Counted from the first letter of the stretch, positions 1 through 64,000 are shown. The stretch is 64,000 nt of DNA from an uncultured bacterium (GCA_937920515.1 CALEUG010000004.1:62001-126000); one strand, 5' to 3'. The notes: generated by a model not told the origin, from the letters alone. Program-made: numbers and translations.

Positions 1-1323
1 CACCCGGCTGGTGGAAATGTACTCCATCTTTTTCTGAACGCCTCGCCGATCATCCAGGAGCTGCAGCAGGTTGCCCAGGTAGCGGTCGGGGGTCAGGATC
101 AGGGCCTCGATAATCGGTTCTTCTATCCGGTCGATGTACTGAGGCTCCGGCAGCTGCGAGGGATTATGAACTTCCTGCACTTTTCCCCCGGTGGTCACCA
201 CCCGGTAACTGACGCTGGGGGCAGTGGTAATAAGGCTCAGGTTGAACTCCCGCTCCAGCCTCTCCTGGATGATTTCCCGGTGGAGCAGGCCCAGGAAGCC
301 GGCCCGGAAACCGAAACCCAGGGCCGGGGAATTTTCAGGTTCAAAGTGGAAGGAAGCGTCGTTGAGCCTTAGCTTTTCCAGGGCATCGCGCAGGTCTTCA
401 ATGCTGCTTTCACCGGCGGGGTAGAGCCCGCAGAAGACCATGGGCTTGGCTTCCTTGAATCCGGGCAGGGGCTGTTCGGCCGGCCGCAGCCTGTGGGTGA
501 TGGTCTCGCCGATGCGGGCATGGGCCAGGTTCTTTATCCCGGCGATAAGGTAACCGACTTCGCCGGTGGAAAGCTCCTCCACCCGGACCGGCTTGGGAGT
601 CAGGTAACCGATTTCTTCCACCTGGTACTCGGCGCCGGCGGCCATCAACACAATCCGGTCCCCGGTTTTTATGGTTCCGTCCACCACCCTGACCAGGACC
701 ACCACCCCGCGGTAAGGGTCAAACCAGGAGTCAAACAGCAGGGCCTTTAGCGGCGAGGCGGCGCTACCCCTCGGCGGGGGAATTCTCTGGACCACGGCTT
801 CCAGCACCTCTTCCACTCCGGTTCCTTTCTTGGCCGAGACCAGAAGAGCCTCTTCCCGCTTCAACCCGACAATATGTTCCAGCTGCTTTAGGGTCATCTC
901 TATGTCAGCCTGGGGCAGGTCTATCTTGTTGATGACCGGGATGATCAAAAGGTCGTTCTGGATGGCCAGGTAGGCGTTGGCCAGGGTCTGGGCCTCAACG
1001 CCCTGGGAAGCGTCTATGACCAGGACCGCTCCCTCGCAGGCCGCCAGGCTGCGCGAGACTTCGTAGGAAAAATCCACGTGACCGGGGGTATCAATCAGGT
1101 TAAGAATGTATACTTCGCCGGAGCGGCTGCGGTAGGTCAGCCTGGCCGTCTGGGCCTTGATGGTGATGCCCCTTTCCCGCTCCAGGTCCATGGTGTCCAG
1201 GACCTGCTCCTTGAGCTCGCGAGGAGACAGGGCCCCGGTCAGCTCGATAAAGCGGTCGGCCAGGGTGCTCTTGCCATGGTCGACGTGGGCAATGATCGAG
1301 AAATTGCGTATTCTGTCCTTCAT
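1..1323 (-). CDS. lepA: Elongation factor 4 (LepA), 3' end cut by window edge
   Basis: Translational GTPase that acts on ribosomes, thought to back-translocate or remodel stalled or assembling ribosomes at the inner face of the membrane. Translating the minus strand from the ATG at 1323 gives [20 protein letters not shown], with the G1 loop HVDHGKST, the switch motif [17 protein letters not shown] (G3) and NKIDLP (G4). These are followed by EF-G-like domain II and the LepA-specific region. About 441 residues are present against a usual length near 600, so the C-terminus lies outside the window. The gene is divergent from tatA. Absent from the ORF track only because it has no stop inside the window. 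Family assignment is firm. Confidence 0.96.
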
Positions 1324-1452
1324 TATTTACACCGCTCATTTATCCGGATGACCGGCCGTTTTCAGCCAGAAAAGAGGCAGGCTGTTTTCATATTTTAATG
1401 GAAAAAGGCGGTGCTGACAACTGCCCGCCCGGGCAGACCGGCCAGTCTTTCC

Positions 1453-1481
1453 TTGACTTTTTCCCGGCCATAGAGTACCTT
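1453..1481 (+). promoter_or_regulatory. Predicted sigma-70 promoter for tatA-ROK kinase
   Basis: TTGACT (1453-1458), a 17-base spacer and TACCTT (1476-1481) lie about 60 bases before the tatA ATG in the lepA/tatA divergent gap. The -35 box is good and the -10 box weak. Predicted from consensus only. Confidence 0.4.
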
Positions 1482-1539
1482 TTTATCTGGAATCGGAGAC
1501 ATCTCAACCCGTTTGAGTAAACTCCGGAAGGAGGCCTGC

Positions 1540-1731
1540 ATGTTAGGTTCAATCGGACCGACCGAACTCTTATTAATCCTGCTTATCGTTATCATCATCT
1601 TCGGAGCCAGAAAGCTTCCAGACCTGGGTAAATCCCTGGGTGAAGGTATAAAGAATTTCAAGAAAGCGGTCAGCAGCGGCAAGGAAGAGCACCCTTCTGA
1701 TAACCAGACCAAGCCGCCGGCTGCCAGTTGA
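1540..1731 (+). CDS. tatA: Sec-independent protein translocase subunit TatA/E
   Basis: Small pore-forming subunit of the twin-arginine translocase, which exports folded, often cofactor-bearing proteins. The 63-residue protein has one N-terminal membrane helix (about residues 5-20), the hinge [16 protein letters not shown] that defines the TatA family, an amphipathic helix and a short charged tail. I chose the ATG at 1540 rather than the upstream TTG at 1513, because AAGGAGG lies 5-6 bases before it and the TatA family starts right before the membrane helix. The ROK kinase follows 24 bases downstream, probably on the same transcript. No tatC is visible in the window. Confidence 0.92.
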
Positions 1732-1755
1732 AAAACTTCTTCTGAATCCTGAGCA

Positions 1756-2712
1756 ATGCCCGAAAACCTTTATGCGGGTTTTGATTTAGGTGGAACCCAG
1801 CTCAAATACGGTCTGATCAATTCCTCCGGGCGGATAATCTATAAGAGGCAGGTCCCCAGCCCGCCCGATATCAACTCCCTCATGGCTCTTATCCAGAAAA
1901 CCTGGTCGGAGCTGGACTGCAAATATCCCGGGCGGATAAAGTCAGCCGGCTTCGGTTTTGCTGGCTTCTTCAGCCTCAAACAGAAAAGGATAATGCAGTC
2001 TCCGAACTACCCTGCCCTGGACAATTTCCCGCTCTACCCGGCCCTGAAAAAAATAATTCCCGTTCCCTTTGCGGTGCATAACGATGCCAACCTGGCAGCC
2101 TACGGCGAATACCTTTACGGAAGCGCCCGCCGGGCCCACAGCCTGGTTTTCCTGACGGTCGGCACCGGACTGGGCTCGGGTATCATCCTGGAAGGCGAAC
2201 TGTGGCAGGGAAAGGGAGGATTTGCCGGGGAGCTGGGCCATATCACCGTTAACCCCGAGGGCCTGAGATGCGGCTGCGGAAACATCGGCTGCCTGGAAAC
2301 GGAAGTTTCGGGCCCGGCCCTGGTTCGCAATTACCTGAATTTCTCAGGAAAAAAAGAAACGCTGACAGCCCGGGATATCTACCTCCGGGCCAGGGCAGGC
2401 GAGCAAGCAGCCAGGAAGAGCTTTGAACGCTGCGGTTATTTTCTGGGAATTGCCCTCGGCATCGTCATGAACTTCCTGAATCCAGAGAAAATAGTCATCG
2501 GGGGTGGAGTGATGAAGGCAGGGAAGTGGCTGCTCAAACCGGCCAGGGCCGAGGCCAGGAGAAGGTCAATCCCCCCGGCTTTTGCCACCTGCCAGATCAG
2601 GAAGGCCAGCCTGGGTAACGACGCCGGTCTGATGGGGGCGGCCGCCTGGACCCGGCATCAGATGGAAGCAGGGAAATTGCCCTTTAAGCCGCAACTTCCA
2701 GCAGCCGGGTAA
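1756..2712 (+). CDS. ROK-family sugar kinase (glucokinase-like)
   Basis: Predicted cytoplasmic ATP-dependent kinase of glucose or an amino-sugar. The N-terminal phosphate-binding motif FDLGGTQLKYG, the catalytic-Asp segment HNDANLAAYGE, the GTGLGSGII loop and the ROK zinc motif CGCGNIGCLE are all present. Length 318 aa is normal for a stand-alone ROK kinase, and no N-terminal winged helix is present, so it is an enzyme and not a ROK repressor. It probably shares the tatA transcript (24-base gap). Exact sugar cannot be read from the sequence; glucokinase is the default guess. Confidence 0.88.
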   Translation: MPENLYAGFDLGGTQLKYGLINSSGRIIYKRQVPSPPDINSLMALIQKTWSELDCKYPGRIKSAGFGFAGFFSLKQKRIMQSPNYPALDNFPLYPALKKIIPVPFAVHNDANLAAYGEYLYGSARRAHSLVFLTVGTGLGSGIILEGELWQGKGGFAGELGHITVNPEGLRCGCGNIGCLETEVSGPALVRNYLNFSGKKETLTARDIYLRARAGEQAARKSFERCGYFLGIALGIVMNFLNPEKIVIGGGVMKAGKWLLKPARAEARRRSIPPAFATCQIRKASLGNDAGLMGAAAWTRHQMEAGKLPFKPQLPAAG

Positions 2713-2738
2713 CTTTTTGTCCCTTCAAAAAGTTTTAA
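2711..2738 (+). terminator. Weak hairpin terminator after ROK kinase
   Basis: AACTTTTT and AAAAAGTT form an 8-base AT-rich inverted repeat right at the stop codon, followed by TTAAT. The position is right but the stem is weak. Confidence 0.35.
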
Positions 2739-2869
2739 TAATTTGATACAAATAAGGCTAAAAAAAGCTATAATGTTTATCTTGTTTCCGGCCTTAAAGG
2801 CCTTGATTTTCTCACATTCAGACTGAAGGTGAACTGATATCAGTTGCTGAGCGGATAAAGGAGGACCAG

Positions 2870-5800
2870 GTGGTGAGGATGAAAATTAATTTTGCCTTAA
2901 CCATAATCAGCTTATCACTGTTAGTGATATTTATTTTTCTGGCTGCCGCCGCCAGCCTTGAGGCCGCGGTTAAACTCGACGGGTCCATCAAGGGCCGCAT
3001 CACCGACAAATCAGGCCACCCGGTGGAGGGCGCTTACATTTACCTGTCCTCCCCCAGCCTGGTGGGCCTCCGTTATTTCCTTACCGGTAAGAATGGCTAT
3101 TATCATTTTCTGCAACTCCCCTCGGGCAGCTACAAGCTGGCCGTGGAAGCCCCCGGCTTTCATACGGCCATAATTAACGACATCAGGGTTGAAACAGGTA
3201 AGACGATCAGCCTGCCGGTCAGCCTGGAGACAGCCGAAGACCAGGAAGAGGAAAGGGTTCTTCTCTATCCGCTGCCTGCCCTCGATAAGGAGAACCCGGG
3301 AATATCATACATTCTGGATAGAGATATCATCAATCGTATTCCCATAACCAAAGACCTGGCCGGACTTCTACAGCTCGCCCCCGGATTGAACCCCGAAATT
3401 CCACCCCGCGACCTGAATTTCTCGGTCAATGGTTCTCCGGTCGGAGCCAGCCTGGTCACCTTCTCTGGCAACGACCTGAATCATCCGCTGAACCTGACAC
3501 CAGCCCGCAACATAAATCCTGATTCTGTGGAGGAAATCGAAATTGTCAACGCCGGAAACCCGGTGGAGAACTATTCCACTCCCGGAGCCTTTATAAAAAT
3601 CATTCCGCGTTCCGGGCAGAACAGGTCTTCCGGGCAGCTTCAATTCCTGGGCAGCGGCGGTAATTTAACCGCAAGTCTCTGGAACCAGGATGAGCTGGGC
3701 CAGATGGAATCCCCACCCGTGGTCAAGGACCGTTATAACCTCGATTTTGCCCTGAACCTGGAAGGAGCCTTCCTGCCTGACCGAATCTGGTATTTTACCA
3801 GTTTCAGGTATAACCGCCGGGCCAGGTCCACTCCCTTTGCTCCCTGGCGTGACCCCAACAACATTCCCTATCCCATGTACAGCTGGAAGTCTGGTGATTT
3901 CTCCTCTCTTTTTCGGTTCACTTCCCAGGTGACGGCCGAAATTAATGCTTCAGTCCTGTTGAGCTTTAATAAGAACAGGCAGACGGTGGACCCGGACTTT
4001 CTGACCCCGTTCAATCCCCAGATAGCCACTCTCAGCATTGCCGGGCAGAATCTCTTTCTGCTGAGCGCCAGCGGCGGTTACAAGCTGAACCAGGCCACCC
4101 AGGCCAGCCTGTTTCTCTTTTATACCCGCGATTTTCTGCCCAGGCGCCTGGATCCAAAGGGTGAAAATAATTCCCGCTATATTGACCTCGGCAACGGTTA
4201 CAGCTGGGGCAGTGGTCCATTCAACCGGGACCAGATAGGCGAAATCTTCCGGGCCGGCGCCTCCATTACCAGGTTCCAGACCTTGGCCAGGACCTTCCAT
4301 GAACTGGTGCTCGGGGCCGAGTACCAGAGTCTCCGGGCCGACGATTCGGTCTGGAAGTCCAACAACCTGATTTATTATTACCTGAACGGAAGTCCTTATT
4401 ACTATGGGTCCGGCCTTTCTCCAGAAACCGGGAACCTGGTCGGGAAAGGACTGGTCGGTTTCTACGTAGCCAGTGCGGCCCGGAATGGTTTATTGCAGAG
4501 AGCCACCCTGCATCGCCTGACCCTTTATTTCCACGATACCTTTAACCTCGGCCGGCGCCTGAATTTTTCGCTGGGGCTGAAGTTCGAAAGAATCCAGTCG
4601 GGACTGGCCGCAGTTTATAAAGGCCTCAGCGGCAGCAGCATTTCCTTTTATACCGGGGAAGCCGTTATCAGGCCGGTTTACGGGGTCAATCCCTACAGCG
4701 TGGTAAACTACCCCTCCTGGGATAACATGGTAATCTGGTATAACCTGTCCCCGCGGCTGGGGCTGGTATTCGACCTGCTGGGCACAGGAAAGACCCTGGT
4801 CAAGGGTTCTTTCGGCCGATACCAGGATAACATTAACCTGAACTTCCTGATGAATTTCTCCCCGGCCTGGTCTACCGGTTATCACAATTTCTACTGGTAT
4901 GACGAAAACGAAGACGGGATAGCCGATATAGATGACACCTTCCTGCCCTGGCCCGAAGATTACCGTATCCACCGGGAGGATTACTTCAAGAAGAGAGTTT
5001 CCCCGGACCTCAAAGCCCCGGTGACCACGGAATTGACAGCCACTCTTGAACAGCAACTGTCAGAGGTTTTTACCCTATCGCTGTCCTACCTCTCCAGAAC
5101 CAGGACCGGGATCATAGAAGATGTACTTTACGACCCGGAGGCCGACCGGGAGTGGTATTCAGTTGACCAGGCCAGCGGACTATGGATACCTTTTTCCACC
5201 GTGGTTCCCGGACAGACCGGTTACGGCGATGTTCCGGTGACAGTCTATTTCCCGTCATCCGGAGCCCCGGATTTCTTTGCACGCCTCAGCAATGTTAGTG
5301 GTTTAAAACAAAAATACTCGGCCTTTCAACTGGTAGTTAGAAAGAAGATGAGTGACAACTGGCAACTCCTGGCTTCAGCCACCTGGAGCCGGGCCGAGGG
5401 CAACTCCGGGTTAAGCCAGCTGTCGGCAATCCCCCTGAGCCAGCTGGCCATTTCTCCCAACTCCCTGGTTAACGTTACGGGCAACAGCCGCCTGGACCTG
5501 GACCGTCCCTGGGTGATAAAGGTCATGGGCAGTTACCGTTTGCCACGGGATTTTTACCTGAGCGCCTTTTTCCAGTACCTGAGCGGCACCCCCTGGGCCA
5601 GGACCGTGACCATCGTGCCACCGGCTGACTGGCTGGAAAGCCACCAGGCTGAGAACATACCGGCCACTGTCTACCTGGAAGAACCCGGGTCCAGGAGATG
5701 GCCCGATTTCCACAGCCTGGACCTCAGGCTGGAGAAGAGTTTCAGGGTCGGCCAGAAAACGCGGCTCAACGTGGCCGTTGATGTCCTCAACCTGCTCGGG

Positions 5801-5959
5801 AAAAAATACGGGCTGCAGGACCTCAACGACGGTGGTTACTGGTATCCGGAGGGCGAAGGCAGCTCCGCCGGCACCAGGATTTACAACCCCTCTTACCAGA
5901 AAATCCTGGCCCTCTATGGCACCAGGGCCGGCCAGTTGATCTTCAGCCTGAAGTTTTAA
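2870..5959 (+). CDS. Carboxypeptidase-regulatory/TonB-dependent-type outer-membrane protein
   Basis: Large predicted outer-membrane beta-barrel of the TonB-dependent-receptor superfamily, likely taking up or binding a polymer or oligomer. The 1029-aa product begins with a signal peptide, then a carboxypeptidase regulatory-like beta-sandwich (about residues 40-110: GRITDKSGHPVEGAYIYL). A plug-like domain follows (about 130-250), then a long barrel rich in aromatic strands. The C-terminal Phe (LIFSLKF) is typical of BAM substrates. GTG at 2870 follows AAAGGAGG; ATG at 2879 is also possible. A TATAAT box lies at 2769-2774 without a convincing -35. No SusD or TonB/ExbBD partner is adjacent, so the substrate is unknown. 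Confidence 0.85.
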   Translation: MVRMKINFALTIISLSLLVIFIFLAAAASLEAAVKLDGSIKGRITDKSGHPVEGAYIYLSSPSLVGLRYFLTGKNGYYHFLQLPSGSYKLAVEAPGFHTAIINDIRVETGKTISLPVSLETAEDQEEERVLLYPLPALDKENPGISYILDRDIINRIPITKDLAGLLQLAPGLNPEIPPRDLNFSVNGSPVGASLVTFSGNDLNHPLNLTPARNINPDSVEEIEIVNAGNPVENYSTPGAFIKIIPRSGQNRSSGQLQFLGSGGNLTASLWNQDELGQMESPPVVKDRYNLDFALNLEGAFLPDRIWYFTSFRYNRRARSTPFAPWRDPNNIPYPMYSWKSGDFSSLFRFTSQVTAEINASVLLSFNKNRQTVDPDFLTPFNPQIATLSIAGQNLFLLSASGGYKLNQATQASLFLFYTRDFLPRRLDPKGENNSRYIDLGNGYSWGSGPFNRDQIGEIFRAGASITRFQTLARTFHELVLGAEYQSLRADDSVWKSNNLIYYYLNGSPYYYGSGLSPETGNLVGKGLVGFYVASAARNGLLQRATLHRLTLYFHDTFNLGRRLNFSLGLKFERIQSGLAAVYKGLSGSSISFYTGEAVIRPVYGVNPYSVVNYPSWDNMVIWYNLSPRLGLVFDLLGTGKTLVKGSFGRYQDNINLNFLMNFSPAWSTGYHNFYWYDENEDGIADIDDTFLPWPEDYRIHREDYFKKRVSPDLKAPVTTELTATLEQQLSEVFTLSLSYLSRTRTGIIEDVLYDPEADREWYSVDQASGLWIPFSTVVPGQTGYGDVPVTVYFPSSGAPDFFARLSNVSGLKQKYSAFQLVVRKKMSDNWQLLASATWSRAEGNSGLSQLSAIPLSQLAISPNSLVNVTGNSRLDLDRPWVIKVMGSYRLPRDFYLSAFFQYLSGTPWARTVTIVPPADWLESHQAENIPATVYLEEPGSRRWPDFHSLDLRLEKSFRVGQKTRLNVAVDVLNLLGKKYGLQDLNDGGYWYPEGEGSSAGTRIYNPSYQKILALYGTRAGQLIFSLKF

Positions 5960-5975
5960 AAGCCCTGATCCTCTC

Positions 5976-6917
5976 TCAGAGCTTGATCTCGCTTACCTTC
6001 TTGAGCTCCTTGCCTTCGGTTCTCTGCTTAAGGGTCGAATACATCAGGTACTTCCCGGGCGGGGGCAGAGGATAGTTTTCGTCAGGCAGATTAATTTCTA
6101 TATCCATGGCAAACTTAAGCCCCCTCATTTTTTTCAACTCTTCCTCATCGGTGAAAGTCAGGTGGGCGGTTTTCTGTCCGCTCCAGACTGTTTCTCCGGC
6201 CCGGTTCTTAATCTCCACGGTGAGATAGAGCTGGGTTTCCAGGCTGGCATCATCACGGGTCTCAAACCAGATCTGTTCATACTTCATGCTGAAGGCCAGC
6301 CTGGCCTTGAGACTGTCGGCAGCCCGCTGGATGCGGCCGAGCTTCAGGTCGTAATCAAAAACGCTTCTTTCCCGGGTAATGGTGTTCTGGAAAAAGCCCT
6401 GGGCCAGGTTCAGGTCCTGCAGGTGTTCCAGGTTTATGGCCGAGAGAATAAAGTTACCAGAACAATGTTCATCGATAAAAATGACAGGAAAGCTTCCATA
6501 ATACCAGACTTCCCGGCAGTAGCCCCTGGCCTCCATGGGGTAGGCATGGCGCTCGGTCGGTGGACCGAAAAGGATGTAGATTCGCCCGCGGTCGGTCAGC
6601 CAGCCCGGACGGCCTTCTCCCAGGAACATCTGGTTGGCCCGGTTCAGCCTCTGGTAATATTCGTCCTTATACTCGTTTTTCTCAGTATCAGGGTCGGGGT
6701 CCCGCCTGGCCCAGAAATCTTCCTTGAATTTCTCTCTTTCCGACTCAGGCAACTCCAGAAAGATCTTACGTTCCCCGGGCGTGATGATGTAACGAACCTC
6801 CGACAGCCAGTCCTGGTCGGCCGGTTTCAGTTTCCTTTCGAGGCGGATCATGAGGCAGGAGCTGGCCAGCAGGCTCAAAACTGATAGAAAAGCAAAAAAT
6901 AAAAATCTTTTTCGCAT
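5976..6917 (-). CDS. GWxTD-domain lipoprotein
   Basis: Predicted outer- or inner-membrane lipoprotein of unknown function. The GWxTD domain, named for GWLTDRGRIYILFGPP here, is characteristic of Acidobacteriota/Aminicenantes and relatives. I start at the ATG at 6917, not the track start 6971, because the segment MRKRFLFFAFLSVLSLLASSC is a clear lipoprotein signal with a lipobox Cys and GGGGAG lies upstream. Conserved domain at about residues 85-170; a beta-rich C-terminal half (about 190-313) follows. Probably cotranscribed behind the radical SAM gene (54-base gap). Convergent with the TonB-type gene, 16 bases between stops. Useful as a lineage marker. Confidence 0.85.
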   Translation of the reverse strand: MRKRFLFFAFLSVLSLLASSCLMIRLERKLKPADQDWLSEVRYIITPGERKIFLELPESEREKFKEDFWARRDPDPDTEKNEYKDEYYQRLNRANQMFLGEGRPGWLTDRGRIYILFGPPTERHAYPMEARGYCREVWYYGSFPVIFIDEHCSGNFILSAINLEHLQDLNLAQGFFQNTITRERSVFDYDLKLGRIQRAADSLKARLAFSMKYEQIWFETRDDASLETQLYLTVEIKNRAGETVWSGQKTAHLTFTDEEELKKMRGLKFAMDIEINLPDENYPLPPPGKYLMYSTLKQRTEGKELKKVSEIKL

Positions 6918-6971
6918 TGAAATTATCTCCCCTAATAAATTACCCTTCCGCGCCTTGTAAATCAACTCCAA

Positions 6972-8327
6972 TCAGCTTTCACGGCTCTTCCGTTTTATTT
7001 CCTCCAGTTCTTCCGGAGCAATGCTTCCCCAGAAATAGGGAAAAACCAGCTTGTTGTGAAGAAGCGGGTCGGAATCGGGCTTGAGCTTTCCGGCTTTTAT
7101 CAGGAATTCCCAGTCCCTGGTTCCTGGAACCGGAGAGTAGTAAGCCAGGCGGGGCCGGGCCTCGAGTTTTTTGATGAACCTCAGGCTGTCCAGCACCTGG
7201 TTGCCGGTCTGCAAGGGTTGTCCCACCAGGACGTAAACAGAAATTTCAGCCCGACGGTAGCCGGCCTCTTCCAGGTAGTCCAGGGCTTTCTCCAGGTCAG
7301 CCACTTCCACCTTGGGCCCGGTCTGCCTCAGCCAGTCCGGGTCGACACTTTCCAGGCTCAAAAAGATCGAGGAGAAGCCAGCCTTTTTCATCAACACTGC
7401 CAGTTCCCGGTCAACAACCCGGGGTGAAAGCCCGTTAGGAGTGTGAAAGTTTAACCCTAACTGCAGACAGGCCAGGGCTTCCATAATTTTTGACAGGTGC
7501 CGGTTCTGGTTGAGCAGCAGGGCATCGTCATAAAAGGCAATATTTCTGGCACCCAGTCTACGAAAATGCAGTATCTCGGAAACCACCCGCTCGGGCAGCC
7601 TCTGCTCAAAGCCCGGATAAAGCAGGCAACTGGCACAGTAACTGCAATTCAGAGGACAGCCCCGGGAGGTAAGCAGGCAGACCGTCGACCTGTCCTGGTA
7701 GAGGTCGTAAGCCGGAAAAGGAAGCGAATCAAGCCCTGGAAACCCGGCCTTTTCTGCTCCAGACTTGAATATACCCGGACCGAAGATTTCTTCCAGCAAC
7801 GGCAGAACCTGGTTCTCGCCGGCTCCGACCACCACCGCGGCTCCCGACTGGCTGCGGGCATGTTCCGGGCAGAGGGTAGGGTAAATCCCCCCGAGTATCA
7901 CCGGGACCTGGCCGAAGACCTTCCTGACCAGCTCAACTGCCGCCTGCACCCCGGGATACCAGTAGGTCATGCTGCAGGTCAGTAGCACTGCTTCAGGTAC
8001 GGGCAGCCGTTTCAGGTAATCTTCAGCCTGGGCCAGGGGCCAGCCATACCTGGAAAACTTTCTGGGAATATGGCGGAAAATATCGGGCTTCAGAACTTCT
8101 TCTTTATAAAAGGAGGCCCGGCCATCGGGGCGCGGCTTGTTCCGAAAACCGGACCTGCTTTCAACGCGGCTGCAATCCAGCAGGTCCAGGAAATCTATTT
8201 CAAGGCTGGTATGTTCCCTGATAATGGCCGCCAGATAAAGCAGCCCGAGTGGCCTCAGCCAGAAATCGCAGGCGGTGAAATCATATATCCAGGGATTGAT
8301 GAGAAGGATGTGTTTTTTATGAGGCAT
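6972..8327 (-). CDS. B12-binding-type radical SAM protein
   Basis: Predicted cytoplasmic radical S-adenosylmethionine enzyme, about 451 aa. The N-terminal Rossmann-like cobalamin-binding-type region (about residues 1-180) contains VILGGIYPTLCPEHA. The [4Fe-4S] motif CPLNCSYCASC gives CxxxCxxC at about residue 220, followed by the radical SAM TIM barrel. Substrate unknown; relatives methylate or rearrange lipids, cofactors or antibiotics. The track start at 8369 runs backwards through the tRNA-Leu gene, so I chose the ATG at 8327 (MPHKKHILLINPW). The tRNA ends only 12 bases upstream, so the two may share a transcript. Confidence 0.85.
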   Translation of the reverse strand: MPHKKHILLINPWIYDFTACDFWLRPLGLLYLAAIIREHTSLEIDFLDLLDCSRVESRSGFRNKPRPDGRASFYKEEVLKPDIFRHIPRKFSRYGWPLAQAEDYLKRLPVPEAVLLTCSMTYWYPGVQAAVELVRKVFGQVPVILGGIYPTLCPEHARSQSGAAVVVGAGENQVLPLLEEIFGPGIFKSGAEKAGFPGLDSLPFPAYDLYQDRSTVCLLTSRGCPLNCSYCASCLLYPGFEQRLPERVVSEILHFRRLGARNIAFYDDALLLNQNRHLSKIMEALACLQLGLNFHTPNGLSPRVVDRELAVLMKKAGFSSIFLSLESVDPDWLRQTGPKVEVADLEKALDYLEEAGYRRAEISVYVLVGQPLQTGNQVLDSLRFIKKLEARPRLAYYSPVPGTRDWEFLIKAGKLKPDSDPLLHNKLVFPYFWGSIAPEELEEIKRKSRES

Positions 8328-8339
8328 AAATAAAAAAGG

Positions 8340-8426
8340 TGGTGCGGAAGGTGGGACTCGAACCCACACAGCCTTTCGGCCATAAACTCCTGAGGCTTAC
8401 GCGTCTGCCAATTCCGCCACTTCCGC
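8340..8426 (-). tRNA. tRNA-Leu (anticodon CAG)
   Basis: Reading the minus strand, the acceptor GCGGAAG pairs with CTTCCGC, the CCA is encoded (TGG at 8340-8342 on plus), and the D-arm GGCGGAATTGGCAGACGC is typical of class II tRNA. The anticodon stem TAAGC/GTTTA closes the loop CTCAGGA, giving anticodon CAG. A long variable arm GGCCGAAAGGC and T-loop GTTCGAGTC follow. Length 87 nt. A T-run follows the CCA. Confidence 0.96.
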
Positions 8427-8589
8427 AACCTGCCTCAAAAGGCATCATAATTATATACATTAAACCGGGCTCTGTAAAGACCGATTCGGTAATCAAGACC
8501 AGGCCCGGCCTGATGGATATAACTGGCAGGAATTCTGTTCAGGACCCCATAGACTGGATACCATGTCTTGGCCGGAAAGAAAAATTAAT

Positions 8590-8617
8590 TTGACTTCTGG
8601 ATATATTTTTATAGAAT
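8590..8617 (+). promoter_or_regulatory. Predicted sigma-70 promoter for the FadL-like gene
   Basis: TTGACT (8590-8595), 16-base spacer, TAGAAT (8612-8617), then a 33-base AT-rich leader ending in AAGGAGG before the ATG at 8651. Confidence 0.6.
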
Positions 8618-8650
8618 TAGGCTTATTTTTTATTTAAGGAGGATATTGCT

Positions 8651-9979
8651 ATGAAAGGAAAATTGCTGTTGGCTGGCCTGTTGAGCCTGTTTATGGTGGT
8701 GGCGGCCGAAGCCAGCATCCTGACCAACACCAATCAAAGCGCTGCTTATATCAGGATGCTATCAAGAAACGCAGCCATTGATGTGGATGCTGTCTATTAT
8801 AACCCGGCAGGACTGGTCCGGCTCCAAGACGGATGGCATTTTGCTCTTCATAATCAGGTTATTTTCCAGGACAAGAAGATAAACAGTAGCTTTCCCCTCT
8901 TAAACCATCCTGATTACGTTGGTGAAATAAGAGTTCCTGTTTATCCAGATTTATACGCCGTCTACAAGAAAAACCGCCTGGCCCTGGCCTTCGGATTTGG
9001 ACCCAATGCCGGCGGCGGTTCCGCCAGATTTAAGACCGGTCTTCCCAGCTTCGAGGAACCGATAGCTTCGGTCAGGCTTAACCTGATGGCCTGGGATCTG
9101 CCCACCTCTGGTTATGATGTGGATATTTTCTTCAAGGGTAAATCCGTCTATCTGGGCTATCAATTTAACGCGGCCTACTCTGTCACTGACTGGCTGTCGG
9201 TCGGGGCCGGCCTTCGCTTCCTCCAGGCCAGAAACGATTACGAAGGGCACATCTACGACATCAGATACGACATCATTGGCCTGGGCTGGGTCTATGCTTA
9301 CGATTTATTCATGGCCATGGGTTACACCGAGCTGGCCAATGGGTTTGCCGACAAAGATGTGAAAGCCAGGGAAACCGGAACCGGCTGGACCCCAATACTG
9401 AGCCTGAACCTTTCACCCTGGGAATCGTTAAATTTCTCGCTGAAGTATGAATTCCGAACCAGGATGGAGCTTAAAACTAAAACTGAAGTGGACGATTTAG
9501 GTTACCTGTTTCCGGATGGCCTCGTCTTCCGTTATGACGTCCCGGCCATTCTTTCAGCAGGTTTGAGATATTCCGTAATGCCCGCCCTCCGCTTTTTCGC
9601 TTCTTTCAACTATTTCTTCGATAAGGACGCCAACTGGGAAGGGATGGAAAACCTGGTCCAGAAAAACACCTTCGAACTCGGTCTGGGCACAGAATATGAC
9701 CTAAATAAGACCGTTACTCTGAGTCTCGGATATCTACGGACACAATTCAACCTGAGCGAATATTACCAGGACGACCTGGGACATGAACTGAGCAGCAATA
9801 CTGTTGGCGGCGGGGCCAGAATAAAAATCAACGAGAATATCAGCCTGGACGCTGGCATCCTTTACGTTTTTTACAAGAGCTATACCAGAAATTTCTATCA
9901 TAATTATCTTGGCCAGTACCAGAGAACATACGACCGGAACACCTTCACCGCCGCTGTGGGAATAAACTACAGGATTTAA
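8651..9979 (+). CDS. OmpP1/FadL-family outer-membrane protein
   Basis: Predicted outer-membrane beta-barrel for hydrophobic compounds. It has a signal peptide of about 22 residues (MKGKLLLAGLLSLFMVVAAEA). The early segment RNAAIDVDAVYYNPAGLVRL matches the FadL hatch signature in which 'NPAGL' is conserved. Alternating aromatic strands follow, ending in a terminal strand. Length 442 aa suits the family. AAGGAGG lies 6-7 bases before the ATG. It stands alone, with its own promoter and a strong terminator. Family is clear; transport of fatty acids versus other hydrophobics is not. Confidence 0.85.
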   Translation: MKGKLLLAGLLSLFMVVAAEASILTNTNQSAAYIRMLSRNAAIDVDAVYYNPAGLVRLQDGWHFALHNQVIFQDKKINSSFPLLNHPDYVGEIRVPVYPDLYAVYKKNRLALAFGFGPNAGGGSARFKTGLPSFEEPIASVRLNLMAWDLPTSGYDVDIFFKGKSVYLGYQFNAAYSVTDWLSVGAGLRFLQARNDYEGHIYDIRYDIIGLGWVYAYDLFMAMGYTELANGFADKDVKARETGTGWTPILSLNLSPWESLNFSLKYEFRTRMELKTKTEVDDLGYLFPDGLVFRYDVPAILSAGLRYSVMPALRFFASFNYFFDKDANWEGMENLVQKNTFELGLGTEYDLNKTVTLSLGYLRTQFNLSEYYQDDLGHELSSNTVGGGARIKINENISLDAGILYVFYKSYTRNFYHNYLGQYQRTYDRNTFTAAVGINYRI

Positions 9980-10002
9980 TTAAAGGTCATCGGCCAAAAA
10001 GA

Positions 10003-10040
10003 GGGCCTCGCTCAATTGTTTAGAGCGGGGCCCTTTTTTA
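10003..10040 (+). terminator. Strong intrinsic terminator after FadL-like gene
   Basis: Arms GGGCCTCGCTC and GAGCGGGGCCC (one G-T pair) surround a short loop and are followed by a run of seven T's. It starts 23 bases after the stop codon. Confidence 0.9.
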
Positions 10041-10336
10041 TTATCGGTCAAGAAAAAAGGGGCATATTTTTCGCCACCTCGTTTTTAATCTCAACCCCGG
10101 CAGAAAAGCCGAGGGTCTCAAGACAGGCTGCTCACGGGAAACCATTTAATCAGGAGACGCCACGAGCCAGAAACGATTTTCATCAGGCGGGCAAATTGTA
10201 ATCCGCCTTGAGCGAAAAAATTGAGAGCGCAGAAACGTTCAGAAATTAACATCTTATCCCAAAGCAGTAGAAATGGGCAGGCAAAACATAATAATATAAA
10301 AAGGTTTGAAATATAAATAGACTGGATTAAATAAAC
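10041..10336 (+). other. Intergenic stretch with no supported feature
   Basis: About 300 bases between the FadL terminator and the RDD-like ORF. A minus-strand ORF on the track (10118..10570) crosses it but has no ribosome binding site and overlaps the better-supported plus ORF. I see no RNA gene or convincing promoter. Confidence 0.4.
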
Positions 10337-10753
10337 TTGAAAAGCAAAATCAAGGCCCTTTTTCCAGGAAACAAAGCCCATCCGGCACAAGCTGGTTTTA
10401 TCCGGCGGGGCCTGGCTTTCGGAGTGGACGCCCTGATAATAGCCACCCTGACTTCTGTTGTCTACGCGGGGTATTCCCGGCTGATGGCCAGAATCAGTCC
10501 TGAGCCTTCCCCGGCAACCACCACAATCGAGGTCCTGCGAGGGGGAGAAAGCCCCCGCCTGCCTGAGCAAAAGGCTCAGCAGGCCGAACCGGATAAAAAG
10601 CAGGAATATCTTGATCTCCTGAAAGACCGCCTGCCTGATGAAGAATTGCAGAAGGCCACGGCCATGAGCACAACGGAAATAGAGAAAAATTATAATACGT
10701 CGGCGGTGGAAATATTTCTCTTGACAAAGCCCGGGGGGAAGGCTAATTTTTAA
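10337..10753 (+). CDS. Short RDD-like membrane protein, probably truncated
   Basis: 138-aa ORF of uncertain status. Residues about 18-48 (AGFIRRGLAFGVDALII) resemble the first conserved helix of the RDD family, including the Arg and first Asp. Full RDD proteins have two further membrane helices, which are missing here. After one membrane span the product is hydrophilic, Pro/Glu-rich, and ends in a region without similarity I recognise. Start is TTG at 10337 with no clear Shine-Dalgarno sequence. It may be a decayed RDD gene or a single-span protein of its own. It lies upstream of the baeRF gene with a 110-base gap. Confidence 0.45.
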   Translation: MKSKIKALFPGNKAHPAQAGFIRRGLAFGVDALIIATLTSVVYAGYSRLMARISPEPSPATTTIEVLRGGESPRLPEQKAQQAEPDKKQEYLDLLKDRLPDEELQKATAMSTTEIEKNYNTSAVEIFLLTKPGGKANF

Positions 10754-10863
10754 TCAGTGGCTTCAATCAGAGCCGACATCCGGAACCGGGATTCTTTAAA
10801 CATCAGTGGGTTTTTATACATCCCTGTCTTTTTCTATTTTCGATATACTTAAAAGGAGGGCAT

Positions 10864-12015
10864 ATGAAATTTACCAGCTCTTCTCAGGCCGAGGCCCTGG
10901 CCCGGGTTAAAACCCATCCCTACCAGGCCACCAGTTTTTACCTCGACACCGATAAAAGCCAGCAGTCCCTCAAAGCCATCAATGCCGCCTACAAGGGGCT
11001 TCTTAACCAGGCCAGGCTGAAACTGGAAACCAAAGACCTGTCCCGGGAATTAAGAAAATCGCTGCTGGACGACCTGGACAGAATCGCTCAGTTCTGCACC
11101 AACCGGCTGAATGCCTGGAAATCGCCCGGGCTGGCTGTTTTTTGCTGCTCAGCCAGTAACTTCTGGCAGGAGCTGGAACTGCCCCACGGGCCAAGAAACA
11201 GGCTTGTCCAGGACTTTGATTTTTACACCAGGCCCCTCTATTCCATCCTGGAAAAATTCAAGAAATTGTGCGCCTTTCTGGTAAACCGCCGGGAAGCCTG
11301 CTGGTATGAAATTCACATGGGTGATATCAGGCTGCTGGACAGCCTTAACAGCGATGTTCCCAAGAAGGTCAAGAAAGGCGGGTTTGAAGGGTATGAATCC
11401 AAAAGGATAGAACGTCATATCGAGGCCCTGCTTCTGGAGCACTTCAAGAAAGCCGCTCAAAAGACTTTTGAAATTCTGAAACAGAATCATTTTGACTGGC
11501 TGTTCCTCGGCTGCGACGACCAGTTCTATCCCCAGCTCGAACCCCTGTTCCATTCCTACGTGAAAGACAAACTCAAGGGCCGGATTAAAGCCAGGCCCGG
11601 AACGGAGACCTCACGGGTGCTGCAGGAATGCCTGGATCTGGAAGACCGGCTTAAGAGAGAGGAGGAAGCCAGCCTGGTCAAGACTTTCGTGGGCGAGCTG
11701 GAAAGAGGTGGAAGGGCGGTAGCCGGGCTGGCCGATACTCTCAGGAAGCTTAATTCACACGAAGTCAGGCATCTGCTCATAACCCATAACTTTTCCAAGC
11801 CGGGCCGGGTCTGCCCCGGTTGCCATGGGCTGTTCCTCAACGAAGAGGTCTGCCCCGTCTGCAAGGTGAAGACCGAACCAGCAGTGGACGTGGTCGACGA
11901 AGCCATAGAATTTGCCCTCAACAAGAATATTCACCTGACCCAGGTCAGTTCGCCCACCAGGCTCGAGCATTACGGCAATATTGGAGCTTTCCTCAAGTTC
12001 AAACCGCAGAAGTAG
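10864..12015 (+). CDS. Bacterial archaeo-eukaryotic release factor-like protein (baeRF/eRF1 homologue)
   Basis: Predicted cytoplasmic, ribosome-associated protein homologous to eRF1/aRF1. The family in bacteria has been proposed to act in ribosome rescue or quality control. The N-terminal half has a Rossmann/eRF1-N-like layout. Residues 165-185 (VPKKVKKGGFEGYESKRIER) occupy the position of the eRF1 GGQ loop, but the Gln is replaced (G172-G173-F174). The C-terminal domain (about 295-383) carries a zinc ribbon, C317-x2-C320 and C330-x2-C333, as in archaeal aRF1 domain 3. Start ATG 10864 follows AAAAGGAGGG. Convergent with the phosphoesterase gene. Family is recognised by motif; subfamily and function are inferred. 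Confidence 0.75.
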   Translation: MKFTSSSQAEALARVKTHPYQATSFYLDTDKSQQSLKAINAAYKGLLNQARLKLETKDLSRELRKSLLDDLDRIAQFCTNRLNAWKSPGLAVFCCSASNFWQELELPHGPRNRLVQDFDFYTRPLYSILEKFKKLCAFLVNRREACWYEIHMGDIRLLDSLNSDVPKKVKKGGFEGYESKRIERHIEALLLEHFKKAAQKTFEILKQNHFDWLFLGCDDQFYPQLEPLFHSYVKDKLKGRIKARPGTETSRVLQECLDLEDRLKREEEASLVKTFVGELERGGRAVAGLADTLRKLNSHEVRHLLITHNFSKPGRVCPGCHGLFLNEEVCPVCKVKTEPAVDVVDEAIEFALNKNIHLTQVSSPTRLEHYGNIGAFLKFKPQK

Positions 12016-12083
12016 AAAGTGCTTCGCCGGTAAAGGGAGCCAGGCTCAGTTATCATTTCCGAAGAAAGGTTAATCTTATCGAG

Positions 12084-14309
12084 CTATTTGGTCTTCGGGC
12101 CCTTCCGCATCGAAAAGCTAAATTTCTCTGCCCAGAGCCAGCTGTTAATTTTCCTTGTAGCCACAATCATCTGCCCGCTTTTCCGTCCCGTTTTTAAGCT
12201 GACCACCAGAAAGGTCCCGGGCTCCGGGTCGTTGTTTAAAGCCCCGACACCCCAGGTTTTGATATCATTCCAGTTCAGGCTCTGGGCCACATGAGCATGA
12301 CCCCAGAATATGGCTATGACATTGTAGGGCTGTATGGCCTGGAAAAAAGCAGCTCGTTCCTTCTGGGTCCACCAGGCCTCGCTCCAGGAATCAAAGCCAT
12401 AGTGCTGGAAAATGACCACCGGCCGGCCGCTGCTGCCGACGTTTCTTCTCAAATCTTCAACCAGGAATTCCAGGCTGTGCTTGGGATAGCGGGCATCTCC
12501 GCTGACCCGTCGTCGCCAGATGTTCAGATATTCTTCTCCCCCGCTTCCCGGGTAAAGGTTGAGGTGGACAAAATGAACCGTGCCCCAATCCCAGGAATAA
12601 TGCTGGCCGTCGGACGAGATGCTTTTCAGGCCAGGCCGTAGGCGATTGCGGCTCCTGAGGTTGGTCCGGACCAGCCCGCCGGAAGAACCGTCATGCTCGC
12701 CGAAGCCCTCGTAGACAGGATAGGCCAGGAGCTGGTCACCCTTCAGCCCAAAATCTGCCACGTACTCCTGCCAGAATTTCTCAACTTCTGGCGAATCGCC
12801 GTCATCGACGATATCGCCGAGAACCACCACCCCGCGCGGGGTGCTCACTTTTACTTTAAGCCCTGGTTCTTCCGGGAAGCTTTCGCCGGCCACGGCGTTC
12901 ATGGCCATAACCATTTCCCTGTTAATTTTGCTGGCATTCACAGAACCCCCGTAGTGGAGGTCCGCCGCCACCAGGAAAGTTATCCGGTCGTCATCGGGCG
13001 GGTCCTGTACCCTGAAACTCCAGACCTCGCCCGGTGAAGCCGGAAGAGAGCCGTTTCTGGTGTCAACCCGCCAGTAGTAATCCTGGCCGTACTTCAGGTT
13101 CTTTTCCGGAACAAAAAAGAAACTGAGCCCGGGCTTTAAGTCTCTGACCAGAGGCTTAGCCTTGGCCAGTTTTTTCAGGTCCTGGCTGAAATAAACATCC
13201 TGGGAACTGGCCCAGGGTCCTGGAGTCCAGCTTAAGCGATTGAGCTCCCGGCTGACACTGCCGTGCCGGTGGTGGGGAACAGGATCCCTGGCCCTTCCGC
13301 TATCCACGGTAAATTGCCTGACCGCCCCGGTCTGCAGCACCTGTCCCTTGCTGTCCAGCTGGTCAACCCGCCAGAAATAGGCCTGCCCCGGCTTCAGGTC
13401 TGAAACATCATAGCTGTTGATCGAAGCGGGGAGGGTCCCTTTCAGGGCTTTTTTGCCGGCCTTTTCCACCTCGTCTCTCTGGCCCGAGAAATAGACGGCG
13501 TAAGAAGTGGCTTTTTCGTCGCCTCTCTGCCATTTCAAGGATAAGGACAGAGCAGAAACGATTTCCCCTTCCTCCGGATAAATCGGAATGGCTTCCTTTC
13601 TCCCGGCCAGGTTCCAGACTTGAAGCTGAGTACAGGCTGAGTCCAGCAACTCGAGAGAAGCCAGGTAGCCGTTAAAGGGATCCAGCGGGAGCGGCCAGCG
13701 CTCGGCAGTTTCTCCCCCGAGATAAAAATATTTATCCGGCTTAATGGCCAGCCTGGCCGTGGTTTCGGCTTTCAACCAGCCATCCACGTAAACCCGCATG
13801 GCATTGCCATCATAAACAAACGCCAGAAGATGCCAGACCCCGGGCTCCGGGTAACCATTCTGATAGCCCAGCTTGACCCGGTCCGAATGATAAAAAGCGG
13901 CCTCCAGTCCTTTGCCAATTCCAAAAATGGCGCCGGCCGCCGGCTGCTGGGACCAGGTCAGAATTGTCCTTTTCCGGGCCAGTTCAGGAATGTAAACTCT
14001 GACCAGGAGGGTGAACGGCTGGCGACCGTTCAGGCTGGCCGGCGGGGAAAAAGTAGAGCGCAAAAGAACATCCACCGCGGTCAGATTGACCGCCTTCTGG
14101 TTTTTGATCAGTTCTACCGTGGGCCGGGAACGAAAAACCGGCACGAAGCTTCCACCCAGCGTTCCCAGGTTCCTCCAGCTCGACAGGCGTCCTTCCGGCA
14201 GAATTGAAGCGTCGAGATAGATCAATTTCCGGGGTGCGGCCAGAAGCCCCGGACCATTAGAAATAATTATTGCCAGAAAAGCGAGCGCGAATGAAACTGA
14301 CCTTTTCAC
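12084..14309 (-). CDS. Secreted metallophosphoesterase with LamG and FnIII-like domains
   Basis: Predicted exported phosphoesterase or nuclease-like enzyme, 741 aa. Signal peptide at 1-25, then a LamG/concanavalin-type jelly roll (about 30-230: VYVDGWLKAETTARLAI), two fibronectin-III-like repeats (about 240-340 and 345-445, each with YYWRVD or YFWRVD). The calcineurin-like catalytic domain (about 450-720) has VAADLHYG, VVVLGDIVDDGDSP, GEHDGSS and FWGHAHVAQS, which supply the usual Asp/His/Asn metal ligands (the GNHD motif reads GEHD). Start ATG follows AAGGAGG in the reverse strand. Substrate unknown; the carbohydrate-binding-like front end suggests a surface polymer. Confidence 0.8.
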   Translation of the reverse strand: MKRSVSFALAFLAIIISNGPGLLAAPRKLIYLDASILPEGRLSSWRNLGTLGGSFVPVFRSRPTVELIKNQKAVNLTAVDVLLRSTFSPPASLNGRQPFTLLVRVYIPELARKRTILTWSQQPAAGAIFGIGKGLEAAFYHSDRVKLGYQNGYPEPGVWHLLAFVYDGNAMRVYVDGWLKAETTARLAIKPDKYFYLGGETAERWPLPLDPFNGYLASLELLDSACTQLQVWNLAGRKEAIPIYPEEGEIVSALSLSLKWQRGDEKATSYAVYFSGQRDEVEKAGKKALKGTLPASINSYDVSDLKPGQAYFWRVDQLDSKGQVLQTGAVRQFTVDSGRARDPVPHHRHGSVSRELNRLSWTPGPWASSQDVYFSQDLKKLAKAKPLVRDLKPGLSFFFVPEKNLKYGQDYYWRVDTRNGSLPASPGEVWSFRVQDPPDDDRITFLVAADLHYGGSVNASKINREMVMAMNAVAGESFPEEPGLKVKVSTPRGVVVLGDIVDDGDSPEVEKFWQEYVADFGLKGDQLLAYPVYEGFGEHDGSSGGLVRTNLRSRNRLRPGLKSISSDGQHYSWDWGTVHFVHLNLYPGSGGEEYLNIWRRRVSGDARYPKHSLEFLVEDLRRNVGSSGRPVVIFQHYGFDSWSEAWWTQKERAAFFQAIQPYNVIAIFWGHAHVAQSLNWNDIKTWGVGALNNDPEPGTFLVVSLKTGRKSGQMIVATRKINSWLWAEKFSFSMRKGPKTK

Positions 14310-14344
14310 CCCTGCCTCCTTACAGGAGTTTCAAACTTTTTATC

Positions 14345-14373
14345 AGAATATAAAATTTCGGGGCTCCGGGCAA
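14345..14373 (-). promoter_or_regulatory. Predicted promoter for the metallophosphoesterase
   Basis: On the minus strand TTGCCC (plus 14368-14373), 17-base spacer, TATTCT (plus 14345-14350), about 36 bases before the start codon. Moderate match only. Confidence 0.4.
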
Positions 14374-14772
14374 CCAGGATTTTCTCTGCGCGCAGAACTC
14401 TCTATTCAGACTAAGGATAAAGCCAGGAAAAAGAGTCGGCTGCTATCGCGGCTCAGGTGCGGGACAGAAGCAACCTGACGTCTTTACCAGACCGATATCT
14501 GAAAACCGGGGCCGTTTCTTTTCCGAATTGACACTATTGCCTTTGCTATTTTTTCAGGAGGCGCTGAGAAACTTCAAAAGCACAATTTTAAGTTTTTCTG
14601 ACTTCTTTCACCAGCTAAAGGCCGGGATATAGATTCCCGGGTGGCGGCCCTGATGGACCGACGGCCGGAGTCAGCCAGGCTCTGAACTTACTGAATTGGA
14701 GAGAACGGGAAACTCTTAAATTACCAGATCTTTCCTTAAAACCTGAGGCAGGCAGATTTTAGTCAGGCTCAA
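14374..14772. other. Intergenic stretch, nothing assigned
   Basis: About 400 bases between the phosphoesterase promoter and the efflux-operon terminator. It contains a plus-strand TTGACA near 14530 without a good partner -10 box, and no ORF or RNA gene that I can support. Confidence 0.4.
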
Positions 14773-14800
14773 TAAAAAAGGGCAGCCCGAAAGCTGCCCG
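14773..14800 (-). terminator. Intrinsic terminator of the RND efflux operon
   Basis: On the minus strand GGGCAGC, a 6-base loop, GCTGCCC, then six T's and ATT. It lies about 28 bases past the RND stop codon. Confidence 0.9.
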
Positions 14801-14827
14801 TTCTCTTTGAATCTAACTATTTGCAGG

Positions 14828-17800
14828 TTATTTGCAGGGCGTTTCTTCAGCCTGAGGCGCGTAGTCCTTAAAGGAAACCCGGTTGAAAATACTGTAAACG
14901 ATCGGAATGATGAACAGGGTAAGCAGGGTGGTGGCAATCAGGCCCCCGACCACGGCCACGGCCATGGGCGAACGGAATTCGGCTCCTGAACCTCCGGCCA
15001 CGGCCATCGGCAGCATGCCCAGGATGGTGGTCAGGGCCGTCAGCAAGACCGGTCTCAACCTGGTGACCGCCCCTCTGATAATTGCCTCTCTTTTATCCAG
15101 TCCTCTCCTGATGAGCTGGTTGATGTAATCGATCATGACGATGCCGTTATTGACAGCTATTCCGGCCAGGATTATTACCCCTATCAGGGCCGGCAGGCTG
15201 ACCGGTTTTCCCGAAATCAGCAGGCCAAAAATGACCCCGATGATGGATAGGGGAATGGTGAACATTATGATAAACGGATGAAGAAAGTTCTCAAACTGGG
15301 AAGCCATGACCATATAAACCAGGAGAACGGCCAGAGCCAGTGCCGCCGCCAGGACCTTGAAGGCATCTATCATCTGTTCATAAGCACCGCCATACTCCAG
15401 GAAATAGCCCGGTGGCAATTGCTTTTCAATATCACCCAGGCGACTCCTGATATCCCGCATGACGCTTCCCAGGTCCCGACCGGCAATGTTGGCCGTAACC
15501 GAAATCTTGCGCATCTGGTTTTCCCTGGTTATCTGGATCGGCCCCTCCCCGCGTTTCCAATCGGCTATCTGCTCCAGGTAGACCATTCTGCCAGCCGGAG
15601 ACATCAATGGAGTCTTCCTGATTTCTTCCAGGCTGTCGCGGTACTGCCTGGCCAGTATCACCCTGATGTTGACCTCGTCCGAACCGTCTCGGTAGCGACT
15701 GACCACCGTGCCCTGGGTAGCTGTCTGAATGGTGCTGGAAACCTGGGCCACGGCCAGCCCCAGCCTGGCCGCTCTTTCCCGGTCAAGGGCGAACTGGTAT
15801 TCCGGTTTGCCCTGGGCCAGGCTGTGGGTCAGGTCGCGCAGGCCTTCCACGTCACCGATTCTCTTAACGATGGTATCTCCAATCTCCCTGAGCATCTCCA
15901 GGTCTTTTCCAAAAAGTTTTATCTCTACCGGGGCGGCCGCTCCACCCATCATGGCCGCTTCCATGTTGATCTGTTCAAACTTAAAATTTTCCAGCCGGGG
16001 CAGCATCTTTCTAACCCTTTCCAGGATCTCCATATCGGTATATTTTCTTTCCGACCGGTTGACCAGCCTCACCATCAGCATTCCCTCGTGGGTTCCGGTA
16101 AGGCCCATGCCGCCGGCCATGTCAGCCGGGTCTTCTTCCGCCCGGGAGCCAGCCTGGGCCGAAACCAGGGTGACCTCGGGTTGCTGGCTGAAAATTTTTT
16201 CCACCTGGACCAGAATCCTGTTGGTTTCCTCCAGAGAAGTTCCCACCGGCAGTTTAATCCTGACCATCAGGAAATTTCGGTCGGACTGAGGCATGAACTC
16301 GGCCCCTATAAAGGCAACTATCACCAGTGAGACAACAAACAGGGCGGCAGTGACTGTCAGAATTGTTTTTCTCTTTCTCAAGGCCCCGGTTAACAGCCCG
16401 CGGTAAAAAGTTCTGGCCGCAGCGAAGTGAGGCTCTTTGACCAGGCATTCCTGTTCAGTTGCAGTGCTTTTTTTCCTGGCCCGGGCCTTGAACAGCAGCG
16501 AGGAAAACAGCGGGACCAGGGTCAGGGCCACAAACAGCGAAGACAACAGTGAGAAGACAATGGTCAGGGCCAGGGGCTGGGTCAGCTTGCCGGTAATGCC
16601 GCCGGCAAAAACCACGGGCAGAAAAACAATGATGGTGGTCAGGGTGGAAGCGGTAATGGCCATGCCCACCTCGGAGGCTCCGATGACCGCGGCCTCTTCC
16701 ACGTGCTTGCCCTCTTCTATGTGCCTGAAGGTATTTTCTATGACCACGATGGCATTATCCACCAGCATGCCCACGCCCAGGGCCAACCCGCCCAGGGTCA
16801 TCAGGTTAAGGGTGTAACCGGCAGCATAAAGAGCCACAAAAGTGGTGATAACAGACAGGGGTATGGCTATGGCAATGATCAATGTCGGCCGCCAGTTTCT
16901 CAGGAAAAAGAAAATCAGGGCAATGGCCAGGAAGGCCCCGACCATGGCGTTGTTCGAGGTCCGGCTGGCCACCATGTTGATCATCTCGGCCTGGTCCATG
17001 GCTATGTGGAACACGACATTCCCGGGAAGGGTAGTCTGGATCTTGCTTATTTCTTTTTTTGCGGCATTACCCACTATGGCCGTGTTGGCGCCGGACCGCT
17101 TGTTCACTACCAGATAAACCCCCTTTTGCTCCTGCACCCGGGCCACGCTTCTGGTTTCCTTGAAGGTATCCTTGACCTCGGCAATATCCCTGACATAAAT
17201 CGGCTCGCCACGCTGGGAAAGGCCTACCACCACGTTCCTGACATCCTCCACGCTCCGGAATTCTCCCAGGGTTCGGACAATCAGGTCTTCATGTCGCTCC
17301 ACCACGTCCCCGGCCGGGGCATTGATATTTTCGGCAGCCAGGGCCGCCAGCACCCGTTCCAGGGACAGGTTGTAAGAAATCAGGGCATTTTTATCCACCT
17401 CAACCCTGATTTCCCTTTCGTCGGTGGAAAAGACCGCGGCCGAGGCCACGCCGTCCAGCCTTTCCAGCCTGGGCTTAACCTCGTCTTCTAATAGCTTTTT
17501 CAGGTCATAGGTGGAATAGCCGGAACTGGCGGTTATGCCGTAAAAGACCACGGGAAACTGCGACAGGTTGAATTTGACCACCAGGGGGTTAGAGGCATTG
17601 GTCGGGAGAAAATTGCGGTAAAGCCCGATCTGGTCCCTGATATCCTGGGCCGCAAAATCCAGGTTGGTTCCCCACTCAAACTCCACCATCAGAACCGAAA
17701 CACCCTCGGAACTCTGGGAGGTCACCTTCTTGACACCGCTCACCGAACTGACCACCTGCTCCAGGGGCTCGGTGATGGTTTTTTCGATATCCTCGGAGGA

Positions 17801-17962
17801 AGCCCCCCGGTAGGTGGTTATGACCGAAACGGTCGGGTATTCCAGGTCAGGAAATAAATCCAGACCCAGGCGGGAAAAGGCAATCAACCCGACGACCACC
17901 AGAATCATGGCGATCATCGAGGCCGTAACTTTTCGTCTGACCGAAAATTCAGGCAGTTTCAT
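14828..17962 (-). CDS. RND-family efflux pump inner-membrane permease (HAE1-type)
   Basis: Proton-driven trimeric exporter of drugs or other hydrophobic compounds. The 1044-aa protein has the standard layout: TM1 at about 13-30 and two large periplasmic porter/docking loops. There are twelve membrane helices in two blocks, the first including the TM4 segment LALGVGMLVDNAIVVIEN with the conserved Asp pair region. The second repeat has the matching GIAVNNGIVMIDYINQ. This form with Asn in place of one Asp pair is usual in this family. The ATG overlaps the stop of the membrane fusion gene by 4 bases. Last gene of the tetR-tolC-mfp-rnd operon. Substrate cannot be read from sequence. Confidence 0.93.
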   Translation of the reverse strand: MKLPEFSVRRKVTASMIAMILVVVGLIAFSRLGLDLFPDLEYPTVSVITTYRGASSEDIEKTITEPLEQVVSSVSGVKKVTSQSSEGVSVLMVEFEWGTNLDFAAQDIRDQIGLYRNFLPTNASNPLVVKFNLSQFPVVFYGITASSGYSTYDLKKLLEDEVKPRLERLDGVASAAVFSTDEREIRVEVDKNALISYNLSLERVLAALAAENINAPAGDVVERHEDLIVRTLGEFRSVEDVRNVVVGLSQRGEPIYVRDIAEVKDTFKETRSVARVQEQKGVYLVVNKRSGANTAIVGNAAKKEISKIQTTLPGNVVFHIAMDQAEMINMVASRTSNNAMVGAFLAIALIFFFLRNWRPTLIIAIAIPLSVITTFVALYAAGYTLNLMTLGGLALGVGMLVDNAIVVIENTFRHIEEGKHVEEAAVIGASEVGMAITASTLTTIIVFLPVVFAGGITGKLTQPLALTIVFSLLSSLFVALTLVPLFSSLLFKARARKKSTATEQECLVKEPHFAAARTFYRGLLTGALRKRKTILTVTAALFVVSLVIVAFIGAEFMPQSDRNFLMVRIKLPVGTSLEETNRILVQVEKIFSQQPEVTLVSAQAGSRAEEDPADMAGGMGLTGTHEGMLMVRLVNRSERKYTDMEILERVRKMLPRLENFKFEQINMEAAMMGGAAAPVEIKLFGKDLEMLREIGDTIVKRIGDVEGLRDLTHSLAQGKPEYQFALDRERAARLGLAVAQVSSTIQTATQGTVVSRYRDGSDEVNIRVILARQYRDSLEEIRKTPLMSPAGRMVYLEQIADWKRGEGPIQITRENQMRKISVTANIAGRDLGSVMRDIRSRLGDIEKQLPPGYFLEYGGAYEQMIDAFKVLAAALALAVLLVYMVMASQFENFLHPFIIMFTIPLSIIGVIFGLLISGKPVSLPALIGVIILAGIAVNNGIVMIDYINQLIRRGLDKREAIIRGAVTRLRPVLLTALTTILGMLPMAVAGGSGAEFRSPMAVAVVGGLIATTLLTLFIIPIVYSIFNRVSFKDYAPQAEETPCK

Positions 17963-19068
17963 CTTACCACCTCGCCTTCTACCTCAACCGGGCTGCCGTC
18001 CATCAGCCCGAAGTTTCCCTCAACAATTACCAGGTCGCCCTCGTTCAGACCGGAAGTAATCTCAATCAAGTCCGTATTCTTCAGGCCGGTGGTAACGTTC
18101 TTTCTGACCGCCTTATTGCCTTCAACCACCAGCACATAAGAATTCTCCAGGATAGCTTTCTGGGGCACGGCCAGGGAATTCTCCCTGGTGCTGACTTCGA
18201 GAATTACTCGCCCGAAAGTCCCGGGCTTGAGGGCCAGGTCCGGGTTGTTGATTACCGCTTCCACCCGGAATTTTTTGGTCTGGGGATCAGCGCTGGTATT
18301 AACCACCGTCACCTGTCCTTCAAACTGCTGCCCGGGCAGGACGGAACTTTCCAGATAGACCTTCTGTCCTCTGGACATCCTTAAAGCATCAGCCGGGGAA
18401 ACATCAAAGCGAACCCTGATCCTGGAATAATCGACCAGGGTTAGCACAGCAGAGGTAGCGGAAAATCCACCCATCATCGGGTTGATGACGTCTCCTTCTT
18501 CCAGGTTTTTGGCGGCTATCACTCCGTCAAACGGCGCCCGCATGATGGAGACGTCCAGGGCGTGCCTGGCCAGGTTGAGGGTGGCTTCGGCCTGATCTTT
18601 CTGGGCTCTGGCTGCCTCAAAGGCCAGCCGGATTTTCTCATACTGCTGGTCAGAAACGGCTTTTTCCTGGTAAAGCCTCTCCATTCTTTCCAGGTTCCGG
18701 CTGGCGTCTTCAAAATTGGCCCTGGCCATGGCCAGGGCGGCTTCAGCCTGTTCCAGTTGCAGCCTTATCGACCGGGTGTCGAGCTCGGCCAGCAGCTGCC
18801 CCTTTTTAACCCGTTCGCCTTCGCTGACGTATATCCTGGCCACCTTCCCGGAAATGTCGGGGGTGATGGCCTGTCTTTTCCAGGGTTCAAGAGTAGCCGT
18901 ATAAGTTAATTTTTCCGATATTCTCTGCTTTTTTACCTTATAAACTTTTACTGGCGCTGGTTTCAGGCTGTCATCGGCCGCTTTTTTCTCCACCGGCTTC
19001 TGACAGGAAACCAGAAAAAGGAAAATTACTCCGTAAACCGCATACCTGACTTTTCCTCTTAAAAACAT
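17959..19068 (-). CDS. RND efflux periplasmic adaptor (membrane fusion protein)
   Basis: Links the RND permease to the TolC-like channel. The 369-aa product starts with a lipoprotein signal (FLFLVSCQKP), so it is probably anchored by lipid in the inner membrane. It has a lipoyl/barrel-sandwich half-motif (about 65-95, GKVARIYVSEGERVKKGQLL), an alpha-hairpin coiled coil (about 95-170), then the returning half (VSIMRAPFDGVIAAKNLEEG), beta-barrel and membrane-proximal domains. The alpha-hairpin length is suited to docking on TolC. Second to last in the operon, 33 bases after tolC and overlapping the permease. Confidence 0.92.
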   Translation of the reverse strand: MFLRGKVRYAVYGVIFLFLVSCQKPVEKKAADDSLKPAPVKVYKVKKQRISEKLTYTATLEPWKRQAITPDISGKVARIYVSEGERVKKGQLLAELDTRSIRLQLEQAEAALAMARANFEDASRNLERMERLYQEKAVSDQQYEKIRLAFEAARAQKDQAEATLNLARHALDVSIMRAPFDGVIAAKNLEEGDVINPMMGGFSATSAVLTLVDYSRIRVRFDVSPADALRMSRGQKVYLESSVLPGQQFEGQVTVVNTSADPQTKKFRVEAVINNPDLALKPGTFGRVILEVSTRENSLAVPQKAILENSYVLVVEGNKAVRKNVTTGLKNTDLIEITSGLNEGDLVIVEGNFGLMDGSPVEVEGEVVR

Positions 19069-19101
19069 TTTTTCCTCCTATTCGACTGCCAGTGATTTAT
19101 T

Positions 19102-20463
19102 TCACCTGTCGGATTTGTATCCGGAAATCGACTCACCGGTAGCTTTCTCCAGCTGGGCCAGAGCCATCAGGCATTCGTACTGGGCCTGGGCGTAATTGGT
19201 CCTGGCCTGACTCAGGGCTACCTGGGCCGTGGTCACATCCAGGGTGGTGGCCAGACCTTCGGCAAAGTTAAGCTCGGCCAGGCGCACGGCTTCAGCCGCC
19301 TGTTCCACGTTTTTCTGCTGTGACAGCAGGGATTCCCGGGCCTGCTGATAATTCAAGATAGCCTGCTCCACTTCCAGCCTGATGGCATCGGTCAGCCCTT
19401 TCAGCGAATAATCGAGCTGTCGGGCCAGAGCCCTGGCCTGGGCGGCCTGGGCCTGAGCGGCAAAGCCATTGAAAATGGGAATGTTCAGGGCCAGGCTTAT
19501 GGTGTAATAATTCTCCCAGTTGTTTTTCTTAAAATTGAGATAGTTGGACCAGTAATTGATCTGGCCGCCTATGGCCACGGTCGGCAGGTCGGCTGCCCGG
19601 GCCAGCTTGACCATCTCCCCGGCCATCCGCCGCTGATAGCCGAGCTGCTGAATTTCAGGCCGGTTGAGCAGGGCCTTCCGAATGGATTCTTCCGGATTTA
19701 TCTGAACTTCCTGAAAGGTGAGCTCTCCTTTTATTTCGACGGGCTGGTCGAGTTCCAGGCCTAACAGGTTCTTCAGAGCCAGCTCCGACATCTGCAATCC
19801 ATTCCTGGCCCTGATCAGCTGCGGCTGAAGGTTGGCCAGCTGGACTTCAGCCCGGAGCAGGTCAAACCTGGTAGCCATGCCCACTTCGGCCAGGTTCCGG
19901 ACGTTCTTCAGGTGCTTCTCGGCCAGGCTGACCGATTCCTCGGCCACCTCCAGGAACCTGCGGGCCAGAAGGTACCCGTAGAAAGCCTGCTTGACATTCA
20001 GGATGGTTTCCTGCCGGGACTGTTTGATGGTTTCCCGGGTTGCCTGATAATTATAATTGGCCTGGCGGTAGGCCGAGGTCAGGCGCCCGCCGGTAAAGAG
20101 GGGAAAGGAAAAATTCAGACTCATCTGGTAGGTTCGGGTGAAATCAAACTTAACTCTCTGGGGCTGCCCACCGGGAACCATCGGTGGAATCTCCACCGTG
20201 AAGACTTTCTTATCCAGGATATCGCTGCCCTGGGCGTTGAGGGTCGGCATGAACCCGGCGACTGCCCGATTAACCTGGGCCCTGGCCTCGCTCTCTTTCT
20301 CCAGGCTGGCCAGGTAGAAGGGATTCTGTTCCAGGGCCAGCCGGAGGCAATCATCAAGAGTCAGTTCCAGTTTATTACCGGCCGCTTCCTGGGCCGGCAG
20401 GTTGAGCCAGCCCGCAGCCAGAAAAACAATCAGCGCCAAAAACCAGAATTTTGGGGCTTTCAT
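19102..20463 (-). CDS. TolC-family outer-membrane efflux channel
   Basis: Outer-membrane and periplasmic tunnel protein, 453 aa, with an N-terminal signal peptide ending near APAQEAAG. Two internally repeated OEP domains have long amphipathic helices rich in Ala, Gln and Leu (for example LALEQNPFYLASLEKESEAR and LNFAEGLATTLDVTTAQVAL). The motif 'LDVTTAQ' in the second repeat is a TolC-family hallmark. Its start overlaps the stop of the tetR gene by 4 bases, so translation is probably coupled. Confidence 0.92.
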   Translation of the reverse strand: MKAPKFWFLALIVFLAAGWLNLPAQEAAGNKLELTLDDCLRLALEQNPFYLASLEKESEARAQVNRAVAGFMPTLNAQGSDILDKKVFTVEIPPMVPGGQPQRVKFDFTRTYQMSLNFSFPLFTGGRLTSAYRQANYNYQATRETIKQSRQETILNVKQAFYGYLLARRFLEVAEESVSLAEKHLKNVRNLAEVGMATRFDLLRAEVQLANLQPQLIRARNGLQMSELALKNLLGLELDQPVEIKGELTFQEVQINPEESIRKALLNRPEIQQLGYQRRMAGEMVKLARAADLPTVAIGGQINYWSNYLNFKKNNWENYYTISLALNIPIFNGFAAQAQAAQARALARQLDYSLKGLTDAIRLEVEQAILNYQQARESLLSQQKNVEQAAEAVRLAELNFAEGLATTLDVTTAQVALSQARTNYAQAQYECLMALAQLEKATGESISGYKSDR

Positions 20464-21155
20464 TGTGTCGCTCCTTTCTGAAGAGACTTTCCGGCAATGC
20501 CTTTCATTAAAAATTCAAAGATCTGTTCGGTTTCGTCCTCGGGTGAGACTTTTTCCTCCTGCCAGTAACGGGTATGGATCAGGCCTTCTATCAAGGCCCA
20601 GACGTAGCGAAGGAGTTTTTCGGGCTCGGTGGCCACAAACGTTCCGCGGTCCATGCCTTCGGCCAGCACCAGGCAGCCCGCCTTAAATATCTCTTCCCGT
20701 TTTGACCTGAAAATTTTCAGAGCCTGCTGGAATTCCCGGTTATCCTCCTTGTGAGCCGGGGCAAAAATCCGGTGGACAAAATCCCTGAGGCTCTTGTCCT
20801 GGATAAACATCCGGGAGATGTTTTCCTTCCTGGTCTGGATGTCCAGCACCGAGAGGATCATCTGTTTCAGCTTGTCTTCTGGAGACCGGTCGGATTGCTG
20901 TATTTCCTTCAGGCGCTCTTTTATCTCGTCGATATATTGCAGGATTATTTCCAGGAGAATCTGTCCCTTGTTATGGAAGTACTTGTAGAGAGTGGCCTTG
21001 GAAAAATTGGCTTCCCTGGCTATTTCGTCCATGGTGGCCGACCTGAAACCGCGGCGGATGATGACCCTTTCGGCGGCCAGCAGCATCAGCCTCTTGTACT
21101 CGGCCTGGATTATTTCCTTCTTATTTATCCGGCCTTCGGCCATTCTGTCCTCCAT
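20460..21155 (-). CDS. TetR-family transcriptional repressor of the efflux operon
   Basis: Predicted homodimeric ligand-responsive repressor, 231 aa. The N-terminal helix-turn-helix (about residues 20-65) contains GFRSATMDEIAREANFSKAT followed by LYKYFHNKGQILLEIILQY, the classic TetR recognition region. The C-terminal helical domain would bind the effector. First gene of the operon, so autoregulation is likely; a perfect palindrome and a promoter lie directly upstream. Effector unknown. Confidence 0.92.
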   Translation of the reverse strand: MEDRMAEGRINKKEIIQAEYKRLMLLAAERVIIRRGFRSATMDEIAREANFSKATLYKYFHNKGQILLEIILQYIDEIKERLKEIQQSDRSPEDKLKQMILSVLDIQTRKENISRMFIQDKSLRDFVHRIFAPAHKEDNREFQQALKIFRSKREEIFKAGCLVLAEGMDRGTFVATEPEKLLRYVWALIEGLIHTRYWQEEKVSPEDETEQIFEFLMKGIAGKSLQKGATQ

Positions 21156-21175
21156 GATTTACTCCTGAGTTTAGT

Positions 21176-21197
21176 AATTAAACTGATTAGTTTAATT
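21176..21197. promoter_or_regulatory. Palindromic operator for the TetR regulator
   Basis: AATTAAACT and AGTTTAATT form a perfect 9-base inverted repeat around GATT. It begins 21 bases upstream of the tetR start and lies just downstream of the predicted -10 box. A repressor bound here would block initiation or early elongation. Site assignment is inference from symmetry and location. Confidence 0.75.
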
Positions 21198-21218
21198 TAT
21201 AGCCTGAATAGTTCATAT

Positions 21219-21247
21219 AATCTACCACTGGAATAGTCTCTTGTCAA
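21219..21247 (-). promoter_or_regulatory. Promoter of the tetR-tolC-mfp-rnd operon
   Basis: On the minus strand TTGACA (plus 21242-21247), 17-base spacer, TAGATT (plus 21219-21224), with the palindrome 22 bases downstream of the -10 box. Confidence 0.7.
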
Positions 21248-21290
21248 CAGACCGGCCCGGTGTTTAAAATATATATGAAGGGCCAGGGCT

Positions 21291-21956
21291 TTGGGTTTTA
21301 AAAAAGTGAGATTCTCGGGCTTGGTCATCGCGGCCATTACGTTCCTCCCCGTCCTATCATTTCTGCCGGGAAGCCCGACCCCGGAGCCGGGCCAGTTCTG
21401 GCAGATGACCTTAAAACTCCAGATCCGGGCTGATTTTTGGGACGGCCAGACCGCGGAGAAAACCGGACATTATTTGCTGGATGCTGACTGGTCCGGTTTT
21501 CTGGAAGAGGATGGCCCTGATTTCATCATTTATCACCTGGGTTCGCAGGTAGTCCGCTGGGAAGTCAAAGCCCCTGATGGTCAGTCTATTGCTGCCCTGG
21601 TCCCGACGCCCGCATTAAAGCTGGATTACGTGGAAGGGGAAGAGGAAGAAATCAATTTCTATTACAGCTTCAACCCTGACCTTATCAATTATCAAGATAG
21701 CCCGGCCGGCCACCGGATTAAGCTGGTCCTGCCGGCCCGGCCCTGGTCCCGGTCCGGAGAAAAGATCCCCTGGTTTCGCAGGAAAGTCATCAGCGGCGAG
21801 CTAAACCTCAAACTCCAGAGAAGCCAGCTGGCCCTCAAAGAAATCAGGAAAGAATTCAACTGGGTGGAGGAAACGAGCCTTCAGGATTCCAACCTGTTAA
21901 CCGTCAGACAGAGAAGCCGGGTAAAAATCTTGCTGGAGCTTACCAGGCGCCAGTAG
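21291..21956 (+). CDS. Secreted protein of unknown function
   Basis: 221-aa product that I do not recognise. It starts with a short basic stretch and a hydrophobic signal (LVIAAITFLPVLSFLPG), then a beta-rich soluble region (LKLQIRADFWDG, FIIYHLGSQVVRWEVKAPDG). No cysteines, membrane spans or catalytic motifs stand out. Start is TTG at 21291; a GTG 15 bases further is equally possible. It is divergent from the efflux operon and convergent with xerD (10 bases between stops). Its upstream region overlaps the tetR promoter area. Confidence 0.6.
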   Translation: MGFKKVRFSGLVIAAITFLPVLSFLPGSPTPEPGQFWQMTLKLQIRADFWDGQTAEKTGHYLLDADWSGFLEEDGPDFIIYHLGSQVVRWEVKAPDGQSIAALVPTPALKLDYVEGEEEEINFYYSFNPDLINYQDSPAGHRIKLVLPARPWSRSGEKIPWFRRKVISGELNLKLQRSQLALKEIRKEFNWVEETSLQDSNLLTVRQRSRVKILLELTRRQ

Positions 21957-21966
21957 CTGCAGGCCA

Positions 21967-22860
21967 TCAGGCCCGGGGATGGAAGCGGTCATATATCTGC
22001 TTGAGCCGGTCCCGGCTGACGTGGGTATAAATCTGGGTGGTGGTAATCTGGCTGTGACCCAGCAGCATCTGGACCGATCTCAGGTCGGCTCCCCTTTCCA
22101 GCAGATGGGTGGCAAAAGAGTGGCGCAGGACGTGGGGATGAATCTTATCCAGCAGCCCGGCCTCCTGGCCGTAGGCTTTAAGAATTTTCCAGATGCCCTG
22201 TCTGGTAAAAGGTTTCCCGCGGCGGGTGAGGAAAATCGCGGTTGAGCCAGCCCTGTCCCACTGCGGGCGGACCTCTTTCAGGTAGGTTTTTAACCAGCGG
22301 GCAGCAGCCCGGCCGACCGGGACTATTCTTTCCTTGCTGCCTTTTCCCTTGCAGATTAAGAACCCCTGGTCCAGGCGGACATCTTTCAGTTCCAGCGAGA
22401 CCAGCTCAGAAACTCGCAGGCCACAGCCGTAGAGGACTTCCAGCAGGGCCCGGTCTCTCATTCCCTGGGGCTTCTTCAGGTCGGGCTTTTCCAGCAGGCT
22501 TTCCACCTCTTCCACCGACAGCACCCGGGGCAGGGTTAGCCAGAGCGAGGGAGAGGTCAGACCCTCGGCCGGGTTCTTCTTGAGATGGTTTTCCATCAGC
22601 AGAAAACGGAAGAAAGATTTCAGAGAACTGACCAGCCTGGCCAGCGAGCGCGGCGACAGGCCCGACTGGGACTGGAGATGAATGAACTCCACCAGGTCGG
22701 GCTCCTTTAATTTCAGGAGGCTCTTTTTTCCCCGGTCGAGAAATTCAAAAAGCTTCCTGATGTCCAGGGCGTAGGAGCTCAGGCTGTTGGCGGAGAGTCC
22801 TTTTTCCACCGCCAGGTAGTCGCAGTACATCTTCAGCAGCTCTTCCTGGTATTTGGGCAT
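21967..22860 (-). CDS. xerD: Site-specific tyrosine recombinase XerD-type
   Basis: Resolves chromosome dimers at dif with XerC. The 297-aa protein has the SAM-like N-terminal domain (about 1-90) and the tyrosine recombinase catalytic domain. Catalytic residues are visible in GCGLRVSEL (Arg), GKGSKERIVPVG (Lys), HPHVLRHSFATHL (His-x2-Arg), LGHSQITTTQIYTHV (His and the nucleophilic Tyr). The spacing and the DLRSVQMLLGHS segment suit XerD rather than an integrase. Shares a strand with the MBL gene 17 bases upstream. No adjacent att site or phage genes. Confidence 0.88.
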   Translation of the reverse strand: MPKYQEELLKMYCDYLAVEKGLSANSLSSYALDIRKLFEFLDRGKKSLLKLKEPDLVEFIHLQSQSGLSPRSLARLVSSLKSFFRFLLMENHLKKNPAEGLTSPSLWLTLPRVLSVEEVESLLEKPDLKKPQGMRDRALLEVLYGCGLRVSELVSLELKDVRLDQGFLICKGKGSKERIVPVGRAAARWLKTYLKEVRPQWDRAGSTAIFLTRRGKPFTRQGIWKILKAYGQEAGLLDKIHPHVLRHSFATHLLERGADLRSVQMLLGHSQITTTQIYTHVSRDRLKQIYDRFHPRA

Positions 22861-22877
22861 GGTTAACGGCTTTATTT

Positions 22878-23498
22878 TTATTCAAGAAAAGGATTATTCT
22901 CTTTTTCTTCCCCGATGGTGGTCCTGGGGCCGTGGCCGGGCAAGACCAGGGTCTCATCGGGATAGGTTAAGACCCGGGTTCGGAGCGAACGGATCAGGTC
23001 CTTCCAGGAACCGCCCGGCAGGTCTGTCCGGCCCACCCCGCCACAGAACAGGGTGTCCCCGGAAAAAAGAATCCCAGGAGTATGAAAGCAGACGCTGCCC
23101 GGACTGTGGCCCGGAGTATGAATAACCTTCAGGCTGGTCTGCCCGACCCTGACCTCGTCCCCGTCAGCCAGCAAGCGGTCAGGGCGGGGAGTGGGCTTGG
23201 CTCCCAGCATCAGCCCGAACTCCAGCTGGATGTTTTCCTCCAGCAACGGCAGGTCGTCCTGGTGCATGGCAATAGGGGCCCGGTACCTGTCCTTGATTTC
23301 GAGGTTGGCCCCGGTATGGTCCACATGACCGTGAGTGTTGAGAATTATGACCGGCTTCAGGTTAAGGTGGGTGATCAGGGGAAAGATCTGGTCGGCCTCG
23401 GCCCCGGGGTCGATCACCGCGCATTCCCTGGTCTCCGGGCAAAAATAAATATAGCAATTCGTCTCCAGAGGCCCGACGATCACCAGCTGATAGTTCAT
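22878..23498 (-). CDS. MBL-fold hydrolase, glyoxalase-II-like
   Basis: 206-aa cytoplasmic metallo-beta-lactamase-fold hydrolase, probably a thioesterase of the hydroxyacylglutathione hydrolase type. Metal-binding motif THGHVDHTG, then HTPGHSPGSV, GDTLFCGGVGRTD and the final LPGHG are in order. It is shorter than classical GloB (about 250 aa) because it lacks the C-terminal glutathione-binding helices, so the substrate need not be a glutathione thioester. Upstream of xerD on the same strand. Confidence 0.88.
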   Translation of the reverse strand: MNYQLVIVGPLETNCYIYFCPETRECAVIDPGAEADQIFPLITHLNLKPVIILNTHGHVDHTGANLEIKDRYRAPIAMHQDDLPLLEENIQLEFGLMLGAKPTPRPDRLLADGDEVRVGQTSLKVIHTPGHSPGSVCFHTPGILFSGDTLFCGGVGRTDLPGGSWKDLIRSLRTRVLTYPDETLVLPGHGPRTTIGEEKENNPFLE

Positions 23499-23581
23499 TC
23501 CACTGCCACCCCGATGGGCTAATATTATGTCAACCAGAAACAGGCGTCAAGCAAATTTTTCTTCCAGGGAAAAAGCTGTGT

Positions 23582-23587
23582 TATAAT
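23582..23587 (+). promoter_or_regulatory. Probable -10 box for the JAMM-like/AMMECR1 pair
   Basis: TATAAT 14 bases before the ATG at 23602; the only -35 candidate at the right distance is the weak TTCTTC. Leader would be short. Confidence 0.4.
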
Positions 23588-23601
23588 CCTGATTAAGAGC
23601 G

Positions 23602-24003
23602 ATGGAATTGATAATTCTCCAGGAAGCCCGGAAAGAATTGCTGCTGCGCGCCTGTCCCGGCCGCCAGGCTCAGGGCTACCTGCTCGGCCGGCAGACCGGG
23701 CCAGGACTTTTCGTGGAAAAGATTATGCCCCTGGCCTGGAGCGAACTCCTCAAACCGGAAACCTTTTTCCGGGTGGAGCAGAACCAGCATCTGGCCGTCC
23801 TGGGGGTGTTCAGCCTGAATCCCAGCCCTCGGAGCCGAAGAAGACTTCTGCAGCCGCTTTTCTCGGGCAAGGTCTTTCTCTCCATCACTGTGAGCTCTCG
23901 CGGACAAGTCAAGCCCCGGGCCCGGATTATAGAGTTTGACCGCAAATTCTATTTCCAGCCCCTCAGACGGATTATCCTGGAAATGGAGGCCGAAGATGGC
24001 TGA
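23602..24003 (+). CDS. Small protein resembling a metal-site-less JAMM/MPN domain
   Basis: 133-aa protein without a firm family. The layout resembles a JAMM (MPN) fold: an opening helix, then GYLLGR, a strand near FVEKIMPL, and VLGVFSLNPSPRSRRRL where JAMM proteases have a HxHP...S..D metal motif. The two His, the Asp and the N-terminal Glu are not present, so it cannot be an active JAMM protease if the fold is right. It overlaps the AMMECR1 gene by 8 bases with a Shine-Dalgarno in its own 3' end, so the two are translated together. Fold call is tentative; an unrelated small protein is possible. Confidence 0.55.
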   Translation: MELIILQEARKELLLRACPGRQAQGYLLGRQTGPGLFVEKIMPLAWSELLKPETFFRVEQNQHLAVLGVFSLNPSPRSRRRLLQPLFSGKVFLSITVSSRGQVKPRARIIEFDRKFYFQPLRRIILEMEAEDG

Positions 24004-24562
24004 AAAATCAGAATTCCTGACCGAAGAGGAGAAGAAATATCTGCTGCAGTTAGCCCGGCGCTCAATAGTTCACTATCTTAAAAACCGCCGGCTGCTGGAA
24101 GAAGAAGTTGATAATCCCGGGCTCAGGCAAAAGCGTGGAGCCTTTGTCACCCTTAAAGTCAACGGTGAGCTGCGGGGTTGCATCGGTTATCCGTTGCCCT
24201 ATAAACCGCTTTACCAGACGATAATCGAGATGGCCGTGGCCGCAGCCACCGAAGATTACCGCTTCCCTCCCCTGGCCCGGGAGGAGCTGGATGAACTCAG
24301 GATTGAAATTTCGGTCCTGACCCTGCCCCGCAAGGTAAACAAACCGGAAGAAGTGATCGTCGGCCAGCACGGAATAATTATCAGCAAAGGTTCAAACAAG
24401 GGATTGCTTCTGCCCCAGGTCCCTCTGGAGTATGGCTGGGACCTGGAAACCTACCTCAACCACGGTTGCCTCAAGGCCGGGTTGCCAGCTGACGAGTGGC
24501 GACGCGGTGTTAACCTTGAAGTTTTTGAGGCCCAGGTTTTTTCGGAAGAAGAACCGGCCTGA
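23996..24562 (+). CDS. AMMECR1-domain protein
   Basis: 188-aa member of the AMMECR1 family, a conserved cytoplasmic protein of unsettled function, in many microbes encoded with a Memo-like protein and a radical SAM enzyme. The hallmark LRGCIGY is present at about residue 60, followed by the usual AAATEDYRFPPL and ISVLT segments. I start at ATG 23996 (MAEKSEFL) rather than the track start 23936, because GGAGG is 7 bases upstream and the family begins there. The Memo and AmmeMemo radical SAM partners are not next to it here. Confidence 0.88.
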   Translation: MAEKSEFLTEEEKKYLLQLARRSIVHYLKNRRLLEEEVDNPGLRQKRGAFVTLKVNGELRGCIGYPLPYKPLYQTIIEMAVAAATEDYRFPPLAREELDELRIEISVLTLPRKVNKPEEVIVGQHGIIISKGSNKGLLLPQVPLEYGWDLETYLNHGCLKAGLPADEWRRGVNLEVFEAQVFSEEEPA

Positions 24563-24609
24563 GCTAAACCAGAAGTTCTGACTCCCGGGCTGGCTCCGCC
24601 AGGCATCGA

Positions 24610-25416
24610 TTAATCGTCGCTGGTGCCCTTCCTGGCCAGACTGGCCAGCTCAGCTCTGGCTTCTTCTTTAAGCTGCTTATCCTTGGCCGAGGCTTCGGGC
24701 AGTTCCAGGCACTTGTTAAACTCCTGTGAGGCCAGGTTATATTTTTTCAAGGCCAGGTAAGTCCGTCCCAGTTCCAGGTGATGGTTGATGTAGTCAGGTT
24801 TCAGCTCCACTGCCTTTTTCAACCATTTCTCAGACTCTTCGAAAGAGCCCCTGGGAATGGAGCCATAAATTATGCTGCCCAGGGCCCTCTTGGCCCCGCC
24901 GATTTCGGCCATCCGACGATGCCAGCGACCGAGGGCGTGGTAGGCCAGGTCGTTGCCGGGGTCGAGCTCAATGGCTTTATCCACGGCCTCCCTGACCTGT
25001 TTGGAAGCGTCGATCTGCTCCTTTTTACCCAGCATCAGGACTTTTTTGCCCAGGGCTGCGGACAGGAAGAAATGACCCCAGGTATCGTTGGGATTAACAG
25101 ATATGGCCTGTCTGGCATATTTCTCGGCCTTGACGTACATATCAAACTTCTGTTTTTCCACTTCTTTTCCGCTACCGGTCATCAGGTCGGCCACGTCCAC
25201 ATAACCCCTGGCCACTTTCCAGAGAGCTTCATAATTTTTAGGTTCAACTTCCAGAGCTTTCAGGTATTCATCCAGAGCTTTCTGGTCTTCCCAGCGGGCA
25301 TAGAACTCATCTCCGCTCTTGATCAACTCTTCGGCCGTCTGGGTCAGGCCAGGTCTGGCCAGAAGGCTTATACCCAGAATCACCAGTAAAATAAACTTAT
25401 GGGTTCTGGCTTGCAT
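24610..25416 (-). CDS. Secreted TPR-repeat protein
   Basis: 268-aa exported protein made of tetratricopeptide repeats. Signal peptide at about 1-27 (ILLVILGISLLARPGLT), then repeats such as YARWEDQKALDEYLKALEVE and YNLASQEFNKCLELP. Probably a periplasmic scaffold. The start ATG 25416 follows AAGGAGGG; the longer track ORF lacks a site. Single-gene unit with a good promoter. Confidence 0.78.
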   Translation of the reverse strand: MQARTHKFILLVILGISLLARPGLTQTAEELIKSGDEFYARWEDQKALDEYLKALEVEPKNYEALWKVARGYVDVADLMTGSGKEVEKQKFDMYVKAEKYARQAISVNPNDTWGHFFLSAALGKKVLMLGKKEQIDASKQVREAVDKAIELDPGNDLAYHALGRWHRRMAEIGGAKRALGSIIYGSIPRGSFEESEKWLKKAVELKPDYINHHLELGRTYLALKKYNLASQEFNKCLELPEASAKDKQLKEEARAELASLARKGTSDD

Positions 25417-25453
25417 CCATTCCCTCCTTGAATATTTTGCACGATGCTTTAAT

Positions 25454-25482
25454 CTTTTATCCGCTTTCCCCTTCCTTGTCAA
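25454..25482 (-). promoter_or_regulatory. Promoter of the TPR-protein gene
   Basis: On the minus strand TTGACA (plus 25477-25482), 17-base spacer, TAAAAG (plus 25454-25459), 37 bases before the ATG. Confidence 0.6.
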
Positions 25483-25876
25483 GAAAAATTAACCCTTTAC
25501 GTTTACCCCGTTTTAAGGCACAGAGGAGTCATCCTGTCTCCACCCCGGGACAGGCCCCCTGACTTCCTGTTCCCGGTGTTCTTTGCTGGCGATTCCCGGG
25601 ACTTAAATCTTAAATCAAAATCTTTAAATTGAACCCCGAATTCAGGATTTAAGACCGTTCCAAACGATGTTCATCCTGGCCGGTACAGGACAACTTTCCT
25701 TTAACAATTTCAACCTGACGACAGGGAAACCTCCAAGAACTCCCTTCAAAGTGGTCTGGAGAAATTCTTTCCGGTTGCGATTCGGCCTGAGGATGTCACC
25801 ACTAAGGCCGCCTCCGATTGACATCAGGCCGCAGCTCAAGGAAAATAGGGACAACTCTTTAATTAAACGAGGTCCG
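25483..25876. other. Intergenic stretch before lolA
   Basis: About 390 bases between the divergent TPR and lolA genes. The track's longer lolA ORF from 25667 runs through it, but its first 70 codons have no ribosome binding site or signal peptide. I see no RNA gene. Confidence 0.4.
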
Positions 25877-26596
25877 ATGAGGTCAGGTAAAAAAGAAGTA
25901 CCGGCCGGTGCTGGCCCGGGCCGGTTTGCTTGGAAACCGCTCCGGGTCCTTTTTTTGCTGGGCTGGTTAGTCTTTCAGCCGCTAATAACCGCCCCCGTCG
26001 ACCTGACGGCAGAACAGGTCGCCCTGCGGCTGGAGAACAAGCTGAAATCCATAACCACCCTGAGGGCCGATTTCAGGCAGTTCTACTACTCAAACAGCAG
26101 TCCCGAGCCGATGACCGGACGGGGTCAGCTTTTTATCCGCCGTCCCAACCTGATGCGCTGGGAATACAGCGCCCCTGAAAAACAGATTTTCCTGCTCAAG
26201 GATAAAAATTTCTGGCTTTATTTTCCCGAGGACAAGCAGCTTATAAAAAACGCTGCCCGGTCCGAAGTCCTGGAATCTGAGGTTCTGGGACTGCTTTCGG
26301 GCAATTTTTCCCTGATGGAACGCTACCGGGTTGAGTTCAATTCCTTCCCGAGCGACCGGCAAAACGTCTACCAGCTCCGCCTCCAGCCGACAGAAGAAGG
26401 CCAGTTCTCGTATATCCTCGTTGAAATTGACCGTCAGAGCTGGCTTATCACCAAGGCCGTGTTTTTTGAACCGGCGGGCGGCAAGCTGGAATACCATTTC
26501 AGCCGGATGGTGACCGGCCGGAAGATACCCGATGAAGTCTTTGACCTCCGTATCCCCCCTGACTGCGAAATTATCGAGGCCGGCGCCATTAAGTGA
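25877..26596 (+). CDS. lolA: Outer-membrane lipoprotein chaperone LolA-like
   Basis: Periplasmic carrier that takes lipoproteins from LolCDE to the outer membrane. The 239-aa product has a basic N-terminus plus hydrophobic signal (VLFLLGWLVFQPLIT), then the LolA half-barrel signature LRADFRQFYYSNSSPEPMTG, RPNLMRWEYSAPEKQ and a conserved Trp. Start chosen at ATG 25877 because it directly precedes the signal peptide; GAGG lies upstream. Related LolA-like proteins serve glycolipid or hopanoid transport, so the cargo is not proven. ECF sigma gene follows 38 bases downstream. Confidence 0.85.
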   Translation: MRSGKKEVPAGAGPGRFAWKPLRVLFLLGWLVFQPLITAPVDLTAEQVALRLENKLKSITTLRADFRQFYYSNSSPEPMTGRGQLFIRRPNLMRWEYSAPEKQIFLLKDKNFWLYFPEDKQLIKNAARSEVLESEVLGLLSGNFSLMERYRVEFNSFPSDRQNVYQLRLQPTEEGQFSYILVEIDRQSWLITKAVFFEPAGGKLEYHFSRMVTGRKIPDEVFDLRIPPDCEIIEAGAIK

Positions 26597-26634
26597 CCGG
26601 CAATTTCCCTTAAACCCGCCGGCCGGTTTTTCGT

Positions 26635-27219
26635 ATGAATACACAGAAGCCAAAGATGGTGCCCGATGAGGACAGGATGCTGGTGGGCCGCAGTCTCAAA
26701 GGCGACAGGCGGGCCTTCGAGCTTCTGGTCAAGAAATACCAGCAGCCGCTGTTTAATTATTTCGGCAGGCTGGTGCAGGAGAGAGAATTGAGTCTGGACT
26801 TCACCCAGGAAGTTTTTCTGAGAGCCTATGCCGCTCTCCACACCTACCAGGAAAAATACCAGTTTTCCACCTGGCTTTTCCGGATTGCCTCCAATTTGCT
26901 CATCGACCACTGGCGAAAGAAGAAATTGCCTCTGGTCTCAATCGACTCTGAACCCGATGAGGATGAGCACCAGAAGCTTCAACTTCCTGATCACGAACCT
27001 CCGGTTTCCGAAATTTATGAAAAGAAGGAAATAATGGAGAAGATTGAGCAGGCCCTGAGCCAGCTCCCGGAAATCCTGAGGGAATTGTTTGTCCTCCGAC
27101 ATATAAACGATTTTTCATATGAAGAAATCGCGGCCATCAAGCGCCTGCCGGTGGGCACGGTCAAGAACCGGGTTTTTCAGGCCAGAGAGTGGCTGCGGTC
27201 CAGGCTGGAGGAAAAATGA
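26635..27219 (+). CDS. ECF-family RNA polymerase sigma factor
   Basis: 194-aa extracytoplasmic-function sigma factor. Region 2 (about 25-95: FELLVKKYQQPLFNYFGRLV, DFTQEVFLRAYAAL, FSTWLFRIASNLLIDHWRKK) is followed by a short acidic linker. Region 4 (about 130-190) carries LPEILRELFVLRHINDFSYEEIAAI with the HTH VGTVKNRVF. The stop overlaps the start of the anti-sigma gene (ATGA). Likely held inactive by that protein and released by an envelope signal. Confidence 0.92.
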   Translation: MNTQKPKMVPDEDRMLVGRSLKGDRRAFELLVKKYQQPLFNYFGRLVQERELSLDFTQEVFLRAYAALHTYQEKYQFSTWLFRIASNLLIDHWRKKKLPLVSIDSEPDEDEHQKLQLPDHEPPVSEIYEKKEIMEKIEQALSQLPEILRELFVLRHINDFSYEEIAAIKRLPVGTVKNRVFQAREWLRSRLEEK

Positions 27220-27788
27220 ATTGCCCTGACCTGGCTCAAATCTACGCCTGCCTGGAAAAGGAGCTTTCGCCGGAGGACCGGCTCCGGCTGGAAGAACACC
27301 TGGCAACCTGCTCCCGCTGCCGGCGGTTGCTGGCCGACCGACGTCTCTACCTGGAAGCCAGCTCCAGCCTTCCCCAGCTGGAATTGCCCCCCGGCTTTAC
27401 CGAGCGGGTGATGGCCGGCCTGCCACCCTTAAAATCTCCGGCCCGGCTGTGGTTGTGGCTGGCCGGCGGGGCTTATTTGCTGTTCAGCCTGGTGGTAGCG
27501 GGACTGGCCCTGGGCAATAAGACCGTTCTTTTCCCGATCTGTTTTCAGGTCTTTAAGAATCTGGTCAACCTGGCTGCCGACCTCAGCAGCCTTGTCTTCC
27601 GGCTTGTTCAGCAGGCCTACGGGGTCTTCAGGGCAGTGAGTATTTTTATGGGGATTGCAGGCAGGCTTTTATCAAACTTTTTTCCAGCAAGCATCATGGG
27701 GCTGGCCGCCCTGGTTTTGAGTGGCGCCATAAGCCTGGCTTTTCTCAGGTTGCTTCTCAGACCAGCTAAATTTTCCGACAGGGGATAA
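27216..27788 (+). CDS. Zinc-finger anti-sigma factor, membrane anchored
   Basis: 190-aa partner of the preceding sigma factor. The N-terminal zf-HC2 domain contains the HxxxCxxC motif HLATCSRCRR at about residues 28-37. Hydrophobic helices follow in the middle (about 78-100) and C-terminal part (about 150-180), so it is probably a multi-span membrane protein, not the single-span form. I start at ATG 27216 instead of the track start 27189 because of the 4-base overlap with the sigma stop codon. Signal sensed is unknown. Confidence 0.88.
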   Translation: MNCPDLAQIYACLEKELSPEDRLRLEEHLATCSRCRRLLADRRLYLEASSSLPQLELPPGFTERVMAGLPPLKSPARLWLWLAGGAYLLFSLVVAGLALGNKTVLFPICFQVFKNLVNLAADLSSLVFRLVQQAYGVFRAVSIFMGIAGRLLSNFFPASIMGLAALVLSGAISLAFLRLLLRPAKFSDRG

Positions 27789-27791
27789 GGT

Positions 27792-28748
27792 ATGAAAAAA
27801 AATAATATTGTTGTTCTGACCGCAATCAGGCTGGTGGTCATAATGGCCATGGTCCTGGTCCTAACCGGGACAACCCGGGCCGCCTGGTATAAATTTGACC
27901 GGACCGCCCAGCCCACCTTCAAGGAAGAAATCATAATTTCGCCCGGGGAAACCCAGAAAAACGTCCTGGCTTTCGGCAGCCGGGTGGTGGTAGAGGGAAA
28001 GGTTGAAGAAAGCGTCGTGGTCTTCGGCGGCGAGATTACGGTCAGCGGCGAGGTGGGCCGTTCAGTGGTGGGCTTCGGGAGCAAGGTGAACATCAAGTCC
28101 ACGGCCGTCATCCGGGAAGACCTGGTGGTTCTGGGAGGAACCCTGGCGAAAGAACCCGGCTGCACCATCGGTCAGGACACGGTCTTTATCCCGACCGGGG
28201 GGAAGTTTGCCTCGGAAATATTCCGCAAGGGAATTTTCTTCCAGCTGGGGACGATTTTCCTGGCCTTCAAGTTGATCTCACTGTTCTTCGGAATCCTGCT
28301 GACCATTTTCGTGGCGGGCATCTTCCCCGGGCAGGTCTATTTCGCCGCCGGGAAAATTCGCTCCGATTTCTGGCCGATTCTGGGCACAGGTTTCCTGGCC
28401 ATGATAATTTATGCCGGCCTGGTCCTGCTGTCAGCGCTGTTGATCTTCGTGATTATAGGCATCCCGCTCCTGTTCCTGCTCATGTTTGCCGGCATAGCCC
28501 TCAAGATTTTTGGCGGAACGGCCTTCTCCTGTTTCTTTGGCGAATCATTCCTCCGGGCCGTAGGGGTCAGGCGCCTGCCCCATATTATCTGGACGGCGGT
28601 TATCGGACTGATCATCGTGACCTTCCTTGGTCTGGTGCCAGTTCTCGGTTTCATCTTTTTGCTGGTGGTCAGCCTGATCGGCTGGGGAGTGGCCATCAGG
28701 ACCAGATTTGGAACCATGGACAACTGGTTTGCCCGCAACCGGTCCTGA
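27792..28748 (+). CDS. Exported bactofilin-like beta-repeat protein with C-terminal membrane spans
   Basis: 318-aa envelope protein of unknown function. A signal or anchor helix (about 8-30) is followed by short beta-repeats of the polymer-forming/bactofilin type (about 55-125: GSRVVVEGKVEESVVVFGGE, GSKVNIKSTAVIREDLVVLG). Four to five membrane helices then fill residues 145-310. It begins 3 bases after the anti-sigma stop and so belongs to the sigma operon. Its place suggests a membrane stress target or sensor, which is inference. Not a typical cytoplasmic bactofilin, since it carries a signal and transmembrane part. Confidence 0.72.
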   Translation: MKKNNIVVLTAIRLVVIMAMVLVLTGTTRAAWYKFDRTAQPTFKEEIIISPGETQKNVLAFGSRVVVEGKVEESVVVFGGEITVSGEVGRSVVGFGSKVNIKSTAVIREDLVVLGGTLAKEPGCTIGQDTVFIPTGGKFASEIFRKGIFFQLGTIFLAFKLISLFFGILLTIFVAGIFPGQVYFAAGKIRSDFWPILGTGFLAMIIYAGLVLLSALLIFVIIGIPLLFLLMFAGIALKIFGGTAFSCFFGESFLRAVGVRRLPHIIWTAVIGLIIVTFLGLVPVLGFIFLLVVSLIGWGVAIRTRFGTMDNWFARNRS

Positions 28749-28819
28749 ACAGTCTGAGGAGAGAATTCGAAAAACCGATAAACTTCTGTTCTCTGGGGAT
28801 TGGCCAGCCTGACCTGAAT

Positions 28820-28847
28820 CTGGCCGGCTGGCGGGAGAACCGGCCAG
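28820..28847. terminator. Bidirectional hairpin between convergent operons
   Basis: CTGGCCGG and CCGGCCAG form a perfect 8-base inverted repeat with a 12-base loop, in the gap between the sigma operon and frr. No T-run follows on either strand, so termination here is only likely. Confidence 0.4.
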
Positions 28848-28862
28848 CAGGGAGATCGGCAG

Positions 28863-29420
28863 TCAGGACTGCATTATTTCCTTTTCCTTGGCTGCAGCCA
28901 CTTCCTCGGCCTGCTTGATGTACTGGTCCAGCAGCTCCTGCAGTTTTTCCAGTCCCTGAAACTTATCGTCCTCGGTAATTTTCTTGTCCTTTTCCAGCTT
29001 CTCTATGTATTCCTTGCTCTCGCGACGCATGTTCCGGAGGGCAGTTTTCTCTTCCTCCAGCATCTTGTTGACCTTTTTGGCCAGCTCCCGGCGCCTTTCT
29101 TCATCCAGCGGCGGGACCGGGACCTTGATCACCCGGCCGTCGTTAATGGGGTTGAAGCCAAAATCCGAAGAGCGGATGGCCTTTTCCACGGCTTCCATCA
29201 AGGTGGGGTCCCAGGGCTGCACGGTGATCAGGGTCGGGTCGGGCACCCCTATGGTGGCCACCTGGTTGATCGGAGTTGGCGTCCCGTAGTACATGACCTT
29301 GATATCCTCGAAAATGCTGATGTTGGCCCGGCCGGTGCGGAGCTTGCTGATTTCCTTCCGGAAATGCTCGATGGAGGTTTTCATCTTTTTTTCCAGGTCC
29401 TTCAGGACATCTTTCACCAT
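28863..29420 (-). CDS. frr: Ribosome recycling factor
   Basis: Splits post-termination ribosomes with EF-G. The 185-aa length is exactly typical. Conserved segments: LRTGRANISIFEDIKVMYYG, TPINQVATIGVPDP and IRSSDFGFNPINDGRVIKVP, with the long three-helix bundle completing the protein. Last gene of the translation operon, 33 bases after pyrH. Confidence 0.96.
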   Translation of the reverse strand: MVKDVLKDLEKKMKTSIEHFRKEISKLRTGRANISIFEDIKVMYYGTPTPINQVATIGVPDPTLITVQPWDPTLMEAVEKAIRSSDFGFNPINDGRVIKVPVPPLDEERRRELAKKVNKMLEEEKTALRNMRRESKEYIEKLEKDKKITEDDKFQGLEKLQELLDQYIKQAEEVAAAKEKEIMQS

Positions 29421-29453
29421 GAGGCTCCTCCTTGGTAAAGTCTTGGACAGGTT

Positions 29454-30173
29454 TCAGGATACCCTGGTCCCGACCTTCTCGCCCAGAACGGCCTTTTTGA
29501 TATTGCCGGGAACATTCAGGTTAAAGATAATTATCGGCAGGTTATTGTCCTTGCATAAGGTGATGGCCGTGCTGTCCATCACCTTGAGCTCCTGCTGAAT
29601 GACCTCCAGGAACTTGATGGAATCAAACCTGGTGGCTCCGGCTTCAACCATCGGGTCGGCGCTGTAGACGCCGTCCACCTTGGTAGCTTTAAGAATTACT
29701 TCGGCCTTGATTTCCAGGGCCCTGAGGACGGCCGCGGTATCGGTGGTGAAATAAGGGCTGCCCAGACCGGCGGTGAAGATAATCACCCGCCTCTTCTCCA
29801 GGTGCCGGAGAACCCGGCGCCGGATGAACGGTTCGGCCACTGCCCTGATTTCAAGGGCCGATATCAGGCGGGTATTGATTCCTTCCTTTTCCAGAGCATC
29901 CTGAAGAGCCAGCCCGTTGATCACCGTGGACAGCAGCCCGATGTGGTCGGCGGCCACCCGGTCCATTCCCTCGGCTACCCCCCTGGACCCGCGGAAGATG
30001 TTACCACCGCCAATCATGATGGCAACATCCACCCCCAGTTCGTGGACCTGTTTGATTTCCCGGGAGATGGCCAGGGCTCTTTTGAAATCTATTCCGTAGG
30101 GCAGCTCTCCCAGCAGGGCTTCACCCGAAAGCTTCAATAGCACTCTTTTGTAAGCCGGCTTGCCCTCGTCCAT
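29454..30173 (-). CDS. pyrH: Uridylate kinase (UMP kinase)
   Basis: ATP-dependent UMP to UDP kinase of pyrimidine synthesis. The 239-aa amino-acid-kinase-fold protein has LLKLSGEALLG at its N-terminus, IMIGGGNIFRGSRG, and the nucleotide loop FTAGLGSPYFTTDTAAVLRA. Length and motifs are normal. It lies between tsf and frr, the common bacterial order. Confidence 0.95.
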   Translation of the reverse strand: MDEGKPAYKRVLLKLSGEALLGELPYGIDFKRALAISREIKQVHELGVDVAIMIGGGNIFRGSRGVAEGMDRVAADHIGLLSTVINGLALQDALEKEGINTRLISALEIRAVAEPFIRRRVLRHLEKRRVIIFTAGLGSPYFTTDTAAVLRALEIKAEVILKATKVDGVYSADPMVEAGATRFDSIKFLEVIQQELKVMDSTAITLCKDNNLPIIIFNLNVPGNIKKAVLGEKVGTRVS

Positions 30174-30188
30174 TCTTTTTATCGTTTC

Positions 30189-30788
<600 letters not shown>

Positions 30789-30810
30789 ATCTATCTCCCT
30801 TTGTGCTCGG

Positions 30811-31596
30811 TTATTCGTTTTCGCCGCCAGGTTCGGGCCGGGGTTCAACCTCGGCTGGCTGGGTTTCGGCTGTTCCTTCTTCTTTCTTTTCTTCCATCAT
30901 CCCCTGGGCCAGCCTGGCTTTCTTGCCTTCAATGATGGCCTCAGCCACCTTGGAGGCAAAAAGTTCAATGGCCCGGACCGCATCGTCGTTGCCGGGGATG
31001 GGATAATCTATGTCCTCCGGGTCGCCGTTGGTATCGACCACGGCCACGATGGGAATCCTCATCTTCCTGGCCTCAGCGATGGCAATCTCTTCCTTGGAAG
31101 AATCTATGATGAAAACGGCGCCGGGGAGTTCAGTCAGGGTCTTCAGCCCGCCCAGGTTTTTCTGGAGCTTGCGGAAGACTTTTTCCTTGCGGGATTGTTC
31201 TTTCTTGGACAGAAGTTCCCAGCGGCCGTCCTCCCGCATCTCTTCCATCTCCACCAGCTTTTCCACGCTGTTCCGGATGACCTTGAAATTGGTCAGCAGC
31301 CCGCCCAGCCAGCGCTGGTTAACGTAGCTCGATTCGCACTTCAGGGCATAATCCCGGATGATATCCTGGGCCTGCTTCTTGGTCCCGACAAAAAGAATCT
31401 GGCGGCCGCTCTCGGCCACGCTTTTGACAAACTGCAGGGCTTCCTTGAAGCTTTTTATCGTCTTCTGCAGGTCGATGATGTAAATTCCGTTTCTCTGACC
31501 AAAGATGTATTCTTTCATCTTCGGGTTCCAGCGCCTGGTCTGGTGACCGAAGTGAACGCCAGCTTCCAAGAGCTCTTTCATTGTTACTGAAACCAA
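30811..31596 (-). CDS. rpsB: 30S ribosomal protein S2
   Basis: Small-subunit protein needed for S1 binding. Recognisable segments are [47 protein letters not shown] and [19 protein letters not shown]. 261 aa with a Glu/Pro-rich C-terminal tail that varies between species. Operon position between rpsI and tsf. Confidence 0.96.
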
Positions 31597-31620
31597 AGGA
31601 CTTCCTCCCTTTCCCGGACT

Positions 31621-32025
31621 TTATCTCTTATGATACTGCGGTGCCTTCCTGGCAGCCAGCAGGCCGTATTTTTTCCGTTCTTTAATCCTGGAATCCCGGG
31701 TCAGCAGGCTGGCATTGCGGAGAACCGGTCTCAATTCACGATTGAATTCGACCAGGGCCCTGGCGATGCCCAGCCGGACAGCCTCGGCCTGACCGCGGAG
31801 CCCGCCGCCTTCCACTCTCATGAAAATGTCGAACTTATTCTCGGTCTCGGTGACCATCAGCGGCTGGCGAATGGTGTAGCGCAGGGAATCCAGCTTGAAG
31901 TACTCCTCGAAGGGACGGAGTTTTTTATTGACTACCAGAGTGATATCACCCTTGCCCGACCTCAAGAAAACCCTGGCAATGGCGTTTTTTCTTTTTCCGG
32001 TTCCATAATACTGAATCAGACTCAA
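31621..32025 (-). CDS. rpsI: 30S ribosomal protein S9
   Basis: 134-aa S9. Begins [21 protein letters not shown] and ends in the conserved basic tail ([25 protein letters not shown]-type end, reaching the P-site tRNA). Follows rplM by 8 bases. Confidence 0.96.
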
Positions 32026-32033
32026 GGTGCCTC

Positions 32034-32462
32034 CTAAAACCTGTATTCTTCAGGATTCTGGGCCTGGTGGGGATGTTCGGGGCCGCGGTAAACCTTTAGT
32101 TTCTTGATGATGGCCCGGCCCAGTTTATTCTTGGGTATCATGCCCCAGACCGCCTTCCTGATCACTTCTTCGGGCCTGGTCTCGAGCATCTCTTTTAGTT
32201 TTTTCTCCTTGATGCCACCAGGATACTGGGAATGATGATAGTAAACCTTGTCTTCCAGCTTGTTGCCAGTTACCTTTATCTTCTCGGCGTTAACCACTAC
32301 CACAAAATCGCCGACATCAGTGCTGGGAGCAAACTGAGGTTTATTCTTCCCTCTCAAAAGAACGGCAATTTCGGTCGCCAGTCGGCCCAGTATCTGGCCG
32401 TCGGCATTTATCAGCCACCACTTCTGTTGTACTTCTTCTTTTTTTGGATGATAAGTCTTCAT
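32034..32462 (-). CDS. rplM: 50S ribosomal protein L13
   Basis: 142-aa L13, an early 50S assembly protein. Motifs [35 protein letters not shown] and [20 protein letters not shown] are present. First gene of rplM-rpsI-rpsB-tsf-pyrH-frr, with a good promoter upstream. Confidence 0.96.
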
Positions 32463-32507
32463 TTTCCAACCTTGCCTTATGAAAGAATATGGCTAATTTG
32501 ATGAATA

Positions 32508-32536
32508 AAGATACTAAATAACGCTTAAATTGTCAA
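32508..32536 (-). promoter_or_regulatory. Promoter of the rplM-rpsI-rpsB-tsf-pyrH-frr operon
   Basis: On the minus strand TTGACA (plus 32531-32536), 17-base spacer, TATCTT (plus 32508-32513), about 45 bases before the rplM ATG. Confidence 0.7.
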
Positions 32537-32588
32537 CCGGCCAGGGCTATTAATTGTAACCCTTTTGTCCCGTAAATTCAAGTTTTCA

Positions 32589-33263
32589 TTAAACATAATA
32601 GTAGAATTTCCGCCGGCGGCGGGCGGCCGGCAGGACCATGAACACTCCGGCCAGGAAACCGCCGATGTGGGCAAACCAGGCCACCCCTCCCCCCAGGCCC
32701 ACGTTGGAAACCTGGAGAATAAACCACAGGCCAAGCAGCACCCAGGCCGGGACATAAATCACCGTTATGTAAAAAAACAGGAAAACCAGGGTCTTGACCC
32801 GGGCCGAGGGAAAAAGCACCAGGTAGGCCCCCAGCAGACCGGCAATGGCCCCGCTGGCCCCGATCATTGGAACCCGGGAATTGGGATAGACGGCCACCTG
32901 GAGCAGAGAAGCCGTCACCCCGCAGGCCAGGTAGAAGAGTCCGAATTTAACCGGGCCCAGGAAATCCTCGACGTTGTTGCCGAATATCCAGAGATAGAGC
33001 ATGTTGCCTGCCAGGTGCAGCAGGCTGCCGTGGAGAAACATCCCGGTTATCAGGCTCAGCGGCCAGAAGACCCTGAGCACGGAAGCCGTAGCCCCCCAGT
33101 GGGTAATCTCATATGGTATGATGCCGAACTTCAGGACATGGTACTCAAACCCGTCTGGCGAAAACACCTGATACAGGAAAACAAGACAGTTAACAACGAT
33201 CAGTATTATGGTGATTACGGGAAACCTTAAGGTGGGATTCTCGTCCTTCAGCGGAATGAACAT
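32589..33263 (-). CDS. Rhomboid-family intramembrane serine protease
   Basis: 224-aa membrane protein with six predicted spans. It has NMLYLWIFG in the second span, the catalytic serine in GASGAIAGLLGAYLV, and the catalytic histidine in WFAHIGGFLAGVF. Cleaves membrane proteins within the bilayer; substrates unknown. Ends in a basic, aromatic tail. Sits between the TPR-lipoprotein terminator and the ribosomal operon promoter. Confidence 0.9.
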   Translation of the reverse strand: MFIPLKDENPTLRFPVITIILIVVNCLVFLYQVFSPDGFEYHVLKFGIIPYEITHWGATASVLRVFWPLSLITGMFLHGSLLHLAGNMLYLWIFGNNVEDFLGPVKFGLFYLACGVTASLLQVAVYPNSRVPMIGASGAIAGLLGAYLVLFPSARVKTLVFLFFYITVIYVPAWVLLGLWFILQVSNVGLGGGVAWFAHIGGFLAGVFMVLPAARRRRKFYYYV

Positions 33264-33271
33264 TTAGGCAA

Positions 33272-33310
33272 AATAAAAATGGGGGCAGACGCTCGCCGCT
33301 GTCCGCCCCC
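33272..33310 (-). terminator. Terminator of the TPR-lipoprotein gene
   Basis: On the minus strand GGGGGCGGAC, a GC-rich loop, GTCTGCCCCC, followed by ATTTTTATTTT. Directly after the stop codon at 33324. Confidence 0.85.
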
Positions 33311-33323
33311 GAAATTATGGCTA

Positions 33324-34334
33324 TTACTTTATTCCCTTGAGTTCTTCCTCAAGTTTCTTTTTCTCGGCTGCTCTCTTTCTCAGCTCCTGGAACTTCTCAA
33401 GGTTCTTCTGGCCTTCAGCAGTGTATCTGGCAGCCTTGTCCGGCTCCAGCCTGGCCAGAACTGACTGGTAGAGAACGCTCAACCAGCTGTAGGGCTCGGG
33501 ATAGTTGGGGTCGAGGTCCCTGGCCTTTTCTATGGCCTGGAGAGCATCCCGGGCGATGGCCAGTCTTTCAGCCTCGGGGACAAACTGGAAACGGTAAGCC
33601 CGGCTCCAGCGGTTGACACCCTTGGCCAGCCAGGCCTGGGGATTTTCCGGGTCGAGGGCGATTCTCTTCTCCCAGAACATGTTGGCCTTGTCAAAATTCT
33701 CGATGGCTCCTTCCGGGTTCTGCTCGGAAACCGGCAGGTGCTCATAGTAATTGGCGGCATAGGCATAACCCATCGGGTTTTCCGGATCAGCCTCAATGCG
33801 CCGCAGGTACATGGTTTCGGCCTTCTTGGCGGCATCCGGGATTTCGCCGGCATAGCGACTGTAGAATTCAGCCACCACGTAGAAGTTGTCCATGTTCTGC
33901 GGGTCAAGTTCCAGGATCCTCAGGTAGAGCTTCTCGGCCTCGGAAAATTTCCTCAGTTTGTCGTACATATCACCCAGCGAATAGATGATATCCTTGTTGT
34001 TGGGCTCGATTTCCAGGGCCTTGTTCAGGGCTTCCAGGGCCTTCTTCTCCAGCTCCTTGTTCAGCGCGGAATCCACACCGGGTTTATAGAGCTGCTTGTA
34101 GCTTTCACCGATGTAGCGGTAAGCCTGAACCAGATCAGGCCTGTATTTCAGGGCCAGTTCGTATTCGGCCACCGCGTTCCGGTATTTGCCTTCCCTGAAC
34201 AGGTCGTTGGCTTTCTTGAAATGATAATTTGCCTGTAAATTGTTAACCTTAAGCTTCTCGCAACTGGTGGCGGTCACCAGAACAGCCAAGGCTAAAAGGA
34301 TAACTGCCAAGCCGTTTATCCTCTGACGAGTCAT
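33324..34334 (-). CDS. TPR-repeat lipoprotein
   Basis: 336-aa predicted lipoprotein (signal VILLALAVLVTATSC, lipobox Cys) with seven or so TPR units, for example FREGKYRNAVAEYELALKYR and LDLDPQNMDNFYVVAEFYS-like repeats. Likely a periplasmic or outer-membrane scaffold. I start at ATG 34334; AGGAGG is 6 bases upstream, better than 34337 and the track start. It has its own promoter and terminator. Confidence 0.8.
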   Translation of the reverse strand: MTRQRINGLAVILLALAVLVTATSCEKLKVNNLQANYHFKKANDLFREGKYRNAVAEYELALKYRPDLVQAYRYIGESYKQLYKPGVDSALNKELEKKALEALNKALEIEPNNKDIIYSLGDMYDKLRKFSEAEKLYLRILELDPQNMDNFYVVAEFYSRYAGEIPDAAKKAETMYLRRIEADPENPMGYAYAANYYEHLPVSEQNPEGAIENFDKANMFWEKRIALDPENPQAWLAKGVNRWSRAYRFQFVPEAERLAIARDALQAIEKARDLDPNYPEPYSWLSVLYQSVLARLEPDKAARYTAEGQKNLEKFQELRKRAAEKKKLEEELKGIK

Positions 34335-34377
34335 CATGACCTCCTTAAACATCTGGTCTTCAGACAATTAGAAATAT

Positions 34378-34406
34378 TTTATATAAGATTAAAGCCATAA
34401 AGTCAA
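34378..34406 (-). promoter_or_regulatory. Promoter of the TPR-lipoprotein gene
   Basis: On the minus strand TTGACT (plus 34401-34406), 17-base spacer, TATAAA (plus 34378-34383), 43 bases before the start. Confidence 0.65.
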
Positions 34407-34526
34407 GAAAAAATGGAACATTTGCCTCCCCGCCCGCCCTCGCTTTCGACCTCCCTCTCCGACTGCCCGGCACGGCTCCGGCCTGAACGAGATAAGGGTT
34501 ACCAGCCGCCAGCCGAAGCCCGGAGT

Positions 34527-35858
34527 TCAACTCTTTCTCAGGTAAAACCTGAGGGGTGTCCCGACGAAACCAAACTGGCGCCGAAAGGTATCAGCCAGGA
34601 ATTTCTCGTAAGCCGGAAGGAGCGGGGCCCGGCTGTGGCCAAAAAGCACAAAGGTCGGCGGGCGGACTCCTTTCTGGACGATGTACTTCACCTTGAGAGT
34701 TGAGCCGTCCCTGGTCTTCGGCGGATATTCCCGGGAGAATTTTTCCCAGAACCTGTTCAGGACCTGAGTCTCCACTTTTTTAGAAGCCGACTCGTAGACC
34801 TGCTCGGCCACCTCCAGAATTCTGGTCACTCGCTGTCCACTGAGGGCCGAAACAAAAACCAGCGGGGCGTAATCCACAAAATTAAGGCGGCTGAAAACAT
34901 GCTCCTGGACTTCCCTCGGATTAACCCTCTGCCTTTCCGCCAGGTCCCATTTGTTCAGGGCGATCAACAGAGGTTTGCCCGATTTATGAGCCAGGCCGGC
35001 GATATGGGCATCCTGGCGGGTGGGAAATTCCTGGATATCGAGCACCAGGCAGATAACATCCGCTTCCTCGATATTTCTCCGGGCCCTGATGATTCCGGCT
35101 TTTTCCCTGGAATCCCTGGTTCCGCTGAACTTCCTGATGCCGGCCGTGTCAACCAGACAATAGGTCTTCTTATTCCTGGTGATAAGGGTATCGACGCTGT
35201 CCCTGGTGGTACCAGGAATTTCAGAGACCAGGAGCCTTTCCTCTCCACAGAGGCGGTTGACCAGCGATGACTTGCCGACGTTTATCCGGCCGACGATGGC
35301 TATCTTCAGCGGCCTCGAAGTCAGTTCAGAAGTCTGCCCTTCTCCTGGCCTGTCCGGCAATGATTCCCTTATTTTCTCCTGCAGGTATTCCAGATTGAGC
35401 TTGTGTTCAGCCGAGATGGTTATAAACTCCTTTATCCCCAGCCGGTAATAATCGGTGAGGTCCGGCTCCGATTCAGGGGTATCCACCTTGTTGACCACAG
35501 GGAGCAAGGGCCGGCCATACTTCTTCATTTCCAGGAAAAGCTCCTCCTCGCCCGCGGTCAGGGGTCGCTTGCTGTCGAAAAGGAAAATTAACAGGTCGGC
35601 CGACCGGGCCGCTTCCAGGGCCTTGGCCCTGACTGCGGAAGAAATCGGGTCCACCCGGCCATCAGTGAAACCGCCGGTATCCACCAGCAGGAACTCGCGG
35701 TCATCTATCCTGGCCACTCCAGTTATCAGGTCGCGGGTCATGCCGGGGAGAGAATGAACCAGGGCTTTTTTCTGGCCCAGCAGCCGGTTAAAAAGGGTGG
35801 ATTTTCCGGCGTTGGGGTAACCCAGGATGACCACCCGGGGCAGTTTTTTATTCTTCAT
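34527..35858 (-). CDS. der: Ribosome biogenesis GTPase Der (EngA)
   Basis: Tandem-GTPase that promotes 50S assembly. The 443-aa protein contains two complete G domains: first GYPNAGKSTLFNRLLG, DTGGFTD, NKVD; second GRINVGKSSLVNRLCG, DTAGIRKF, NKWD. A C-terminal KH-like domain follows. Length and order are normal. Last gene behind amidase and GerMN, 22 bases after GerMN. Confidence 0.95.
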   Translation of the reverse strand: MKNKKLPRVVILGYPNAGKSTLFNRLLGQKKALVHSLPGMTRDLITGVARIDDREFLLVDTGGFTDGRVDPISSAVRAKALEAARSADLLIFLFDSKRPLTAGEEELFLEMKKYGRPLLPVVNKVDTPESEPDLTDYYRLGIKEFITISAEHKLNLEYLQEKIRESLPDRPGEGQTSELTSRPLKIAIVGRINVGKSSLVNRLCGEERLLVSEIPGTTRDSVDTLITRNKKTYCLVDTAGIRKFSGTRDSREKAGIIRARRNIEEADVICLVLDIQEFPTRQDAHIAGLAHKSGKPLLIALNKWDLAERQRVNPREVQEHVFSRLNFVDYAPLVFVSALSGQRVTRILEVAEQVYESASKKVETQVLNRFWEKFSREYPPKTRDGSTLKVKYIVQKGVRPPTFVLFGHSRAPLLPAYEKFLADTFRRQFGFVGTPLRFYLRKS

Positions 35859-35880
35859 TTGTGGAGTTTACGAAAGATAC

Positions 35881-36462
35881 TTACCTGGCAACGAGTGAAT
35901 AATCCGGGTTGAACGGACGCGACAGGTCGATGTGGCCGCCCAGGGTTTCTCTCTCGTTGCCCTCGACCAGCAAACTGACCCTCTTGATGCTCTTGAAATT
36001 ATAGGTCAGCGAATTGACTATGGAAAAGACCGCAGCCATCTCTCCGGAAGAGCCGTAATAACTGGCTTCCAGTATCTGCCGGCTCAGGTCAACGTAGGCT
36101 GTCCCGTCAGAGGTGACAAAAACCTGCCTGAGCCGGGTGGTTTCAGGCACCGCATTCAGCAGTCCCGACCTGGAACCCCTGATAATTTCCTCCACCACCG
36201 CCCGGGCTTCTTCGTTCAGGGTTGAGGCCTGGATTTCCCTTTCTTCCGGGTGAAGAAGGTTGTCGCCTTCTGACAGAAAGAAGACGGTAACCCTCTTCAT
36301 CTTCACTCCCTGGATCTGTCCGCTTCCACTGGTAGAAACGGCCGGACCGGCCAGGTGTCTGATTTTTTCCCGGCGACCGCCAAAGAAAAAGACCAGGACT
36401 AAAATGGCCAGCACCGCCAGCAGGACAAACAGGGTTGTGAGTTTTTTCTTTTTGCGTTTCAT
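35881..36462 (-). CDS. GerMN-domain membrane protein
   Basis: 193-aa protein with a Lys-rich N-terminus, one membrane span (about 8-28: LTTLFVLLAVLAILVLVFFFG) and a GerMN domain facing outside (about 50-190: VTVFFLSEGDNLLHPEER, FVTSDGTAYVDLSRQIL, LVEGNERETLGGHIDLSRPF). GerMN proteins interact with peptidoglycan remodelling. I take ATG 36462 because it overlaps the amidase stop by 4 bases; the 93 extra residues of the track ORF are the amidase read in another frame. Coupled to the amidase, so a wall role is likely. Confidence 0.85.
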   Translation of the reverse strand: MKRKKKKLTTLFVLLAVLAILVLVFFFGGRREKIRHLAGPAVSTSGSGQIQGVKMKRVTVFFLSEGDNLLHPEEREIQASTLNEEARAVVEEIIRGSRSGLLNAVPETTRLRQVFVTSDGTAYVDLSRQILEASYYGSSGEMAAVFSIVNSLTYNFKSIKRVSLLVEGNERETLGGHIDLSRPFNPDYSLVAR

Positions 36463-37676
36463 GGTTTTTCGTAAAGCTGCAGGAACCGGTTCAGGCCGCG
36501 GTAGATGGCCTCGGCCACCCTGACCTGAAAATCTTCCGACTGCAGTAGTTTTTCCTCTTCCGGGTTGGTGATGAAGGCCACCTCCACCAGAATAGCCGGG
36601 CAGGCCGCGCCGGTCAGGACCTTGAAGGGCGCTTGCTTGATACCGCGGTTCCTGGTGTTCAGCAGCTCGTTCAGCTCCTGCTGCACAAATTCGGCCAGCT
36701 GGCTGCTCTGCTTGAGGTAGGCTGACTGGGCCATGTCCCACAGGATGAGTTTCAGGTCGTCGAAGTCCTTTCCCGGAACCCGGTTTTCCAGCTCTGCCGA
36801 GTTGTTTTCAAAGTAGGCCAGCCGGCGCGATTCTTCATCGCTGGCATTCAGGCTAAGGAAAAAAGTTTCCGAGCCGTTGGCCTTTACTCTCCGGGAACCG
36901 TTGACGTGAATGCTGATGAACAAATCTGCCTTATTGTTGTTAGCGATAGCCGCCCGCCTCTCCAGGGGTAGCGAGATGTCGGCTTCTCTGGTCATGACCA
37001 CCCGGTACTGCAGCCCGCGCTCGATGGCCTCTTTAAGCTTCCTGGAAACGGCCAGCGTTATATCCTTTTCCAGGGTCCCGAAGGTTCCCTTAGCTCCAAC
37101 ATCGTTACCCCCATGCCCCGGGTCAATGACGATCGTTTTAACCTGCTTTTTGCCGGGAGCTGCCGGGAGGCTGGACTGATCGGCGGCAGCGGTGGCCTGG
37201 GGCTGGACCCGGGTTTCAGCCGGCTTTTCAGGAGCAGCAGGACTGGGCTCGGGCGTGGGTTTTTTCTCCTCCCCAGCTTTAAGCTCAATCGTCAACTCAA
37301 ATGGATTCCAGCGGGCTGACTGGGTGTAAAAGAAATCAGCGGTTCCGGCCTTGACCAGCAACAGAAAGGCTTCAGGCGATTTGGCCAGGTCAATGGACTG
37401 GACCAGACGGCTGGTAAAAGGTGTCCGGTCATAGCGCAGCCCCCTCAAAGACCGAAAGGAAATTGTCAGCACATTCCCGGATTTTCTCAAGCTGTAATTA
37501 AGGTTTGCGCCGGAGGTGATTTTCAACCGGGTACCCCCGCTAAAGTCAGACACTTCGACTTTAATGACCGGTACGGGCTGGTTCCTCTTCTGGGCCAGAA
37601 CGGGGGAAAAAACTAAGCTGGAAAAAGCTATAAAAAACAAAGACAGGACTATCAGGACTCTAACTGTTCTGGGCAT
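36459..37676 (-). CDS. N-acetylmuramoyl-L-alanine amidase with AMIN domain (AmiC-like)
   Basis: Periplasmic zinc amidase that splits daughter cells. The 405-aa product has a signal peptide (about 1-28), an AMIN domain (about 38-130), a Pro/Ala-rich linker (about 135-180), and an Amidase_3 domain (about 183-400). Motifs: IVIDPGHGGNDVGAKG (His, first zinc ligand), LEKDITLAVSRKL (Glu), ADLFISIHVNGSRR (His), and the final VEVAFITNPEEEKLL (catalytic Glu). Followed by GerMN and der in one operon; upstream neighbour is ssrA on the same strand. Confidence 0.93.
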   Translation of the reverse strand: MPRTVRVLIVLSLFFIAFSSLVFSPVLAQKRNQPVPVIKVEVSDFSGGTRLKITSGANLNYSLRKSGNVLTISFRSLRGLRYDRTPFTSRLVQSIDLAKSPEAFLLLVKAGTADFFYTQSARWNPFELTIELKAGEEKKPTPEPSPAAPEKPAETRVQPQATAAADQSSLPAAPGKKQVKTIVIDPGHGGNDVGAKGTFGTLEKDITLAVSRKLKEAIERGLQYRVVMTREADISLPLERRAAIANNNKADLFISIHVNGSRRVKANGSETFFLSLNASDEESRRLAYFENNSAELENRVPGKDFDDLKLILWDMAQSAYLKQSSQLAEFVQQELNELLNTRNRGIKQAPFKVLTGAACPAILVEVAFITNPEEEKLLQSEDFQVRVAEAIYRGLNRFLQLYEKP

Positions 37677-37707
37677 CTGTTCTTCTTCATTTTCCCGTAT
37701 AAAAAAA

Positions 37708-38059
37708 TGGTGGAGGCGGCGGGAATCGAACCCGCGTCCGAAGGTATTCCACAGGTAGCCTCTACAGGCTTATCCTCTTCATTGCATCTTGTTGAGCGCT
37801 TCTCGAAGAGGAAGAGCGTCGCTCAACCAGCTCAAGTGGTACTTCATCCGCCGGGCCCTGAGCACGCCCGGCAGACTATCCTGCTGGTCGGCGTCTCTTC
37901 AGGCCCGCAGGAAAGGCCTCAAGAGACGGCTGCACTTTCTATCAGGCAGCAACTGCAACAGGTTCTGCAGTTAATTGTTTCCCACCTGTTTAACGAGGTT
38001 GATGGGACCTCGGCCTGCAGCTTCTGCTTCACTACCTCCGTCGAGTCCATTTCGCCCCC
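37708..38059 (-). ncRNA. ssrA: Transfer-messenger RNA (tmRNA)
   Basis: Rescues stalled ribosomes and tags the nascent protein. On the minus strand the 5' end GGGGGCGAAATGGACTCGAC and 3' end with GTTCGATTC T-loop and CGCCTCCACCA form the tRNA-like acceptor (7 bp, one G-U). The CCA is encoded. Length 352 nt is typical. The reading frame GGT GGG AAA CAA TTA ACT GCA GAA CCT GTT GCA GTT GCT GCC TGA encodes a predicted tag GGKQLTAEPVAVAA (or one residue shorter). It ends in the usual Ala-Ala degron and lies at plus 37942-37986. Confidence 0.97.
37942..37986 (-). other. tmRNA tag-peptide reading frame
   Basis: 15 codons including TGA stop inside the tmRNA, predicted product GGKQLTAEPVAVAA. The resume codon is inferred from the AAACA-type upstream context; the second GG... 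codon is the alternative. VAVAA matches ClpXP-type tags. Confidence 0.7.
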
Positions 38060-38068
38060 GACGTTTAG

Positions 38069-38098
38069 ATTATAGGCAAGTTAAGGGCAGAATGTCAA
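38069..38098 (-). promoter_or_regulatory. Promoter of ssrA
   Basis: On the minus strand TTGACA (plus 38093-38098), 18-base spacer and a perfect TATAAT (plus 38069-38074). Transcription would start within about 10 bases of the tmRNA 5' end at 38059, as expected for a stable RNA. Confidence 0.9.
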
Positions 38099-38223
38099 TT
38101 GAAGTTCTTTCTGGCCAAGACATAGTATCCAGTCTAAGGGGTCTGTATGGGAGCGGCGGGGCGGGGCTCCGGCCATAGTTATTAGTGTTGAAGAAGCCAG
38201 GGCTTTTATAAAGTCAGTACTTG

Positions 38224-38243
38224 AAAAAGGAGGCTTCCTCCCT
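38224..38243 (-). terminator. Intrinsic terminator at the minus-strand end of the RNA candidate
   Basis: On the minus strand GGAGG-AAG-CCTCC, extended by G-U and A-U pairs, then TTTTTC. The first arm GGAGGAA can also pair with an upstream TTCCTCC, so an alternative fold that prevents termination is possible. Confidence 0.65.
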
Positions 38244-38513
38244 TAAAGGTTTTGTTAAAACTTTTAATTGAAAGGAGGAAACCCACCATCTAATGACAGG
38301 GAATATATACCCCGGTTAGCAGGAACATGGCAAGGGGTATTAACTTGCCATGAGACCAATCGCGACCGGCCTGCCCGATTGAAGAGACCGGTCTAATGTG
38401 AGTTTCTAATATTCCCGCCCGGCTAAAGCCAGAAACCCGTTGTCGACCGGAAGGTGGCTATAACTAACCCGTGTGTTCAGATGACATACGGGGCCTGACC
38501 TCCATCTTTCAGG
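38224..38513 (-). ncRNA. Unassigned structured RNA candidate
   Basis: About 290 bases with no ORF but dense pairing. CATGGCAAG/CTTGCCATG is a 9-bp hairpin whose loop (GGGGTAT) is complementary to nearby ATACCCC, making an H-type pseudoknot. GACCGG/CCGGTC, GTTTCT/AGAAAC, AGCCA/TGGCT and CCCGTGTG/CATACGGG form further stems. GGGAATAT/ATATTCCC and GAAAGGAGG/CCTC..CTTTC close the domain. A GGAGG-AAG-CCTCC hairpin followed by T's at its minus-strand end favours the minus strand. I do not recognise it as 6S, RNase P, SRP RNA or a known riboswitch. Upstream end and strand are uncertain. Confidence 0.55.
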
Positions 38514-38547
38514 GAGAGGTTGGTATTTGAACCGTTCTAATATGATA

Positions 38548-39612
38548 TCAGGAAGCCAGGGGCAGGCTGACATAAAAAGTTACCCAGCGGTCGGGCTCTG
38601 ATTCAAACCAGATCCGACCCCCGTGACTCTCGACGATTTTCTTGCAGATGTAGAGACCGAGCCCGGACCCCTTAACCCCTTCCGTCCCCTTCTGCTTGAG
38701 CCTTTCAAACTTCCGAAAAAGCCGCGGGCCGTCTTCCGGTTTGATGCCCACCCCCTGGTTATGGACGGAAAAAATCATCTCCCTGTCTTTAGTTACCAGC
38801 TCCAGCTTTATCTCGGTACCTTCATACCCGTACTTAATGGCATTGCTGACCAGGTTCCGGACCAGGATTTTGAGCAACCGCGGGTCGCCGCTTATCCTGA
38901 CGTCTTCCTGGAAATTCCGGCTGACCGACATCTTCTTGGTGTTTTCCCGGATTTCAGGCAGGCCCAGCACTTCTTCCACCACATCTTTAATAAAAAAGAT
39001 TTCTTCCTTGAAAGAGTCCAGCTGGTTGAGTTCCATCTTCGACAGGTCCAGGTAGCTGCGGATGATATCTTCCAGGTATTCACAGTTGCGGATGATGGTT
39101 TCCAGGATTTTCATCTGCTCGGGAGAAAGCTGCCCGAAGTAACCTTTGTAGAGAGTGGAAGCGGTCGTATGCAGGGCCGAGACCGGGCTCTTGAGCTCGT
39201 GCGAGACTATGGCCATAAGGTCCAGCATGGTTCTCTGTTTGCCGGCCCTGGCTTCCAGGGCATTCTTGATGACTTCCCTGATTTCTTCGGGAGTGAAAGG
39301 CTTGGGAATATAATCAAAGGCTCCATTTTTCAGGGCTTCTCTGGCTGTATCCACGCTGGCATAACCGGTAAAGATAATTACCGTGGTATCAGGCCTGGAC
39401 CTCCTGAGCCGGTTAAGGACTTCCATCCCGCCAATGCCTGGCATCTTGAGGTCGGTGACCACGATGTCAAAATCCTGGTTGAGAGCCTTGCTGAGCCCCT
39501 CTTCCCCGGAGAGGGCCGTGTCTATCTCGTAGCCTGAAGCTGCAAAAATCCGACGGCAGCTCCGCAGGACTATTTCTTCGTCATCGATGAACAGGATTCG
39601 CGGTTGGCTCAT
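38548..39612 (-). CDS. REC-histidine kinase hybrid
   Basis: 354-aa soluble signalling protein. A receiver domain comes first (about 1-120: ILFIDDEEIVL, TDLKMPGIGGME with the phospho-Asp, FTGYAS, IPKPF), then a HisKA dimer domain with H-box IVSHELKSPVSALHT (about 135-205) and a HATPase domain (about 225-350: NLVSNAIKYGYEG, VHNQGVGIKPEDGP, KGSGLGLYICKKI). No membrane span. Last gene of the hydrogenase/signalling block, 22 bases after the membrane kinase. Likely takes phosphate on REC and controls its own kinase. Confidence 0.92.
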   Translation of the reverse strand: MSQPRILFIDDEEIVLRSCRRIFAASGYEIDTALSGEEGLSKALNQDFDIVVTDLKMPGIGGMEVLNRLRRSRPDTTVIIFTGYASVDTAREALKNGAFDYIPKPFTPEEIREVIKNALEARAGKQRTMLDLMAIVSHELKSPVSALHTTASTLYKGYFGQLSPEQMKILETIIRNCEYLEDIIRSYLDLSKMELNQLDSFKEEIFFIKDVVEEVLGLPEIRENTKKMSVSRNFQEDVRISGDPRLLKILVRNLVSNAIKYGYEGTEIKLELVTKDREMIFSVHNQGVGIKPEDGPRLFRKFERLKQKGTEGVKGSGLGLYICKKIVESHGGRIWFESEPDRWVTFYVSLPLAS

Positions 39613-39634
39613 GTCCTTTTCCTCCAGCCGGTTC

Positions 39635-41578
39635 TTATTCCACCGGCAGCTTTATGGTGAATTCTGTCCCCTCGCCTACCCGGCTGCTGACTTCGATCGT
39701 TCCGTTGTGCCTCTTGATCACCCCATAGGCCATGGCCAGGCCCAGGCCGGTTCCCTTGCCCTTTTCCTTGGTGGTGAAGAAGGGTTCAAAAATTCTTTTG
39801 AGGTTTTCCTCGCTGATGCCAATGCCGGTGTCGGCTACCCGGACAACCACCTGGTTATGTTCCCGGTCATAAGAGGTGGATATGGTTAACCTTCCGCCCT
39901 CGGGCATGGCATCGGCGGCGTTAACCGCCAGGTTGTTGATAACCGAGCGGAACTCGTCGGCGTCTACTTTAACCAGCGGGAGATTCGGGTCCAGGTTCTT
40001 TACTATTTTTACGTTTTGAAAGTTAACGTGTTTTTCCAGCAGGTCCAGCACTTCTTCGATCAGGATATTCAGGTTGGCCTCCATCCTCTCCGGCTTGTAG
40101 TCCCGGGCAAAATCCAGCAAGCCCCGGACAATCTTGCGGCAGCGCAGCGTTTCTTCCCTGATGGTTCTTAAATCTTCTTCGTATGGAGTACCAGTCAGCT
40201 CTTCCAGCAGCAGGCTGCTGTAGGTCAGAATTCCGGTCAGCGGGTTGTTAATCTCATGGGCAATGCCCGAAGCCAGCCGGCCGACCGAGGCCAGCTTTTC
40301 CGAGCGGAGAATGGTTTTTTCGGCCAGCTCTTTCAGCCGGCGGTCCCGGTCCTCGATGGCCCGGACCATTTCATTAAAATGTTCTTCGACTTCCCGGATT
40401 TCGAGGCTCTCGTCGGGAGAGATCTCCAGCAGATGATAATTACCCCTGGCAATCTCAGCCGTGGCCTCAATCATCCGGTTTATGGGCCGGGTGTAAAGGT
40501 TGACCAGGTGGGTCGATATATAAATGGCAATCCCTGTCATCAGGAAAATGAGCAAAAAATAAAGCATGGCCGTCCGTCTCAGGATGCCGGCAAACTTGGC
40601 CTCCAGGATGCCCACGTAGAGCATGCCCACCGGCTGGTTTTCGATATCGGTCAGTCGGGTGTAGCCTGAAAGATAATAATCGTTGACCACAAAGGCCCGG
40701 CCCAGCCAGTCCCGGCCCCGTTCGTACACCTGGCGGAAGACCTCTTCCGAGACCAGGGTGCCCACTGCCCGCCGGCCGTTGCGGTCAACCACATTGGTGG
40801 CCACCCGGACGTCATCGATGAAGATGGTAATGGTGCCGACGTCCTTGCCCTTTATTTTTTCTTCCTTGAAAATCAGGTTCTTGAACCGGTCGACAAAGCG
40901 GTCGTTATTATTGAGCAGCACGGCTGCATAAAGCACTCCCACCAGGCGGGAGCCATGAAATATGGGAGAAACGGTTTTCAAGACCAGGCCTCTCTCTTCC
41001 ATCTCACGTCTCTGGGCCCTGGCCCTGGGTGTGGGAACAATGTCGATAAGAGTTCTTACGGCCAGGTCCGGTCCTTCATTCTTGATATTTTCATAACCCA
41101 GGATGCCCGTTCCGGCGGCCGGCTTCCTGTTGCTCAGAACCCACTGAATGTACTTGTAATGGCTGACGCTGTCGCCGTAGGCCTCAAAATTATTTGCCCT
41201 GACCAGGATGGTGCCGTCCGGCCGGACCACGTTAACGATGTCAAAGCCGAACTCCTGCTTTATCTGGACCAGCTTGCCAAACAGGTATTCCCGGTTGCCC
41301 GCGGCCGTGGCGTTTACAATTTCCGAAGTCCGGGACAGATATTCAACTATCCCGGCCCGGTTCCGGATTTCTTCCTGATAGAGGTTGCTGATGGCCTTCA
41401 GGCTGTTTCTGACATTATCGTAGGCTTCCCTTATAACATTCCGGTTGATAGAATTGACCCCGAGGTAGATGGACAGAGCACCCATCAGAAAGACAATCGT
41501 CAGCAGGCCGAAAATCAGCTTGAAGCGGAGGCTGGACCTCAGCGAATCAAGCTTCCTGAAGAACTCCTCAAGTTTCAT
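39635..41578 (-). CDS. Membrane sensor histidine kinase with Cache domain
   Basis: 647-aa inner-membrane kinase. TM1 at about 18-38 ([20 protein letters not shown]), a large periplasmic double-Cache region (about 40-335), TM2 at about 340-360, HAMP (about 360-412), HisKA with [17 protein letters not shown] and HATPase with [14 protein letters not shown] and [28 protein letters not shown]. The Cache domain points to a small-molecule signal outside the membrane. The start overlaps the preceding regulator's stop by 4 bases, so they are coupled. Confidence 0.92.
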
Positions 41579-41985
41579 TTTTTGCTTTCCAGATTTCTGG
41601 AGATTTTTTCCAGGAGTTCTTCCACTGCCACCGGCTTGGTCAAGAACTCATTGCGGCCGGGCAGAAAGCTCTCTTCCTGGTCGAGAGAAAACCTGGAATT
41701 GGTGACCTGGTCAATGGCTGTCAGGATGATGATGGGAATATCCTTGAAATCCCGGTACTTTGAATCTGACCGGTCGCTCCTGATTTTATAGACCGCTTCA
41801 AAACCGGCGGTATCGGTCTCCATCATTACATCCAGGATGACCAGGTCCGGTTTAACCTCCAGCAGCTTCTTCAACCCTTCGTTTCCGCTGTGGGCCACTT
41901 CCACTTCATAACCCTGGTAACGGAGAACCTGGCCCAGACTTTCGGTCAGGTCGCGGTCGTCGTCCACCAGCAGAATCCTGGCCAT
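41575..41985 (-). CDS. REC-only response regulator
   Basis: 136-aa single receiver domain: ILLVDDDRDLTES, LDVMMETDTAGFEAVYKI with the phospho-Asp and IIILTAIDQ, FLTKPVAVEELL. No output domain. I take the ATG at 41985 because GGGAGGAAA lies before it; the 20 extra residues of the track ORF are the end of the hydrogenase small subunit. The HK start overlaps its stop. Likely the partner of the Cache kinase. Confidence 0.92.
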   Translation of the reverse strand: MARILLVDDDRDLTESLGQVLRYQGYEVEVAHSGNEGLKKLLEVKPDLVILDVMMETDTAGFEAVYKIRSDRSDSKYRDFKDIPIIILTAIDQVTNSRFSLDQEESFLPGRNEFLTKPVAVEELLEKISRNLESKK

Positions 41986-41986
41986 T

Positions 41987-42553
41987 TCATTTCCTCCCTG
42001 AATCCAGGCGATCATCCTCTTCGCCCAGCAACTTATAGATGACATTGTTCACTTCGAAAAGCCTGGCCTGGCGGTACATGTCAACCGGGAACTCCATCTG
42101 CTTGAGCTCGACCGGCGCTACTTTCTTTTCAACCAGTCCCAGGGCCAGGGCCACCCCGTAGATGATGGCTTCCGGCCGCGGTGGACAGCCCGGTACGAAA
42201 TAATGAACCGGGATGGCTTTCTCCCCGCCGCCGGTTACGTTATAAGTATCATACCAGCAACCGCCCCCGATGGCGCAGGACCCGATGGCAAAAACCAGCT
42301 TGGGGGCCGGCACTGCCTGGTAGGCCTTTTTGACCAGGGGCAGAGTGGGCCTGGTCACCGCACCCGACAGCAGGATGGCGTCAGCCTGGCGGGGAGAACC
42401 CACCAGCCTGATGCCGAATCTTTCCACGTCGTAGTATGGCGTCAGGATGTTCAGGATCTCTATATCGCAGCCGTTGCAGGCCCCGCTGTTGCAGTGGTAA
42501 ACCCAGACGGAGCGACGGAAGGCCCTGCCGGCCAGCTTTTTTAATACGGTCAT
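41987..42553 (-). CDS. Group-4 [NiFe] hydrogenase small subunit (HycG/NuoB-like)
   Basis: 188-aa iron-sulfur subunit that carries the proximal [4Fe-4S] cluster between the NiFe subunit and the ferredoxin subunit. The Cys set SGACNGCDIEILN, IGSCAIGGGC and VPGCPPRPEAIIYG is complete. Only the NuoB-type cluster domain is present, as in membrane hydrogenases and complex I. The start overlaps the HycF-like stop by 4 bases, and the REC gene begins one base after its own stop. Confidence 0.92.
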   Translation of the reverse strand: MTVLKKLAGRAFRRSVWVYHCNSGACNGCDIEILNILTPYYDVERFGIRLVGSPRQADAILLSGAVTRPTLPLVKKAYQAVPAPKLVFAIGSCAIGGGCWYDTYNVTGGGEKAIPVHYFVPGCPPRPEAIIYGVALALGLVEKKVAPVELKQMEFPVDMYRQARLFEVNNVIYKLLGEEDDRLDSGRK

Positions 42554-43107
42554 TTATCCAACCTCCCGGGTCTTTCGTAGCCAATGGTTTTCTCCAGCTC
42601 TTCCGGAGAAAAATCAGCTGTGCTCCTTTGAATTACCTTCCTTACTTCCAGGGAATCGTACCGGTAGCCGAGCCGGCTCAGCCTGTCAATGTAATTCTTT
42701 ATCTCCAGGTCATAGCAGCGGCCGCAGCGCTGGCAGGTCATCATGAACAGCTCGATGGTCTGGGTAATGTCCTGGCGGTTGTCGGTGGCCAGCTCAAACC
42801 TGTCGCTCATGGTGATGGCCTTCTCCGGGCAGAGGTCGGCGCAACGCCCGCAGTAGGTGCAGCGGGAAGAATCGTAAAGCAGGATCCTGACCTCCTGGCA
42901 GATATCCCTCAGAAAAATGGTCCTGGCCGGGCAGTGGTTGGCGCAACCGGCACAGCCTATGCACTTGGCGTGGTCCCAGACGGGCTGCCCCCGGAAGTCC
43001 TCAGGGGCGGGCCGAGATTCAAAAGGATAACGGAGCGTGACCACACCGGCCCTGAAGGAAATAGCCAGTTGCTTGATCTTATTCCACAGCCACATCTCAG
43101 GCTTCAC
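42550..43107 (-). CDS. Hydrogenase ferredoxin subunit (HycF/NuoI-like)
   Basis: 185-aa polyferredoxin with two [4Fe-4S] motifs, CIGCAGCANHCPART and CTYCGRCADLCPEKAI, plus a third Cys group CQRCGRCYDL. Hands electrons to the NuoB-like subunit. 21 bases after the HycD-like gene and overlapping HycG-like by 4. The third Cys group is extra relative to a standard two-cluster NuoI. Confidence 0.9.
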   Translation of the reverse strand: MKPEMWLWNKIKQLAISFRAGVVTLRYPFESRPAPEDFRGQPVWDHAKCIGCAGCANHCPARTIFLRDICQEVRILLYDSSRCTYCGRCADLCPEKAITMSDRFELATDNRQDITQTIELFMMTCQRCGRCYDLEIKNYIDRLSRLGYRYDSLEVRKVIQRSTADFSPEELEKTIGYERPGRLDK

Positions 43108-43128
43108 CTTTCATACGGGCCCCCTGCC

Positions 43129-44028
43129 TTACCATCCCTTGACTCTCAGACCAACCGCTAACAGCGAAAGCATCACCAGCCCGGCATAAAATTTAAGGGC
43201 CTGGTCCATGCGGAAACGGGGATGGGTGGCCCCCACCACTGAAATCAACACGAATAACACAAGGACGAGACCAGTCTGGATCACCAGGTTCAGGACCGGG
43301 CCTTCCGGTAGCAAGAATCCAAGGAAGCCGACCACGAAAAGCCAGCTGTAAAACATCCTTTTCAGGTTAAGGGTATATCGGAAAAGGGCATAATTCGGCC
43401 CGCTGTATTCCACGTAAGGCCCTTCCAGGATTTCCACCTCGGCTTCCGGAATATCAAAGGGCTGCCTGGAAACAAAGGCCTGAAGGGCTACGAGATAAAC
43501 CGCCATCATCAAGAAATAAGAAAACCCCCTGGTGGCCGAAACCCCTGCTGTTGCCGGTAACAGGCTGAGGCTACCAGAGCTGACCACACCCAGAATCAGG
43601 GTCATGGCCAGGACCGGTTCCAGCATAATTATTGTCATCATTTCGCGGCTGGCCCCCACACTGGCAAAGGGATTGCCGCTGGCCAGGGCTCCGATTAAAA
43701 TTGAAAAACCACTCAGGGTGAGAAAATAAATCAGGGTCATCAGGTCCGAACTATGGGCCAGGAAACTGCTCCACCCGGCCAGGGGCAGCAGGGCGACGGC
43801 CGAGAGAACGGAGGCAAAAGCCAGCAACGGGGCCAGCCTGAAAACCGGGTGTCCGGCGGCATTCAGGTTTTCCTTCCCCAGAAGCTTTAAAAGGTCAAGA
43901 TAGGGCTGGTAGAGGGGCGGCCCCTGCCTCGACTGAATTCTGGCCGTCACCTTCCTCATCACCCCTTCCAGAAAGGGAGCCAGGGCCAGGAAATAAATCA
44001 GGTTAATAACTACGGCCGTCGCATTCAT
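43129..44028 (-). CDS. Hydrogenase membrane anchor (HycD/NuoH-like)
   Basis: 299-aa protein with about eight membrane helices. It has the NuoH-type motifs ARIQSRQGPPLYQPYLDLLKL and the acidic EGPYVEYSGPNYALFRY that couples the peripheral arm to the membrane. Overlaps the large-subunit stop by 4 bases. Named by position and family, not by experiment. Confidence 0.9.
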   Translation of the reverse strand: MNATAVVINLIYFLALAPFLEGVMRKVTARIQSRQGPPLYQPYLDLLKLLGKENLNAAGHPVFRLAPLLAFASVLSAVALLPLAGWSSFLAHSSDLMTLIYFLTLSGFSILIGALASGNPFASVGASREMMTIIMLEPVLAMTLILGVVSSGSLSLLPATAGVSATRGFSYFLMMAVYLVALQAFVSRQPFDIPEAEVEILEGPYVEYSGPNYALFRYTLNLKRMFYSWLFVVGFLGFLLPEGPVLNLVIQTGLVLVLFVLISVVGATHPRFRMDQALKFYAGLVMLSLLAVGLRVKGW

Positions 44029-45716
44029 TTTCCAGACCTCTTTTGCCGGGAAATGCTTTCCAGTTCCTGCCTGGACAACAGCCTGGCCTGTCCGGAGCTT
44101 CTCTCCACCACCAGGACCCGGTCGGTGCAGGAAATGCAGGGGTCAATGGAGCCTACTATAATCGGGAAATCGGCCAGCTTGTTGTTCAACAGCATGGCGG
44201 GAACCGCCTGCAGGTTGGGGTAAGTCGGCGCCCTGACCCGCCATCGCCCGGGCCGGTTATCTTCGCCGGTCAGGACGTAATGCACGGCCTCGCCCCTGGG
44301 AGCTTCGACCAGCGACAGCCCCTGGCGGCCGGGCGGTATGGGGCCTTCCAGGTCAACCGATAGCGGTTCGTTTCTCGGAAGCCTTTCCAGCTTGTCCAGG
44401 CACTGGTTGATAATTCTTATGGCCTGGTAGACTTCCTTCAGCCTGACCACCAGCGTTCCCCAGACATCGCAGGAGTCGGCCACCGGCACCTCAAATTCCA
44501 CCTCATCGTAGGCTGCGTATGGATGATCCCGGCGGGCGTCAATGGACAATCCCCTGGCCCGGGCCACCGGCCCTACCAGATTCCACTTCACCGCTTCTTC
44601 CGGGGAAAGATATCCCACCCCCCTGGTCCTCTTATGGATGGTCCGGTCCTTGAGGATGGCTTTTTCCAGGGACAGCATTTCTCTTTCAACTTCCCTGAGA
44701 ACGACCCTGATGTCCTGCGACCTGTCCTGGTTTATATCACGGCGGACCCCGCCGATTATCACCATTCCGTAGGTCTTACGGTTCCCGGTCAGCCTCTCCG
44801 CCAACCACATTATTTTTTCCCGGATTCTCCAGGCCTGCATGAAGACCGTATCGAAGCCAATCAGGTGCCCGGCCACCCCTATCCACAGCAGGTGAGAGTG
44901 GAGCCTTTCCAGTTCCAGGGCTACCATCCGGATAAACTCGGCCCGCCTGGAAATCCTTATCCCGGCAGCCGCTTCCACCGCCTGGGCGTAGTTGACCGAA
45001 TGCACCGAGCCGCAGATGCCGCAGATTCTCTCAGCCACAAAGGGAATGTCGTTATAGGTCAGCTCGGTCTGGGCCAGTTTCTCGATTCCCCGGTGGGTCA
45101 TAAAACCTCGATACTCACAACCCTTGATATCCTCTCCATCAACGTATACCGAAAAATGGGCCGGCTCATGCAGGCTGGCGTGAAAGGGACCGAAGGGAAC
45201 TATGGATGTGCCCGGCGGGGCTTCTTCCAGCCGGAAGGCTACCTCTTCAGCCGCCGGCGGCATCAGGTCGTGAGGAACCTCCTGGCGCAAGGGATATATC
45301 CCCGTCGGCCAGTCATCGGATAGCACCAGGCGTTTGGAGTTGGGATTGTTCCTGAACTTTAACCCGAGGAGGTCCTGGTATTCCCTCTCCGACCAGCCGG
45401 CTCCAGGAATAAACGGCGTTAATGAATCGAATTCCGGGTCGTCTCCAGGAGCAAAAGTCCTGATGGCAACCAGGAGAGAATCTTTATCAAAGGCGAATGT
45501 ATGCACCAGGGCAAATCCCGGGCCGCTCTTTCTGGCGTCATAGCCAACTCCCACCTGGTAGCGGGCACCCCGGTTCATCAGGCCGGCCGCGGCTGTAACC
45601 AGCGCCTCCCTTTTCAGGTCGACAAAAATACGACCCGGGGCGGTGGCCTCCGCAGAAATGAGATTACCGCCGAGTTCTTTTCTTAACCAGAGAACGAGTT
45701 CCTCTGCCCGGCTCAT
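44025..45716 (-). CDS. Group-4 [NiFe] hydrogenase large subunit, NuoCD-type fusion (HycE-like)
   Basis: 563-aa subunit with the NiFe active site. A NuoC-like N-terminal part (about 1-150) is fused to the NuoD-like catalytic domain. All four Ni-ligand cysteines are present: RICGICGSVH (C232, C235) near the front and SIDPCISCTDR (C527, C530) near the end. About 30 residues follow R533, which should be the C-terminal extension cut by the maturation protease encoded nearby. True hydrogenase rather than complex I, since NuoD lacks these Cys. Confidence 0.93.
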   Translation of the reverse strand: MSRAEELVLWLRKELGGNLISAEATAPGRIFVDLKREALVTAAAGLMNRGARYQVGVGYDARKSGPGFALVHTFAFDKDSLLVAIRTFAPGDDPEFDSLTPFIPGAGWSEREYQDLLGLKFRNNPNSKRLVLSDDWPTGIYPLRQEVPHDLMPPAAEEVAFRLEEAPPGTSIVPFGPFHASLHEPAHFSVYVDGEDIKGCEYRGFMTHRGIEKLAQTELTYNDIPFVAERICGICGSVHSVNYAQAVEAAAGIRISRRAEFIRMVALELERLHSHLLWIGVAGHLIGFDTVFMQAWRIREKIMWLAERLTGNRKTYGMVIIGGVRRDINQDRSQDIRVVLREVEREMLSLEKAILKDRTIHKRTRGVGYLSPEEAVKWNLVGPVARARGLSIDARRDHPYAAYDEVEFEVPVADSCDVWGTLVVRLKEVYQAIRIINQCLDKLERLPRNEPLSVDLEGPIPPGRQGLSLVEAPRGEAVHYVLTGEDNRPGRWRVRAPTYPNLQAVPAMLLNNKLADFPIIVGSIDPCISCTDRVLVVERSSGQARLLSRQELESISRQKRSGK

Positions 45717-47608
45717 AAGCTCACCCCTTTTCCCTCGCCTGGAACAGAACCAGCCAATTCTTCATCATCAACCACCATGTTTTTATTGGCACCAGTCCAC
45801 CGGAAAAATTTTTTCAGGTCGGAAAACATGTTGCGGTCGGCATAAACGTTATTTTCATTAAGGTCCTGGTAGCCGCACAGCCAGACCGGAACTCTGACTT
45901 CCTTAGCTCCGGCCGACTGCCTCAGCCATCGGGCCAGGAGAGTCAGAACCAGGAGCAGAACCAGCATGGCCAGCGGGGCGGCCGCGGCCAGCAAAGCCGG
46001 ACCTTCCAGAATCTGGATGCCAGTCAGGTTCGTTCCCGGAATTTCGGCCGATGAGCCGGCCAAAAGAAAACCGTCGGTGGTCACAAGACTGCGGCCGATG
46101 AGCCGGAGGTAGAGCCCTGGCAGGAAAGCCTGGCTCAGGCAGAAAGCTACCAGGAAAAATTCCGGCACCAGAAGAGAAGCCGGCACTTCCTTGACATCTT
46201 TTTTCAATTTCCAGCTGGCCCCGGCCGAGGTGAAAGCCAGGCCGAAAAACTTGACATAGCAGGCTAAGGTAAAAGCAGCCGTAAACAGGGCTACTATCCC
46301 GGCCAGGGTTAATAGCAGGCTATCCTTACCGGCCAGGAAATTACCGGCAATCATCAACCACTTGCTGACAAAACCGCTGGAGGCCGGCATGCCGGCGATG
46401 GAATACGAAGCCAGGGCTGCCAGAATTCCGGTTAGAGGCATTACCGGGAGGAGCCCACCCAGGCGGTTCAGGTCCCGGGTTCCCGTGGCGTAGAGCAAAC
46501 TCCCGCCGGTCAGGAAAAGAAGGCCCTTAAAAATTCCGTGGTTAAGGCTGTGGTAAACGGCACCGGTGAAGATAACCCCGGCCAGGGAAATGGCCAGGGG
46601 AGAACCGGAATTCCAGGCCAGCAGGCTGCTGCCCAGGGCAAACACGATGTAGCCCACCTGGCCTATAGAGCTATAAGCCAGGAGCCTGAGATAATCGCTC
46701 TGCTTGATGGCCTGCACCGTTCCGATAAAAAGGGTCAGGGTTCCTGCTGCAACCAGCACCTGCCCCCACAGGCCGGGGTCGAAGCCGTCCCCGGCTCCCC
46801 GGGCCACAAAGAAAAAGATTCGTATCAGCCCGAAGACTCCGGTTTTTTCCAGAATGCCGGCCAGCAGGGCTGAAACTGGCGGAGAGGCCGTCGAATAGGC
46901 CCCCGGTATCCAGAGCTGTCCGAGCGGAAAGAGGCCCGTCTTGAGCCCGAAGCCCAGGAGAAGAAGTCCGAAGAACACGGCGGCGGCTGCTGGCCCCGAG
47001 CCGGACAATTTTTCCCCGACAGTGGCCAGAGAATCGCCAAAACGATAACCGTCGGCCAGGAAAGCGGCGCCGGTTATCAGCAACCAGGCTGATTCCATGA
47101 AGGCCAGGTAGACCAGGGCCGGCCTGGTTGAAACCGCTGCCGGCCTGCCCCACCTGACCAGAAGATACGAGGAAACCGCCATCAGTTGCCAGGCCAGGGC
47201 AAAACCCGGGCCCAGGTCGTCAACGGTCAGCAGGCCAACCAGGCCCGCGACGAAAACGGGCAGGGCCAGGTAAACTTTCTGCAGTGTTTCAGCTTCGGTT
47301 TTTTCGTAATAACCATAGGCAAACAGGGTGGCGCTTAGTACCAGCACCGAAAGGAGGATCAGAAAAAGGGCCGAGAGTCCGTCGAGCAAGACCGGGATAT
47401 GAAGACCGGCGATTTTTATCTCCAGTTCAACCGGATGGCCACCGCCCAGAACCATGACTCCCTGCCAGGCCAGGAAAAAACAGCTCAAGGAGATTAAGAT
47501 GGTTCCGGCCAGGCGGACCGGCCTGGCTTTTTTCCCCAGAAATATGGTCACCAGAAAAGAAAGCAGCAGGCTTAAAAGGCCAGGCCAGAAACCATCATTT
47601 CCGGTCAT
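45713..47608 (-). CDS. Hydrogenase proton-channel subunit (HyfB/HycC, NuoL/M-like)
   Basis: 631-aa antiporter-like membrane subunit with about 16 helices. The conserved core includes GLFPLGQLWIPGAYSTASPP and VSALLAGILEKTGVFGLIRI, a discontinuous helix region with the key Lys/Glu, and a C-terminal tail VPVWLCGYQDLNENNVYADR. Couples electron flow to ion pumping. Overlaps the protease stop and the large-subunit start. Only one NuoL/M/N-type subunit is present, as in Hyc and unlike Hyf or complex I. Confidence 0.9.
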   Translation of the reverse strand: MTGNDGFWPGLLSLLLSFLVTIFLGKKARPVRLAGTILISLSCFFLAWQGVMVLGGGHPVELEIKIAGLHIPVLLDGLSALFLILLSVLVLSATLFAYGYYEKTEAETLQKVYLALPVFVAGLVGLLTVDDLGPGFALAWQLMAVSSYLLVRWGRPAAVSTRPALVYLAFMESAWLLITGAAFLADGYRFGDSLATVGEKLSGSGPAAAAVFFGLLLLGFGLKTGLFPLGQLWIPGAYSTASPPVSALLAGILEKTGVFGLIRIFFFVARGAGDGFDPGLWGQVLVAAGTLTLFIGTVQAIKQSDYLRLLAYSSIGQVGYIVFALGSSLLAWNSGSPLAISLAGVIFTGAVYHSLNHGIFKGLLFLTGGSLLYATGTRDLNRLGGLLPVMPLTGILAALASYSIAGMPASSGFVSKWLMIAGNFLAGKDSLLLTLAGIVALFTAAFTLACYVKFFGLAFTSAGASWKLKKDVKEVPASLLVPEFFLVAFCLSQAFLPGLYLRLIGRSLVTTDGFLLAGSSAEIPGTNLTGIQILEGPALLAAAAPLAMLVLLLVLTLLARWLRQSAGAKEVRVPVWLCGYQDLNENNVYADRNMFSDLKKFFRWTGANKNMVVDDEELAGSVPGEGKGVSL

Positions 47609-48143
47609 ACGCTTTTCTCCTTTTTTTCTTTTTGCTCTTCCTGGCTGGCCTCAGCTCATTCGCTTCGTCCCTTATGAGTGTTTCCGCCAGAGAAAGGAGT
47701 TCAGTCGCCGCCCGCCTGACCACAGGCGACAGACCCCGGCCGAACTCCATGGACTCCGGCACCACTCCAAGCAAATAGACATTTTTTCCTGTCTCTTCAA
47801 TAACCCTGGCCGTCAGATGCAGCGAGAGCTTGTGAGTGGAAGCTATCTGGCCCACTTCTTCCAGTGCCGCCAGGGGCCCCAGAACCACCGTCCCCGGCGG
47901 AGCTTCCAGAATAACAGCATCGACGAAAACCACGCAGCTGACATCCATCCTGGAGATGGGGAAGGCGTAGTTTTCCGGTACATCCTCAACCGTCATCAGG
48001 TTTTCTTCCGGGAGGAGGGCCTTTTCTCTAAGCCTCTCTATAAAGAAAGGGCCGAAACCGTCGTCGCCGCGCAGATTATTGCCGATGCCGACCAGACAGG
48101 TCTTTCCGGTCAGAATTTTCCGCAACAGCTCCATATGTTCCAT
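47595..48143 (-). CDS. Hydrogenase maturation endopeptidase (HycI-like)
   Basis: 182-aa protease that removes the C-terminal extension of the NiFe large subunit after nickel insertion. The Ni-sensing residues are at GIGNNLRGDDGFG (D27/D28), FVDAVILEA (D75) and ASTHKLSLH (H104), matching the Asp/Asp/His set of HycI. I use ATG 48143 because GGAGAG lies upstream; the track start is a TTG inside the gamma gene. Its presence supports an active NiFe centre in the neighbouring large subunit. Confidence 0.88.
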   Translation of the reverse strand: MEHMELLRKILTGKTCLVGIGNNLRGDDGFGPFFIERLREKALLPEENLMTVEDVPENYAFPISRMDVSCVVFVDAVILEAPPGTVVLGPLAALEEVGQIASTHKLSLHLTARVIEETGKNVYLLGVVPESMEFGRGLSPVVRRAATELLSLAETLIRDEANELRPARKSKKKKRRKAYDRK

Positions 48144-48144
48144 C

Positions 48145-48993
48145 TTAAATCTGCTCTCCAAGGGTTCTTATCTGCTTGTAGGTATAAACCGGGCCGTCGA
48201 CACAGACCAGGGTCCGGCCGATGGCACAGTGCTGGCATTTTCCGAGGCCGCACTTCATGTGCCTTTCCAGGGTGGAATAGATGTTCTGCTCTTTTATTCC
48301 TTTCAGCTTCAACTCCCTGATAACGGCGTTGAACATCACCGGAGGACCGCAGACAAAAGCCACGGTGTTCTCGGCCGGCAGGCTGAGCCCGGCCACCAGC
48401 TGGTTGACAAAACCAACCTGGCCGTTCCAGCCTGGCTCCGGCCGGTCGATGGTAAAGTAGGTCTCAAAATCCCGGGTGGCCTGCCACTCCCGGATGGAAT
48501 CCTTGTACATCAGGTCCCTGGACGTCCTGGCACCATAGACCAGGATCAATCGGCCAAAATCCGACCGATGCTGAAGGACGTGGATGATGGAGGACCGAAG
48601 CGGAATCAAACCGATTCCCCCGGCCACGTAAACGAGATTCTTGCCCTTGATCTCTTCAAAAGGGAAGCCGTTGCCGAACGGCCCCCGTATGCCGATCCTG
48701 TCTCCCGGCTGGAGCTCGTGCAGGGCCGAGGTTACCCTGCCCACTTTCCTGACCGAGATATGCTTCCGGTCATTCTCGGGGCTGAAGGGTAAAGAAACGG
48801 CAAACTCCCCGGCCCCGAAGACCGTGCACATGATGAACTGGCCGGACCGGATTTTGAAGGCCTGTTCTATTTCTGGCCGGTCAAAGGTGAAATAAAAGGT
48901 CCTGACCTCAGCAATTTCCTCGCGGATGTCGGTCACGGTGGCCACTTCCGGCACGGTTATGATCGGAACCAGCTTTTTCTCCATGTCCCTCAT
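48145..48993 (-). CDS. Sulfhydrogenase-type gamma subunit, FAD/NAD(P)-binding reductase
   Basis: 282-aa ferredoxin-NADP reductase-fold protein. An FAD domain (about 15-110) with FAVSLPFSPEN, an NAD(P) domain with VYVAGGIGLIPLRS, and a C-terminal [2Fe-2S] motif CGLGKCQHCAIGRTLVC (about residue 245-262). Family relatives are the gamma subunits of cytoplasmic sulfhydrogenase and AsrB. It would move electrons between NAD(P)H and the iron-sulfur beta subunit. Overlaps the beta stop by 4 bases. Confidence 0.9.
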   Translation of the reverse strand: MRDMEKKLVPIITVPEVATVTDIREEIAEVRTFYFTFDRPEIEQAFKIRSGQFIMCTVFGAGEFAVSLPFSPENDRKHISVRKVGRVTSALHELQPGDRIGIRGPFGNGFPFEEIKGKNLVYVAGGIGLIPLRSSIIHVLQHRSDFGRLILVYGARTSRDLMYKDSIREWQATRDFETYFTIDRPEPGWNGQVGFVNQLVAGLSLPAENTVAFVCGPPVMFNAVIRELKLKGIKEQNIYSTLERHMKCGLGKCQHCAIGRTLVCVDGPVYTYKQIRTLGEQI

Positions 48994-50048
48994 TCTCCGG
49001 TTATTTCTCTCCGGATATAGGTCACCACGTTGGGCAAACCGATATCTCCAGGGCAGACCCGGGCACAGCGACCGCAGCCAACGCAGCCCGGACGCAGGTA
49101 CTTCTTGGACTGGGAATAAGACAGCTTGCAGAAAAACCTCTTGTTGCGCCGGTCTTCCACCGGTTTCCTGGGGTTATGGTCACCGGCCATTTTGGTGTAG
49201 CCTTCAAACGAGCAGGAATCCCAGGTGCGGACCCGGTCGGTCGCTCCCCCCATCCGGTTGACATCCTCCACGTTGAAACAGGAACAGGTGGGACAGACAA
49301 AAGAACAGGCGCCGCATTCAAAGCACTGGTTGCCGATGTATTCCCAGACTTCCGGTTTGATAAAACCGGTGGTCAGGCGGTTGGTGGCCCGGGATATCCA
49401 GGCCTTATTTTCCAGGGCAAAGTTATCAAAGGAAGAAACTGATTCATCGATAATCTTTTTCCGGCGGGCCATTGCTTCTGGTCCGGCTTCCTGCAGACCG
49501 ATTTCCTCCACCAGCCTCTGCCCCTTCCTGGAACCGACCAGCACCAGGTAACCCTGCCCGGTAAAGGTCAGGTCCAGGTCAAACCCTTCCCTGGCTGCCG
49601 GTCCGCTATCGGTGCAAACGCAAAAACACTGGGGAAAGGGCCGGACGCAGGTGTTGGATATCAGGAATAACTTCTGGCGGTGCTCCAGATAAACTTCATC
49701 CACGAACTCCTGCCCGAGAAAAAACCGGTCAAGGCAGAGAATCCCGGTAAGGTCGCAGGCCCGCAGGCCGATTAAAGCTTTGGGCTGGAGTTTATCGATT
49801 TTCTCTATGGTCACCTTTCGTGATTGTCTTTCATACAGGTATTTGATTATCTCTTCATACTGGGGGAACAGAACGTATTTCGGGGGATTGTAGGGAATGG
49901 CCGCCTGCAGGTCGAGCCGGGACAGGAGATTCAGCCGGTCAAAAATCACTTCGCCCGAGACTTCATCCCGCCGCGGTCCGTAGACTGCATAGTCTTCAGC
50001 CAGCCTGTCTACCAGCAAACTCACCTTATCCCCGGACAGCCAGTACAT
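48990..50048 (-). CDS. Sulfhydrogenase-type beta subunit, iron-sulfur protein
   Basis: 352-aa iron-sulfur protein of the HydB/AsrA family. Two ferredoxin motifs, CFECGACSFVCPTCSC (about 240-255) and CVGCGRCARVCPGDIG (about 320-336), and the N-terminal signature LIGLRACDLTGILCLDRFF. Electron bridge between the gamma flavoprotein and other subunits. In known systems its partners are group-3 NiFe hydrogenase subunits; here a group-4 hydrogenase and a Mo-oxidoreductase-like protein lie beside it instead. 3 bases after the latter. Confidence 0.9.
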   Translation of the reverse strand: MYWLSGDKVSLLVDRLAEDYAVYGPRRDEVSGEVIFDRLNLLSRLDLQAAIPYNPPKYVLFPQYEEIIKYLYERQSRKVTIEKIDKLQPKALIGLRACDLTGILCLDRFFLGQEFVDEVYLEHRQKLFLISNTCVRPFPQCFCVCTDSGPAAREGFDLDLTFTGQGYLVLVGSRKGQRLVEEIGLQEAGPEAMARRKKIIDESVSSFDNFALENKAWISRATNRLTTGFIKPEVWEYIGNQCFECGACSFVCPTCSCFNVEDVNRMGGATDRVRTWDSCSFEGYTKMAGDHNPRKPVEDRRNKRFFCKLSYSQSKKYLRPGCVGCGRCARVCPGDIGLPNVVTYIRREITGE

Positions 50049-50051
50049 AAC

Positions 50052-52070
50052 TTACTCCACTTTTTCCAGCCGGACGGGCAGGAAAAATTCTTCGTTCTTT
50101 TCCAGGTCGGAGGCCTGGTGGTGCAGAAAACCGGAAATCATCTCTTCTATAAAATAAGGAATATAAAGCATGCCTGGCAGGATGTCGGGCGAAATGCGGG
50201 CGGCCAGTTTGATTTCAGCGGCTTCCGAAATTATCCTCACCGGCTGTTTTTCTCGCAGACCGAGGGCCCGGGCATCTTCCTCTGATATTTCCACAAAGCC
50301 TTTCGGATAAAGCAGCAGGAGCGCATTGTATTCCCTTTTCGGAATAAAGGTCCTTTTCATAACTGAGTTCTGATGCCAGAAATAATTGCTCCGGCCCACC
50401 ACCAGCTTGAAGGGAAAGCGGCCTTCATTTACGGAAGATATGTTCTGGAAGCGGTCCGGGCTCCGGTCAAATACGAACCTGAACCTGCACCCCGCCTCTT
50501 CTGCCAGGAGATATTCCGTGCCACTAAGGTGTAGGTCGTCGACCGGCCATTTTATACCCGGGCTGGCCCGTAATTTTTCATAGCTGAGGCCAGAATACTG
50601 GGGAACGACCCGGCTTATTTCAGCCATGATGTCTTCGGCAGACTTATAAGGCCAGGGCTGTCCCAGGGCGCCAGCCAGCCGGCTCAAGGTTTCCCAGAGG
50701 GGCCTGATTCCAGCAGGCGGCTCAACTTTTTTCTGGCTTAATTGCACCCGCCTCTCTGAATTGGTGTAAGTCCCGTCTTCCTCAACATAACTGAGCCGGG
50801 GAAAGACCACGCTGGCCAGGCCGGCAAAAGCGTTCTGGTAGGCTCCAAAGTAAACCACAAAATCAAGCTCCTTTATCCGGTTGATATGGCGGATGATTTC
50901 CTCATCGTGATCTACAACCAGCAGGGCCCGGAGCGACTGGTTCTCCAGCAGGCAGGAACCGGCGCTTTGACCGGGAGTGCGGTCCAGGCTGACCTGCCAG
51001 AGTTCTTCCAGCCTTTTCCAGCTAATCTCTTTATCTGCTGGAAAATAGCCGGGCAGGAAAGCGGGAGACACCCCCATGTCCAGGCTTCCCAGCAGGTTGC
51101 TGATGCCGGTAACCGGGCACAGCCCGCCGGCGGGGCGGCCGGGCTTGCCGGCCAGAAGGAACAGGTTCAAGAGAGCTGACATCGAGCGCCGGTCGAGGCT
51201 CTGGATGCCCACCGGATAAAAAACGTAAGCCGACTCAGATTCATAAAATTTTCGGGCCAGCAAAATTATTTCCTGTTCCTCGACTCCGGTCAATTCTGAG
51301 ACCTGCTTGAGGTGCAGGGAATCCAGGTATTCAAGATACTGCCGGGCATTTTCAATTTTATCATCGAGATAATCGGCCTTGACCAGCCCTTCGGTTTGCA
51401 GGGCCCTGGCCAGGGCTTCAAGCAACAGCCATATGGTCCCCGGGTTCGGCCTGAGGTGCTTCTGACTGAGCCTGGCCATCTGGGTTTTTCGCGGAGAAAT
51501 TGTAGCCAGAAAGGCCCCCGAGCGACGGGCAAAGTGGATCTCACTGGCGATTATGGGGTTCTGTTTTGTCAGGTCGCCCCCCACCACCATAATAAATTCA
51601 GCCTGCCTTAATTCCGACAGGGAGCCGGTCATGGCCGGGAAGCCGCAGCCCTCTAAAAGTATCCTGGCGCTTTCCTCCAGCCCGGCGTCCGAGGTCAGGC
51701 TGAGGTTATTGCTTTTCATCACCGCCCGGGCAAACTTTCCGAACAGATAATTTTCCTCGTTGGAAGCCCGGGGAGAGCCCAGGCAGGCCACCTCGCGCCC
51801 GCGAAAATTTTTCAGACGACTGGCTGTAAACTCTATCGCTTCCTCGTAAGAAACCGGCCGGAAGCTGTCGCCTTCTTTAATCATGGGGCGGGTTATTCTT
51901 TCCTCGGTCTGCAGGAGTTCATGAATATGCCAGCCGCGGACACACAACCGGCCGCGACTCAGCGGATGACCGGGCAGGGGATAAACCCCGCGGACCCGAT
52001 TGTTTTCTACCTGAAGCAGGTGCCCGCAACCGGTGCCACAGAAGTTGCAGATACCGCGATAATAAGACAC
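50052..52070 (-). CDS. Formate-dehydrogenase-like molybdopterin oxidoreductase subunit, active site lost
   Basis: 672-aa protein of the FdhF/NuoG family. The N-terminal [4Fe-4S] cysteines are kept (C8, C11, C15, C43). Alignment by eye to E. coli FdhF from the shared FARAV..NN to the shared AM needs no gaps (23 residues in each). Gly130 falls at the Sec140 position and Leu131 at His141. Thr321 falls at Arg333 in the GISNLLGSLDMG segment. So the catalytic Sec/Cys, His and Arg are all missing, and no in-frame TGA exists. Expected to carry electrons or bind a cofactor structurally, as NuoG does, and not to oxidise formate. First of the large tight hydrogenase genes. Confidence 0.85.
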   Translation of the reverse strand: MSYYRGICNFCGTGCGHLLQVENNRVRGVYPLPGHPLSRGRLCVRGWHIHELLQTEERITRPMIKEGDSFRPVSYEEAIEFTASRLKNFRGREVACLGSPRASNEENYLFGKFARAVMKSNNLSLTSDAGLEESARILLEGCGFPAMTGSLSELRQAEFIMVVGGDLTKQNPIIASEIHFARRSGAFLATISPRKTQMARLSQKHLRPNPGTIWLLLEALARALQTEGLVKADYLDDKIENARQYLEYLDSLHLKQVSELTGVEEQEIILLARKFYESESAYVFYPVGIQSLDRRSMSALLNLFLLAGKPGRPAGGLCPVTGISNLLGSLDMGVSPAFLPGYFPADKEISWKRLEELWQVSLDRTPGQSAGSCLLENQSLRALLVVDHDEEIIRHINRIKELDFVVYFGAYQNAFAGLASVVFPRLSYVEEDGTYTNSERRVQLSQKKVEPPAGIRPLWETLSRLAGALGQPWPYKSAEDIMAEISRVVPQYSGLSYEKLRASPGIKWPVDDLHLSGTEYLLAEEAGCRFRFVFDRSPDRFQNISSVNEGRFPFKLVVGRSNYFWHQNSVMKRTFIPKREYNALLLLYPKGFVEISEEDARALGLREKQPVRIISEAAEIKLAARISPDILPGMLYIPYFIEEMISGFLHHQASDLEKNEEFFLPVRLEKVE

Positions 52071-52152
52071 TTCTCTCTCCTCAAGCAGCCGGGCCTGGAG
52101 AAACTCAGTCTGTATTTCTCTTGCCTTTTAGATGGCAAAATAACAGAAAAAT

Positions 52153-52662
52153 TCATTCTTGTAAACTCTGCCCCGTTCTTTCGAACAAAACCTTCAACAG
52201 ATAACAGACATTAAGCAGGGTGGACAGACCTCCCAGGAATCTTTCTTTTATCATGCCTTTTGGCAACTCATCTACGATTATCTTCAGCCCGTTCAGGGCA
52301 GCCTGGAGCTGATTGAAACCGGCGGCCAGTTCCGGCCCCCGGCCCGATTCAGACAGGCCAGCTATCAGACCGGCAATACTTTCGGGATGGTCAAAAGCCT
52401 GGCGAAAAAAAGGCTTCAGCTCTCCTTTTACTCCGGCCAGGGACTTCTCCAGCAGACAGAAGCGGGTCAGCTGATACCCAAGCCTGACCTCTTCCAGATT
52501 CCTCTGGACAAACTTTTCTGGATACCTTTCAAAATAAGCCTGCCCCAGGGCTTCCATGTCTTCCCGGTTAAAACGGAAGCCTCCTTCGAGCCGGCTGACC
52601 TCAAGAAAAAAATCCCTGAGGTCAGGCATAAGGCGGAAGATTTCGGCCAGGGACTTGTCCAT
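52153..52662 (-). CDS. Hydrogenase-associated protein of unknown family
   Basis: 169-aa soluble, mainly helical protein I do not recognise. It has no cysteine cluster or membrane span; notable segments are MPDLRDFFLEVSRLEGGF, EKFVQRNLEEVRLGYQLTRF and the end LGGLSTLLNVCYLLKVLF. It lies 82 bases before the Mo-oxidoreductase-like gene and 30 bases after the REC gene, so it is within the hydrogenase transcript. Could be an assembly chaperone or a signalling adapter; this is guesswork from context. Confidence 0.7.
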   Translation of the reverse strand: MDKSLAEIFRLMPDLRDFFLEVSRLEGGFRFNREDMEALGQAYFERYPEKFVQRNLEEVRLGYQLTRFCLLEKSLAGVKGELKPFFRQAFDHPESIAGLIAGLSESGRGPELAAGFNQLQAALNGLKIIVDELPKGMIKERFLGGLSTLLNVCYLLKVLFERTGQSLQE

Positions 52663-52692
52663 CCAGAGAACTTTCAGAGAAAATTTCCGGTC

Positions 52693-53070
52693 TCAGGCTT
52701 TTTTTCTGTGTTTTTCCAGCACGCTCAACAGCAGGTCAAAATTAACCGGTTTTTGAAAAACCCCGTTAAAGCCGAGCTCGTCCAGGCCGATAGTTCTGGC
52801 CGTGGCTTCACCTATGGTGCTCAGCAGAAAGACCGGCAACTCCGGCCTCTCTTCTTTAATAACCCTGGCCACCTTGGCTCCGGCATCTATATCTTCCATC
52901 ATCATGTCGCACAGGACGATATCAGGGTCAAGCCGGTGGAAAAGCTCCAGGCCTTCCTTGCCGCTCAGGGCCGTAGCCGTTTCGTAACCGCTGGCATCCA
53001 GAATGGCCTTGACCGAGACGCAGATGGCCGGGTCATCATCTATCACCAGGACCTTGGTTTTATCGGGCAT
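52693..53070 (-). CDS. REC-only response regulator
   Basis: 125-aa receiver domain: VLVIDDDPAICVSVK, VLCDMMMEDIDAGAKVARV (phospho-Asp in LCDMMM), LLSTIGEATA, VFQKPVNFDLLL. No output domain. First gene of the tight minus-strand block that runs through the hydrogenase to 38548. Ribosome site AGGAGG lies upstream. Likely part of a phosphorelay with the block's two kinases. Confidence 0.9.
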   Translation of the reverse strand: MPDKTKVLVIDDDPAICVSVKAILDASGYETATALSGKEGLELFHRLDPDIVLCDMMMEDIDAGAKVARVIKEERPELPVFLLSTIGEATARTIGLDELGFNGVFQKPVNFDLLLSVLEKHRKKA

Positions 53071-53272
53071 AGGTTCCTCCTGATTATATTAGGTTAATTT
53101 ATACCATACATCGAGCTGAGGTAAAAGTGTTTTCAATTTCAATCAAAATGAATTAACTGCTGGCGCTTGATTGTCGAGGAAATGGTGGTCCGATCTCAGC
53201 CAGTCAGAGAGGAGTCTATGGCCGGCAACCCGTGAAAAATTACTGGCAGCCGCTCATGGGTGATATAAAAAT

Positions 53273-53349
53273 TGGCGGGGCCGACGAGACTCGAACTCGC
53301 GACCTCCGGCGTGACAGGCCGGCGTTCTAACCAGCTGAACTACGACCCC
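53273..53349 (-). tRNA. tRNA-Asp (anticodon GTC)
   Basis: On the minus strand GGGGTCG pairs with CGGCCCC (one G-U); CCA is encoded (TGG at plus 53273-53275). The D-arm TAGTTCAGCTGGTTAGA, anticodon loop CTGTCAC (GTC) and T-loop GTTCGAGTC are clear. Length 77 nt. Confidence 0.97.
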
Positions 53350-53451
53350 GCCCGGGGTGCCTAAATTATAGACAAACAAGTCTGAAGTTGCAAGAGACCG
53401 GGTCTGTTAAAGGACACCACCTGCCTGCGGCGGGAGAATGAATACCTGGCT

Positions 53452-54357
53452 TCAGGTTCTTTCGAAAGACATTTTTTCCAGGGCAGCAATCCGTTCTTCT
53501 ATCGGCGGATGAGTGCTGAACAGACGGTTGACCTTGCCGCCGACATTTTTCAGGGGGTTGACGATGTAAAGATGAGCGGTAGCCTTGTTGGCCGCTTCCA
53601 GCGGTTCCGGGTCGGCCGCAATCTTGCGCAGGGCCGAGGCCAGCCCGGCCGGATATCTGGTCAGCAGGGCAGCGCTGGCATCAGCCAGGTATTCCCGTCG
53701 CCGGGAAATGGCCAGTTGCATCAGCTGGGCCACCAGGGGTGACAGGATGGCCAGGACTATGCCCACCAGGAGCAGGATGGCTCCGGCATTTCCGGAACGG
53801 TCCCGGCTTTTCCTGCGGCCACCTCCCCACCACAGGCTGCGCAACATCCAGTCACTTAGCAGGGCCACCACCCCGACCATGACCACGGCCACGGTCTGAA
53901 GAAGCACGTCATAATTCTTGATATGGCTCATCTCGTGGGCAATAACGCCTTCCAGCTCCAGGCGGTTCATTTTCTGGAGGAGGCCGGTGGTAACACAGAT
54001 GACCGAATTCTTCGGGTTACGGCCGGTGGCAAAAGCATTGGGAGCGGTGTCTTCAATCACGTAACAGCGGGGAGGGGGCAGGCCGGCGGCTATGGCCAGA
54101 CCTTCAACGGTATGGTAAAGATATGGAAATTCTTCTCTGGTCACCGGCCGGGCCCGGCTGATGGCCAGGACAATCCGGTCGCTGTAGTAGTAGCCGCCGG
54201 TGGCCATCACCACCGAAACGACCAGGGCCAGGATAAGGCCACCCCGCCCCCAGCCGGTGAGCTCCTCAAAGACCCAGACCAGGAGAAAAACAAAGGCCAT
54301 AAAGAACAGAACCAGCAGAAAAGACTTGAGCTTGTTTCTAATTATCTGCTCATACAT
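53452..54357 (-). CDS. htpX: HtpX-type M48 membrane metalloprotease
   Basis: 301-aa inner-membrane zinc protease for membrane-protein quality control. Two N-terminal spans (about 12-55), catalytic GVIAHEMSHIKNYD (HExxH), further spans near 155-215 and the third zinc ligand Glu in RREYLADASAALL. The two-gene operon with lemA is a very common arrangement. 48 bases after lemA. Confidence 0.93.
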   Translation of the reverse strand: MYEQIIRNKLKSFLLVLFFMAFVFLLVWVFEELTGWGRGGLILALVVSVVMATGGYYYSDRIVLAISRARPVTREEFPYLYHTVEGLAIAAGLPPPRCYVIEDTAPNAFATGRNPKNSVICVTTGLLQKMNRLELEGVIAHEMSHIKNYDVLLQTVAVVMVGVVALLSDWMLRSLWWGGGRRKSRDRSGNAGAILLLVGIVLAILSPLVAQLMQLAISRRREYLADASAALLTRYPAGLASALRKIAADPEPLEAANKATAHLYIVNPLKNVGGKVNRLFSTHPPIEERIAALEKMSFERT

Positions 54358-54405
54358 AGCGAGTAGTTCTTGACTCCGGGCTTAAAGGATCCTGGCGGAC
54401 AATTT

Positions 54406-54960
54406 TCAGAAGGAAACTTTAACCGGCCCCCTGGCTTCAGGTTCTGCAATCTCAAAGTAGTCTCTTTCTTTGAAGCCAAACAAACTGGCAATAATATTGG
54501 AGGGAAAGACCTGCTGTTTCATGTTGAACTTCATAACGGTATCATTGTAAAACTGCCTGGCAAAAGCGATTTTGCTTTCGGTACCGGCCAGCTCCTCCTG
54601 CAACATCAGAAAGTTCTGGTTGGCTTTAAGCTCGGGATAATTTTCCACCACGGCAAACAATGATTTCAGGGCACCGGTCAGCAGGTTTTCGGCCTGGCCC
54701 TGTTCTTTTACCGTTTGGGCATTTATGGCTTTTGCCCTGGCTTCCGTTACCTTTTCAAATACTTCTCTCTCGTGCTTGGCATAGCCTTTAACTGTTTCCA
54801 CCAGGTTAGGAATCAGGTCATAGCGGCGGCGCAGCTGGACATCCACCTGGGCCCAGGCATTATCGCAGCGATTTCTCAGGACTACCAGGCTGTTGTAGAT
54901 GCCGATGGCAATCAGGACCAGTAAACCTATGATTATCAGCAGCACAATAAGCGCTCCCAT
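54406..54960 (-). CDS. lemA: LemA family protein
   Basis: 184-aa membrane protein: an N-terminal span (about 3-25) followed by a four-helix bundle. Signature [35 protein letters not shown] is present. Function unsettled; it usually accompanies HtpX. I start at ATG 54960 with AAAGGAGA upstream; the 10 extra track residues lack a site. Convergent gap to citrate synthase promoter. Confidence 0.92.
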
Positions 54961-55063
54961 TTTTTCTCCTTTCCGTGATATCCTGTTCACCGGATACCAC
55001 TTTCATTAAGAATATAAGCCTCACCCCTAAAAATCAAGGCCTTTTATTCCCTGAAAATATAAA

Positions 55064-55092
55064 TTGACTTGCCGACAAAAGACGTGTTATAT
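55064..55092 (+). promoter_or_regulatory. Promoter of citrate synthase
   Basis: TTGACT (55064-55069), 17-base spacer, TTATAT (55087-55092). Leader of about 60 bases ends with AAAGGAGG before the ATG at 55158. Confidence 0.75.
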
Positions 55093-55157
55093 TTTACTCT
55101 TAATTTATTCTTTTTTTAAAACCTAATAGCAATTAAAAGCCTAAAGGAGGTTTCAGA

Positions 55158-56480
55158 ATGGCTGCATTAAAGGAAAAGTTTGTCTCCAAGATGATGCCCA
55201 TGCGGGAGAGAATCCAGAAGATTCTCAAAGAACATGGGGAGCTCAAGATTTCGGATGTGACCATAGCCCAGTGTTATGGCGGCATGCGCGGCGTCAAGTG
55301 CATGATGTGGGAATGTTCGGCCCTGGACCCGAACGAAGGTATCCGTTTCCGCGGCTATACCATTCCCGAGGTGCGGGAGAAGTTACCCAAGGCCCCGGGC
55401 ACCGAGGAACCGCTGCCCGAGGGCATGTTCTACCTTTTGCTGACCGGTGATATTCCCACCTACGAAGATTGTGTGGCCATCACCGAGGAGTGGCACAAAA
55501 GAAGCGCTCTGCCCGAGTATCTGATCGATGTTCTGAACACCGTTCCGGCCGACACCCATCCGATGACCCAGTTTGCCCTGGCCATTTTGCAGCTGCAGAA
55601 AGATTCCATTTTTGCCGAGAGGTACCGCCAGGGTATGCACAAGCTGGATTACTGGGACCCGATGTACGAAGACGTGATGAATATCCTGGCCAAGCTCCCG
55701 GCTATCGCCGCCTACATCTACCGCCGTAGCTACAAGGGCGGACAACACATCCCGGCTGACCCCAGGCTGGACTGGGGTGGCAATTTCGCTCACATGCTCG
55801 GCGTTACCGACGACCCGGCTTTCAAGGACCTGATGAGACTCTACCTGGTACTTCATTGCGACCACGAAGGCGGCAACGTTTCCGCCCACACCTGCCACCT
55901 GGTGGGGTCCGCCCTGTCTGATGCCTATTATTCCCTGTCAGCTTCCATGGACGGGCTGGCCGGCCCCCTGCATGGACTGGCCAACCAGGAAGTCCTGCGC
56001 TGGATCATGGAAATGATGGAAAAAATCGGACAGGAACCGACCAAGGAACAGATCAGCCAGTACATCTGGGATACCCTGAATGCCGGAAAAGTTGTGCCCG
56101 GATACGGCCATGCCGTCCTGCGCAAGACCGACCCCCGGTTCATCGCTCAGAGAGAATTCGCTCTAAAGCACCTGCCAGACGACCCCATCTTCAAGGTGGT
56201 CAGCAAGGTGTTCGAAGTGGCCCCGGATATTCTGACCCAGCACGGCAAAGCCAAAAACCCCTGGCCGAACGTTGACGCTCATTCGGGCTGCCTGCTCTGG
56301 CATTATGGCGTAAAGGAATATGATTTCTACACCGTTTTCTTCGGCGTATCCAGAGCCATGGGCGTTCTGGCCCAGCTCATCTGGGACAGGGCCCTCGGAC
56401 TGCCGATAGAAAGACCCAAGAGCGTTACCACCGAGTGGATCGAGCAGTTCATCGCTTCCCAGCAGACTCCAAAGGCCTGA
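55158..56480 (+). CDS. gltA: Citrate synthase, eukaryotic-type (Si)
   Basis: 440-aa enzyme condensing acetyl-CoA and oxaloacetate. Catalytic His in GLAGPLHGLANQEVL, second His in VVPGYGHAVLRKTDPRF, Asp in PNVDAHSGCLLWHYG. The N-terminus (MRGVKCMMWECSALDPNEGI) and length match the mitochondrial-like bacterial class rather than E. coli GltA. Single-gene unit with a strong ribosome site, promoter and terminator. Confidence 0.95.
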   Translation: MAALKEKFVSKMMPMRERIQKILKEHGELKISDVTIAQCYGGMRGVKCMMWECSALDPNEGIRFRGYTIPEVREKLPKAPGTEEPLPEGMFYLLLTGDIPTYEDCVAITEEWHKRSALPEYLIDVLNTVPADTHPMTQFALAILQLQKDSIFAERYRQGMHKLDYWDPMYEDVMNILAKLPAIAAYIYRRSYKGGQHIPADPRLDWGGNFAHMLGVTDDPAFKDLMRLYLVLHCDHEGGNVSAHTCHLVGSALSDAYYSLSASMDGLAGPLHGLANQEVLRWIMEMMEKIGQEPTKEQISQYIWDTLNAGKVVPGYGHAVLRKTDPRFIAQREFALKHLPDDPIFKVVSKVFEVAPDILTQHGKAKNPWPNVDAHSGCLLWHYGVKEYDFYTVFFGVSRAMGVLAQLIWDRALGLPIERPKSVTTEWIEQFIASQQTPKA

Positions 56481-56503
56481 GAGACATACGGTTGAAGTGG
56501 ACA

Positions 56504-56535
56504 GGGCTGTCCTCCGGGACAGCCCTTTTTATTTT
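56504..56535 (+). terminator. Strong terminator after citrate synthase
   Basis: GGGCTGTCC and GGACAGCCC are a perfect 9-base inverted repeat with a 4-base loop, followed by TTTTTATTTTT. Starts 24 bases after the stop. Confidence 0.93.
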
Positions 56536-56823
56536 TAAAAAAAAATAAGTTATAAAAAAAAAGAAAAAGCTGACGTCCCGAAAAGCATCCGTGAGGCCTG
56601 TTCCGCTCACCGGGGGAGAGCCGGGCTCATCCGCCTGATACCGCCACATCAGCGCGGAAGGAAGAATTCAGAAGCTTATTCAACTCTCGCCAAACAGGTG
56701 CATGCCACTCTTGTAATATTCTGCTTCTGCAGAAAAGAAAAACCAGATTTAAGGTTGAGCCTTATTAAATTCTTTTATGAAAAGGCTTTTTGTGATAACA
56801 TTTTTACACGATGGGAGGTCATC
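56536..56823 (+). other. Intergenic stretch before homoserine dehydrogenase
   Basis: About 290 bases. The track ORF for the dehydrogenase starts in it at 56698, but that extension has no Shine-Dalgarno. TTGAGC and TATGAA near 56754-56785 might serve as a weak promoter. No RNA gene seen. Confidence 0.4.
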
Positions 56824-57873
56824 ATGGAGTATAAAATCATGTTAATAGGCTGCGGAACTGTCGGCCAGGGACTGCTGGAAATCCTGCTGAAAAAGGCTGA
56901 ATTTCTCCGCGATGCTCATCACTTTGAACCCCGGGTTGTGGCCATCACCGATATGATGAAAGGCACCGTTGTCGCCCCGGAAGGCCTGGAGATTGACGGG
57001 GTGCTGGAGACCTTAAAAGCAGGTAAAAAACTCAACGATTACCCGGGCCGCCGGCAAAAAACAGAGGATTACCTGGACCCGCTGGACCTGATCGAGCGGG
57101 TGGAAGCGGACATCATGGCCGAATTGACCTACACCGATATTAAAACAGCCGAGCCAGCCACTTCCTACATTAAAAAAGCCCTGCGGACCGGAAAACACGT
57201 GGTCACCTCCAACAAGGGACCAGCAGCCCTCCATTACGCCGAACTACAGGAGCTGGCCCGCCTCAACCAGCGGCATTTCCGGATTGAAGGCACGGTTATG
57301 AGCGGAACACCGGTCTTCCATCTCTTCGAAAACGGCCTGGCCGGGAATGACCTCCGACAGGTCAAGGGAATACTGAACGGAACAACCAATTTCATCCTCA
57401 GCAAGATGGAACTGGATAACATGGAATACGACGAAGCTCTGAAATTAGCCCAGCAGCTGGGTTACGCCGAAGCCGACCCAACGGCCGACGTTGAAGGCTT
57501 CGACGCCGTGGCCAAGGTGGTCATCCTGGCCAATGCCTTGATGGGCGGAAAAATCAAGCCGGCTGATGTCCGACGCCAGGGCATCTCTCATCTGAGTAAA
57601 AAAGATATTATGGAAGCCAGGGAAGCCGGGCTGCGATACAAGCTTATTGCCAGCGTGAAGAAGGACGGCCATAAAATAGAGGCCAGTGTGGCCCCTGAGA
57701 AACTGCCCCTGACCGACCCCCTGGCCGGAGTCATGGGCGCCCAGAATGCCCTGACCTTTGATACCGACCTGATGGGCAGGGTAACCATCCAGGGGGCCGG
57801 AGCCGGACGGATTGAAACCGGCTTTTCCATACTGTCCGATATGCTGGCCATCAGCCGCTGCCAGAAAAGATAG
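56824..57873 (+). CDS. hom: Homoserine dehydrogenase, short form without ACT domain
   Basis: 349-aa enzyme that reduces aspartate semialdehyde to homoserine for Thr and Met synthesis. Nucleotide loop GCGTVGQGLLE, HVVTSNKGPAAL, the substrate motif GTTNFILSKM and EADPTADVEGFDAVAKVVIL are clear. The C-terminal ACT regulatory domain of longer forms is lacking, so feedback by Thr is not expected. I start at ATG 56824 (GAGG 7 bases upstream). No thrB/thrC neighbour; a homoserine-using PLP enzyme lies 3.4 kb downstream. Confidence 0.88.
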   Translation: MEYKIMLIGCGTVGQGLLEILLKKAEFLRDAHHFEPRVVAITDMMKGTVVAPEGLEIDGVLETLKAGKKLNDYPGRRQKTEDYLDPLDLIERVEADIMAELTYTDIKTAEPATSYIKKALRTGKHVVTSNKGPAALHYAELQELARLNQRHFRIEGTVMSGTPVFHLFENGLAGNDLRQVKGILNGTTNFILSKMELDNMEYDEALKLAQQLGYAEADPTADVEGFDAVAKVVILANALMGGKIKPADVRRQGISHLSKKDIMEAREAGLRYKLIASVKKDGHKIEASVAPEKLPLTDPLAGVMGAQNALTFDTDLMGRVTIQGAGAGRIETGFSILSDMLAISRCQKR

Positions 57874-58037
57874 AAGCCGGCAATTGGCCTTATTCGCCCT
57901 GAGCTGAATTACCAGAGGATAACTATTTCTCTTAATTTTTTCTTAGCTTACTTTAACCCGAACAGCTTTCATAGAACTGCCGTCTGGAAAATCTATAGAT
58001 TTATCTATCTTTAACAGCATATCCTCTTGAAGGCTTT

Positions 58038-58071
58038 CTACAAAATTGTCGGAATCCAGGCAATTTTGTAG
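58038..58071. repeat. Perfect 11-base inverted repeat
   Basis: CTACAAAATTG and CAATTTTGTAG with a 12-base spacer, between hom and the sigma-54 promoter (54 bases upstream of the -24 box). No T-run, so a protein-binding site (an upstream activator or repressor) is as likely as a terminator. Confidence 0.6.
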
Positions 58072-58124
58072 CCCTGGGAACTGCGGTTTTTATTTTAATT
58101 TATTTATTTTCAAATATTTATAAA

Positions 58125-58141
58125 TTGGCACGGTAATTGCA
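58125..58141 (+). promoter_or_regulatory. Sigma-54 (-24/-12) promoter
   Basis: TTGGCACGGTAATTGCA matches the consensus YTGGCACGrNNNTTGCW at every conserved base, with GG and GC separated by exactly 10. The start site should be near 58152, upstream of the ATG at 58179. It needs an NtrC-type activator, which is not encoded in this window. Confidence 0.93.
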
Positions 58142-58178
58142 CCTTAAAATGGCGAAACTCATGCAAAGGAGGTTAAAC

Positions 58179-59042
58179 ATGAGGCTTAAAAGAACGTTGA
58201 TGGCAGTGGCCATCGGGTTGTTAGCGGTTGCCCTGGTTGCTTCCTATTCCTTTGCTCAGGAGAATACCGAGCAGACCAGGGAAAAGGCGAAGGTCGAACA
58301 GAAGGGACAGGTTAAAAACCAGGAGCAGGTCCAGGTTAAAAACATGGTTCAGAACAAGGACGAAGAGCAGAATCAGACCAAGCAGAGAGAACAGACCAGA
58401 GAGCAGGAACAGGTCAGGGCCGAAGTCCAGAAAACCATAGAAAACCAGGCTGCTGAAAATTCTCAATCCCAGACACAGGTCCGGAACGAGATCCAGAACC
58501 GGGTAGAAATACAGGTGAACGAAGAGGGCCAGGTTGAAACCCGGCACCAGCTCCGGGTCGAGCACCAGGTACAGAACCAGGCTGTGGAGAACCAGATTTC
58601 CATTAACAAAGAAGGTGCGGGTAAACCCGAGATAGAGCACAATCTCCAGGTCAAGGCCAAAGAGCAGAATCAGACTAAAAATCAGATGCGGACCGAAGAA
58701 AGAAACAGGGTTCAGAATCAGGTCAGGGAACAGCCCAAGAACAGGGTGAAAAAAGGCGGACCTTTCGTGGATGAAGACGGAGACGGGATTAACGACTTAT
58801 ACCGGGACCATGATGGAGACGGAATTCCCAACTGCCAGGACCCGGACTGGACCGCTCCCGGGGACGGCACTGGATACAAGGGCTCTCCGGTAGGCAGCGG
58901 TTCCGGCCAGGCTTTGAACAGGTCCATGAACAGAAACATGACCATGTCCAGGCAGTCTTTCAGAATTCAGACCAGCCTGGCGGCCAGAATCTGCGACGGC
59001 ACCGGCCCAAAAGGTGCAGCGGCCAGGAAGGGAAACCGTTAA
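58179..59042 (+). CDS. Secreted Gln/Asn/Glu-rich protein with Ca-binding-type repeats
   Basis: 287-aa exported protein of unknown function. Signal peptide about 1-24 (VAIGLLAVALVASYSFA). Residues 25-200 are built almost only from Q, N, E, K, R, V and T, with recurring QxQxxNxxQ patterns (for example QEQVQVKNMVQNKDEEQNQ). Residues about 203-232 hold two DxDGDGxxD motifs like thrombospondin-3 Ca repeats, and a Gly/Ser/Met/Asn-rich tail ends with CDGTGPKG. Start chosen at ATG 58179 (AAAGGAGGT upstream); the track start 58137 lies inside the promoter. First gene of the sigma-54 unit. Confidence 0.8.
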   Translation: MRLKRTLMAVAIGLLAVALVASYSFAQENTEQTREKAKVEQKGQVKNQEQVQVKNMVQNKDEEQNQTKQREQTREQEQVRAEVQKTIENQAAENSQSQTQVRNEIQNRVEIQVNEEGQVETRHQLRVEHQVQNQAVENQISINKEGAGKPEIEHNLQVKAKEQNQTKNQMRTEERNRVQNQVREQPKNRVKKGGPFVDEDGDGINDLYRDHDGDGIPNCQDPDWTAPGDGTGYKGSPVGSGSGQALNRSMNRNMTMSRQSFRIQTSLAARICDGTGPKGAAARKGNR

Positions 59043-59064
59043 CCGGTGGGAAAAACAAAGGAAC

Positions 59065-59100
59065 GAACCGGGAAGGCAGGCCCGGTTCTTTCCCTGTTTT
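59065..59100 (+). terminator. Internal terminator or attenuator in the sigma-54 operon
   Basis: GAACCGGG and CCCGGTTC are a perfect 8-base inverted repeat with an 8-base loop, followed by TTTCCCTGTTTT. It sits between the first and second genes with no promoter seen after it, so partial read-through would set expression of the rest. Confidence 0.75.
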
Positions 59101-59169
59101 AAATGGCTGGCTCGATTCCTGTTAAACAGGAGTTAAATTGTAAATACCCGGATGCAAACAGGAGGGAAA

Positions 59170-60522
59170 ATGGCAAGTTTAAGAATCTGGTTAAAAAGTT
59201 ATATAATCGCCAGCGAAGAAATCACGAAGAAAATGACCGGAAAAAAGAACCTGGCCCTGGCGCTGAACTCAGTACTGCTGGTCCTTTTTCTGGCCGGCTC
59301 TTTGTCGGCCTCAACCGTTCAGTTCACGCTGGCCCACAACGCCACCAGCAACATCTTTCAATCATACCAGCCACTTTCCGACCAGCTGACCAACGTTTCG
59401 CTCTATTTTGGCGGTGATTCTGATAGCATCTCTCTTTATGGAGATTTCAACCTGAGTTTTCTGTATAAGTACTCAGGCCTGAGTTCGTTTGCCGGTAAGC
59501 TCGGAGCTGACTACCTGGTTCCAGCCGGCTCCAGAAGCGCCTTTTACTTCGCCCTGGAAGGAGAAGGGGTGCTGTTCCGAACCCTCTACGACTACTTCAA
59601 CCATGGCACCATTCGCCTGGTGGCCAACTTTAAGAGTTACCTTGATGCTTCCACCATTCTCCGGCTTGATACACTCAGCCAGTTGAGGGACTATCAGTAT
59701 TCCATCTTCGATTACTTTGCAGAAAACCTGACTTTATCGCTGGACCATTACTTTCCCTCTAAAACCACCATGAAAATAGAGGCCGGATACGGTTACAAGC
59801 TTTACTTTCACCCGGGGATAATTTCTGAAACCGGGGAAGAATTTCCGCCGGTTGTGGCGGAAGCTTCTTCGGTGCCAGGCTTCGGAACTCTGGCTTACCG
59901 CGGACCGGCCATCCTGCCCCAGCCTCCTGTGCAGGGTGGCCCTGGCGGCCATGGCGGTCCCGGACAGAATTATGAGAAGGGGGGGAGTTACAGCATCCGG
60001 GGAATACCCTACCAGACCATTTATTACACCGGCAGTCAAAATATCCAGGTTGTCTCCATCGGTGGCCTGCTGGCCCAGGGGCTGGGAGATCGCCTCGGTT
60101 TAAGCCTGAGCGCTCTCAAGCAGTGGAACCTCAAGGGCGAAAATCCCTTTGCTTCCAGCGATGAACTCTTCCTGGTTGAAAACCCGACCTATGACCAGTT
60201 CAGCTGGGAGGGTTATTCCCTGACGACCAAACTGACGGCCCTGCTGTCCGAGAACCTGAACGGTGCCTTTCAGTATGACTATTTTTCCCGGAAATTCCCC
60301 GGGATTGAAAGCCTTGATCTGGAAGGCACCAGCCTGGGAATTCCGAGGGAAGACAGGAGGCACCAGTTCAGCGCCCGGATTCAGCTGGACCTCAGAAAGG
60401 TTTCTTTTTTTATAAATTATTCCTATATAAAAAATACCTCCACCGACCCCTGGTTTACCTGGGACGGTAATGTTATCAGCGGAGGCCTGACCTGGAACCT
60501 GCAGGTCACTCCGTCGAAATGA
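59170..60522 (+). CDS. Predicted outer-membrane beta-barrel protein of unknown function
   Basis: 450-aa product. A cytoplasmic/basic start, then a hydrophobic signal (about 35-50: LNSVLLVLFLAGSLSA). The rest is rich in alternating aromatic residues (ISLYGDFNLSFLYKYSG, FVNYSYIKN) typical of transmembrane beta strands. A Gly/Pro-rich insert is at about residues 240-280. Start ATG 59170 has AGGAGGG 5 bases upstream; a later Met nearer the signal is possible. I do not recognise a named family. Coupled to the neighbours in the sigma-54 unit. Confidence 0.7.
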   Translation: MASLRIWLKSYIIASEEITKKMTGKKNLALALNSVLLVLFLAGSLSASTVQFTLAHNATSNIFQSYQPLSDQLTNVSLYFGGDSDSISLYGDFNLSFLYKYSGLSSFAGKLGADYLVPAGSRSAFYFALEGEGVLFRTLYDYFNHGTIRLVANFKSYLDASTILRLDTLSQLRDYQYSIFDYFAENLTLSLDHYFPSKTTMKIEAGYGYKLYFHPGIISETGEEFPPVVAEASSVPGFGTLAYRGPAILPQPPVQGGPGGHGGPGQNYEKGGSYSIRGIPYQTIYYTGSQNIQVVSIGGLLAQGLGDRLGLSLSALKQWNLKGENPFASSDELFLVENPTYDQFSWEGYSLTTKLTALLSENLNGAFQYDYFSRKFPGIESLDLEGTSLGIPREDRRHQFSARIQLDLRKVSFFINYSYIKNTSTDPWFTWDGNVISGGLTWNLQVTPSK

Positions 60523-60535
60523 GCGAGGTCCCGAC

Positions 60536-61078
60536 ATGAAAAATCATCAAACCAAGAAAATGATGGACGCAAAAACAAGGATTATGAGGCCTGTGCAGGA
60601 TAGGCGACCTCGCCTGCGAATTCTTTTAGCTTTTCTGTTCACCTTGCATCTGTCGCTGCTCCCGGCTCTGGCCCAGGACGCGTCGCCGGCCGAGAGCCAG
60701 GCTGAATCACAAACTCAAACCCGCCCTCATTTCTACGATGTCGACCGTGAGGTGACCATAGAAGGCCAGATTGAAGACCTCAGGTTTGAAAACAGGTACG
60801 AGGGCCGGGGGAATTTCCTGGTTCTTCTGGTCAAAGAAAAGGGCAGTGGCGAGCTGCTGGAAGTAGAAACGGCTCCGGCCTGGTTCTTCCGGAGTGATAT
60901 CCATAAAGGGGAGAGAATCCGGCTCACAGGCTCCCTGACTGAAGAAAGTAAAGACGGCCGGAAACTGGTTATGGCCAGGGAATTGAAGATTGGCAACCAG
61001 ACCATAACCCTCAGAGACCGCCGGGGCTTCCCTGCCTGGAGCCGCGGGCCGGGACGAAGGCGAGGTACTGCCTGGTAA
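60536..61078 (+). CDS. Small exported protein, possible OB-fold
   Basis: 180-aa protein. Arg-rich N-terminus and a signal (about 27-45: RILLAFLFTLHLSLLPALA), then about 100 residues of beta-rich sequence: REVTIEGQIEDLRF, NFLVLLVKEKGSGELLEVE, APAWFF, GERIRLTGSLTEESKDG. The C-terminal repeat is RDRRGFPAWSR. The pattern (hydrophobic strand, PAWF, 'G..I.LTGS') looks like the OB-like periplasmic proteins found in other anaerobes. 13 bases after the barrel gene. Family is known to me only as uncharacterised. Confidence 0.7.
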   Translation: MKNHQTKKMMDAKTRIMRPVQDRRPRLRILLAFLFTLHLSLLPALAQDASPAESQAESQTQTRPHFYDVDREVTIEGQIEDLRFENRYEGRGNFLVLLVKEKGSGELLEVETAPAWFFRSDIHKGERIRLTGSLTEESKDGRKLVMARELKIGNQTITLRDRRGFPAWSRGPGRRRGTAW

Positions 61079-61096
61079 CCTAAAAAAACTTACTGC

Positions 61097-61124
61097 TTGA
61101 CTGCCCCCACGTGCTTTGTGATAT
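61097..61124 (+). promoter_or_regulatory. Promoter of the PLP-enzyme gene
   Basis: TTGACT (61097-61102), 16-base spacer, TGATAT (61119-61124), about 118 bases before the ATG at 61242. Confidence 0.5.
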
Positions 61125-61241
61125 CTTGTTATCTTCATGAGTTCCAGCATAGAATACCTGATGCGGCCCCTGGCCGCCCCTATCTTATCCACCCAGCCCG
61201 GCCTTATTAATACAATAAATTTATAATAATCGGGAGGCATC

Positions 61242-62648
61242 ATGGCCGAAGAAAAAAAATATTCTCCAGGAGTGGAAAAGTACATCCGGGAAGCAAAAAC
61301 CTTCCTGGCCCGGCAGGAGGAAATAAGAACCCGGATGCAGAGGATGAAATTCGACACCATCGCCGTCCACGGGCTTTATTCACTGGAAGAAGCCCTAAAC
61401 CGGAACCAGGGGGCCATCATAGAACCTCTTTACCTGGCCACTTCGCAGGGTTACCGGGACTCAGACGAACTGGAAGCGGCCCTGGCCTACTTAATTCCCA
61501 CCTGGTGCTACACCAGAATCGCCAACCCCACCACTTACTACCTGGAATACGTGCTGGCCCTGCTTGAAGGCTACAAGACAGGTTGTGAAACTTCCTGCGT
61601 GGTTACCTCTTCGGGCATGGCGGCCATCATGATGGCCGTTGACCCCTTCCTGGTTAAACAGAAAGAAGGCCCGGAAAAGATAAACTTCGTTTCCTCCATT
61701 CAGCTTTACGGTGGCACCTACCAGCATTTTTCGGTGCGCAAGATGAAAGAAAGGGGAATAGAGGTGCGCTGGGTGCTTCGCCCTGAAGATATAGAAGAAT
61801 GGAAGGCGAAAATAGATGAGAATACCCGCTTCCTTTACGTGGAAGCACCGAGCAATCCGCAGCAATCCTTCTGCGACGTTAAGGCCCTGGCCGATCTGGC
61901 CCATTCCTGGGAAATTCCGCTGATCTTTGACGCCACCTGCGCCACCCCGGCCCTGATGCGGCCGATTGCCTACGGGGCCGACATCGTGGTCCACTCCCTC
62001 ACCAAGTCCATCACCACCGGGGGCCTGGCCATAGGTGGAGCCCTGATCAGCAAAAAGCCCATCGTCACCAGGGTCAAGAATGACGACCCCAATTTCAAGG
62101 CCAGTTTTGCCGAATACGTTAAGTTCTGGCCTTACCGCGACAACGGTCCGGCTGCTTCTCCCTTCAACGCCCTGATGGCCATCAACGACCTGCGCACGCT
62201 GCGCATGAGAATGGACACGGTCAGCCAGAACTGCCAGAAGGTGGCCGAATTCCTGGAAAAACATCCCCGCGTCTACCAGGTGGACTATCTGGGGCTGCCG
62301 AGTTACAAGCTTTATCCGCTGGCCAAAAAATACATGAAACTGGTTGACTCGGATGATGGCAGTGGACAGGAAGTTAATCGCTACGGACATTTGATGAGCT
62401 TCAGGGTGGACGGACCACCGGAAAATGCCCGGAAGGTTTTCGACCGGTTCCGGATCATTTTCCGGGCAACCGACCTGGGACGTATCAAGAGCGTGGCCAC
62501 CATTCCGGCAATCTCCACCCACCAGCAGCAGGGCGAAGAGGCCCGGAGAATGGCTGACATCCCGCCCCAGCTCATCAGGCTCTGCGTGGGCGCCGAAAAC
62601 CCTGACGACATAATTGAGGACCTCAACCAGGCCCTCAATTCTCTCTGA
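61242..62648 (+). CDS. Cys/Met-metabolism PLP enzyme (O-acylhomoserine sulfhydrylase or gamma-lyase type)
   Basis: 468-aa PLP-fold type I enzyme of the trans-sulfuration family. The PLP lysine is in VHSLTKSITTGGLAIGG; SGMAAIMMAVDPFL and the aromatic YVEAPSNPQQ segment are typical. The N-terminus is about 50 residues longer than classical MetB/MetC, with a helical basic region (REAKTFLARQEEIRTRMQRM). It could make homocysteine from O-acylhomoserine or degrade methionine; hom nearby fits the first. GGGAGG lies before the ATG. Confidence 0.85.
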   Translation: MAEEKKYSPGVEKYIREAKTFLARQEEIRTRMQRMKFDTIAVHGLYSLEEALNRNQGAIIEPLYLATSQGYRDSDELEAALAYLIPTWCYTRIANPTTYYLEYVLALLEGYKTGCETSCVVTSSGMAAIMMAVDPFLVKQKEGPEKINFVSSIQLYGGTYQHFSVRKMKERGIEVRWVLRPEDIEEWKAKIDENTRFLYVEAPSNPQQSFCDVKALADLAHSWEIPLIFDATCATPALMRPIAYGADIVVHSLTKSITTGGLAIGGALISKKPIVTRVKNDDPNFKASFAEYVKFWPYRDNGPAASPFNALMAINDLRTLRMRMDTVSQNCQKVAEFLEKHPRVYQVDYLGLPSYKLYPLAKKYMKLVDSDDGSGQEVNRYGHLMSFRVDGPPENARKVFDRFRIIFRATDLGRIKSVATIPAISTHQQQGEEARRMADIPPQLIRLCVGAENPDDIIEDLNQALNSL

Positions 62649-62707
62649 TCGGCCCTGTATTTGCAGCCGGGTTTGAATTTTGCCACCGGCTCGACTAAAA
62701 TCAGGTC

Positions 62708-64000
62708 ATGGAAGCGCTGAGAATTTACACTGAAAAACCGTACCAGCTCCAGGGAGAGGTTATCATCAGCGGGGCCAAGAACGCCGTTCTCCCGGCCCTG
62801 GCCGCTTCACTCCTGACCGCCGAAGAAGTCCACCTCACCAATATCCCGCTGGTCAAGGATGTTCAAACCATGCTGACACTGCTGGCCGAGCTGGGAGCCG
62901 AATACAACCTCAAAAAGAAATCCATAGCCATCAGAACGAAAAAAATTCTCTCCGAACAGGCCCCCTACCAGCTGGTGCGGGCGATGAGGGCCTCCATCCT
63001 GGTGCTGGGCCCGCTTCTGGCCAGGCGGGGACGGGCGGTGGTAGCCCTGCCCGGAGGCTGCGCCATCGGGACCAGGCCGGTGGACCTGCATATCACCGGA
63101 CTGCAGAGACTCGGAGCCGATATAAAAATAGAGCACGGCTACATCGTGGCCGAGGCCAGAAGACTGAAGGGGGCCGAGTTCGAGTTCGAAAAAAAGACGG
63201 TCACCGGAACCGAAAACCTGGTGATGGCTGCGGCCCTGGCCCGGGGTGAAACCGTTCTTAAGAATTGCGCCCTGGAACCGGAAGTCAGCAGCCTGTGCGA
63301 ACTTCTGGTCAAGATGGGAGCCAGAATTGACGGCATAGGAGAAGAAACTCTCCGTATCAGGGGAGTAGAGGAGCTGGGTCCGGCCAGCCATCGAATTATT
63401 CCCGACCGGATTGAAGCCGGGACTTTCCTGGTAGCCGCTGCCCTGACCGGAGGCGACCTTGTTCTGAGGGAAGTGGAACCGGCCCATCTCCAGGCCCTGG
63501 TTGACAGGCTGACCTTTTCCGGGGCCAGAATAGAAAAGGCCGGAAGGCGTTCACTCCGGATTATCGGCAGCCAGGAAATAAAACCCCAGGATGTGACCAC
63601 GGCTCCCTACCCCGGATTTCCCACCGACATGCAGGCCCAGTTCATGGTCCTGATGACCCAGGCCAGCGGCACTTCCATCATCACCGAGACCATCTTCGAC
63701 CGGCGCTTTGCCCACGCCAACGAGCTGATCAGGCTGGGGGCCAGCATCGAGATTCAGGGAGACAAAGCCATCGTCAGGGGCCGCACTCCGCTGTCCGGAG
63801 CCGAGGTGGTGGCCACTGACCTGAGGGCTTCAGCCTGCCTGGTGCTGGCCGGGCTGGTGGCCACCGGCCAGACCACGATCAACGACATCGAGCACCTGGA
63901 CCGCGGTTACGAAAAAATAGAAGAAAAGTTGAAGACGCTTGGAGTGAAGATTGACCGCCTTAAAAACAATAATAACCACAGGATGGGGGCAAAACATGAG
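62708..64000 (+). CDS. murA: UDP-N-acetylglucosamine 1-carboxyvinyltransferase, cut by right edge
   Basis: First committed enzyme of peptidoglycan synthesis. The plus-strand frame from ATG 62708 reads MEALRIYTEKPYQL and stays open for 431 codons to the edge. SGAKNAVLPAL (K24, N25), the catalytic Cys in LPGGCAIGTRPVDLH (C118) and LRASACLVLAGLVATG are present. MurA proteins are about 420-430 aa, so only the last residues may be missing. Cys at 118 means fosfomycin-sensitive type. Missing from the track because it has no stop in the window. Confidence 0.95.
   Translation, partial: MEALRIYTEKPYQLQGEVIISGAKNAVLPALAASLLTAEEVHLTNIPLVKDVQTMLTLLAELGAEYNLKKKSIAIRTKKILSEQAPYQLVRAMRASILVLGPLLARRGRAVVALPGGCAIGTRPVDLHITGLQRLGADIKIEHGYIVAEARRLKGAEFEFEKKTVTGTENLVMAAALARGETVLKNCALEPEVSSLCELLVKMGARIDGIGEETLRIRGVEELGPASHRIIPDRIEAGTFLVAAALTGGDLVLREVEPAHLQALVDRLTFSGARIEKAGRRSLRIIGSQEIKPQDVTTAPYPGFPTDMQAQFMVLMTQASGTSIITETIFDRRFAHANELIRLGASIEIQGDKAIVRGRTPLSGAEVVATDLRASACLVLAGLVATGQTTINDIEHLDRGYEKIEEKLKTLGVKIDRLKNNNNHRMGAKHE

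What the first reader, a model, noticed from the sequence alone, without database searches (positions are those of the whole stretch)
58125..61078. Sigma-54-driven operon of three secreted proteins of unknown function
A near-perfect -24/-12 promoter (TTGGCACGGTAATTGCA, 10 bases between GG and GC) precedes genes for a Gln/Asn/Glu-rich secreted protein with DxDGDG repeats, a predicted beta-barrel and a small OB-like exported protein. Strong sigma-54 use implies an environmental or stress trigger. The barrel may export or anchor the QN-rich protein, which could form a fibre or matrix. None of the three has a known role.
Basis: partly seen in the sequence, partly recalled or inferred. Interest (0 to 1): 0.8.

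Follow-up and report, generated by a model that had tools for sequence, protein, structure and literature searches.

The report
Private sigma-54 switch for envelope proteins
Three exported proteins of unknown role in an uncultured Aminicenantes bacterium belong to a widely conserved, apparently undescribed gene module that its own sensor kinase and sigma-54 activator appear to switch on, probably in response to a stress felt at the cell envelope.

Summary
TTGGCACGGTAATTGCA is one of two perfect -24/-12 sites in the genome, which has rpoN. The three genes recur together in relatives as the effector half of a module: secreted DxDGDG protein, outer-membrane barrel, exported OB-fold protein, histidine kinase, NtrC-type activator. 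Here the kinase-activator pair lies on another contig. All 24 Aminicenantales loci examined have two dyads (ACAAWWTTGT) about 85 and 65 bases upstream of the promoter; in this genome the tandem occurs only here. The same element precedes unlinked DUF2202 ferritin-like genes in sister genomes. Barrel and kinase are both present in 67 of 142 genomes and both absent from 61. A strong hairpin follows gene 1 at nearly every locus, so 'three-gene operon' needs qualifying. Similar clusters accompany gene 1 homologues in KSB1, Calditrichota, Ignavibacteria and Chlorobiaceae. The long Gln/Asn-rich stretch is specific to the genus, so fibre formation is unlikely to be the conserved function. Trigger and molecular role remain inferred: an envelope (metal or redox) stress response that works like ZraSR-ZraP.

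The parts
58040..58069 (+). Tandem dyads ACAAAATTGT and GCAATTTTGT, 20 bases apart: predicted enhancer (upstream activating sites) for the NtrC-type activator
   Evidence: Only place in the genome with at most 2 mismatches, backwards-pattern control 0; present 82-88 and 62-68 bases upstream of the promoter in 24/24 Aminicenantales loci, null 7/12000
58125..58141 (+). -24/-12 sigma-54 promoter TTGGCACGGTAATTGCA
   Evidence: Perfect consensus; one of two in the genome; conserved in 35/42 class loci
58152..58152 (+). Predicted transcription start (12 bases past the -12 GC); not measured
   Evidence: Inference from sigma-54 promoter geometry
58165..58173 (+). Shine-Dalgarno AAAGGAGGT of gene 1
   Evidence: Sequence
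58179..59042 (+). Gene 1 (G1): secreted 287-residue protein; signal peptide 1-26, Gln/Asn/Glu-rich 27-195, paired DxDGDG block 196-235, conserved CDGTGPKG basic tail
   Evidence: homologues
59052..59100 (+). Intercistronic hairpin (core GAACCGGG/CCCGGTTC at 59065-59088) with T tract: partial terminator or mRNA 3'-end stabiliser
   Evidence: MFE -44.9, z -3.6; a hairpin below -15 kcal/mol follows G1 in 97% of 38 loci versus 2-33% after the other module genes, with unrelated sequences in different families
59170..60522 (+). Gene 2: outer-membrane beta-barrel, conserved start with SD AGGAGG and a long signal-peptide n-region
   Evidence: AlphaFold2 model m39c38305cd5d; PDB matches are OM barrels, best AlgE, TM 0.48; family in 74/142 class genomes
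60536..61078 (+). Gene 3: exported OB-fold protein with C-terminal LRDxRGFPxW motif and basic tail
   Evidence: AlphaFold2 model m5ccd84f34a72; OB-fold PDB matches; weak MamS profile similarity far below cut-off

Best explanation
The trio is the effector arm of a dedicated sigma-54 two-component regulon. A membrane histidine kinase (in this genome at G000:C30:35392-36609) senses a signal outside the cytoplasm and phosphorylates its NtrC-type partner, encoded next to it. The activator binds the two dyads at 58040-58069 and drives sigma-54 polymerase at 58125-58141 (inferred from conserved architecture). Gene 1 is made in excess because a hairpin after it stops or stabilises most transcripts; read-through makes less barrel and OB protein (inferred). 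The secreted DxDGDG protein, the outer-membrane barrel and the exported OB protein then remodel or protect the envelope (inferred). Because related genomes put a DUF2202 ferritin-like gene under the same element, and some add a DUF4405 cytochrome-b-like gene, the most likely job is an envelope metal/redox stress response that works like ZraSR-ZraP (inferred; the circuit is much better supported than this role).
For: Regulatory circuit: rpoN; rare perfect promoter; site conserved in 35/42 loci; tandem dyads in 24/24 Aminicenantales loci and unique in this genome. HK and RR lie next to the trio in most relatives (of 32 loci with room: G1 27, OB 29, HK 23, RR 24). The own unlinked RR is 76% identical to the module RRs of two sister species and shares the HTH of the activators whose loci have the ACAAWWTTGT dyad, while other orders have another HTH and TTCGCAA-type dyads. 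Barrel and kinase co-occur: 67 both, 7 and 7 one only, 61 neither. Composite dyads+promoter element in the fetched 2.29 Mb: 31 distinct sites, 28 before G1 and 3 before DUF2202. Hairpin. Envelope location: signal peptides, barrel model, OB model. Metal/redox hint: DUF2202 genes with sigma-54 sites in 10/12 loci; DUF4405 beside the module.
Against: No transcript, binding or phenotype data. DUF2202 is absent from this genus, and its presence is only weakly associated with the barrel (10 of 14 genomes, p 0.16), so the metal/redox reading is indirect. The kinase sensor stretch matches no Pfam domain in Aminicenantia. Outside the class the strict sigma-54 site is found at only 5 of 25 loci. The hairpin could fully separate gene 1 from genes 2-3. 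Co-occurrence was not corrected for phylogeny, and the fetched loci were chosen because they hold these genes.
Confidence: 0.7

Rival explanations
1. The barrel is a dedicated exporter or anchor that brings the gene 1 protein to the surface, where it forms a Ca-dependent layer, fibre or matrix; the OB protein is a periplasmic helper.
For: Barrel and G1 are neighbours across phyla; excess G1 implied by the hairpin; [quoted passage not shown] one KSB1 barrel has a sub-threshold SlipAM hit.
Against: The long Gln/Asn-rich stretch is genus-specific; no sorting or translocation domain was found in the barrel; fold matches are generic porins and AlgE at TM 0.48; the SlipAM hit is below cut-off.
Confidence: 0.25
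2. The module is an electron-transfer or metal-handling conduit across the outer membrane, with the barrel as porin sheath and DUF2202, DUF4405 and ferredoxin-like partners as redox parts.
For: DUF4405, DUF2202 and polyferredoxin genes beside the module in some genomes; DUF2202 co-regulated.
Against: No haem or Fe-S motif in the trio; this genus lacks DUF2202 and the redox partners are absent at most loci.
Confidence: 0.15
3. The sigma-54 promoter controls gene 1 only; the hairpin is a full terminator and genes 2-3 are a separate unit that merely stays next to it.
For: Strong hairpin with T tract; 127-base gap between genes 1 and 2; a sigma-70-like match at 59179.
Against: That match lies inside gene 2 and such matches are no more frequent than in shuffles; the gene order is conserved over several families; in G256 and G255 a sigma-54-like site lies directly before the unit that holds the barrel (L169, L168).
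Confidence: 0.2

Closest known systems
PrsK/PrsR (PEP-CTERM/EpsH regulatory system; PMC1569441)
   Same: Histidine kinase plus NtrC-type activator, a -24/-12 site with an upstream activator motif, target genes that encode secreted surface proteins; found by comparative genomics.
   Different: Gene 1 has no PEP-CTERM signal; the activator is below the PrsR cut-off (375.8 vs 502.6 bits); here the targets include a barrel, an OB protein and in relatives DUF2202, usually in one cluster with the regulators.
ZraSR-ZraP (zinc/envelope stress; PMC4987338)
   Same: HK plus sigma-54 response regulator controlling an exported protein; few targets.
   Different: Gene 1 is not ZraP-like; the activator is below the ZraR cut-off (406 vs 760 bits); barrel and OB partners have no counterpart.
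Thrombospondin type 3 / bacterial TSP3 repeats (PF02412, PF18884)
   Same: DxDGDG calcium-loop pattern in gene 1 homologues.
   Different: Only 7-11 bits against a cut-off of 25; a distinct invariant block DxDGDGINDxxxDxDGDGIPNxxDPD.
DUF2202 (PF09968) and DUF4405 (PF14358)
   Same: Recurrent partners; DUF2202 shares the regulatory element in three sister genomes.
   Different: Not in the window; no paper in the searched library mentions DUF2202.
MamS (NF040991)
   Same: Weak profile similarity to gene 3 and its homologues (22-28 bits).
   Different: Cut-off is 200 bits, so not a member.

Membership tests
Sigma-54-dependent promoter | -24 GG and -12 GC with 10 bases between, close to TGGCACG-N4-TTGC | tested here: met
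   Perfect match at 58125-58141
Sigma-54-dependent promoter | rpoN in the genome | tested here: met
   Sigma54_DBD, C15:112963-113439, E 2e-62
Sigma-54-dependent promoter | Upstream dyad sites for an NtrC-type activator | tested here: met
   Tandem dyads 58040-58069, conserved in position
Sigma-54-dependent promoter | Transcription start 12 bases past the -12 GC and loss of transcription without rpoN | not testable with these tools
   Needs RNA work
PEP-CTERM/Prs system | Target protein carries a PEP-CTERM sorting signal | tested here: not met
   No such match for P0001; the tail has no transmembrane stretch (sequence)
PEP-CTERM/Prs system | Regulator passes the PrsR model TIGR02915 | tested here: not met
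   375.8 vs 502.6 bits
PEP-CTERM/Prs system | Exosortase (EpsH) in the genome | tested here: met
   TIGR02602, 124.7 bits, C20:18244-18942; not linked to this locus
ZraSR-ZraP | Regulator passes the ZraR model | tested here: not met
   406 vs 760 bits
ZraSR-ZraP | HK and sigma-54 response regulator controlling an exported protein | tested here: inconclusive
   Supported by gene order, co-occurrence and shared dyads; control itself not tested
Outer-membrane beta-barrel | Signal peptide and closed antiparallel barrel of strands | tested here: met
   Model with about 16 strands, pTM 0.80; matches to solved OM barrels. Prediction only
TSP3 repeat protein | Passes PF02412 or PF18884 | tested here: not met
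   Homologues below cut-off; P0001 itself not listed
MamS | Passes NF040991 | tested here: not met
   22.3 vs 200 bits

The most novel reading that the evidence does not exclude
A previously undescribed, multi-phylum envelope system: a private sigma-54 two-component circuit that deploys a secreted DxDGDG protein through or onto its own dedicated outer-membrane barrel, with a co-regulated ferritin-like protein in some lineages; in effect a new kind of surface-assembly or envelope-defence machine.
Probability: 0.25. Interest if true: 0.82.

Novelty: new variant of a known kind. Interest (0 to 1): 0.64.

Why it matters
It replaces 'three unknown genes behind a good promoter' with a defined regulon that has a sensor, an activator, a mapped candidate enhancer and a small target list, with related clusters in several phyla of mostly uncultured bacteria. 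It gives a first functional handle on four uncharacterised families (G1 DxDGDG protein, the barrel, the exported OB protein, DUF2202). The enhancer-promoter element looks specific enough to predict further members and can be tested in a surrogate host. Finding the inducing signal would make the role of all of them testable.

Tried and rejected
Pfam and NCBIfam on the trio gave no family above cut-off. Sequence search of solved structures with both profiles gave nothing significant. MamS, TSP3, SlipAM, BBP2_2 and TIGR03016 similarities are all below cut-off and were not used for filing. LysRS, PriB and RPA as top structural matches of gene 3 reflect the shared OB fold, not function. Plasmid search with the barrel: none. 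Adjacent-kinase hypothesis for this genome rejected: the kinase-activator pair is on contig C30. Dyads were sought upstream of the other listed sigma-54 sites of this genome: no tandem pair elsewhere. Literature searches for DUF2202, Aminicenantes with sigma-54, DxDGDG with barrel: nothing relevant; the library lacks most subscription journals. Hairpin covariation by base-pair counting was dropped because the stem sequences of different subgroups do not align.

Full report
What was checked. In the 2.56 Mb assembly only two sites match TTGGCACGNNNNTTGCW perfectly, this one and one upstream of a TonB-like receptor gene. The genome encodes rpoN. Gene 1 starts at ATG 58179, behind AAAGGAGGT; gene 2 at 59170 behind AGGAGG, a start conserved in sister species; gene 3 at 60536. 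None of the three passes any Pfam or NCBIfam cut-off. The nearest named relatives are Candidatus Saccharicenans, an Aminicenantes lineage.

The trio is part of a larger module. Searching relatives with each protein found the three together in several genomes of the class. Reading the neighbourhoods showed a recurrent order: sigma-54 site, secreted DxDGDG protein (G1), barrel, OB protein, histidine kinase, NtrC-type response regulator with Sigma54_activat and Fis HTH domains. Of 32 class-level loci with enough flanking sequence, 27 have G1 before the barrel, 29 the OB gene after it, 23 the kinase and 24 the regulator. The barrel occurs once in most carriers, in 74 of 142 genomes of the class. 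In this genome and several sister species the kinase-regulator pair is not next to the trio: here it lies on contig C30.

Assigning the kinase and activator. The C30 kinase matches the module kinase profile over its full length at 309 bits, against 138 bits or less, over the kinase domain, for all others. The C30 regulator is 76% identical to the trio-adjacent regulators of two sister species and about 62-66% to those of other Aminicenantales. Presence of barrel and of the full-length kinase agrees in 128 of 142 genomes (67 both, 61 neither; Fisher p 7e-24, not corrected for phylogeny). Most genomes without linkage still have both.

The enhancer. Upstream of the promoter lie two dyads, ACAAAATTGT and GCAATTTTGT, at 58040-58069. 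In all 24 examined Aminicenantales loci two such dyads occur about 85 and 65 bases before the promoter, 20 bases apart (shuffled sequence: 7 in 12000). In this genome the tandem pattern occurs nowhere else with up to two mismatches, and the reversed-pattern control finds none. In other orders of the class the dyads are of a different type (TTCGCAA/TTGCGAA), and the regulator's HTH differs as well. This is what a private activator-enhancer pair should look like; binding itself was not tested.

A trans target. DUF2202 (ferritin-like) genes sit beside the module in some genomes. Of 12 DUF2202 loci examined in the class, 10 have a -24/-12 site just upstream. In three Aminicenantales genomes these promoters carry the same tandem dyads at the same distance; in the two of them where the module was also found, it is on a different contig. 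Scanning all 303 fetched loci (2.29 Mb) for the composite element gave 31 distinct sites: 28 before G1, 3 before DUF2202, none elsewhere (the loci were selected for these genes, so this shows consistency rather than genome-wide specificity). DUF4405 cytochrome-b-like genes with a second OB gene are a further partner in some families. DUF2202 is absent from Saccharicenans.

The hairpin. Directly after gene 1 a strong stem with a T tract precedes gene 2 (59052-59100; MFE -44.9, z -3.6 for the gap). Hairpins below -15 kcal/mol follow G1 in 97% of 38 loci, compared with 33% after the barrel, 2% after OB, 19% after HK and 24% after RR. Their sequences differ completely between families, so the structure is kept while the sequence turns over. 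The likely meaning is more gene 1 product than barrel and OB product, by partial termination or by 3'-end protection; this is inferred.

The proteins. In G1 the conserved part is the paired loop block FxDEDGDGINDxxxDxDGDGIPNxxDPDW and, in many members, a C-terminal CDGTGPKG..R tail. The long Gln/Asn/Glu-rich region (20% Q, 11% N, 16% E in residues 27-195) is conserved within the genus at 64-88% identity but short or missing elsewhere, so it is a lineage elaboration. Gene 2 is modelled as an outer-membrane barrel (pLDDT 84.7, pTM 0.80) whose best solved matches are AlgE and porins at TM 0.48 or less, which fixes the fold class and not the substrate. Gene 3 has a well-modelled OB fold with OB-fold matches only.

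Spread. A scan of 85,462 species genomes with the G1 block returned homologues in KSB1, Zixibacteria, Calditrichota, Ignavibacteria, Chlorobiaceae, Bacteroidota, Krumholzibacteria and Marinimicrobia. Where a barrel homologue had 3 kb on both sides, 15 of 18 loci outside the class have both a kinase and an NtrC-type regulator nearby. There the kinases are longer, and one of three examined has an sCache_3-type sensor above cut-off. The strict sigma-54 site is found at 5 of 25 such loci, so regulation outside the class is less certain.

Mechanism and rivals. Shown by sequence: conserved gene set, promoter, enhancer architecture, co-occurrence, hairpin. Inferred: phosphorelay, binding, stoichiometry, localisation, trigger. 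The most likely role is an envelope metal/redox stress response that works like ZraSR-ZraP (PMC4987338). In circuit logic it also resembles PrsK/PrsR control of PEP-CTERM proteins (PMC1569441, PMC9850573), but it is a member of neither: activator scores fall below both cut-offs and G1 has no PEP-CTERM signal. Sigma-54 control of the cell exterior is a known theme (PMC3162934).

Verdict. Observation confirmed, interpretation partly supported, and enlarged: a conserved, apparently undescribed regulon with defined parts, function still inferred.

Noticed in passing
G000:C10:26982-26998 (L003), C12:2398 (L004), C10:4156 (L022): Other strong sigma-54-like sites in this genome precede TonB-like receptor genes with a carboxypeptidase-regulatory-like N-terminus, suggesting a wider sigma-54 regulon of outer-membrane proteins.
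   Followed up: no
G000:C15:69605-69621 (L005): A one-mismatch sigma-54 site precedes a type IV pilin-like gene, downstream of an NtrC-type regulator gene.
   Followed up: no
G000:C20:18244-18942 (L303): EpsH/exosortase-like gene above the TIGR02602 cut-off, so a PEP-CTERM-type sorting system may exist in this genome.
   Followed up: no
G000:C4:38718-39087: A second stretch similar to gene 3 (43% identity) broken by stop codons: a possible decayed paralogue.
   Followed up: no
L086:2982-3755, L086:3752-6145: Beside one module: a polyferredoxin with eight 4Fe-4S motifs and a tandem pair of exported proteins of unknown family.
   Followed up: partly
L224, L200, L218: In some KSB1, Calditrichota and related genomes G1 homologues carry two to four DxDGDG blocks and occur in two copies around the module.
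   Followed up: no
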